Assembly: GCA_030430025.1 (NCBI GenBank)
Contig: JAUIGR010000023.1
Location: forward strand, 1 to 37,978
DNA: 37,978 nt
Source: Gammaproteobacteria bacterium
Lineage (GTDB): Bacteria > Pseudomonadota > Gammaproteobacteria > Xanthomonadales > Marinicellaceae
Direction of reading: 5' to 3'
Shown: positions 1 through 37,978 of the stretch, one piece after another
How the letters are laid out: every line of letters starts with the position of its first letter
How positions within the stretch are numbered: position 1 is the stretch's first letter
The notes under the pieces: model-generated
Database searches by the model: none
Seen by the model: only the letters and a program-made list of their open reading frames with translations
What the model was told of the DNA's origin: nothing
Program-made: the position numbers and the translations under genes

Positions 1-184
1 TCCTTGTGCCACACCGTCGACCGGAAAAAAGTTTCTGGAAAACTTTTTCACGTTAGCCTGAGAGCCGCATGGAAGCGGCGAATAAAAATGCATTGAAACA
101 CTTGTTTTCTGGTCGAAAAAATATGGAGATTGTAATAAATTTATCTTATCCAACAATAAATTACGCATTTTTCAGGTTCGACTA
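1..184 (+). repeat. Interspersed MITE-like repeat, copy A (cut by window edge)
   Basis: This is the right-hand part of the repeat family seen in full at 7703-8012, 23533-23835 and 37573-37881. It contains the same CGACC...GAAAAAAGTTTCTGG hairpin, the AATAAAAATGCAT segment, and the terminal TTTTTCAGGTTCGAC followed by TA at 183-184. The left part lies outside the window. It sits 34 bp beyond the stop codon of the ParE-like toxin gene. Assignment rests on direct sequence similarity to the other copies; that it is a mobile element is inferred from the terminal inverted repeats of the full copies. Confidence 0.85.
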
Positions 185-218
185 ATTAATAGCGGTGCTC
201 TTGAGGCTCAAAACACTT

Positions 219-506
219 TTATGGTTCAGGGATTTTTTCTTTGCCATGCCATAACCTCAATACAATGATTTCACAGCCATTAAAAAAATACCTTATGGTA
301 TATAAACCCACAAATAAGTCCCGAATTTTTTCGGGCAAAGACGCATTTTCAACCTTTAGTCCCATTAAAGGAAAGGATTTTAATTTTTCGATAGCCGATA
401 ATAGATTACCAGCCACTTTTGCTGCAGCAATCGGGTTTTTAGCTTCTATGAAGTCACGAAACCTTTTTAAATCATGGATGGCCTCTTGAGTATATCTGAC
501 CCTCAT
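219..506 (-). CDS. ParE/RelE-family toxin of a type II toxin-antitoxin pair
   Basis: A 95-residue protein with the ParE/RelE fold pattern: an N-terminal YTQEAIHDLKRFRDFI helix with NPIAAAKV following, a central FPLMG, and a C-terminal IRDLFVGLYTIRY strand ending in VLRLWHGKE. In this superfamily ParE members poison DNA gyrase and RelE members cleave mRNA on the ribosome; the sequence looks closer to ParE. The start codon overlaps the stop codon of the upstream antitoxin gene by 4 bp (ATGA), so the two are almost certainly translated together. The gene lies between a repeat copy and the tolB end of the tol cluster, where pal normally sits. The toxin call is firm; the exact target is not. Confidence 0.85.
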   Translation of the reverse strand: MRVRYTQEAIHDLKRFRDFIEAKNPIAAAKVAGNLLSAIEKLKSFPLMGLKVENASLPEKIRDLFVGLYTIRYFFNGCEIIVLRLWHGKEKIPEP

Positions 507-769
507 TCAACCGGTGGTGACAACTCTTGATCAGAACCCCAACTATTAAGCCACCGGCTCACTTCAGATTCATCAAACATTTTGCCTTTTTTTACTGATT
601 CCAATGCCTCCAATGTGTCTTGCCAACGACACTCTTCCATCAACTGCCTTGCCAAAAATTCTTTGATTGCCTGATTGATCAGATAATTTTTACTGCGATC
701 TAATTTTCGAGCCAAACTCCCTAACGAAGCGGCCACTTCATTGGAAATTCTGATGCTTGTAATACTCAT
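503..769 (-). CDS. Ribbon-helix-helix antitoxin (CopG/ParD-like)
   Basis: An 88-residue protein whose first 40 residues (TSIRISNEVAASLGSLARKL, then DRSKNYLINQAIKEFL) match the ribbon-helix-helix DNA-binding pattern: a short beta strand, then two helices with the S/T-K/R-N-Y-L turn. The C-terminal part is acidic and probably wraps the toxin, as in ParD and related antitoxins. It is the first gene of the pair, and its stop overlaps the toxin start. A near-consensus promoter and a palindrome lie just upstream, so autorepression by the antitoxin or the complex is likely. Confidence 0.85.
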   Translation of the reverse strand: MSITSIRISNEVAASLGSLARKLDRSKNYLINQAIKEFLARQLMEECRWQDTLEALESVKKGKMFDESEVSRWLNSWGSDQELSPPVE

Positions 770-1076
770 AAAGTGATTTTTTAATACAATGTACTACATT
801 ATATTACCTTTATGAGAGTTGGCCAATAATTTATTATTTGATTTCTTGAGATCTCTACATATGTCGTGAATCAAAATAAAAAATCTAAAACCCTCAATTT
901 TTGCGTCAGTAAACTAAGCAATAGCACATGGCTCTTCTCGTCTTAAGAGCCGATATACTTCACTGATTATCTGTAATCAGGAATGTGTTCCAGCTCACAA
1001 GAAAACACATAATCAATACTTTCACTGGTAAAGGCCTTATTGGACAGGTCTTGATGATGGGTCTTTCTTATGTGCA
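770..1076. other. Spacer between toxin-antitoxin pair and tolB, with two hairpins
   Basis: No gene is visible in these 307 bp apart from the TA promoter at 789-826. Two inverted repeats are present: GGCTCTT/AAGAGCC at 930-951 and CTGATTA/TAATCAG at 962-979. Neither is followed by a clear T-run in the direction leaving tolB, so a rho-independent terminator is not supported. The pal gene that normally follows tolB is not here. Confidence 0.5.
789..826 (-). promoter_or_regulatory. Promoter and candidate operator of the toxin-antitoxin pair
   Basis: Read on the minus strand there is TTGGCC (826-821), a 17 bp spacer, then a perfect TATAAT (803-798), placed 29 bp before the antitoxin ATG. The palindrome ATGTA-C-TACAT (789-799) overlaps the -10 box and the expected start point. 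That is where a ribbon-helix-helix repressor would block transcription. The motifs are seen directly; operator function is inferred. Confidence 0.6.
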
Positions 1077-2369
1077 TCACCTCAATAAAGGAGACCAACT
1101 CGGTTCACGGACATGACCATTGGCCAGCACCAAATCGTTGGTGGTTTGTCCATCCACTGAGACCGCTTTAAGCAATCCCTTGCCCGCTGGCGTTTTGGTG
1201 GCATATAAAACCATCGATCCGTTGGGAGCAAAAGTTGGTGTTTCGTCGAGTTTACCATTACTCAATCGCTGTATTGTCGCCGAGGGTCGATGGTACAAAG
1301 CAATGTTGTATTCGTTGTTATTTCCATGAACCAAAGCGATGTATTTACCATCCGGTGATAAACTGGCTCGAGCATTATAGTCGCCTTCAAACGTAACTCG
1401 ATTGGTCTGGCCGGTATTGATATTAGTTTGGTAAATTTGGGGTTTACCTCCTCGATCCGAAGTAAAAAAGATCGATTGCCCGTCCGGTGACCATTCTGGT
1501 TCGGTATCAATCGCCCAATGTTGGGTAATTTGTTTCAACTTTTTATCAAATAGGTTAATAGTGTATATTTCTGGATTACCTGACTTCGATAATGTAATGG
1601 CTAATTGTTTACCGTCTGGAGAGAACTTAGGTGCACCGTTGATGCCTTTAAAGTTGGTCATCATAGTACGGCCTCCTGTTGCCAGATCCTGAACAAAAAT
1701 AGAAGAATTGCCTTGTTCAAAAGACACATAAGCTATTTTTTTTCCATCATGAGACCAAGCTGGTGAGAGTAACGGCTCTTTCGAGGTAACCAGAGGCTGT
1801 GGACCATAACCATCAGCATCGGCTACTATTAATTGATAAGACATCCCGTCAGATTGTTTAATCGCAGTGACATAAGTCAATTTGGTTGAAAAAACGCCGG
1901 GAATACCAAGCACCGCTTCATATATGCGATCAGCAATGTAATGCGCACCTTCTCGCACTTGACTGACATCAAGAGGTAACGTCAGCGCCAAAAGTTGTTT
2001 CTGATCGGCAATAGAAACCAAACGAAAACGCACTTCTATTCGGCCATTGCCCTGGTGTGTAATATCACCATAAGAAAGAAAATCAGCTCCTAACAAACGC
2101 CAAGTTCCATACTTAATGTCCGAATCTGGATTAACACTTTCTACCATCAGGTCTTCTTCCAATGGCTTGAATTGTCCTGACCTGGCTAGATCACTGCTGA
2201 TGACATCACTCATGTTATGAGGCAATGCGGATCCCTTATTCTCAAATGGAACTACAGCAATTGGTAATGCGCTGGCACTACCTCCATCAATAGTGATGTT
2301 CAATTGGGCAGTAGCTGTTTGCCAAATTAAGGTGGTTAACAAAAATAACATTACTATGGTTTTTTTCAT
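1077..2369 (-). CDS. tolB: Tol-Pal system periplasmic beta-propeller protein TolB
   Basis: A 430-residue protein, the same length as E. coli TolB. It begins with a signal peptide (MKKTIVMLFLLTTLIWQTATA) and a mixed alpha/beta N-terminal domain to about residue 160. A run of WD40-like propeller repeats follows, carrying WSHDGKKIAYV, FSPDGKQLAI, WSPDGQSIFFTSDRGG, LSPDGKYIAL and FAPNGSMVLYA. TolB works in the periplasm with TolA and Pal to constrict the outer membrane during division. It is the last gene of the tolQRAB run, 3 bp after tolA. No pal or cpoB follows; a toxin-antitoxin pair and a repeat do. Confidence 0.97.
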   Translation of the reverse strand: MKKTIVMLFLLTTLIWQTATAQLNITIDGGSASALPIAVVPFENKGSALPHNMSDVISSDLARSGQFKPLEEDLMVESVNPDSDIKYGTWRLLGADFLSYGDITHQGNGRIEVRFRLVSIADQKQLLALTLPLDVSQVREGAHYIADRIYEAVLGIPGVFSTKLTYVTAIKQSDGMSYQLIVADADGYGPQPLVTSKEPLLSPAWSHDGKKIAYVSFEQGNSSIFVQDLATGGRTMMTNFKGINGAPKFSPDGKQLAITLSKSGNPEIYTINLFDKKLKQITQHWAIDTEPEWSPDGQSIFFTSDRGGKPQIYQTNINTGQTNRVTFEGDYNARASLSPDGKYIALVHGNNNEYNIALYHRPSATIQRLSNGKLDETPTFAPNGSMVLYATKTPAGKGLLKAVSVDGQTTNDLVLANGHVREPSWSPLLR

Positions 2370-2372
2370 GGA

Positions 2373-3155
2373 TCAATCTCCGTGATACTCAAAATTAAAA
2401 TATATTCTGCGGTCAAAGACCTTTTCAAAACCACGATAGGGCAATGGGTCAGCTTTTTTGACTGCATTGATAATCGAGTTCTTGATTAGGGCAGATGCAT
2501 TACATGGCGAGGCAATTGAAACATCAATGACACCTCCTCCTGGAATTTGGCTAACTTTTATACGACAAGTTAACCCTTTTGGTGTGCTGGTCGGTCTCGA
2601 CCATTGACGGGTCACCGCGGCTTGGATGCTACCAATATATTGACTCAATAACTGTGCGTCTTCACTTATGCTGCCTTTTTGCGTTCCTGTCGGTACTTGT
2701 TCTGCTGGTTCTACTTTATTTGTCTCAGACGTTATAGGTTGTGGTGTATTTTGCTCTAATTCTTGACGCTTTTTTCTCAACTCTTCGAGTTTTTTCTGCC
2801 GCTCTGAACTTTCTTGTCTTTTCTTTGGATCAATTTGAGGTTTTTGAACAACAGGCTTAGGTTCTTTTTTCTTTTCGACAGGTTTTGGTTTAGGTGGTTC
2901 TTTTTTTGGTTCTGCTTTTTTAGGCTGTTGTTTTTTAACCGGTTCTTTTTTTTCCGGCGGTTTTGGAATGGGCTTTTTGGGGTTTTGTTTAGGTGGTTTT
3001 TTCAACTGAGAAACATCAATGATTTCTGCTTGAATGCTGATGCCTTGAGGTGGTTTTACCGGTTCTGGATTAACTGACAAAAAAACCAATGCCACCAACG
3101 CCACATGTAAGGCAATGGAATAAAACAATCCGATGGCTTGTTCTCTGATAAACAT
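2373..3155 (-). CDS. tolA: Cell envelope integrity protein TolA
   Basis: A 260-residue protein with the three-part TolA layout: an inner-membrane segment at about residues 8-28 (GLFYSIALHVALVALVFLSV), a long central domain very rich in Lys, Pro, Glu and Gln, and a C-terminal globular domain from about 165 (LLSQYIGSIQAAVTRQW onward). That domain carries two cysteines near CRIKVSQIPGGGVIDVS and SPCNASAL, as in the TolA domain that contacts TolB/Pal. It is much shorter than E. coli TolA (421 residues) because the central stalk is shorter and proline-rich. Its start touches the tolR stop, so the genes are co-transcribed. Confidence 0.93.
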   Translation of the reverse strand: MFIREQAIGLFYSIALHVALVALVFLSVNPEPVKPPQGISIQAEIIDVSQLKKPPKQNPKKPIPKPPEKKEPVKKQQPKKAEPKKEPPKPKPVEKKKEPKPVVQKPQIDPKKRQESSERQKKLEELRKKRQELEQNTPQPITSETNKVEPAEQVPTGTQKGSISEDAQLLSQYIGSIQAAVTRQWSRPTSTPKGLTCRIKVSQIPGGGVIDVSIASPCNASALIKNSIINAVKKADPLPYRGFEKVFDRRIYFNFEYHGD

Positions 3156-3566
3156 TTAACGTTGTATAGGGTCACTGATTAAGCCCACTTTTTTAGCACC
3201 CGCGGCTTGGGCTACAGCCATGGCCTGATAAACTTCTCCATAACTCACTGAACGATCTGCGCCGATCATGATAGGCAAGTCAGGATTAACTTTGACAAAC
3301 GCTTTCAACTTTTGTTCCAGAGTCCCGTCATCTATCAACTCGTATTCCCCTCCAATACTAAGATAAAAATCACCATTTTCCGTAACATTAATCACTGCTG
3401 GTTCAGTTTCTATGGTAACCGTATTGGCATCGGACTCAGGTAAATTAACATCCACACCTAAATTCATTAATGGTGTGGTGATCATGAAGATAATCAATAA
3501 AACCAATGTCACATCGATATAGGGAACGACATTTATTTCCGCTTTGACTTTCCTTGGTCGCCTCAT
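3156..3566 (-). CDS. tolR: Tol-Pal system protein TolR (ExbD family)
   Basis: A 136-residue ExbD/TolR protein. A basic N-terminus and INVVPYIDVTLVLLIIFMIT form a single membrane helix with the conserved aspartate at position 18, which carries protons through the TolQR motor. The remainder is a periplasmic domain ending in YGEVYQAMAVAQAAGAKKVG, typical of the family. It couples proton flow to TolA movement together with TolQ. It lies 1 bp after tolQ and directly abuts tolA. Confidence 0.95.
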   Translation of the reverse strand: MRRPRKVKAEINVVPYIDVTLVLLIIFMITTPLMNLGVDVNLPESDANTVTIETEPAVINVTENGDFYLSIGGEYELIDDGTLEQKLKAFVKVNPDLPIMIGADRSVSYGEVYQAMAVAQAAGAKKVGLISDPIQR

Positions 3567-3567
3567 G

Positions 3568-4236
3568 TCACTGACCTATCTGTCGGTGCAAAATAGCCGA
3601 AAACTCTTCTTTAAACGCATCGTATTGACTGTAAATCCGCTCGACCTTGTCGCTGAATCTATTATAGAAAATCACAGCTGGTATCGCAGCGAATAATCCC
3701 ATCGCCGTAGCAATGAGTGCCTCAGATATACCCGGAGCAACCAAAGCAATGGTAGCCTGAGTCACATCTGATAAAGCATGAAATGACAACATGATGCCAA
3801 TTACTGTTCCAAAAAGACCAATATACGGGCTAGTGGATCCTATCGTTGCCAATATAGGCAAGTGGCTTTCCAGCTTATCGACTTCTCGACTCAGCGCCAC
3901 TCGCATAGAACGATCAACACCATCGATTGAACTGATCATTCCTCCCGAAGAGGTTTTTAATCGTTGAAACTCTTTAAAACCTGAAACAAAAATCCGTCCC
4001 AGGCCTGTATTATTTGTTTTAGCCAGCTTTTCATATAGTTGATTCAAGTCCACACCTGACCAAAAATATTCCTCAAATTTTTTGCCTTTATTTTGAGCAT
4101 CGGCCAAAACCCGTCCTTTGGCAAAAATAATCAACCATGACCAAACAGATGCTATAATCAATATTAACATCACCACTTTCACCGGCAGTGAAGCACTCAT
4201 AATAATTTCATAATAAAAATTAGTGCTATCGTTCAA
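3568..4236 (-). CDS. tolQ: Tol-Pal system motor protein TolQ (ExbB/MotA family)
   Basis: A 222-residue protein with one membrane helix near residues 16-36 and two further helices in the region containing SHLPILATIGSTSPYIGLFGTVIGI and ISEALIATAMGLFAAIPAVIFYN. These segments are hallmark sequences of the ExbB/TolQ/MotA proton channel. TolQ forms the stator complex with TolR. The start overlaps the ybgC stop by 4 bp, showing translational coupling within the cluster. Confidence 0.96.
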   Translation of the reverse strand: MNDSTNFYYEIIMSASLPVKVVMLILIIASVWSWLIIFAKGRVLADAQNKGKKFEEYFWSGVDLNQLYEKLAKTNNTGLGRIFVSGFKEFQRLKTSSGGMISSIDGVDRSMRVALSREVDKLESHLPILATIGSTSPYIGLFGTVIGIMLSFHALSDVTQATIALVAPGISEALIATAMGLFAAIPAVIFYNRFSDKVERIYSQYDAFKEEFSAILHRQIGQ

Positions 4237-4634
4237 TTCATTAACTCCTGTATTAAATGTTGCGGAAACTTTGTTGGTTTGAAAAGATCTGCTTTCAAAC
4301 TAACCACCTTCACTGCTGCTTTTGCTAATAACTCATCATCTCGATACATTTCTTGGTGAATCATCATGCTGACCTTTTTGTAGCAAGTAGGTTGACAATA
4401 AGCTGTCAGCAAATCATCTAACCGAGCAGGTTTGATAAAATCAATATCAATATGGCGAATCGCTAAAATGATATTTTCTTTTACTGCCATTTCGCTTTGC
4501 TCCAATCCTTTGGAACGTAACCACTCCGTCCTCGTTCTATCGAAAAATTTCAAATAATTGGCATGATATACAACACCACCGGCATCAGTATCTTCATAAT
4601 AAACGCGAAATTGTTGATGAAAGATCCCAATCAT
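4233..4634 (-). CDS. ybgC: YbgC-type acyl-CoA thioesterase (hotdog fold)
   Basis: A 133-residue hotdog-fold protein. The active-site signature [20 protein letters not shown] gives the catalytic aspartate at position 17 and the YH pair at 23-24. YbgC proteins hydrolyse acyl-CoA thioesters and are associated with phospholipid metabolism; the gene is almost always first in the tol cluster, as here. It overlaps ruvB upstream and tolQ downstream by 4 bp each, linking the recombination genes and the tol genes in one unit. Confidence 0.94.
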
Positions 4635-5668
4635 TCAAATAAATCCTGGTTGATATTCGTTTTTGGTGCTTTAAGTCCCAAAACATGCCATGTTTTAGCT
4701 GTTGCAATTCTACCCCTCGCTGTTCTCGCAACCAAACCTTGTTGTATCAAATAAGGTTCAATCACATCTTCAACTGTACCTCTCTCTTCACTGATGGCTG
4801 CAGCCAATGAATTGATCCCCACAGGACCTCCTTCAAACTGTTCACATAAAACATCAAGAAATCTTCGATCCATTTCATCCAATCCCCGACCATCAACCTG
4901 TAACATATCCATAGCTCCTGAAGCCATTTCTTGTGTTATGATGCCTTCGCCTTTAACTTGAGCATAATCTCTAACCCGCCTGAGTAAACGGTTGGCAATC
5001 CTGGGAGTACCTCGAGAACGTTGCGCGACAGCATAGCACCCTTGATTATTTGCCTGAATATTCAGTATCTTAGCCGAACGTGCGACGATTTGCGTCAATT
5101 CTTCAACACCATAAAATTGTAATCTTTGAACAATACCAAAACGATCTCGCAATGGTGAAGTCAATAAACCTGCCCTTGTAGTAGCGCCAACCAAAGTAAA
5201 GGGAGGTAAATCTAACTTGATCGAACGAGCTGCTGGTCCCTCTCCTATCATAATATCGATTTGGAAGTCTTCCATGGCTGGATATAACACCTCTTCAACC
5301 ACAGGGGACAATCGATGTATTTCATCGATAAACAGCACATCATGAGGTTGTAAATTCGTCAACAACGCAGCCAAATCACCGGCTTTTTCTAAAACTGGAC
5401 CCGATGTTTGCCTCATTTGAACACCCATTTCATTAGCAATCACATGGGCCATGGTCGTTTTTCCCAAACCTGGTGGACCAAAAATCAATACATGATCCAG
5501 AGAATCTCCTCGATTTTTAGCTGCTTCTATGAACAGGGCCATTTGCTCTTTTACTGGTTGCTGTCCCAAATAATCTTTTAATCTTTGAGGTCTAATGCTC
5601 GCTTCTATCAATGACTCTTGATTGTCTTGATGTTGTCCTGAAATCAAACGGCCATCGATTCTTTCCAT
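4631..5668 (-). CDS. ruvB: Holliday junction branch migration ATPase RuvB
   Basis: A 345-residue AAA+ ATPase. Walker A is GPPGLGKTT at 64-72, Walker B is DEIH at about 115-118, a sensor region reads [18 protein letters not shown], and a C-terminal winged-helix DNA-binding domain ends near [21 protein letters not shown]. RuvB hexamers pull DNA through the RuvA-bound junction. Length and domain order are standard. It follows ruvA by 1 bp and overlaps ybgC. Confidence 0.98.
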
Positions 5669-5669
5669 G

Positions 5670-6269
5670 TTATTGCGCCTTTAGCTGTAAACATGCCTTG
5701 ATGATGGCTTCCACAGGCATATCATCACGAGAAACTTGCCTAACCATTTGACCAACCTCTTGAGATTTAAATCCCAGTGCCAATAAAGCAGCTTCTGCCT
5801 CATAGTGTTTACCAAATTGGCTCGGTTGAGGCTGTTGCGTTTTTCCATCGAATGTGATGATATTGACCTCAACTTTATCTTTCATTTCAATAATCAACCG
5901 TTGAGCTGTCTTTTTACCAATGCCTGGAACTTTACATATGGCATTGACATTTTGCTCTTGTATTATTTGAGAAAACTCTGCTGAAGTCATGGTGGATAAA
6001 ACGGCAAGCGCAGACTTAGCTCCAATGCCGTTCACTTTTAATAACGTTCGGAACAATTGTCGTTGTGCATAACTTCGAAACCCATACAGAGTAGAAGCAT
6101 CCTCCCGTACCAAGTGATGAATGATTAGGGTCACTTCACCACTGATTTCAGGGAGTTCAAAAAAGACTGATGTCGGAATTTCTACTTCGTATCCTATACC
6201 CCCCACATCAACAATAAGATGAGCAGGTGGTTCAGTATGTACCAGTAGTCCCTGTAATCTTCCTATCAT
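5670..6269 (-). CDS. ruvA: Holliday junction binding protein RuvA
   Basis: A 199-residue protein with the N-terminal OB fold (MIGRLQGLL, then [10 protein letters not shown]), two helix-hairpin-helix motifs in the middle ([17 protein letters not shown] and [16 protein letters not shown]) and a small C-terminal RuvB-binding helical domain ending [10 protein letters not shown]. RuvA tetramers hold the four-way junction open and recruit RuvB. It lies 1 bp after ruvC. Confidence 0.98.
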
Positions 6270-6270
6270 T

Positions 6271-6786
6271 TTAAAACTGCCGCCAACTACTGGTATTATT
6301 AGCTACTAACCGGTTTTGAGCCCACCTATTATTCGCATGACAAACGGCAACTGCCAAACCATCTGCAGCATCGGCCTGAATATTTTCTGTTAAATTTAAT
6401 AACAATCGAATCATGTATTGTACTTGTTTTTTATCAGCACCACCCTTACCAACAACAGCTTGTTTAATGGCTTTCGGTGCATATTCATGAACAATAATGT
6501 CATTGGACACCGTGGCACAAACAGCAGCACCTCTGGCTTGTCCTAATTTAATGGCTGAACTAGGGTTTTGAGCCATAAACACTGTTTCAATAGCCATCTC
6601 CTGTGGCCTAAATTGTCTAATGATATCATTCAATTCTTCAAATATCGTTCTCAAACGCAAAGGGAAATCACCATCTCCGCAATTAATGGTACTATGATGA
6701 ACATGACTTACCTTTTGTTGGTAACTGTCAATGATGCCAACACCTGTCTTACGTGAGCCTGGATCAATACCAAGTATTCGTACCAT
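6271..6786 (-). CDS. ruvC: Crossover junction endodeoxyribonuclease RuvC
   Basis: A RuvC resolvase with all four acidic residues of the RNase H-like active site: D in LGIDPGSRKTGVG, E in MAIETVFM, and the two D of QADAADGLAVA. The frame is open from a GTG at 6795, but the ATG at 6786 gives a 171-residue protein that lines up with E. coli RuvC, so I prefer it. It cuts Holliday junctions after RuvAB migration. It heads the ruvC-ruvA-ruvB-ybgC-tolQRAB run and is transcribed away from the exonuclease gene across a short AT-rich spacer. Confidence 0.96.
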   Translation of the reverse strand: MVRILGIDPGSRKTGVGIIDSYQQKVSHVHHSTINCGDGDFPLRLRTIFEELNDIIRQFRPQEMAIETVFMAQNPSSAIKLGQARGAAVCATVSNDIIVHEYAPKAIKQAVVGKGGADKKQVQYMIRLLLNLTENIQADAADGLAVAVCHANNRWAQNRLVANNTSSWRQF

Positions 6787-6922
6787 TTCAATCACTTTTG
6801 CAAAAAGCTTTATTGTAAGCTATGGGTAAATGGCTTTGGTTAAAACTTAAAAATTTTATTAGTATCTTATCACTGTACCTGTTATTTGATATAGTTTCTA
6901 TTTTAGTTAATAGTAATTATCT

Positions 6923-7690
6923 ATGAAAGTTGCTTCATGGAACGTTAATTCTCTCAATATACGGCTTGAACACGTCTTGCAATGGTTATCAGATGAATCT
7001 CCTGATATTCTTGCTTTACAAGAAACAAAAACAACAGATGATGCTTTTCCTTTTAAAGCCATTAATAAAGCAGGCTATGAAGTGGTTTTTTCAGGACAAA
7101 AAGCTTACAACGGTGTCGCAATCATCGCCAAATCATCCCCTGAAAATATCATCACAGATATCCCCGGTTTAGAAGATCCACAGCGCCGAATCATCGCTGC
7201 AACGATAGACGATGTGCGAATCATTAATTTGTACGTGGTTAACGGCTCAGCTCCCGGAACCGAAAAATTCTCCTATAAAATGAACTGGTTAACTCATGTT
7301 ACTGAATTTATCAATGAGCAAATAGCTTGTTATGGTGATGTGATTGTTTTAGGCGATTTTAATATTGCTCCAGATGACCGAGATGTTCATGACCCAATCA
7401 AGTGGAAAGATAAAATTCTTTGTACAAAAGATGAACGTTCAGCATTGAATCAAGTGCTTGACTTAGGCCTTCAAGACAGTTTTCGACTGCTACATGACGA
7501 CGCTGGTTTTTATTCCTGGTGGGACTATCGCATGAATGGTTTTGCCCGCAATCACGGCCTTCGTATTGATTTAATATTATGTACTGACGAGATGTCAGAA
7601 GCCTTAACAGCTTCGTATATAGATTTAGAGCCCAGGAAATGGCAAAGACCTTCTGACCACACTCCGGTGATAGCTGAATTTGATTGGTGA
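6923..7690 (+). CDS. xthA: Exodeoxyribonuclease III / AP endonuclease family protein
   Basis: A 255-residue member of the ExoIII/APE1 endonuclease-phosphatase fold. Visible active-site residues are N7 (SWNVNS), E34 (LQETK), D145 and N147 (LGDFNIAP), and the terminal SDHTPV with H246. The family removes abasic sites and 3' blocks in base excision repair and needs Mg2+. The start is the first ATG after an AT-rich leader shared with the divergent ruvC. The stop lies 12 bp before repeat copy B. The symbol is given at family level, since paralogues of xthA exist. Confidence 0.92.
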   Translation: MKVASWNVNSLNIRLEHVLQWLSDESPDILALQETKTTDDAFPFKAINKAGYEVVFSGQKAYNGVAIIAKSSPENIITDIPGLEDPQRRIIAATIDDVRIINLYVVNGSAPGTEKFSYKMNWLTHVTEFINEQIACYGDVIVLGDFNIAPDDRDVHDPIKWKDKILCTKDERSALNQVLDLGLQDSFRLLHDDAGFYSWWDYRMNGFARNHGLRIDLILCTDEMSEALTASYIDLEPRKWQRPSDHTPVIAEFDW

Positions 7691-7702
7691 TATGTGATTA
7701 AA

Positions 7703-8012
7703 TAGTCAGTCCTGAAAAAGTCCCTCCTGGCCTTTTCCCGCATCGGTCAAAAAAACACTTAAGCGCAAAAGTGTGATTTTGCTGATGTTTTTTGACCTCA
7801 CTTGAGCTTGACAGCTCAAGGTGGCACTTCCCTGTGCCACACCATCGACCAGAAAAAAGTTTCTGGAAAACTTTTTCACGTTAGCCTGAGAGCCACATGG
7901 AAGCGGCGAATAAAAATGCATCGTGACACCTGTTTCCTGATCGAAAAAATGTGCATAATTGAAATAACTCTGTATATTTAACAATAAGTTATGCATTTTT
8001 CAGATTCGACTA
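7703..8012 (+). repeat. Interspersed MITE-like repeat, copy B (full, about 310 bp)
   Basis: A full copy starting TA-GTCAGTCCTGAAAAAG at 7703 and ending TTTTTCAGATTCGAC-TA at 8012. The ends are imperfect inverted repeats and both are flanked by TA. The interior holds hairpins at 7801-7820 (CTTGAGCT/AGCTCAAG) and just after it (GTGGCAC/GTGCCAC), plus a longer outer stem (GGTCAAAAA with TTTTTGACC). The inner AAAAATGCAT recurs inverted as ATGCATTTTT near the right end. A 96-codon minus-strand reading frame crosses it but is not conserved in copy C. No transposase is present, so it would be non-autonomous. Confidence 0.88.
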
Positions 8013-8530
8013 AATATGATTTATTGACCCGAGTCATTCACTGGGTTTCTGTATTGATGATTACATCTGTGTTTTTTTCTGGGTTGTACATGGTCGATCT
8101 AGATTATTATAGCCCTTGGTATCAAACTATTCCGCAGTGGCACCAACTGATGGGTATTTCTTTAATGCTCTTATGGTTATATAAACTTTTTCGACTCAAA
8201 AAAATTACGGCATTATCTGCTTTAAAAACGCATAATATCATTGAGCGTCGTTTGGCTTTAATCGTCAAATGCCTTTTTTATGTGTTACTTTTTACAATTA
8301 CTATCAGCGGATATTTATTTACTACTTCAAGTGAAAGTCACGCTGTTATTTTGTTTGACCTATTTCAACTACCTCAACTGTTCACTTTTTCATCACAAAA
8401 CATTGATATTATGGGTTTGATCCATAAATACCTTTCATATTTTTTTATGGTTTTGGCGTTGATTCACGCGTTAGCTGCCATCAAACACCACTTTATCGAT
8501 AAAGACAATACTTTAAAACGCATGTTATGA
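7991..8530 (+). CDS. Cytochrome b561 family membrane protein
   Basis: A 179-residue protein with four hydrophobic helices: residues about 13-33, 47-65, 78-102 and 136-160. The candidate haem-ligand histidines are H17 (RVIHWVS), the H of QWHQLMG, and those of LIHKYLSYFF and ALIHALAAIKHHF. This is the di-haem b561/YodB/YceJ pattern: an inner-membrane electron carrier thought to accept electrons from quinol. It overlaps yceI by 3 bp, matching the yceJ-yceI pair of E. coli. The only good start, ATG at 7991, lies inside repeat copy B, so the first seven codons are repeat-derived and there is no strong ribosome-binding site. Confidence 0.88.
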   Translation: MHFSDSTKYDLLTRVIHWVSVLMITSVFFSGLYMVDLDYYSPWYQTIPQWHQLMGISLMLLWLYKLFRLKKITALSALKTHNIIERRLALIVKCLFYVLLFTITISGYLFTTSSESHAVILFDLFQLPQLFTFSSQNIDIMGLIHKYLSYFFMVLALIHALAAIKHHFIDKDNTLKRML

Positions 8531-8538
8531 GGAAAATT

Positions 8539-9105
8539 ATGAATGTAAAAAATTTAATTTTAGGTTTACTAATAACTACCGCATCAGCTCAAGCTGACAC
8601 TTACACCATTGATACCGAAGGGTCTCATGCTTTTGTACAGTTCAAAATTCAACATCTAGGGTATTCATGGTTATACGGTCGCTTTGATGAATTTTCTGGT
8701 ACTTTTACCTACGATGAAGAAAAACCTGAGTCAACAAAGATTGAAATGACAGTACAAACATCCAGTGTTAATTCTAACCACAGCATGCGAGATAAACACC
8801 TTCGAAGCGACGATTACCTCAATGTTGAAACATACCCTGAAGCTTCTTTTATCAGTACGAGCTTCACAGAAACAAAAGATGGTCATGGAACCATGAATGG
8901 AAACTTAACATTAAATGGCGTAACAAAACCCATTACTTTAGATGTTAAATTTATCGGGGCAGGTAAAGATCCCTGGGGCGGCTATCGTCGAGGTTACGAA
9001 GCCACAACCGAACTGAAGCTAGCAGACTTTAAAATTAAAAAATCACCCGGTCCAAAATCAGAAGCTTTATTACTGACTGTCTCTGTTGAAGGAATCAAAC
9101 AATAA
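8539..9105 (+). CDS. yceI: YceI-family periplasmic lipid-binding protein
   Basis: A YceI beta-barrel (lipocalin-like) protein. It has a signal peptide (MNVKNLILGLLITTASAQA) and then TYTIDTEGSHAFVQFKIQHLG, the usual YceI opening. Later sequence includes MRDKHLRSDDYLNVETYPEASF and LTLNGVTKPITLDV, typical of the family, which binds isoprenoid chains. The frame is open from 8527, but AGGA at 8530-8533 is spaced correctly for the ATG at 8539, which also gives a cleaner signal peptide. Coupled to the upstream b561 gene; a terminator follows. Confidence 0.93.
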   Translation: MNVKNLILGLLITTASAQADTYTIDTEGSHAFVQFKIQHLGYSWLYGRFDEFSGTFTYDEEKPESTKIEMTVQTSSVNSNHSMRDKHLRSDDYLNVETYPEASFISTSFTETKDGHGTMNGNLTLNGVTKPITLDVKFIGAGKDPWGGYRRGYEATTELKLADFKIKKSPGPKSEALLLTVSVEGIKQ

Positions 9106-9130
9106 ATAGAAAGTTAAAATTAGAAAATAA

Positions 9131-9158
9131 AAAAGCACCTATTTCAAGGTGCTTTTTT
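9131..9158 (+). terminator. Rho-independent terminator after yceI
   Basis: AAAAGCACCT (9131-9140) pairs with AGGTGCTTTT around the loop ATTTCA, ending in a T-run. It lies 26 bp past the yceI stop and ends the b561-yceI unit. Confidence 0.9.
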
Positions 9159-9359
9159 GTTTCTACAGTACTTAAAAATGTACTTTAACGAAGTTGGATA
9201 CTCATTATTTATTTTGTATAGCTTGTTTCATTTACTTTTAATCTTAATAAGTTGTTGATTTTCAAGCATTATTGTTAAGTAAGGAAAAGATTGTATCTCT
9301 CTTTTTTTTATACTTATTAGCACAAAACTATCCTTGAAGGATATTTATTTATGAGTAAA
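9159..9359. other. AT-rich intergenic region without visible gene
   Basis: About 200 bp of AT-rich sequence between the yceI terminator and the 3' end of the minus-strand tRNA-Lys gene. I see no convincing reading frame, terminator or repeat here. Confidence 0.5.
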
Positions 9360-9435
9360 TGGTGGGTCGTATAGGATTTGAACCTATGACCAATGGATTA
9401 AAAGTCCACTGCTCTACCAGCTGAGCTAACGACCC
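9360..9435 (-). tRNA. tRNA-Lys (anticodon UUU)
   Basis: On the minus strand the sequence starts GGGTCGTTAGCTCAGCTGG, has the anticodon loop CTTTTAA, a T arm GGTTCAAATCC, and ends ACGACCC-A-CCA. The acceptor stem GGGTCGT/ACGACCC pairs fully. The length is 76 nt with CCA encoded. Anticodon TTT reads lysine AAA/AAG. Confidence 0.98.
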
Positions 9436-9531
9436 TTTTGAAGAATTATTGATTAATGGAACGGTTTCCACCGAGGAGCGAAATGATAGGCCAATTCATA
9501 TTAATTCGCAAGCTTTTTTTTCTAACTTTTT

Positions 9532-10428
9532 TCATGTTAGCCAAGCATTAAAACCACCCATTAGATTATAAACTTTTATAAAACCTTTTTTTCTAAAAAA
9601 CTCAGCAGCAGCCATTGATGATTGCCCTACTTGACAAACGAAGACCAGCGGAGTGTCCTTTTCCATCTCCTGTATCTTTTTAATCATTTCTTTATCTAAT
9701 CTAACCGCATTATCAACCGTCCCTTCACTAATTTTATCTTCAGAACGAACATCATATATCTTTGGGTTGGGTGTATCTGAAGCAAGCCAAGAACGTAATT
9801 CATCAACTGATAACTCTTTAACTTGCGGTGGCTCATTAGGGTTTTTTACTTGTAAACCAGATCCTTGTAACTCATCGACCCAGCTAATGGACAACCCTTT
9901 AGCTCGTTTTGCTGTACCAATATCCATAAATATCTTTAAGTCACCAACATTGGCAATCACCTCATAACCTTTTGGCTGTTCTAAACTAAAACGGGTATTA
10001 AAATCATCATCTATTGATAAAAACAACTGATGATCCTGAACGTCACCCATTCCTTCTTTGATGTGTGTAACAGCTTCACTAGATATCGTTATTTCTGGAG
10101 GCGTTCTATCAGGTTGTTCCAAACCCAACAATTCATGTAATTCACCAGAATTAAACATTTCTGTGATGATGTCGTTACCACCAATCAACTCTTTGTTAAC
10201 ATACAACTGCGGAATAGTTGGCCATTGACCATATACTTTGATACCTTCCCTTATTTCTGGATCTTCTAGCACATTAAAATATCCAAATTGATCACCTAAT
10301 AAACTTTTAAGAATTTTAACAGTATTACTGGAAAAACCACACATAGGCGTCATAGGATTACCCTTCATGAATAAAAATACCGAATTTTCATCCAGCATTT
10401 GCTCTATTCTTTCAACTGTTTTGCTCAT
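9532..10428 (-). CDS. Three-domain fusion: monothiol glutaredoxin, IscA-like domain, rhodanese
   Basis: A 298-residue protein. Residues 1-105 are a Grx4/GrxD-type monothiol glutaredoxin with the CGFS active site at 30-33 and WPTIPQLYVNKELIGGNDI. Residues about 110-205 resemble an IscA/HesB A-type fold (ITISSEAVTHI, ISWVDELQGSGLQVKNPN) but lack the three cysteines that bind iron or clusters. Residues about 208-298 are a rhodanese domain with the active-site loop CQVGQSS (C265) and GGFNAW. CGFS glutaredoxins carry [2Fe-2S] clusters with glutathione; a sulfurtransferase fused to one suggests Fe-S trafficking. It sits 2 bp after gyrB and is probably co-transcribed with it. Confidence 0.85.
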   Translation of the reverse strand: MSKTVERIEQMLDENSVFLFMKGNPMTPMCGFSSNTVKILKSLLGDQFGYFNVLEDPEIREGIKVYGQWPTIPQLYVNKELIGGNDIITEMFNSGELHELLGLEQPDRTPPEITISSEAVTHIKEGMGDVQDHQLFLSIDDDFNTRFSLEQPKGYEVIANVGDLKIFMDIGTAKRAKGLSISWVDELQGSGLQVKNPNEPPQVKELSVDELRSWLASDTPNPKIYDVRSEDKISEGTVDNAVRLDKEMIKKIQEMEKDTPLVFVCQVGQSSMAAAEFFRKKGFIKVYNLMGGFNAWLT

Positions 10429-10430
10429 CT

Positions 10431-13949
<3,519 letters not shown>

Positions 13950-13950
<1 letters not shown>

Positions 13951-15050
13951 TAAATTCTGAGTGGCATAACAACTAACCTACAATCAGTACCATTAGGTTG
14001 TTTGATTAAACAGCTAGAAGTAGCTTCTTTAAAACTAAATTGGATTTCATCACCTAATATGGCATTGGCTGCTTCTAAAAGGTAGTTAACATTGAAAGCC
14101 GTTTCTATATAATCAATATTACTTTCGACAGAAATAACATCTTCTGCTTGCTCCTTATCAGGGTTATGTCCAACAAGTTCCAATTGATCTTTTTTAATTT
14201 TAAACTTCACCCCTTTATATTGTTCATTTGACAATATCGCCACTCGCATTAATGCTTTCTTAAGTGTTTCCTTATCAGCTGTGAACTGCTGCTCCATATT
14301 GAGAGGAATAACAGCTTCATAATCAGGAAACTTACCATCAATGAGTTTTGATGTCATTGTAATGTCATCAACTTGAACTTTTACATGATTGCGACCTACA
14401 AACAATGTAATATCTTTGTCGGTATCTTTAATCATTTTTTGAAGTTCCAACACTCCCTTCCGAGGGATAAGTATTTGTTTTTGAAAATCGTCATCATTCA
14501 AATAATCAGACTCAGATAAAGCCAAACGATGACCATCAGCAGAAACACAACGTAATTTATTTTTACTGATTTCAAATAAAAGTCCATTAAGGAAATAACG
14601 GACATCTTGAAAAGCCATACAAAAAATGGTTTGTTTTAACATCCTTTTTAAGTCAATACTATGAACGTTTATTTCCTTATACGATTCCATATCATCTATC
14701 AAGGGAAATTCAGATGCAGGTAATGTACTGAGGGAAAATTTACTTTTATCAGAAGTAATTAAACATTGGCCATCCTTTTTTTCAAACGTTATAAAAGCTC
14801 CATCTGGAAGGGCTTTACATATATCAAGTAATTTTTGGGCTGGGATAGTTACTTCACCTTGCTGATTTATTTCAGCTAAACACATTGACCTGAGTTCAAC
14901 ATCAAGATCGCTGGTTGTCAAAAAAAGTTTATCACCTTTGCTTTGGATGAGTATATTACTGATAATGGGTAATGTTCCTTTTTTTTCAACAACTCCGCAT
15001 ATTTGCATGAGGGGTGCCAGTAGGGATTCTCTTTGAGTTTTGTAAATCAT
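13950..15050 (-). CDS. dnaN: DNA polymerase III beta subunit (sliding clamp)
   Basis: A 366-residue three-domain clamp protein, the same length as E. coli DnaN. Recognisable segments are KGTLPIISNILIQ, IPAQKLLDICKALPDG, VRYFLNGLLFEI, DGHRLALSE, DGKFPDYEAVIP and the C-terminal CRLVVMPLRI, which forms part of the peptide-binding cleft. The clamp tethers polymerases to DNA. It lies between dnaA and recF; its TAG stop overlaps the recF GTG start by one base. Confidence 0.98.
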
Positions 15051-15225
15051 AATATATTTATATAAGTATAGTAGTTATAGTATTTAATATACTATTTTTT
15101 TGTTTTCTATGTTGTTGTTTTAAAAGGTTTTTTGTTTTTATTCCCAGCTTTTTTTCTTGTGGATAAATTGTTAGTAACTTTTGTTATTTTTCTTACCCAC
15201 TTTTTATCCACAGATTATACAGTGA
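15051..15225. other. dnaA-dnaN spacer with two perfect DnaA boxes; candidate oriC element
   Basis: A very AT-rich 175 bp spacer. TGTGGATAA at 15158-15166 and TTATCCACA at 15204-15212 are perfect DnaA boxes in opposite orientation, 37 bp apart, with a T-rich stretch between and an AT-rich tract beside dnaN. DnaA boxes in this spacer are common near bacterial origins. The region may be part of oriC, a dnaN promoter region controlled by DnaA, or both. The two boxes are seen; the origin role is inferred. Confidence 0.65.
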
Positions 15226-16533
15226 TTATTCAGTCAATTTATTAATAATCTTTTGCTTATCTTCATTTATATCTGGAGAGTCTACCAAAATTTGTTCTAT
15301 TTTGCGGTATGCGTGTAGAACTGTTGTATGATCTCTACCACCAAATAACTCTCCTATTTCTGGATAACTTTTATCTGTCATTTCTTTAGCTAAATACATT
15401 GCCATTTGTCGAGGGCGAACAATGGATCGTTTTCTTGACTTACCTAAAATATCAGCCCATTTAACATTGTAATATTGGGCGGTTATTTTTTGTATATTTT
15501 CAATTGAAACGATACGGTGATGAACCATAAACATGTTTTTGAGTGTTGTTTTAGTAAATTCTAAATCAATGATTTGTTTAGTAAATTTTGCATTGGCGTA
15601 CAAAGTATTTAAAGCGCCTTCAAGTTCTCTTATGTTTGAGTTAATTTGTTTGGCAATATAAAAGGCCACTTCGTTAGGAATTTCCAATCCAGCCTGAACC
15701 GCTTTTTCCTGAAGTATGGCAACACGTGTTTCGTAATCAGGGGGATCAATCGCAACAGAAAGTCCTGACCCTAATCGAGATTTTAGTCTAGGATCTAATC
15801 CATTGACCTCTTTAGGAAATTTGTCACAACTGATGATCACTTGTTGCTGGCCATCCAGGAGATAATTAAATGTATGAAAAAACTCTTCCTGTGTTCGTTC
15901 TTTACCCGCAAAAAATTGAATATCATCAATTAATAAAGTGGTGACAGAACGATATTTGAGCTTAAATTTGTCCATGTCATGATTGCGAATGGCACTGACC
16001 ATTTCATTAACATAGGTTTCTGAATGTAAGTAACAAACCACTTCTTTTGGATTATTTTGTAATACACGGTTTCCTATGGCATGTAGTAAATGTGTTTTAC
16101 CTAAACCAGTACTACCGTATAAAAACAAAGGATTAAAATGTTGGTGGTCTTTTTGTGCAGCTTGTATGGCTGCAGCCAATGCAATCGCATTGGATCGGCC
16201 CTCTATGAAAGTTTCAAAAGTAAATCTGGGATCAATATTAGCAGGGATATAGGGTCGATCTGGTGTTGTAACATTTTTCTTTGTAGAGGAAATATCATCA
16301 TTTTGATCCATTAACAAAGAGAGCTGAGCATGGTAGTTAGGCCCAAAGATTTCGTGGATAGCGGCATTAATGTGTTGGAGAAAATGATCTTTGACTTTTT
16401 GTAGTACAATGTCATTGTATGCATATAACATGATTTGCTTTCCCTGAATATCAACTTTCAGATGAGCAATCCAAAGATTGATTTCTTGTTTGGGTATTTC
16501 AGCTTCCAGACGTTTTAAGCAATTTTCCCACAT
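15226..16533 (-). CDS. dnaA: Chromosomal replication initiator protein DnaA
   Basis: A 435-residue AAA+ initiator. Domain I opens MWENCLKRLEAEIPKQE. A short linker runs to about residue 100. The ATPase domain has Walker A GSTGLGKT at 140-147 and Walker B LLIDDIQFF at about 200-208. The C-terminal DNA-binding domain carries the DnaA signature GGRDHTTVLHAYRKI. It is transcribed toward dnaN and divergently from rpmH, the classical origin arrangement. It is somewhat shorter than E. coli DnaA (467), mainly in the linker. Confidence 0.98.
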   Translation of the reverse strand: MWENCLKRLEAEIPKQEINLWIAHLKVDIQGKQIMLYAYNDIVLQKVKDHFLQHINAAIHEIFGPNYHAQLSLLMDQNDDISSTKKNVTTPDRPYIPANIDPRFTFETFIEGRSNAIALAAAIQAAQKDHQHFNPLFLYGSTGLGKTHLLHAIGNRVLQNNPKEVVCYLHSETYVNEMVSAIRNHDMDKFKLKYRSVTTLLIDDIQFFAGKERTQEEFFHTFNYLLDGQQQVIISCDKFPKEVNGLDPRLKSRLGSGLSVAIDPPDYETRVAILQEKAVQAGLEIPNEVAFYIAKQINSNIRELEGALNTLYANAKFTKQIIDLEFTKTTLKNMFMVHHRIVSIENIQKITAQYYNVKWADILGKSRKRSIVRPRQMAMYLAKEMTDKSYPEIGELFGGRDHTTVLHAYRKIEQILVDSPDINEDKQKIINKLTE

Positions 16534-16799
16534 GCCACTAAAAAAAAATTAAAAAAGCAAGCAAGTATATCAAAATAAAGGTAGTTGGCTCAATGGACAG
16601 ACGAAATTAAGTAATCCGCTTTGTATATTTTTTATTAGGGATAAATCAAAGACAAAAGCAAAAAACAGAAAAGTCTTCTTTAAAAAGATGAAATCCTTGA
16701 AAAAAAAAATAAAACAAAGTAACATGCACGGCCTTTTGGTGTTAGTGGCTGTGCATAATACAAGTCACTGTAGATAAGTAAGTATTAAGGTACACAATC
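16534..16799. other. dnaA-rpmH divergent spacer
   Basis: A 266 bp AT-rich region with no gene. It must hold the dnaA promoter on the minus strand and the rpmH promoter on the plus strand. There are no perfect TTATCCACA boxes. One relaxed DnaA box (TTATNCACA class, TGTGCATAA at 16750-16758) and one with a single mismatch (TGTAGATAA at 16769-16777) lie on the rpmH side. In Pseudomonas this spacer is the origin itself, so it remains a second oriC candidate. Confidence 0.5.
16697..16755 (+). promoter_or_regulatory. Likely rpmH promoter and leader hairpin
   Basis: TTGAAA (16697-16702), a 17 bp spacer, then TAACAT (16720-16725) fit a sigma-70 promoter. Immediately after the -10 box, TGCACGGCC (16725-16733) can pair along its full length, using one G-U pair, with GGCTGTGCA (16747-16755), forming a 9 bp hairpin in the untranslated leader. 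Confidence 0.45.
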
Positions 16800-16934
16800 A
16801 TGAAAAGAACATTTCAACCAAGCAATTTAAAAAGAGCTCGTACTCACGGTTTCCGTGCTCGTATGAAAACCAGAGGTGGTCGTGCTGTGATTAATGCTCG
16901 CCGAGCCAAAGGCAGAAAAAGATTGGCAGCTTGA
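16800..16934 (+). CDS. rpmH: 50S ribosomal protein L34
   Basis: A 44-residue very basic protein beginning [19 protein letters not shown] and containing [22 protein letters not shown], the standard L34 sequence and length. It is the first gene of the plus-strand arm beside the origin and is followed by rnpA after 24 bp, the almost universal rpmH-rnpA arrangement. Too short for a 60-codon reading-frame cut-off. Confidence 0.98.
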
Positions 16935-16958
16935 TTAACTGATTGAATTATTCAAACA

Positions 16959-17312
16959 GTGTGCCTGTTTCCTAAAGGCAAAAGATTATTAACCCGGTTT
17001 GATTACGACCGGGTTTTTAAACGCTCTAAAAAAATACACAATACTCATTTCATATTGTTGGTACATTACACAACACATTCAGAGGAAAAACAGCAGCATC
17101 GATTAGGACTGATAGTCTCTAAAAAAGTTGATAAAACAGCAGTTGGACGTAATAGGATTAAGCGTTTGGTTAGAGAATCATTTAGAATACGTACTGAATT
17201 ATTACCTGCTGACTACGTCTTAATTGCCAAACCCCTTTGTCAACACAGTAACAATGCTGAAATATTGACTAGTTTGGATAACTTGTGGCAACAAACTGAG
17301 AACAAAAAATGA
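16959..17312 (+). CDS. rnpA: Ribonuclease P protein component
   Basis: A 117-residue basic protein with KRLLTRFDYDRVFKRSKKI and the family signature VGRNRIKRLVRESFRI. It binds the catalytic RNase P RNA and helps process tRNA 5' ends. The frame has an upstream stop, and GTG at 16959 is the first usable start. The 3' end overlaps yidC by 4 bp. The small yidD gene that often sits between rnpA and yidC is absent. Confidence 0.96.
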   Translation: MCLFPKGKRLLTRFDYDRVFKRSKKIHNTHFILLVHYTTHSEEKQQHRLGLIVSKKVDKTAVGRNRIKRLVRESFRIRTELLPADYVLIAKPLCQHSNNAEILTSLDNLWQQTENKK

Positions 17313-18979
17313 ATAATGCTAAAAATGTTTATTTGATCGCTTTGATGTTTTTAGGCTTTCTGCTTTATGTTCAATGGCAGAAAGATTATGGACAGGAAAA
17401 GGAAGAAAATAACATAACAACAGAACTGGATTCCACCATTGAACAATCAGTACCAGTTGTTGAATCGGATATACCTAAACCAACACAATCGTTAAATTCA
17501 GACACGTCACAACCTTTTCAGACACATCAGAAAAAAAACACACTCAATATCATCAGTGAAGTAGAAACGCCTTTATTTAAATTAAAATTTTCAGCACAAG
17601 GTGCTGCATTGGTCTACGTTGAACTAAAAAAATACCCTGTAAATAAAGGCAGTAATGAACGAGTTGTTTTGTTTGATTACACCAAAAACTCTTATCAAGC
17701 AGAAACGGGATTATTAGCTGTAGAAAGTACTACTTTCAGTCATAACCTAATTTATTCAACATCCACTAACCAATTAAATATTGATTCAGGAGAACAGCAA
17801 GTCATTTTTAGTGCATCGGATGCATCAGGACAAGTTGAAAAAGTATATACCATTAAAGCAGAAGGTTATGATATCGGTTTGACCCAGCGAGTGATAAACA
17901 AGACCGATAGTGACTGGTTAATGAGTGAGTATCATCAAATTAAGCGGAATAACCCTTGGCTAGGCAAAGATCCTTCTTTCACTGATTCTGGTCGCTATTC
18001 ATTTAAGGGAGCAGCTTACTTTGATTCAGAAGATGGATATGAAAAGTTTGACTTTGATGAGTTAGAAGAAGAGAACATCAAAACAACAGTTGGTCCTGAT
18101 CCTTGGGTGGGTATGATCCAACATTATTTTTTTAGTGCGGTCATTCCAGAAGCTGATCGTGTAGAAGTGCAAAGTGAATACAGAAAAAACAGCACAACCC
18201 CTTATCTCATACGTTACATAACACCTCAAAAAACCGTAACAGCGGGGTCGAAGGTAGATTTTAACAGTACGATCTATGTTGGTCCGAAATTACAAAATAA
18301 ATTACCGGAAGTGGCCAAAGGGCTCGACTTAACCGTTGACTACGGTATTTTTACAGCCATTGCTAAACCACTGTTTTGGGTTTTGGATAAAATTCATAAT
18401 TTGGTGGGTAATTGGGGCTGGTCTATTATTTTATTAACTATTTTGATCAAACTGCTTTTTTTCAAACTATCGGAAGCACAGTATAAATCGATGGCGAAAA
18501 TGCGCAAACTGACACCACGCATCAGCACATTGAAGGAGCGATACAAGGACAATCGTCAAAAATTTAATGAAGAGATGATGAAACTGTATCAACAGGAAAA
18601 AGTTAATCCAATGGGAGGGTGTCTACCAATATTAGTCCAAATTCCTGTGTTCATCGCTTTGTATTGGGTATTGCTTGAGTCGGTTGAATTGAGACAGGCT
18701 CCTTTCATGCTGTGGTTACAGGATTTATCCAGTCCAGATCCCTATTTCATTTTGCCTGCCATTAACGCAGCTGCAATGATCATGACGCAGCGTTTATCTC
18801 CAGCACCTGGTATGGATCCGCTACAGCAGAAAATAATGAAAATCATGCCAGTGGCATTTTCTGTGTTGTTTGCTTTTTTTCAGTCAGGATTGGTATTGTA
18901 CTGGGCTGTCAATTCGGTATTGTCATTGGCCCAGCAGTGGTTTATTACCAAACGGATTGATGCCCAAGAGAATGCTTGA
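17309..18979 (+). CDS. yidC: Membrane protein insertase YidC
   Basis: A 556-residue protein with the proteobacterial layout. There is an N-terminal membrane helix (about 6-21) and an acidic linker. A large periplasmic domain runs to about residue 340. The insertase core follows from about 345, with helices near WSIILLTILIKLLFF, PILVQIPVFIALYWVLLESV, PYFILPAINAAAMIMTQ and FFQSGLVLYWAVNSVLSLAQQW. YidC inserts and folds inner-membrane proteins alone or with SecYEG. It overlaps rnpA by 4 bp; its TGA shares one base with the mnmE ATG. Confidence 0.98.
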   Translation: MNNAKNVYLIALMFLGFLLYVQWQKDYGQEKEENNITTELDSTIEQSVPVVESDIPKPTQSLNSDTSQPFQTHQKKNTLNIISEVETPLFKLKFSAQGAALVYVELKKYPVNKGSNERVVLFDYTKNSYQAETGLLAVESTTFSHNLIYSTSTNQLNIDSGEQQVIFSASDASGQVEKVYTIKAEGYDIGLTQRVINKTDSDWLMSEYHQIKRNNPWLGKDPSFTDSGRYSFKGAAYFDSEDGYEKFDFDELEEENIKTTVGPDPWVGMIQHYFFSAVIPEADRVEVQSEYRKNSTTPYLIRYITPQKTVTAGSKVDFNSTIYVGPKLQNKLPEVAKGLDLTVDYGIFTAIAKPLFWVLDKIHNLVGNWGWSIILLTILIKLLFFKLSEAQYKSMAKMRKLTPRISTLKERYKDNRQKFNEEMMKLYQQEKVNPMGGCLPILVQIPVFIALYWVLLESVELRQAPFMLWLQDLSSPDPYFILPAINAAAMIMTQRLSPAPGMDPLQQKIMKIMPVAFSVLFAFFQSGLVLYWAVNSVLSLAQQWFITKRIDAQENA

Positions 18980-20289
18980 TGACAGGAGCTGACACCATTG
19001 CTGCCATTGCCACTCCGGCAGGCACAGGTGGTGTTGGCATCATTCGTATCTCAGGACCTAAAGCGCTAGCAATAGCGACACAATTAACAGGCATCAATTC
19101 ACCACAACCCAGAAAAGCATTGTTTGCCACGTTTAAAAATAGTCAACAACAGGTTATTGATTCAGGCTTGTTGTTGTTTTTCAAAGGTCCAGCATCTTTC
19201 ACAGGAGAAGATGTGGTTGAGTTACAAGGTCATGGTGGGCATGTGGTGATGCACCTGTTGCTCAAAACAGTGATCGCAGCAGGAGCTAGAATGGCCCGAC
19301 CTGGAGAGTTTTCAGAGCGGGCATTTTTGAATGAGAGGATAGATTTGGTTCAGGCCGAGGCCATTGCTGATGTAATTTCAGCAGGTTCAGAACAAGCAGT
19401 TATAGCCTCTCAAAGGGCACTCCAAGGAGTGTTTTCAAAACACATCAACCAAATTTTGGAACAGTTGGTACAAACCAGGGTTTGGGTCGAAGCTGCCATT
19501 GATTTTCCTGAAGAAGAAATTGATTTTTTGGCTGATGATCAATTGCGTTGGCAAATGGTTGAGCTAAACCAAGCTTTAAAGCAGATGTTGGCACAAACTC
19601 AGACTGGTGTAACACTGAATCAAGGCATTAGCATTGCCATTGTAGGTGAACCCAATGTCGGAAAATCTTCTTTGCTCAATTGTTTAACTCGAGAAGAAAC
19701 GGCGATTGTTTCTGATGTTGCAGGTACCACTCGAGATGTCGTTAAAGAGGACATCACAATGAAGGGTATTCCTATACGTTTGTTAGATACTGCTGGTATT
19801 CATGACACCTCCAACGTAATTGAACAACAAGGGATTGACCGAGCTTTGTTAATCAAGAAGCAGGCAGATGTTGTGTTGCATGTATTAGATGGCAGCAAGA
19901 CGCTACCCAAAAGTCTAGAATCAACAGAGAATGAAATTACTGTAATTAATAAAAGCGACTTGATGAAATTTTCGCCACCCAAAGGTGCTGTTGTTGTGTC
20001 AGCATTAAAACAACAAGGGATAGAAGCGCTTGAACAAGCAATCATTGACCAAGTGATTAAAACGGAGTTAAATGAATCAACTTTCACAGCTCGTGAAAGA
20101 CATATAGAGCAAATTCGACTGACACAATATCATGTTGCCGAAGCAGAAAAACAACTAATGAATAATCAAGGAGAGTTGTCAGCAGAAGAACTGCGTTTAG
20201 CACAAAATGCACTGAATGAAATTACTGGCGAGTTTTCATCTGATGATTTATTAGGTCGTATTTTTGCTGGTTTTTGTATTGGTAAGTAA
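18979..20289 (+). CDS. mnmE: tRNA uridine-34 modification GTPase MnmE
   Basis: A 436-residue protein. The N-terminal tetrahydrofolate-binding domain opens DTIAAIATPAGTGGVGIIRISG. A helical domain encloses an Era-like G domain with G1 GEPNVGKS (about 223-230), DVAGTTRD, DTAGIHD and NKSD. The C-terminus is FCIGK, with the catalytic cysteine. MnmE with MnmG makes the cmnm5 modification at wobble uridines. The frame opens at a TTG (18976), but the ATG at 18979 matches the family and overlaps the yidC stop (TGATG). Slightly shorter than E. coli MnmE (454). Confidence 0.97.
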   Translation: MTGADTIAAIATPAGTGGVGIIRISGPKALAIATQLTGINSPQPRKALFATFKNSQQQVIDSGLLLFFKGPASFTGEDVVELQGHGGHVVMHLLLKTVIAAGARMARPGEFSERAFLNERIDLVQAEAIADVISAGSEQAVIASQRALQGVFSKHINQILEQLVQTRVWVEAAIDFPEEEIDFLADDQLRWQMVELNQALKQMLAQTQTGVTLNQGISIAIVGEPNVGKSSLLNCLTREETAIVSDVAGTTRDVVKEDITMKGIPIRLLDTAGIHDTSNVIEQQGIDRALLIKKQADVVLHVLDGSKTLPKSLESTENEITVINKSDLMKFSPPKGAVVVSALKQQGIEALEQAIIDQVIKTELNESTFTARERHIEQIRLTQYHVAEAEKQLMNNQGELSAEELRLAQNALNEITGEFSSDDLLGRIFAGFCIGK

Positions 20290-20315
20290 TAACAAGTTAT
20301 AAAGTAACCCTCATT

Positions 20316-20552
20316 TTATTTTTCTAGTTCTCTCAGTTGTTTTTCTAAAGCGTCTAACTTAGCACGAGTTTTAGCAAGGACGTTTTTTTGGACTTCGAAC
20401 TCTTCTCGTGTCACAAGGTTAGCTTTTTGTAAAGAAGCGGTGAGAATTGCTTTGAGGTTTTGATGAAAATCTTGGCGCATGGTTTTTAGATCTTCAGGGA
20501 CCATCAAATCAATTTTTTGTATGATGTCCTCAATCAGTTGAGTTTTGATCAT
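20316..20552 (-). CDS. ubiK: UbiK/YqiC-type accessory factor for ubiquinone synthesis
   Basis: A small protein (78 residues from the ATG at 20552) with an N-terminal amphipathic region (IEDIIQKIDLMVPEDL), then LVTREEFEVQKNVLAKTRAKL and a coiled-coil tail ending LEKQLRELEK. This matches the YqiC/BMFP family, of which UbiK supports ubiquinone biosynthesis under oxygen, probably by helping UbiJ bind lipids. The frame is open to 20588, but the extra 12 residues do not look like the family. Convergent with mnmE and divergent from rnr. Confidence 0.85.
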   Translation of the reverse strand: MIKTQLIEDIIQKIDLMVPEDLKTMRQDFHQNLKAILTASLQKANLVTREEFEVQKNVLAKTRAKLDALEKQLRELEK

Positions 20553-20614
20553 CGCTAAATTTATGATAGAGAAGTTCGATTTTATCACGAACCAAGCTGA
20601 GTTATAATGCCAGA

Positions 20615-22792
20615 ATGAAAAATCCTTTTAATATCCCAGACCCTGAGTTTGCGGAACAAGTAGCCAATTATCCTAATCCAATTCCCAGCAGAACTTCCAT
20701 TTTAGATTTTCTTAATAAAGAGAACAAATTACTTAAACAGGAAACGATCGCTATGAAAATAGGTATCCGAACAGATGAGGAATATTCTGCTTTACAGCAC
20801 CGTTTACGAGCCATGGTCAGTGATGGACAGTTGATGGTTAACCGGAAGGGCGGATTTGGTGTTAGGTCGAAACTGGAATTGAAACAGGGTCATGTGATCG
20901 CTCATGCTGATGGTTTCGGTTTTTTCAGCTCATCAGAGTTGAAGGAAGATGCTTTTATCAGTCCCAAACAAATGCGTCGCTTGATGGATGGCGATGTGGT
21001 TTTGGCTGATGTTCAGCCTGCCCATCGAGGACGAGATAAATGGGATGCTTTTGTAGTAGAGGTTGTTAAACGTGCTCACAGCACCATCGCAGGCAAACTG
21101 GTAATGGAGTCTGGTGTTGCCTTTGTTAAGGCTGATAATTCAAAATTGGGAGACATCATGGTTCCTAATGAGGCACTGGGCCGTGCTAAACAGGGTGATT
21201 ATGTTACAGTCAGTATCCAGAAATATCCGGAAAAGCATCACCCTGCTTTTGGAGAAGTAATTGCTGTCCTTGGTCAACAACTGAATCATCAGTTGTCGAT
21301 GCAGTTGACCATTGTCAGTGAGAATTTGCCGAATGAATGGCCCAAAGCTGTTGATGAAGTAAGACAACATATCCCTGAACAGATAGATTTCTCTCAATTG
21401 GGTCCACATAAAGACATTCGGCATGTTCCATTGGTAACAATTGATGGCGCTGATGCACGTGATTTTGATGATGCTGTTTATGCTCAGCCTACAGCGCAAG
21501 GATTTAAACTGTTGGTTGCGATTGCTGATGTGTCCAGTTATGTTAAGCCGGGAGGTGTGCTGGATAAGGAAGCCTATGAACGAGGTACTTCAGTTTATTT
21601 TCCAGGGCGTGTAATTCCAATGTTACCTTTGGAGCTATCTAATGGTATTTGTTCACTTAATCCAAGAGTTGATCGACAAGCCATTGTTTGCGAAATGCAC
21701 ATCAATGGCGCAGGTGAAATCACCAGCTATGAGTTTTATCGTGGTTTGATACATTCACATGCTCGCATTACTTATGATGAAGCTTGGCAGTATATTGATG
21801 AAGGTCAGGCCGTTGCTGATTGGCCTGAGTCAGTAACTACATCTTTGATTGATATGTATCAATTATTTCAAATCATGCAGCAAGAAAAATATGCAAGGGG
21901 AGGCATAGAGTTTCATTCCACTGATGTGTTTATCAGTATAGATGAGTCGGGTATGGTAGATAACATAAAACCCTATACTCGAAATGACGCTCATAAACTG
22001 ATAGAAAACTTCATGATTGCAGCCAATGTTTGTGCTGCCAAATATATTGAAAAGCATGATGTACCTGCAGCTTATCGTTGTCACAACCCGCCTCCTGAAA
22101 GTAAGGTCAAAGACCTCCTTGCTTTCCTTAAAGGTATAGGACTAACCCCCAAATTCAAGGACATACCTACACCTAAGGATTTGGCGCGTTTGCTTAATCA
22201 GATTCAGCATCGAGAAGATGTTGACCTGATTGAACAAGTGGTTTTACGTTCACAATCTTTGGCAACTTATGAGAGTAACAACAATGGTCATTTTGGATTG
22301 GCTTTGACACATTATGCCCATTTCACCTCTCCCATTAGGCGTTATCCTGATCTAATAGTCCATCGTGCTATTGATCATATCCTTTATCATCATCACAAGC
22401 GCTACTATTACACAGCAGAGCAAGCTGAATTGATGTGCAAACAATGTTCTATGACAGAACGGCGTGCGGAAATGGCTTCTAGAGAAGTAGATGCACGCCT
22501 GAAATGCTTGTTCATGCAACAGTTTATCGGCAAACAAATGATAGGCATTGTCTCTGGAGTGACTCGTTTTGGTTTGTTTGTTCAACTCGAGCAATATCAG
22601 GTCGATGGTCTGGTTCATGTGACCTCACTGCCTAATGATTATTACTATTATGATGGTATTAAGCATCAGTTGACTGGTGAACATAATGGTCAGCAATTTC
22701 GATTGACAGACCGATTGGAAGTACTGATTGCGCAAGTTGATGTCGATGACAGAAAAATTGATTTTGATTTTGTTGCCAAGGTGAGTCGATGA
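20615..22792 (+). CDS. rnr: Ribonuclease R (RNB-family 3'-5' exoribonuclease)
   Basis: A 725-residue RNase II/R protein. An N-terminal winged helix (SILDFLNKENKLLKQETIAM) is followed by two cold-shock-like OB domains. The RNB catalytic domain carries IDGADARDFDDAVYA near residues 276-290, whose aspartates bind Mg2+. The C-terminal S1 domain reads GIVSGVTRFGLFVQLEQYQVDGLVHV. It degrades structured RNA. E. coli RNase R is 813 residues; this one lacks most of the lysine-rich tail after S1. Its stop overlaps rlmB, the usual rnr-rlmB pair. Confidence 0.95.
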   Translation: MKNPFNIPDPEFAEQVANYPNPIPSRTSILDFLNKENKLLKQETIAMKIGIRTDEEYSALQHRLRAMVSDGQLMVNRKGGFGVRSKLELKQGHVIAHADGFGFFSSSELKEDAFISPKQMRRLMDGDVVLADVQPAHRGRDKWDAFVVEVVKRAHSTIAGKLVMESGVAFVKADNSKLGDIMVPNEALGRAKQGDYVTVSIQKYPEKHHPAFGEVIAVLGQQLNHQLSMQLTIVSENLPNEWPKAVDEVRQHIPEQIDFSQLGPHKDIRHVPLVTIDGADARDFDDAVYAQPTAQGFKLLVAIADVSSYVKPGGVLDKEAYERGTSVYFPGRVIPMLPLELSNGICSLNPRVDRQAIVCEMHINGAGEITSYEFYRGLIHSHARITYDEAWQYIDEGQAVADWPESVTTSLIDMYQLFQIMQQEKYARGGIEFHSTDVFISIDESGMVDNIKPYTRNDAHKLIENFMIAANVCAAKYIEKHDVPAAYRCHNPPPESKVKDLLAFLKGIGLTPKFKDIPTPKDLARLLNQIQHREDVDLIEQVVLRSQSLATYESNNNGHFGLALTHYAHFTSPIRRYPDLIVHRAIDHILYHHHKRYYYTAEQAELMCKQCSMTERRAEMASREVDARLKCLFMQQFIGKQMIGIVSGVTRFGLFVQLEQYQVDGLVHVTSLPNDYYYYDGIKHQLTGEHNGQQFRLTDRLEVLIAQVDVDDRKIDFDFVAKVSR

Positions 22793-23523
22793 CGCAGTCT
22801 TTAGTTTTTGGCATCCATGCTGTCGAAAATGCTTGTTCAGCAGGCCAACTCAGTGCGGTTTGGATACAACAAGACAGTAAAAACAAACGTCTTCAGAAAT
22901 TGCAGGGATTACTTGAAAAAAGTAATGTTCCTTTTTTTCTGGTCAGCCTCCAGGAACTGAACAAACGTTGTTCTGATCGTCATCAAGGAGTGATTGCTGA
23001 AGTACAGCAGTTACAAATTCAAGGGGAAAAGCAGCTCGACGCACAACTTATAAACTGGCACAACCCTTTGTTATTGGTACTGGATCAAATAGAAGACCCA
23101 AGAAATTTAGGTGCTTGTTTACGTAGCGCAGATGCTGCTGGTGTTACTGCAGTTATTATGACCAAAAACAACTCTGCTCCGATAACAGCAATAGCTCGCA
23201 AAACGGCTGCTGGTGCTGTAGATCACTTGCCACTGTTTCAAGTTAATAACCTGGCTCGAGTCCTGAAAAAACTCAAGCAATCAGGTATTTGGATTTATGG
23301 TACTGACTGTTGCGAACACAGTCAAAACTTATACCAAACCGAACTGAAGGGTGCTATTGCCATTGTCATGGGTAATGAAGGTAAAGGTCTTCGTCATTTA
23401 ATTAAACAAAGTTGTGACCACCTAATACACATTCCAATGGCTGGAGAAGTTCAGAGCCTTAATGTATCAGTGGCTACTGGTATTACTTTATTTGAAGTGG
23501 TCAGACAACGTGTTGCTTGTTAA
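22789..23523 (+). CDS. rlmB: 23S rRNA (guanosine-2'-O)-methyltransferase RlmB
   Basis: A 244-residue SpoU-class methyltransferase. Residues 1-75 form the L30e-like substrate-binding domain (VFGIHAVENA). The catalytic SPOUT domain carries motif 1 VLDQIEDPRNLGACLRSADA, motif 2 AIVMGNEGKGLRHLIKQSCD and motif 3 IPMAGEVQSLNVSVATGI, which tie the SAM-binding trefoil knot. RlmB methylates G2251 of 23S rRNA in E. coli. Four-base overlap with rnr. Repeat copy C begins 9 bp after the stop. Confidence 0.95.
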   Translation: MTQSLVFGIHAVENACSAGQLSAVWIQQDSKNKRLQKLQGLLEKSNVPFFLVSLQELNKRCSDRHQGVIAEVQQLQIQGEKQLDAQLINWHNPLLLVLDQIEDPRNLGACLRSADAAGVTAVIMTKNNSAPITAIARKTAAGAVDHLPLFQVNNLARVLKKLKQSGIWIYGTDCCEHSQNLYQTELKGAIAIVMGNEGKGLRHLIKQSCDHLIHIPMAGEVQSLNVSVATGITLFEVVRQRVAC

Positions 23524-23532
23524 ACTTTTAAT

Positions 23533-23835
23533 TAGTCTGTCCTGAAAAAGTCCCTCCTGGCCTTTTTCAGCATCGGTCAAAAAACACTTAAGCGCAAAAG
23601 TGTGATTTTGCTGATGTTTTTTAACTTCACTTGAGCCTGAAGGCTCAAGGTGGCACTTCTATGTGCCACACCATCGACCAGAAAAAAATTTCTGGAAAAC
23701 TTTTTTACGTTAGCCTGAGAGTCTCATGAAAGTGGCGAATAAAAATGCATTATGACACCCGTTTTCTGGTCGAAAAATGTGTAAAAAAAAATTCCTTGTA
23801 TTTAACAAAAAGTGATGCATTTTCAGGTTCGACTC
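23533..23835 (+). repeat. Interspersed MITE-like repeat, copy C (full, about 303 bp)
   Basis: Starts TA-GTCTGTCCTGAAAAAG at 23533 and ends TTTCAGGTTCGAC-TC at 23835, where the flanking TA has become TC. It holds the same hairpins as copy B: CTTGAGCC/GGCTCAAG at 23630-23649, then GTGGCAC/GTGCCAC. The C-G pair closing the first hairpin is T-A in copy B. The reading frame that crosses copies B and E is broken here by an early stop (after the eighth codon), arguing against a coding role. It fills the gap between convergent rlmB and dsbC. Confidence 0.88.
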
Positions 23836-23836
23836 A

Positions 23837-24571
23837 TTATTGCTTTTGTGCTTCTAAGTGTTGCTTCATTGCTTGGGGTGGTAAAAAGCCAGTGATGGCG
23901 CCATTTTCTGAGATCACAGCAGGTGTTCCCACTTTGTGAATACCTGCCTCAATACCCAACTTGAATTGGTTAGTTATGGGGTTTTTACACATTTTGGGTT
24001 CTAATTCTTTGCCTGCTTTTGCCAGTGTCATTGCTTGTTTATTATCATCTGCACACCATACATTGACCGCTTTATCGTACGAGGGTGACTGTAAACCGGC
24101 TCGAGGGAAAAACAAATAGGAAATACCAATACCCAAATCATTGTATTGCGCTACATTTTGATGTAATTTGCGACAAAAGCCACAATCAATATCAGTAAAT
24201 ACGGTCACATGTTCGCTCATGTTTTCAGGGAAAAAATCGATGCTTCCGATTGTTTTTTTGTGTTGTTGCATAACCTCTTTACGTAATTGATTTTCTGTCT
24301 GTTTTTTCAGGTCTTTGTGGTTTTTTAGGTCCAGCATTTTACCTTCTATTAAGTATTGACCATCTTCTGATAAGTAAAAAATTTCTTGACCTTGAGTTCC
24401 TTTGATCACGACCTCTTTAACTCCTTGCAAGGGAGAATCCCTGACCTGAGAAATGGTAATGTTTTGATTGACAAACTCACTAAGCAGCTTCTCATAGTGT
24501 TGGTTTGATGTTGAGGAATAAGCTGAAGACGAAACAATGATTGTCATAAAAAAAACATTCTTTTTACTCAT
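23837..24571 (-). CDS. dsbC: Thiol:disulfide interchange protein DsbC
   Basis: A 244-residue periplasmic disulfide isomerase. It has a signal peptide (about 1-20), an N-terminal dimerisation domain to about 80, a linker helix, and a thioredoxin-like domain with active site CGFC at 130-133 in FTDIDCGFCRKLH. A second cysteine pair is in NVWCADD and PKMCKNP, and the cis-proline loop is GTPAVI. DsbC/DsbG proteins correct wrong disulfides and are kept reduced by DsbD. E. coli DsbC has CGYC. The stop codon sits immediately beside the end of repeat copy C. Confidence 0.92.
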   Translation of the reverse strand: MSKKNVFFMTIIVSSSAYSSTSNQHYEKLLSEFVNQNITISQVRDSPLQGVKEVVIKGTQGQEIFYLSEDGQYLIEGKMLDLKNHKDLKKQTENQLRKEVMQQHKKTIGSIDFFPENMSEHVTVFTDIDCGFCRKLHQNVAQYNDLGIGISYLFFPRAGLQSPSYDKAVNVWCADDNKQAMTLAKAGKELEPKMCKNPITNQFKLGIEAGIHKVGTPAVISENGAITGFLPPQAMKQHLEAQKQ

Positions 24572-24653
24572 GATGTATCCTTAATTTAAAAGGATCAGAC
24601 CTGTGAGTTGTTAGAAGGTTCATAGTTATTAATTTTTGATTTCGCTTCGACTT

Positions 24654-24680
24654 CTAATCAGGAGGTTCGCTGCTGATTAG
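24654..24680. other. Hairpin in dsbC-ompW spacer
   Basis: CTAATCAG (24654-24661) and CTGATTAG (24673-24680) form an 8 bp stem with an 11 nt loop. It lies 17 bp past the ompW stop, so an mRNA 3' structure is plausible. There is no T-run directly after it on the minus strand, so I do not call it an intrinsic terminator. Confidence 0.35.
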
Positions 24681-24696
24681 CTATCTAGCTTTTACA

Positions 24697-25365
24697 TCAA
24701 AAGGTACGACCAAAGCCGATGCCAAAAACAGTAGGATTGATGTCAACTTCGACCAATGCAGGACCAATTGCTGTTTCAAAAGAGGCCTCGGTATCGATTT
24801 GTATGTATTTAACATCAACATTGAAAAACCAGTTATTTTCCATTTCAAAGTCGATACCAAATTGAGCACCTAAACCAAATGAAGATTCCAGGTCAAGGTT
24901 ACTGGCGCCTAAAACACTTTTGGCAGCAGCACTTAGCTCTTCGTTAAAAAATAAAGTGTAGTTAATACCAACTCCAAAATAGGGTCTGACTTTCTCAGTC
25001 GGTCTGAATTGATACTGAAAAAACAAAGTGGGAGGTAACACATTGGTATCGACAACATTTGTTCCATTAGGTACATTCAGAGCTTCCAAGCCATAAGCCG
25101 AGACGCTGTGTTTAGAGCTTAAGTCAGCCAACAACTCAATAGCCCAACGGTCTGAAATCATATAAGCTAAAGATAAGTCTAAAGAGAAATTGTCATCGAC
25201 ATTGACACCAGTCCCTGGTACACCACCGCCATCTACATGAATCATGCTTGAGCTATCATTGGGATTGATATTGATAGCACGAGCGTGGAAAATCCAATCG
25301 CCTTTTTCTACTGCTAAAGCTTGAGTTGTGAGTAAAGCCAATGACAAAGTAACTATTTTTTTCAT
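24697..25365 (-). CDS. ompW: OmpW-family outer membrane beta-barrel protein
   Basis: A 222-residue protein with signal peptide MKKIVTLSLALLTTQALA, then GDWIFHARAININPND, the OmpW opening. Later family segments are LDLSLAYMISDRWAIELLA, LPPTLFFQYQF, RPYFGVGINYTLFF and the C-terminal VFGIGFGRTF, whose final Phe is the usual barrel-assembly signal. OmpW forms an eight-stranded barrel with a hydrophobic channel for small molecules. It is read as its own unit; a TATAAT-like box lies in the AT-rich sequence upstream. Confidence 0.93.
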   Translation of the reverse strand: MKKIVTLSLALLTTQALAVEKGDWIFHARAININPNDSSSMIHVDGGGVPGTGVNVDDNFSLDLSLAYMISDRWAIELLADLSSKHSVSAYGLEALNVPNGTNVVDTNVLPPTLFFQYQFRPTEKVRPYFGVGINYTLFFNEELSAAAKSVLGASNLDLESSFGLGAQFGIDFEMENNWFFNVDVKYIQIDTEASFETAIGPALVEVDINPTVFGIGFGRTF

Positions 25366-25468
25366 TTGCGTTTCCAGTTTAAATTACAGTGATTATAATA
25401 ACGTTGCACAATGGTATACTTGATTATTGTCATACTTGAGAAAACCTTTGTGTTTTCCACAACACCAT

Positions 25469-27874
25469 CTATAGTAAGTGAAGAATACTATGTCTTGTGC
25501 GTTTTGAAAGAATGGTTTTTGCTCCATTGAATATAGGAGTGATGTTGTCGCTAGGAATGATTTTTCCTTGGTCGTTTGTGTGGATGATTTTTTCTGTTTT
25601 TAAAACATTAATAAACTGGCGAAACAACGCCTTATCAAAAAAATCAGGAGAATTAAACTCATATAGCAAAGAGAGTTGGCTTGCTACTTGATGACACTGG
25701 GTTTCCAGTTCTGAGTTGCTTAAAGAACCCTCTGGCTGGCTTTGCAAAATCGCAATAACGATAAAAAAACGTTCATATGTTTGCATTAAGGCATTTGCCA
25801 AAACGCGTAATTGTGCTGCTTGTTTAGAGCCACCGATATGACGTTTCAAGGTCAAACGGTCGGTAGTGATTAAATTAAGTGACTTGAATGTATTTATCAC
25901 AGTGCGGCCATAAGACACAAACTCTTCTCGGCTCCATTTCAAAAATAATTCGTTTTTAATGAAAGGATAGACTATAGCCATCATTCGCAACACTTCTTTT
26001 CGAGAAACAGCCTTCATGTTGACAAAAAACATAGCAATGAAAGAGCTGGCAGCAAATAAATGAAGAATATTATTGCGATAATAAGTCATTAACACCGCCA
26101 CTTCATCTCTGACTTTGATTACATCGCCTAGAGGATGTGCTATTTTTTCAATAAATTTAAGTCGAATGCCTGTATTAATGATTTCATCTTCTGATAACTC
26201 AGTGATGGTAGTACGTTGTGAATAAGGAGCACCCAGTAATAAGGACCTATAGAGGTGAATTTGTGTTTTGAGGTTATCTTCTGTGGCGCTGCGATTGGGT
26301 GTAGATAATAAAGTGATAGCAAGTAGGTTAATAGGATTTACATGGGCCGACTCATTTATTTTGGTTAAGATTTGATTGCCAGTATCGTTGACTACCTTCT
26401 TAAACCAAGGTGGCTTTTCTTTGATACCCAATTTCAGCTCTCTCCAGTTGGGTTTATGTTTATCTAAAATATCATTGAGCTCAATAGGTTCTGAAAAATT
26501 GACAGTCAATCGACCATATTCATCCTTTAATACTTTTCTGGCCTTTAACAAACCGCCTAATGATTCTTTTTTCTTTTCCCCTCCTCCCAATTCTTTGCGA
26601 TATGATCCACCCTCCATGAGCTTTTCGTAATTCAATGAAGAGGGTTGAAATATAAGAGGTTTACTTCGCTCATTCAAATAACTTCTGACAGTCATAGCAA
26701 GCATACCTGCTTTAGGATGAAGTAATCGACCTGTACGGCTTCGCGTTCCTTCTATAAAATACTCGACAGCAACACCGTGTGCTATTAATGAGCTTAAATA
26801 TTCTGAAAAAATGGTTGAGTATAATATGGAGTTGAATGAGCGACGTATAAAGAAGGCCCCAGAACGCCTTAAAATCCGGCCAACCACAGGTAAATTTAGG
26901 TTAATTCCAGCTGCAATGTGTGGTGGTACTAGTCCTTTTTCATACAAGGAATAAGAAAGGATTAGGTAATCAATATGGCTGCGATGACAGGGTGTGTAAA
27001 TTACTTCTCTTGAGGTGCTTATTGTTTGCAGTTCCTCGAAAAAATTCAACTTGACTCCATCATAAACCCGGGTCCAGAACCAACGAAAAATTCTGTGCAT
27101 CAGTTTAATAACACCATAACTATAGTCGGCAGCGATTTCTCGAATGATCTTTTCAGCCTCTTTTTGTGCTTTTTCAATAGATATTTGCCTTCGCTCAGCA
27201 TAGCTTTTGATTTCGAGTTGTACTGCTGGGCGTTTTATGATGTTCCTGGCAATGGTACGGCGATGAGATAAATCTCGACCTACCACGGAAGTTTTAACTC
27301 GCATGGCGTGAACACGCAACACACGTGAAATTTTTTTTGCTAACTTATCTGCCTGTTGTGACGCTGTCATTTCTTTATCGACAACAATGGGTTTACCTAA
27401 TCTGACCAGCGTGTGTTTACCATGAATTAGCAAAGAAATGAATTTTCTAAACCTGCCAGTAATACCCCATTTCTCTGAAAAAATGATTTTAAAAAAACCA
27501 TGGTCTTTGTTTGGTGCCCGACCTAAAAACACTGAAACAGGCACCAGTTGTAAAGACTGATCCGGATGCTGTTGATTATGTTTAATCACAGCAGTTATTT
27601 CTTGTTCGAAATCTTGGTAATTGGTTTTACGGTTCCAAATTCTTTCTAATTTCTGATTAGCTAGAACTGTTCTATTTAGAGGAAATTCATTATTTTTGGG
27701 TTTGGGTAGGTGGTTGCGATTAATTTCTTCCCATAAAATACTTTTGGAAATGCTCGAATCGCTGGACAAAACATAGACAAAAGGTTTTGTTTCATCTATA
27801 CCCAGAGTCTCTATTTTCTCAGGACTGTATTCGACTTTTACTCGGAGGTATAGGAGCTTACTAAGTAATGACAT
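25469..27874 (-). CDS. plsB: Glycerol-3-phosphate 1-O-acyltransferase PlsB
   Basis: An 801-residue protein close to the E. coli length (807). The acyltransferase motifs are in order: HRSHIDYL at 297-304 (HX4D catalytic pair), GRILRRSGAFFIRR, then FIEGTRSRTGR around 374-383, and IFQPSSLNYEKLMEGGSYRKELGG. PlsB transfers an acyl chain from acyl-ACP or acyl-CoA to glycerol-3-phosphate, the first step of phospholipid synthesis, at the inner membrane. It starts directly after the terminator of the upstream lipoprotein gene and has no clear ribosome-binding site. Confidence 0.95.
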   Translation of the reverse strand: MSLLSKLLYLRVKVEYSPEKIETLGIDETKPFVYVLSSDSSISKSILWEEINRNHLPKPKNNEFPLNRTVLANQKLERIWNRKTNYQDFEQEITAVIKHNQQHPDQSLQLVPVSVFLGRAPNKDHGFFKIIFSEKWGITGRFRKFISLLIHGKHTLVRLGKPIVVDKEMTASQQADKLAKKISRVLRVHAMRVKTSVVGRDLSHRRTIARNIIKRPAVQLEIKSYAERRQISIEKAQKEAEKIIREIAADYSYGVIKLMHRIFRWFWTRVYDGVKLNFFEELQTISTSREVIYTPCHRSHIDYLILSYSLYEKGLVPPHIAAGINLNLPVVGRILRRSGAFFIRRSFNSILYSTIFSEYLSSLIAHGVAVEYFIEGTRSRTGRLLHPKAGMLAMTVRSYLNERSKPLIFQPSSLNYEKLMEGGSYRKELGGGEKKKESLGGLLKARKVLKDEYGRLTVNFSEPIELNDILDKHKPNWRELKLGIKEKPPWFKKVVNDTGNQILTKINESAHVNPINLLAITLLSTPNRSATEDNLKTQIHLYRSLLLGAPYSQRTTITELSEDEIINTGIRLKFIEKIAHPLGDVIKVRDEVAVLMTYYRNNILHLFAASSFIAMFFVNMKAVSRKEVLRMMAIVYPFIKNELFLKWSREEFVSYGRTVINTFKSLNLITTDRLTLKRHIGGSKQAAQLRVLANALMQTYERFFIVIAILQSQPEGSLSNSELETQCHQVASQLSLLYEFNSPDFFDKALFRQFINVLKTEKIIHTNDQGKIIPSDNITPIFNGAKTILSKRTRHSILHLL

Positions 27875-27876
27875 AT

Positions 27877-27905
27877 AAAAAAACGGGGCCAGTGTGGCCC
27901 CTATT
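27877..27905 (-). terminator. Rho-independent terminator between lipoprotein gene and plsB
   Basis: On the minus strand GGGGCCA-CAC-TGGCCCC is followed by a run of T. It is a strong GC hairpin 23 bp after the lipoprotein stop. Its T-run ends only a few bases before the plsB start codon. Confidence 0.88.
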
Positions 27906-27927
27906 TTATCAATTTTGAGTAAGGGTA

Positions 27928-28755
27928 TTATTGTTCACTGATCCACTTACCATCTTTTTGAATCATTTTAACTTGTTGTGAAATTTCTTCACCAAACAAA
28001 GTCATTTGCATATTCATCGTGGCTGAATCACCATTGACTTGAACATCATTGAAAGCTATCGAATCCAACATTTCATCAACAGAAATTCCGTAAGCTTCCA
28101 GTACTTTTTTTGTACCGTTTAAAACGATAGATCCTTTTTCTAAAGCTTGATCAAAGCTCATGGTTTTCAGTTCATCCAATGAGCTCATATTTAAATCATT
28201 TGCCATGTTAACAGCAGCAGAAATCGCATTCCTAGTGATTTCTTCACTTAAAATATCGTTTTCACCTATCCAATCAATGACAGCAGATGCCACTTTTTTA
28301 GCCGATTCCTTTTGTTCTTCAGGTACCATCGGATTGCTGTCGATGCTCATTATGGCTTGATCTTTACCCATCATAACCATCATTGGTAACATCGCTCTGG
28401 CTTGCTCCAACTGTGGTTCTGCCATAGCATACAGCGAATCGACTGCACCTTCAGATTGTAACATGCCCATCATTTGTTGAAACTGCAAGTTGTCCGATTC
28501 ACTAAATCCTCCTTTATTGGTTTCAAACTCAGTGACTAATTCATTATATTCTTCTTTACTCATAGAGTTTTCTATCAGCGTTTTCAGATCGTTGTTACGA
28601 ACAGAAGCAATCACGATTTTTAATGCACCATCTGGCGTTGATTTATTTACTTGAGTTACTTCACTGGTGGTTGTTACACCAGAACTTTTGTCATCACCAC
28701 AAGCAACCAACGCTATGGTTACTAGGGCAAGTAATAAAAAATTAATTACTTTCAT
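27928..28755 (-). CDS. Putative lipoprotein of unknown function
   Basis: A 275-residue protein with a lipoprotein signal (MKVINFLLLALVTIALVAC; lipobox LVAC, C19), a short Ser/Thr linker, then a helical, Met-rich and acidic body. The final part, VNGDSATMNMQMTLFGEEIS and VKMIQKDGKWISEQ, resembles the small beta domain of many secreted proteins that end in a GKW motif. I do not recognise a named family. An aspartate after the lipobox cysteine pair (CGDD) leaves the final membrane uncertain. It is a single gene between hslU and plsB and ends with a strong terminator. Confidence 0.7.
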   Translation of the reverse strand: MKVINFLLLALVTIALVACGDDKSSGVTTTSEVTQVNKSTPDGALKIVIASVRNNDLKTLIENSMSKEEYNELVTEFETNKGGFSESDNLQFQQMMGMLQSEGAVDSLYAMAEPQLEQARAMLPMMVMMGKDQAIMSIDSNPMVPEEQKESAKKVASAVIDWIGENDILSEEITRNAISAAVNMANDLNMSSLDELKTMSFDQALEKGSIVLNGTKKVLEAYGISVDEMLDSIAFNDVQVNGDSATMNMQMTLFGEEISQQVKMIQKDGKWISEQ

Positions 28756-28809
28756 GTTGTTCTCTGCTAAATTTAATGAGCGCCATATTATCAGCTAATT
28801 CTATTGAAA

Positions 28810-30138
28810 CTACAAAATATATCGACTTAAATCTTCATCTTGTGACACGTCACAAAGAATTCGATTGACATGAGCCTCATCAATTACATACTGTTGACCT
28901 GCCTTATCTGGCGCATCAAATGCGACTTCGTCGAGGATGGTTTCCATTACCGTGTGTAATCTTCTGGCACCAATATTCTCGGTTTTTTCATTGACTGACC
29001 AAGCAATTTCTGCCAGTTGTTGAATACCTTCTTTTGTGAAGACCAGTTCTACTCCTTCAGTGCCTATTAATGCTTGGTATTGTTCAGTTAGGGAATATTC
29101 TGGCTCCGTCAAAATGCGTTGGAAGTCATCTGCTGTTAGTGCGTGGAGTTCTACACGAATAGGCAATCTGCCTTGTAACTCAGGTATGAGGTCAGAAGGT
29201 TTGCTTAGATGAAATGCGCCTGATGCGATAAAAAGAATGTGGTCGGTTTTGATCTGACCATATTTGGTATTGACCACAGATCCTTCAATCAATGGTAGTA
29301 AATCGCGTTGAACACCTTCTCTGGAAACTTGACCGGAACCACCATCCAAGGCATTTGATTTAGCTACTTTGTCAATTTCATCAAGAAACACGATACCATT
29401 GTTTTCGGCTTGTTCTAGTGCTTTTTGTCTGAGTTCATCTTCGTTGATTAATTGTTGAGCTTCTTCTTCAATTAATATCGGCATGGCTGCAGCCACTGTC
29501 ATTTTCTTGGTCTGCTTTTTCTTCTTGCCTATGCTTTCAAACATGTTTTGCAACTGATCTGTCATTTCTTCCATACCAGGGGGTCCCATGATGTCAACGC
29601 CTAGGCTCATTCTGATTTGTATTTCAATTTCTTTATCATCAAGCTTCCCTTCTCTCAGTCTTGTTCTGAATTTACTGCGGGTATTTGAATCATCAACTTT
29701 TTCATCAGGTATTGGAGACTGGCGTTTAGGTAGTAAGTAGTCCAAAACGCGTTCTTCAGCAGCGGCTTCGGCTTTTTTAGTTACCAAAAGCATAGCTGCT
29801 TCTCGTGTCCTTTTCATGGAAGACTCAACTAAGTCACGAATGATTGATTCCACATCCTTACCTACATAGCCTACCTCAGTGAACTTGGTTGCCTCTATTT
29901 TAATGAAAGGTGCATCTGCCAAGATGGCGAGTCGACGGGCAATTTCTGTTTTACCTACACCGGTTGGTCCTATCATTAAGATATTTTTTGGTGTGACTTC
30001 TTTAGCCATATCCTCAGGTAATTGCATGCGGCGCCAGCGATTCCTTAAGGCTATGGCCACTGATCTTTTGGCGCTTTTTTGTCCTATGATGTGTTTATCA
30101 AGTTCTTGAACAATTTCTCTTGGGGTCATATTTGACAT
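28810..30138 (-). CDS. hslU: ATP-dependent protease ATPase subunit HslU
   Basis: A 442-residue AAA+ unfoldase. It opens [17 protein letters not shown] and has Walker A GPTGVGKT at 57-64, Walker [13 protein letters not shown], and an inserted I-domain between (about 110-240). The C-terminal tail, ending DLSRYIL, inserts into HslV to activate it. The full domain order is present. HslU unfolds substrates and feeds them to HslV. It lies 10 bp after hslV in the usual hslVU order. Confidence 0.98.
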
Positions 30139-30148
30139 GGTGTATCCC

Positions 30149-30703
30149 TTATCTTAAATCCAACGTTTCAATGGTATGATTATGGTTGGTGTAAATACAA
30201 ATTTCAGCGGCTATGGTTAAAGCTTCCCGAACCATATCTTCAGCCTCTAGCTGACTATTTCTCATCATTGCCAGTGCCGCGGATTGGGCAAACGGTCCTC
30301 CCGAACCAATCGCGATCAGACCATGTTCTGGTTCAATGACATCACCATTTCCCGAGATGATGAGAGAAGTTTCTTTGTCTGCAACAGCGAGTAAAGCTTC
30401 TAGTCTACCCAAGCGACGATCAGTTCGCCACTCTTTGGCCATTTCCACTGCGGAGCGAACTAAATGACCTGAATGTTTCTCCAATTTAGCCTCAAACACT
30501 TCAAATAAGGTGAAAGCATCAGCTGTAGCGCCAGCAAAACCGGCCAAAACCTGATTTTTATACAATCGCCGAACCTTTCTTGCGTTGGCCTTCATGATGG
30601 TATTGCCCAAGGTTACTTGACCGTCTCCGCCGATCACCACTTGATTATTATCTCGATAGCTGACAATAGTAGTACCTCGATAATTGTGCATAGATTCTTT
30701 CAT
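30149..30703 (-). CDS. hslV: ATP-dependent protease proteolytic subunit HslV
   Basis: A 184-residue N-terminal-nucleophile peptidase. After a short propeptide the catalytic threonine starts [19 protein letters not shown]. Further conserved parts are [15 protein letters not shown] and [16 protein letters not shown]. Two starts are possible, M1 or M5 (ATG at 30691); either leaves the threonine to be exposed by processing. HslV forms the double hexameric chamber of the HslUV heat-shock protease. It is first of the pair; a terminator of the upstream gene lies at 30780. Confidence 0.97.
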
Positions 30704-30779
30704 GTTGCTATTTTCTTATAATGAAAGTCCTAAATGGGTTGTTTTACTTAAATTTCAATCAAGAGAAATTATTCGCAAC

Positions 30780-30803
30780 AAAAAAAGCACCCTAAAGGTG
30801 CTC
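30780..30803 (-). terminator. Rho-independent terminator after the DUF1232 gene
   Basis: On the minus strand AGCACC-TTTAG-GGTGCT is followed by a T-run, separating the DUF1232 gene from hslV. Confidence 0.85.
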
Positions 30804-30822
30804 TTCGATATAAAGTAGTGTT

Positions 30823-30869
30823 TAGTCAACCCTGAAAAAGTCCATCCTTGCCTTTTTCGGGACTGACTA
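30823..30869 (+). repeat. 47 bp terminal-only derivative of the interspersed repeat (copy D)
   Basis: Runs from TA-GTCAACCCTGAAAAAG to CTTTTTCGGGACTGAC-TA. Both ends resemble the left terminus of the full repeat, arranged as an inverted pair with 10 bp between. The two arms match at about 15 of 18 positions, so it forms a hairpin. It lies 8 bp after the DUF1232 gene stop. It looks like an internal-deletion or end-to-end product of the family. Confidence 0.75.
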
Positions 30870-30877
30870 ATTATACT

Positions 30878-31393
30878 TTACCAACCACGAGATCGCTTGG
30901 ACTTGCGGAATCGACGGTTTCTGGCTCGACTGACAGCTTCTTGATCTTTGATCTTAGACCATTCGTCTAAACTGAAAGGACCGTTTTTAGCGTAAACCAT
31001 GCGTGCACGGCAGAAGTCTTTAAATTCCAACATTTCTTCTTCCACATCGTCCATGGTTCCATCAATAACAATGCAGTCGTCAACATAACCGATGCCAGGA
31101 ATGTGATCGGGAATGATGTCATTGTCATCGACAAAATATTTGATTGTGGCATTGATTTTCTCTTTATTGTTTTCACTGACTTGCCATGTCTTATCTTCAA
31201 TCATGCTAAGCATAATTTGTAGGCTACCCACCTGATCAATCACATAACCATCTTCGCTATTTTCACGTATTTCTTTGATTTTTTCTTTGGCTTCTTTGAC
31301 ATCGTTGATTTCGATGTTACTGCCATGTTGTTCTATGAATTTATTGAAATGTTCTTTTACCTGTTCATCAATGTCGATGGAAATGGTTGCCAT
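30878..31393 (-). CDS. DUF1232 (YkvA-like) domain protein
   Basis: A 171-residue protein. An acidic N-terminal half is predicted to be helical. The DUF1232/YkvA signature at about 83-111 (ATIKYFVDDNDIIPDHIPGI, then GYVDDCIVID) is clear. An acidic stretch follows, and a strongly basic tail ends RFRKSKRSRGW, which could bind nucleic acid or acidic lipid. The molecular function of DUF1232 proteins is not established. It is a single gene with its own terminator, divergent from the M48 peptidase. Confidence 0.8.
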   Translation of the reverse strand: MATISIDIDEQVKEHFNKFIEQHGSNIEINDVKEAKEKIKEIRENSEDGYVIDQVGSLQIMLSMIEDKTWQVSENNKEKINATIKYFVDDNDIIPDHIPGIGYVDDCIVIDGTMDDVEEEMLEFKDFCRARMVYAKNGPFSLDEWSKIKDQEAVSRARNRRFRKSKRSRGW

Positions 31394-31477
31394 GTTGCGC
31401 TCCGTTGTATTTTTTAGAATTATAGCCGATCAGTAACTCAAATCAAATCATCCTATGGTGATGTTAAAATCATCGAT

Positions 31478-32110
31478 ATGTTAAGTCGTTTTCATATATT
31501 ATACGTTTTGGTTTTGTTGTTGTTACAACTTTTTAATACAGGTGTTCTGGCACAGACACTGACACAAACAAGCCAACAAAAGCAGCAGTTAATTGCTCGT
31601 TATGGTTTGTTAGAAACAAAAGACAGTACATGCAACAAAACGCTAAGAAAACTAAAAATCAAAAACACATGTTCCATACTTAACAGTAACCTGTTCAACG
31701 CCTATGCTTTTACAGAAGGTTCCATTATGATCACCAAAGGGTTACTACAAAAAACACATAATGTTCATCAATTGGCTCATATTTTAGCCCATGAGCAAGC
31801 CCACCTGGTATTAAAGCACCACCATCAACTGTCTGGTTTTATGAGCAAGCCACCGTTGTTTTTTCCTAAGAGAAAACGGAAAAAGTTGCGCTATCAACAA
31901 GAATTAGAAGCAGATCAGTGGGCGAATCAACGATTAAAAACCTATCAGTTTATGCCACAACAAATACATCATCTATGGAAAAGACTATTGCAACAAGGAC
32001 AACCTCCGCAAACGGATCATCCTAGTCTAAAACAGCGAATAGATACATCGTTATTGAGAGAAGAAGAAATGATTGATAACGGTTGGATCACAAAAAATAA
32101 CAAATTGTGA
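31478..32110 (+). CDS. Small M48-family metallopeptidase
   Basis: A 210-residue protein with an N-terminal hydrophobic segment that looks like a signal peptide (about 6-25, ending VLAQ). A gluzincin core follows: HEQAH at 105-109 supplies two zinc ligands and the catalytic Glu, and ELEAD at 142-146 supplies the third ligand. NAYAFTEGSIMITKGLL before it is typical of M48 (HtpX/BepA/LoiP-like) enzymes. It is shorter than BepA and has no TPR repeats. Probably periplasmic, possibly acting on misfolded envelope proteins. It precedes the GTPase pair on the same strand after 127 bp. Confidence 0.85.
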   Translation: MLSRFHILYVLVLLLLQLFNTGVLAQTLTQTSQQKQQLIARYGLLETKDSTCNKTLRKLKIKNTCSILNSNLFNAYAFTEGSIMITKGLLQKTHNVHQLAHILAHEQAHLVLKHHHQLSGFMSKPPLFFPKRKRKKLRYQQELEADQWANQRLKTYQFMPQQIHHLWKRLLQQGQPPQTDHPSLKQRIDTSLLREEEMIDNGWITKNNKL

Positions 32111-32188
32111 CAGCCCTCAACATCATCCCATCATAAGTCATTACAGCAAGATTTAAGGATAAAGTTTGTCAAATACAGCGGGAGAAAC

Positions 32189-32248
32189 ATGACCAACTAC
32201 AGAAGACACCAGACAGCCAAAAGGCTACAATATTTGGATGAAGTTTAA
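32189..32248 (+). CDS. Possible 19-residue leader peptide before the GTPase genes
   Basis: ATG at 32189 is preceded by GGGAG at good spacing and opens a 19-codon frame (MTNYRRHQTAKRLQYLDEV) that ends inside the start of the following GTPase gene. That gene lacks a strong ribosome-binding site of its own. A coupled leader peptide is possible, but a frame this short can arise by chance. Confidence 0.3.
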   Translation: MTNYRRHQTAKRLQYLDEV

Positions 32249-33689
32249 TGCTAAAAATTTATTGCTGGCAGCAGCAGCGATTCTGGGACTGTTGGCTGTT
32301 GTGTTGGTCTTGGTTTTGGCCGAGAAACTACTGGCTATATGGCACTATCTCCAACAAGCGCCTTTTTGGCTTGTAATGGTTTATGCAAACTTGTTAATAG
32401 TGATTGCTTTGTTGCCATTGTGGTTATTACTCAAGTTGAATCAAAAAAAGCCACAACAATCGTTTGGTCCAGGTTTTGAGTTGAATGAAGACAGTCTCAA
32501 AAAAAGGTTGGAATCAGAGCAATCTCGAGGTGTAGATACCTTAGCTGCAGAGCAAGAGCTTGTTGAATTAGATGAGCGTCGTGAGCGAGGGTTATTCCAT
32601 CTAACACTGTTTGGTCAAGCATCCAGTGGTAAGTCAAGCTTGATCCAAGCTTTGATGCCGGAAAAGAGTATAAACACCGATGTAGTGAAAGGTACCACAA
32701 CTGACATCAGTCATCACCAATATGGTCAGCTTGTTTTGGCTGACGTACCGGGGTTTGATGCTGTTGATCAATTCGCTTTTGAACAGCAAGCATTAGATGA
32801 AGCCAGACGTGCTCATGTGGTTGTATTTTTGTTGAATGGAGATCTTTCTCGCACTGAGATGACCTTGTTCGAACAACTTAAAAAAATGAACAAGCCCATG
32901 GTGTTGGCCTTAAATAAAATGGATTTGTTCAGTGACGCGCAACAGAACATACTTAAACAAGCGATTCAGGAAAAAACCACAAAACAATTTCCTGTCGTTT
33001 GTATCAGCACCGGTGGTTTAGAGTCCGTTCAGGTAATAAAGGAGAGTGGCGAAGTTGTTTCAACGACACAACTTCGACCAGTAACTATTAAACCTTTGAT
33101 TGATGCTATTGAGCAGGTGATCAGTGGTAATGAAATCGCGCTGCATCGTTTTCGGGATGCTGGATTTTTGCAGCTGGCAGGAGAAAAATTGACTGTTGCC
33201 AGTAATGAATATAATGATAAGGAAGCAAGAAAAATCGTAGAACGACATACTCATAAAGCCATTGTGGGCGCACTGGCTTCGGTTGCTCCTGGTTCCGATT
33301 TGGTGATCCAGGGAACGATTGGTACCCAGCTGGTTCGTGGCTTGTGTCAGTTGTATGAAGTAGAAGTCAATCAGCTGCAAATAGATCAAGTATTGAAAGC
33401 AGCAGGAGGTAAGCTAAAAACCAGTACTTCTTTAGTTTTGGCTATTTCGGGCAATGCTTTGAAATCATTTCCAGGAATTGGTACAGCAGCAGGTGGTATC
33501 ATGCATGCTGTGGCTTATGGTTTGATTTTCAATTCCTTAGGACAAGCCGTCCATCGCACATTAAAAACGCAGGGTTCATTACAAAGTGAACAGGCACAGC
33601 AATCATTTGAGGAGTTACTTCTTGGCAATTCGCAAAACTTGGCAAAAGATATGGCGAAAATGGCGCTCAAAATCAGCCAAAAATATTGA
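32238..33689 (+). CDS. Membrane-bound Era-like GTPase with DUF697 domain (first of pair)
   Basis: A 483-residue protein. Two membrane helices occupy about 6-30 and 43-66. The GTPase domain has G1 GQASSGKSS at 126-134, G3 DVPG at 169-172 and G4 NKMD at 226-229. A C-terminal region from about 325 (HTHKAIVGALASVAPGSDLV, then GTQLVRGLCQLYEVEV) matches the DUF697 pattern. Function unknown. It is followed by a second GTPase of related design with overlapping genes, which suggests the two work as a heteromeric pair. The start at 32238 has a weak ribosome-binding site. Confidence 0.8.
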   Translation: MKFNAKNLLLAAAAILGLLAVVLVLVLAEKLLAIWHYLQQAPFWLVMVYANLLIVIALLPLWLLLKLNQKKPQQSFGPGFELNEDSLKKRLESEQSRGVDTLAAEQELVELDERRERGLFHLTLFGQASSGKSSLIQALMPEKSINTDVVKGTTTDISHHQYGQLVLADVPGFDAVDQFAFEQQALDEARRAHVVVFLLNGDLSRTEMTLFEQLKKMNKPMVLALNKMDLFSDAQQNILKQAIQEKTTKQFPVVCISTGGLESVQVIKESGEVVSTTQLRPVTIKPLIDAIEQVISGNEIALHRFRDAGFLQLAGEKLTVASNEYNDKEARKIVERHTHKAIVGALASVAPGSDLVIQGTIGTQLVRGLCQLYEVEVNQLQIDQVLKAAGGKLKTSTSLVLAISGNALKSFPGIGTAAGGIMHAVAYGLIFNSLGQAVHRTLKTQGSLQSEQAQQSFEELLLGNSQNLAKDMAKMALKISQKY

Positions 33690-34977
33690 ACAACATATCG
33701 AAGGTCCTTCAGATAATCAGAAGGCGTTACAAAGTTTGCGTCAACTGCTTAAAGACGAAAAGATCCCTGCTTCTGTCCGTGCCCAGCTGAAAACGCAGTA
33801 TAGCGAAGTACAGCGAATGATAGAAAAACTTGAAAAGCAACAGATTCATATTGTTGCTTTTGGCAAAGTCAGTACCGGAAAATCTTCCATATTGAACGCC
33901 CTGGCCGGCAAGCATTATTTCTCGACAAGTCCTTTACATGGTGAGACCAAAAGAACACAACCACTAGACTGGCAACAGGTTCAACAACAAACCATCGTGT
34001 TGATTGATACTCCGGGCACAGATGAATTTGAGGGAGAAGCACGTGAAGCAATGGCCAAACAGGCAGCAAAACAGGGTGATATCATACTTTTTGTTATTGA
34101 CGGTGATATCAGTAGTTCAGAATTGATACAGTTGAATCACATTGCCACACCTGAAAAAGCAATACTTTTGGTGCTCAATAAATCCGACCTGTATCAAGAT
34201 TTAGACATAGAAAAGATCAAAGCTTCGGCGGCTAAAAAAACAGCCCATTTGAATACATATTGGGTGACTTGTGCAGCTGATCCAAAACCAGTCACAATGA
34301 TTGTTAAAGACGCTCAGGGAGGCAGTCAACAACAAACCATAAAACCTGATGGTGACATGGTTGCATTGAAATCAGCGATTTGGCATATTCTAGAGCAAGA
34401 AGGAAAAACACTGTCGGTATTGAATGCCAGCTTATTTGCATCAGAAGTCAATCAACAGGTGGCTGAAAGTATTGTTCAATTGCGAAAAAATGCGGCGACT
34501 AAGATCATAAAAACACACTGTCTTGCCAAAGGGATTGGTGTGGCCTGCAACCCTGTACCTGTGGCTGATTTATTATTAGCAGCAGGGATTGACGTGAACA
34601 TGATAAGGCAGCTATCCGGTTTATACGGCTTACAGTTAAATAAGTCGGATGCGACTAAATTGGCGGTTACCATCATGACACAGCTGGCGTTATTGATGGG
34701 TGCCGTTTGGGGGGTAAATTTGCTTTCCTCTGTGCTAAAGACCCTCAGTGTGGGATTATCGACCACGCTGACTGCCAGTGCTCAGGGTGCTTTAGGCTAT
34801 TATGCGACTTATCTGGTGGGTAAAATTGCCGAACAATATTTTGCTCAAGGTAACCAATGGGGTAATAATGGCCCCAAAGTATTGGTTAAAAACATTGTTA
34901 AAAAGTTAGATCGGAATTCGATATTACAAGAAGCCAGCGAGCAAATACTTGGCTTGTTAAAAAAAAGAAAATCATGA
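33622..34977 (+). CDS. Era-like GTPase with hydrophobic C-terminal domain (second of pair)
   Basis: About 451 residues. A basic N-terminus and helical stretch precede the G domain: G1 GKVSTGKS at about 81-88, G3 DTPG at 129-132, G4 NKSD at 186-189. The DUF697-like part follows (IKTHCLAKGIGVACNPVPVA, then IRQLSGLYGLQL) with hydrophobic helices near the end. The frame is open from a GTG at 33586, but TTG at 33622 has GAGGAG seven bases upstream and is the better start; either way it overlaps the first GTPase gene (68 or 104 bp). It overlaps the glutaredoxin gene by 4 bp. Function unknown. Confidence 0.78.
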   Translation: MAIRKTWQKIWRKWRSKSAKNIEQHIEGPSDNQKALQSLRQLLKDEKIPASVRAQLKTQYSEVQRMIEKLEKQQIHIVAFGKVSTGKSSILNALAGKHYFSTSPLHGETKRTQPLDWQQVQQQTIVLIDTPGTDEFEGEAREAMAKQAAKQGDIILFVIDGDISSSELIQLNHIATPEKAILLVLNKSDLYQDLDIEKIKASAAKKTAHLNTYWVTCAADPKPVTMIVKDAQGGSQQQTIKPDGDMVALKSAIWHILEQEGKTLSVLNASLFASEVNQQVAESIVQLRKNAATKIIKTHCLAKGIGVACNPVPVADLLLAAGIDVNMIRQLSGLYGLQLNKSDATKLAVTIMTQLALLMGAVWGVNLLSSVLKTLSVGLSTTLTASAQGALGYYATYLVGKIAEQYFAQGNQWGNNGPKVLVKNIVKKLDRNSILQEASEQILGLLKKRKS

Positions 34978-35294
34978 AAAATTTAGTTATTCTCGCTTTA
35001 GTTGTTTTTTTATTAACGCTGATCTTTGAGCCTGAGCCGGCTCAGGATTACAACATGTTATATGGCCAAGAAGTGATTTTGTATGCCACAGAATGGTGTG
35101 GTTATTGTCAAAAAATGCGGCAGCTTTTTGCCAAACAAGAGATTCAATATCTGGAATTCGATATTGAATCTTCAGCCGTAGCCCATAAAGAGTTCAAAGC
35201 ATTGGGAGGTCAAGGTGTGCCACTGACTCTGGTCAAAGGTACTACTGTTCATGGTTATAACCCTAAAAAGGTGATGTCATTATTGCAAAAATGA
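34974..35294 (+). CDS. Membrane-anchored glutaredoxin-like protein
   Basis: A 106-residue protein. Residues about 3-18 form a hydrophobic anchor (NLVILALVVFLLTLIF). The rest is a glutaredoxin fold with dithiol active site CGYC in LYATEWCGYCQKM, a cis-proline GVPLTLV and a GYNP C-terminal turn. With this anchor the domain may face the periplasm, unlike ordinary cytosolic glutaredoxins; topology cannot be decided from sequence alone. It is the last gene of the overlapping GTPase-GTPase-glutaredoxin unit. Confidence 0.85.
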   Translation: MKNLVILALVVFLLTLIFEPEPAQDYNMLYGQEVILYATEWCGYCQKMRQLFAKQEIQYLEFDIESSAVAHKEFKALGGQGVPLTLVKGTTVHGYNPKKVMSLLQK

Positions 35295-35339
35295 GGCGTT
35301 TTTAAATCATTTGACAACGACTTTTTATATTTCATAATA

Positions 35340-35513
35340 GGCACCCTTGTTGAAAGGTGCCGCACAAGCGGTGAAACGGGAAGTTGGTTAGAATCCAACA
35401 CTGCCCCCGCAACGGTAATTGAAGACGAATCACATGCCACTGGATCATTAATCTGGGAAGGCGGTTCGTGAAGACATCAAGTCCTTCATTAGTCCGGAGA
35501 CCGACCTTCACAT
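35340..35513 (+). promoter_or_regulatory. Cobalamin (B12) riboswitch
   Basis: The leader of btuB contains the conserved blocks in order: AAGGTGCC, GAAACGGGAAGTTGG, GAATCCAACACTGCCCCCGC followed by AACGGTAA, TGCCACTGG, GGGAAGG, and the B12 box AGTCCGGAGACCGACC. When cobalamin binds, such elements shut off btuB. No intrinsic terminator is visible between the B12 box and the gene. ACCGA in the box could pair with TCGGT just before the ribosome-binding site, so translational control is more likely. Confidence 0.95.
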
Positions 35514-35542
35514 TTTAAAATCACATATTGCTCGGTGGGAGC

Positions 35543-35547
35543 AGGAG
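35543..35547 (+). promoter_or_regulatory. Ribosome-binding site of btuB
   Basis: AGGAG six bases before the ATG at 35554. The stem GCTC/GAGC (35530-35533 with 35539-35542) borders it, in the region expected to be hidden when the riboswitch is occupied. Confidence 0.7.
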
Positions 35548-35553
35548 ATATCA

Positions 35554-37464
35554 ATGAAGTTATATACCAAATTTGTGGCGATATTTTATGCTGCACTGTG
35601 CTCAGCCACATCTGTCGAATCGAACTCCACATTAGAGACCCTGGTAGTAACCGCCAGTGCTGATGAGATAAAAACAAACCAGTTCGGCGGCTCTTTAACT
35701 ATCATCACAGCAGATCAAATTGAAATGGCAGCGACAAAATACCTGTCCGATGTGTTAAGGCAAGTTCCTGGGTTCGCGGTCAGTCAAGCTGGCGGCACAG
35801 GCACACAAACACAGATTCGAGTCAGAGGAGCAGAATCTAATCATTTGTTGGTAATGGTTGATGGCATTCGTGTTAATGATCCTGCTATTGGCGATGAGTT
35901 CTTGGTTAATTATGCTTTATCAGATAATGTTGAAAGAATTGAAATTATCCGGGGACCACAGAGTGCTTTATGGGGAACTGATGCATTGGCTGGGGTGATT
36001 AATGTTATCACTAAAAAAACCACAGAAAATCACTGGGGTTTACAGGCTGAAGTCGGTTCATTCAACACCAAAACCTGGGGTTTAAACTGTGGTTTAAATA
36101 GTGGTAAGTTAAACTGGTATGGTGGTATTGCGGGTACAGATGTTGGTGGTAGCAACATTTCCAGAATGGGTGTAGAAGAAGACGGGTTTGATAGTTTGAA
36201 GTTTCATTTCAACAGTCAATTTAAAGCATCAAATGAGGTCTCTTGGATTTTTCAAGTTTCACACAACGATGGTATGAATGAATATGATGCTGTTGATTTT
36301 CTAACGAGTTTACCTGCTGATTCAGATGATTGGACAGAAGTCACTCAAACACAGGGTCAACTCACTCTTGAGCTTGCTCCTAAAACTCATTGGTGGCAAG
36401 GTCTGATGACTTTCCAATACAGTCACAATGGCAACGACAGTTTTACACTGGGCCATTTATCAACAGGTAGCACGGAATCTAAGAATAGATCATTTAAAGT
36501 TGATAACCAATTCAGATTGAATGAGCAACATCGATTTAATGTGATGCTAGATTACAGGCAGACCGACTTTAAGCAATCAGGGATTGCTTCTTCATTTGGT
36601 GACCCAAACCAAGACCAATCTTATCGTCTATGGGGCATGGCGGCAGAATATCTGTGGCAAGTTAGCGATCAGTGGATTGCACAACTAACGGCACGCCATG
36701 ATGATTTCAGTCGATTTGATGATGTATCTATCTATAATGCTTCTACCAGTTATCAACTGTCTGAAAACTTCAGATTACGTGCCAGTTCAGCAACAGGCAG
36801 CAAGGCCCCTACTTTTATTGAACGTTTTGGTTATACCCCCAACAGTTTTTTGGGCAACCCCAATTTAAAACCAGAGGAATCAGATGCTTGGGAAGTCGGT
36901 TTTGACTATCAATGGAATCAGCAAAAACTGTCACTGGTATACTTTGATCAAAATTTGAACAATGAAATTGATGGCTTTGTTTTTGATCCTCTTTTAGGAC
37001 AGTTTACAGCCCTTAATAAAGAGGGAGATTCTCAACGGTTAGGGGTCGAGTTGGTATGGACAGCACAGCTCACTGACGATTTTAAGATAGAGGGCAACTA
37101 CACATACACAAAAGCCACAGAAGAGGATGCTGTTGGTGAGCAGGTTATCGAAATCAGGCGTCCCAAGCATTTGGCGAACTTATCGTTGTACTACCATTTT
37201 GCTGGATCAAAAGGACGACTGTTTGCTCAAGTTCGTTATCAGGGAAAACAGTACGATCATTTTTTTGATCCGCTGACTTTTGTTGCAGTGCCTACAGTTC
37301 TCGATAAGGCTACGACTGTCGATTTGACGCTTTCTTGGGCATTATCTGATGAGTCGAGTATTTATCTCAAAGGGCAAAACATTTTTGATGAAACTCAAGA
37401 GGAGGTGTTGGGTTATGTGCGACCAGGTACGGGAGTGGTGTTTGGGGTCAAGACTCAATTTTGA
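35554..37464 (+). CDS. btuB: TonB-dependent vitamin B12 outer membrane receptor BtuB
   Basis: A 636-residue TonB-dependent receptor. It has a signal peptide of about 25 residues, then the TonB box ETLVVTAS. A plug domain follows with VLRQVPGFAVSQAGGTGTQT, IRVRGAESNHLLVMVDGIRV and VERIEIIRGPQSALWGTDAL. A 22-strand barrel ends in GVVFGVKTQF with the terminal Phe. The cobalamin riboswitch upstream makes the substrate assignment strong. Length and layout match E. coli BtuB (614), slightly longer. No other B12 transport gene follows. Confidence 0.95.
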   Translation: MKLYTKFVAIFYAALCSATSVESNSTLETLVVTASADEIKTNQFGGSLTIITADQIEMAATKYLSDVLRQVPGFAVSQAGGTGTQTQIRVRGAESNHLLVMVDGIRVNDPAIGDEFLVNYALSDNVERIEIIRGPQSALWGTDALAGVINVITKKTTENHWGLQAEVGSFNTKTWGLNCGLNSGKLNWYGGIAGTDVGGSNISRMGVEEDGFDSLKFHFNSQFKASNEVSWIFQVSHNDGMNEYDAVDFLTSLPADSDDWTEVTQTQGQLTLELAPKTHWWQGLMTFQYSHNGNDSFTLGHLSTGSTESKNRSFKVDNQFRLNEQHRFNVMLDYRQTDFKQSGIASSFGDPNQDQSYRLWGMAAEYLWQVSDQWIAQLTARHDDFSRFDDVSIYNASTSYQLSENFRLRASSATGSKAPTFIERFGYTPNSFLGNPNLKPEESDAWEVGFDYQWNQQKLSLVYFDQNLNNEIDGFVFDPLLGQFTALNKEGDSQRLGVELVWTAQLTDDFKIEGNYTYTKATEEDAVGEQVIEIRRPKHLANLSLYYHFAGSKGRLFAQVRYQGKQYDHFFDPLTFVAVPTVLDKATTVDLTLSWALSDESSIYLKGQNIFDETQEEVLGYVRPGTGVVFGVKTQF

Positions 37465-37572
37465 TGCGCTTGAAGTTGAAAGTGTTCCGATTTTTATAGC
37501 CCAGAATTTGTCTAGAAAATCTCAAAATAAGTGTCAATATCAATAGCAATGTGCTAAGGATAATGGGCTATT

Positions 37573-37881
37573 TAGTCGAACCTGAAAAATGCTTAACCTA
37601 TTGTTAAATATAAGAAATTAATTCAATTTTACACACTTTTCGACCAGAAAATAGGTACTACGATGCATTTTTATTCGCCGCTTCCATGCGGCTCTCAGGC
37701 TAACGTGAAAAAGCTTTCCAGAAACTTTTTTCTGGTCGACGCTGCGGCACAAGGACGTGCTCACCTTGAGCCGTCAGGCTCAAGTGAGGTCAAAAAACAT
37801 CAGCAAAATAGCACTTTTGCGCTTAAGTGTTGTTTGACCGATTCTGAAAAAGGCCAGGATGGATTTTTTCAGGACTGACTA
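37573..37881 (-). repeat. Interspersed MITE-like repeat, copy E (full, inverted, about 309 bp)
   Basis: This copy is in opposite orientation to copies A-C. It runs from TA-GTCGAACCTGAAAAATGC at 37573 to TTTTTTCAGGACTGAC-TA at 37881. The hairpin CTTGAGCC/GGCTCAAG is at 37765-37784. A 71-codon plus-strand reading frame from 37663 (MHFYSPLPCGSQANVKK) matches the one in copy B over its first part, but it is frame-broken in copy C. It lies about 110 bp after btuB. Confidence 0.88.
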
Positions 37882-37883
37882 TT

Positions 37884-37900
37884 TAGTCAGCCCTGAAAAA
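37884..37900 (+). repeat. Lone repeat terminus next to copy E
   Basis: TA-GTCAGCCCTGAAAAA follows copy E after a 2 bp gap, head to head with its end, giving the palindrome CTGACTA-TT-TAGTCAG. The following sequence does not continue as the repeat. It looks like a leftover end of another copy or of a nested insertion. Confidence 0.65.
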
Positions 37901-37978
37901 CCCAGTTCTAATTATCCAGGTTATTTGTCACTCTGACGACTATGAATGTATTATTGTGTGTTGGCTGATCGATATACA
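37901..37978. other. Window end, no feature seen
   Basis: The last 78 bp contain no recognisable gene, repeat or signal. Confidence 0.4.

Follow-up and report, generated by a model that had tools for sequence, protein, structure and literature searches.

What moves the folded repeat that recurs along this piece of DNA, and what does its interior carry? The window, that is, the whole stretch of DNA analysed, is one entire contig of 37,978 bases (G000:C93; G000 is the genome of the window, 3.08 Mb, and the other G numbers are comparison genomes). The repeat is short, multicopy and without a transposase gene. A sequence-only reading had taken it for a MITE of IS630/Tc1-mariner origin that duplicates TA. 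The MITE was borne out but that origin was not, as a 6-bp empty site and IS5-family partners were found instead. Our best explanation, to which we give a probability of roughly 0.9, is a non-autonomous element whose movement depends on IS5-family (NF033578-like) transposases supplied in trans, which would cut at TANNTA and duplicate 6 bp. This figure covers the mobile-element part only, and the part that concerns CsrA is graded separately below.

Copies in the window and in related genomes

The following features were located in the window (coordinates, strand where there is one, feature):

1-182, plus: MITE copy cut by the contig start, with right flank TAATTA at 183-188
26-90, plus, and 37666-37730, minus: further matches to the GGA-hairpin module
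7699-7704: left copy of the 6-bp target duplication TAAATA, flanking the MITE at 7705-8010
7705-8010, plus: full-length 306-bp MITE copy, GTC...GAC
7821-7840, minus: native MITE hairpin hpC, with an ANGGAN hexaloop on the minus strand (CACAGGGAAGTG)
7854-7918, plus: captured GGA-hairpin module with hp1 loop CTGGA and hp3 loop ATGGAA
8011-8016: right copy of the target duplication TAAATA, flanking the MITE at 7705-8010
23535-23833, plus: MITE copy of 299 bp between convergent rlmB and dsbC, flanks TAATTA / TCATTA
30825-30867, plus: 43-bp minimal unit, made of the two ends and 13 bp, with differing flanks TGTTTA / TAATTA
37575-37879, minus: MITE copy of 305 bp, flanks TATTTA / TATTTA
37886-37978, minus: 3' end of an IS5-family-like insertion sequence (IS) that is cut off by the contig edge and includes what looks like the C-terminal stub of a transposase

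Copies were thus present where they had been described, with GTC-to-GAC spans at 7705-8010, 23535-23833 and 37575-37879 and a contig-start copy ending at 182. The small derivative reported beside them exists as the 43-bp unit at 30825-30867. The lone end reported at 37884 is also real, but it is the end of an IS, whose last ~95 bp lie in the window. An inner TA adjoins all ends in the window except the right end of the 23535-23833 copy, where TC is found, in agreement with the single exception already noted. The stop codon of dsbC lies at position 1 of the target of this same copy, and the MITE at 37575-37879 and the neighbouring IS end have a TATTTA spacer in common. The window begins inside a MITE and ends inside an IS, so that the contig is bounded by these repeats on both sides. 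The interior of the repeat is strongly folded, as had been proposed: 100 shuffles per strand give z = -4.6 for one strand and z = -4.3 for the other. The suggested density near oriC proved to be raised only mildly: the window, which was picked for its repeats, holds 7 exact ends versus 2.7 expected (Poisson p = 0.02), and this is only mild evidence of enrichment. Elsewhere in the window, two copies of TGTTTCACGTGAAACA (12911-12926 and 13523-13538), which we take to be identical to the ParB site parS, lie close to dnaA, and a cobalamin riboswitch (35337-35523) lies upstream of a TonB-dependent receptor gene.

The 17-mer end TAGTCNNNCCTGAAAAA occurs exactly 113 + 109 times in G000 (222), compared with 0 + 1 for the reversed control. 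With the 310-bp copy as query, 40 of 229 first-look candidates were scored and all 40 matched, with identities of 88-100% and with three copies truncated where a contig ends, so that the genome search that had been proposed yields at least 40 matches in G000. End pairs called in the G000 sequence examined fall into size classes of 43, ~161, 246-249 and 299-309 bp. Among the 41 genomes searched, exact ends were found in G000 (222), G014 (17), G005 (11), G019 (1) and G023 (1) and were absent from the other 36; within the genus they were absent from 15 of 18 genomes. We aligned 44 rows from G000 with 13 of the 20 copies fetched from G014 and G005, the others being unpaired (four) or dropped for short or poor ends (three). 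A 60-bp insert is present in 39/44 G000 rows versus 0/13 rows from the relatives. Since it occurs in most G000 rows and in none of the relatives', the 246-bp form is the shared form. The 306-bp form, which was seen only in G000, consists of this shared form and a hairpin module of 60 bp. The MITE has expanded in the G000 lineage. Orthologous loci without the repeat were also found: the rlmB-dsbC spacer is a few tens of bases long and unoccupied in G006 and G013, and in G015 it measures ~480 bp and holds no element (in the rlmB loci of the other 13 relatives, dsbC was not found).

A MITE with IS5-family ends

The size of the target duplication could be read directly at one locus. Inside a decayed IS on contig C2, a filled site reads AACAAC-TATTTA-[246-bp element]-TATTTA-AACATT. 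A second copy of the C2-type IS, at the end of contig C49, is unoccupied and has one TATTTA (AACAACTATTTAAACATT); this is the sole base-exact empty site found. With one TATTTA at the empty site and two at the filled site, six bases are duplicated, not TA, and the expectation of empty sites carrying a single TA was not upheld.

Flanks of other copies in G000 are consistent with this. Around full-size pairs, the flanking 6-mers are identical in 28/47 and differ by at most one base in 42/47, and TANNTA fits 44/47 left and 38/47 right flanks; these counts retain one pair of 239 bp and one of 241 bp that may be mis-paired. The middle NN matches in 36/47 pairs, versus a mean of 9.7 after partner shuffling (maximum 20 in 10,000). 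For the 43-bp units, of which 13 were called, including four that resemble pieces of longer broken elements, the NN match in 5/13 is not significant (2.9 expected; 1266 of 10,000 shuffles reach 5), and the 6-mers are identical in 3/13 and differ by at most one base in 6/13. Taken alone, the G000 data fit equally well a 6-bp duplication or a 2-bp duplication between fixed TA pairs, which they cannot tell apart.

Related IS decide between the two. From 445 loci with transposases related to that of C45, the best 80 were taken, and ends, which in this IS group are close to GTCGNCCCTGAAAAA, were called on both sides in 67. Identical 6-mers flank 30/67, and 17 of those 30 deviate from TANNTA yet are equal on both sides (for example TAATTG, GAAGTA, CAATTA and TATTTC); a single IS, present in several copies in one Planctomycetaceae genome, accounts for six of the 17. 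End pairs in this first count had been picked partly by flank similarity. When ends were chosen by quality alone, identical 6-mers were again found in 30/67, or in 30/54 with good ends. Six further loci have identical 7-mers, that is, 7-bp duplications, and the 31/67 with neither identical 6-mers nor 7-mers look old, chimeric or mis-paired. Because related IS carry 6-mers that depart from TANNTA and still match on both sides, the 6-bp duplication is settled, and a 2-bp duplication with element-owned TA, which had fitted G000 alone, is ruled out. As judged from these flanks, the MITE duplicates 6 bp with the consensus TANNTA.

Two IS in G000 have the same ends as the MITE. In the C45 copy (1457 bp, flanks TAATTA/TAATTA) the transposase is divided between two frames; the decayed C2 copy has the same flanks TAATTA/TAATTA and holds the nested 246-bp MITE flanked TATTTA/TATTTA. 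The right end of the MITE, GTCGAACCTGAAAAA, is one end of the C45 IS. Its left end, GTCAGTCCTGAAAAA, is the right end of the C2 IS and also an IS-like end that resembles the upstream region of the C2 IS and runs off contigs C33, C39, C58 and C76. Seven contigs, among them that of the window, break off within another IS end (TAGTCAGCCCTGAAAAACCCAG...), as would be expected if an IS had multiplied recently and been collapsed by the assembler. Read by eye, the stub in the window translates to an apparent C-terminus like that of the C2 transposase, so the statement that the window holds no transposase was nearly right, this stub running off its right edge. Pieces of the C2 transposase score above the Pfam cut-offs for DUF772 and DDE_Tnp_1. 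The best match of the IS frames is NCBIfam NF033578, at 152 and 91 bits versus a whole-protein cut-off of 275, which they miss because the frames are broken; no match over this cut-off was found in G000. Nor did we find an intact transposase gene in G000: C45 has a split one, C2 a decayed one, and the assembly collapses the repeated IS where contigs end. Present mobility is therefore something we infer.

The MITE thus resembles IS of the IS5-family NF033578 group (transpos_IS5_1) and their MITEs in its ends GTC...CCTGAAAAA and its 6-bp TANNTA duplication. It differs in that the IS encode DUF772 and DDE_Tnp_1 whereas the MITE has no transposase gene, and no significant similarity between MITE and IS was detected beyond the 15-bp ends (best shuffle p = 0.03 among 16 comparisons). 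In the mechanism that we favour, the shared ends GTC(A/G)NNCCTGAAAAA would be recognised by IS5-family transposases, which would mobilise the element in trans by cutting at TANNTA, with duplication of the 6 bp. An IS630/Tc1-mariner MITE with TA duplication, for which TA next to nearly every end and one DDE_3 gene fragment in G000 could be cited, is so improbable that it can be set aside: the empty site has one TATTTA and the filled site two, 17 related IS loci show identical 6-mers other than TANNTA, matching ends and flanks were found on IS5-family elements and not on the full IS630-like element that had been anticipated, and the 3.3-kb locus around the only DDE_3 (IS630-type) match in G000, a 151-aa frame, has no MITE-type end with two or fewer mismatches and three chance-like matches with 3.

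We also considered a 2138-bp end pair in locus L054, which surrounds a 296-aa frame without a Pfam match, as an autonomous element and rejected it; by eye, it is a MITE interrupted by another repeat, plus a second fragment. This other repeat family, with ends like AGACCTCTGCATAAGTCG, lies inside a MITE copy at L054 17720-17890 and at the right flank of L005. As a mobile repeat, the MITE adds to a known kind of element. Correia elements, ERIC and RUP are structured elements of 100-300 bp that occur near gene ends in many copies and duplicate TA. The MITE described here is like them in size, structure and placement at gene ends but duplicates 6 bp, not TA.

Enrichment of insertions at stop codons

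Elements were excised in silico from 366 kb of G000 (20 stretches selected for their exact ends, plus the window), and occupied TANNTA sites were compared with unoccupied ones relative to ORFs of at least 90 codons, sites less than 300 bp from a stretch end being dropped. Elements used here and in the stop-codon, orientation and rlmB-dsbC analyses had been filtered for TA on both sides. The 37 occupied sites comprise 10 at stop codons, 25 intergenic and 2 coding (35/37 non-coding), compared with 17, 326 and 1064, respectively, for the 1407 unoccupied sites. Occupied sites are enriched at stop codons relative to intergenic positions (odds ratio 7.7, p = 3.5e-5), and occupied intergenic sites are more often within 50 bp of the 3' end of a facing gene (14/21 versus 54/257 unoccupied; p = 2.4e-5). 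A looser count gives stop-codon sites in 15/56 versus 14/317.

In this wider set of 56 elements, the 15 on a stop codon are of two kinds. In 8, TAA is the first triplet of the target and is kept; in the other 7 of 15, the stop starts at target position 5, and the first base of the element, G, turns TA into TAG. By this reading of the junctions, insertion preserves translation stops. At the single locus 7991-8530 in the window, a cytochrome b561 ORF has its ATG supplied by the right end of the MITE; its flanks, read by eye, suggest that the original GTG start (GTGATTAAATATGAT) was split off by the insertion.

Copies sit outside genes, mostly just 3' of stop codons and often exactly on one. Lying behind stop codons, the element would join the 3' untranslated RNA, as its placement suggests. 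No orientation bias of the MITE to the upstream gene was found among copies within 50 bp (12/23), and this random orientation gives no support for a strand-specific RNA role. Divergent spacers were not significantly avoided in the 366-kb set (p = 0.28). Random orientation and the position of 35/37 copies outside genes speak for an ordinary selfish MITE, in which the hairpins would be fold-back remnants or bidirectional terminators without a protein-specific role and the 3' placement would reflect selective tolerance. The stretch scanned for terminator-like stems, in which one was found versus 0.4 expected, points the same way. We regard such an element as a serious possibility that falls somewhat short of even odds, and the evidence that counts against it comes from the hairpins themselves.

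Hairpin cargo with covarying stems and fixed GGA loops

Hairpin hpC, which is native to the MITE and unrelated to the 60-bp module, reads GGCACANGGANGTGCC on the opposite strand, and its loop is ANGGAN in 49/57 rows. In the G000 rows, its two N columns are the second and third most variable of 305 (entropy 1.48 and 1.46 bits, median 0.16), while there is hardly any variation in the A, the GGA and the stem (0 to 0.44 bits for stem and GGA).

The 60-bp insert belongs to a separate family of hairpins, which was detected with a covariance model built from 12 sequences whose loops were GGA. Matches were found in 16/18 genomes of the genus, with none in G003 and G010; there are at least 98 in G000, at least 30 in G014 and at least 1-18 in the others. 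Another genus of the family has at least 3 in G019, 24 in G021 and 11 in G023, and weak matches, 1-3 each, occur in G022, G027, G028, G030 and G033. These counts are floors, as scoring used strict filters and was limited to 121 candidates per genome, and the 98 matches in G000 were not each checked for lying within a MITE.

In the relatives, 61 matches in 34 loci (53 distinct rows) pair in 97.7% of cells, and 16/18 stem pairs show compensatory changes. The covariation score is 0.596, compared with at most 0.130 when partners are slid by 1-3 columns, and 0/500 shuffles reach it. The alignment of the 61 matches had been fitted to the structure, which favours this score; the seed alignment by MAFFT, made without the model, gives 0.549 versus at most 0.127. 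Wobble pairs are few (19 cells versus 21 non-standard cells). Loops contain GGA in 50/53 rows for hp1, mostly as CTGGA or CAGGA, and likewise in 50/53 for hp3, of which 37/53 are ANGGAN hexaloops; a GGA bias from the seeds is possible in these counts, and weak matches near 25 bits mostly carry GGA too. The two GGA loops lie 35-47 nt apart in 54/61 rows with both found and 31 nt apart in the 306-bp form. Hairpin hp1 has a 9-bp stem and a 5-nt loop, and its neighbouring bases are mostly CACG or CATG, with GACG in some variants.

Several module loci lie elsewhere in these genomes. Within an A-run of the decayed C2 IS transposase gene, a module (G000:C2 11575-11651; L049, L220) is placed as if it were itself mobile, and this copy shows that an IS transposase gene has been entered as well. 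In L041 (1335-2041, G011:C3), L045 and L217, runs of modules follow a tRNA gene on its downstream side; adjacent to them are Rfam sX4 matches that include a tRNA and are sub-threshold. Modules in L041 alternate in orientation along ~1 kb with only one small ORF; ORFs overlapping some module loci are mostly small frames and were not counted as genes. Module copies in G014 carry a leader (GACCTTTGCTCGATTCG...) similar to the AGACCTCTGCATAAGTCG-ended repeat family. Known RNA families were rejected as the identity of MITE or module: none of the modules in the 11 loci searched is overlapped by an Rfam match at E <= 1, a RsmY match in L217 is sub-threshold (23.4 bits versus a cut-off of 57) and does not overlap the module, and the window's MITE gave sub-threshold matches only.

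Loops that stay fixed while stems are free are not predicted by neutral fold-backs or plain terminators, and this counts against the selfish-MITE explanation: hpC combines a nearly fixed A, GGA and stem with N columns among the most variable of the element, and the module stems are rewritten by compensation while the loops stay GGA. Alternatively, the 60-bp module could be a REP/BIME-type DNA palindrome resembling the CGTC-tagged class, with loops recognised as DNA, for example by a transposase. It shares with the GTAG and CGTC classes short hairpins, inverted pairs (frequent among modules, as in L041 and L045, and reminiscent of REP dimers) and an intergenic position, and the scarcity of wobble pairs fits a DNA palindrome. 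Hairpin hp1, with its 9-bp stem, 5-nt loop and adjoining CACG/GACG, is like the CGTC class, for which the portion of PMC3733652 consulted gives stems of 8-9 bp and loops of 4-5 nt. A GTAG-type REP mobilised by RAYT was rejected, as no Y1 transposase (PF01797) was found in G000, G005 or G014 (nor in G006, G012 and G016; 12/18 genomes of the genus have matches). CGTC repeats are described in the same portion as having no dedicated transposase (PMC3733652), so the missing Y1 gene is not evidence against a CGTC-type reading. What does stand against it is that the module keeps its loops while its stems vary, whereas REP classes are there defined by end tag plus palindrome (PMC3733652), and that the unrelated hpC of the MITE shows the same ANGGAN loop. 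We consider a REP/BIME palindrome unlikely, though worth keeping in view.

The loops of hpC and module match the binding motif of CsrA/RsmA. Its site is quoted as CANGGANG, A/UCANGGANGU/A and RUACARGGAUGU in a passage of PMC6849547, an ANGGAN hexaloop is described for RsmZ-2 in an excerpt of PMC3791407, and CsrA can bridge two sites 10-63 nt apart according to an excerpt of PMC7652899. The module has ANGGA(N) in its loops and two predicted sites within the 10-63 nt spacing, and we infer from these likenesses that CsrA may bind. G000 encodes a 72-aa CsrA, and a CsrA gene is present in 15/18 genomes of the genus, with no match in G008, G010 and G014; G014 is the relative with the most module matches (at least 30), yet it is without a CsrA match in a genome that is 94% complete. 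No CsrB was found in G000. ANGGAN hairpins around rlmB in the relatives, at loci that were not screened for the module, show no excess (1 versus a mean of 1.2 per trinucleotide). Csr/Rsm RNAs (CsrB, RsmZ, RsmY) likewise have repeated GGA-loop hairpins, the ANGGAN hexaloop and the CANGGANG core, as seen in the excerpts of PMC3791407 and PMC6849547, but each of those is one dedicated sRNA, whereas the element described here is dispersed, mobile and has its loops on both strands.

A transposable CsrA/RsmA-binding element, in which an ANGGAN-hairpin MITE captured a second CsrA-type module on the other strand and spread it, is our tentative reading of this cargo, and we put it at just under an even chance. 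The native hairpin shows its ANGGAN loop on one strand, and with the module two GGA-loop hairpins have been gained by the 306-bp form on the other, so that a transcript in either orientation may offer CsrA/RsmA-type sites and the element would be a dispersed CsrA-binding element besides a selfish one. Among the papers listed in searches of open-access PMC text, judged by titles and abstract openings, none described a MITE with these ends or a transposable CsrA-binding element.

For the IS5 group, these results provide a clear target and duplication rule: TANNTA, with 6 bp duplicated and sometimes 7. The unusual part is the cargo: in the native hairpin of the MITE as well as in a captured module that is found family-wide, the ANGGAN loops are fixed and the stems covary freely. 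If the tentative reading is true, insertion in either orientation would give mRNA 3' ends CsrA sites, making the element a mobile, dispersed counterpart of the CsrB/RsmZ sponge. If CsrA binds, transposition into 3' untranslated regions would be a means of rewiring or buffering a global post-transcriptional regulator, and the origin of CsrA sponges would become directly testable.
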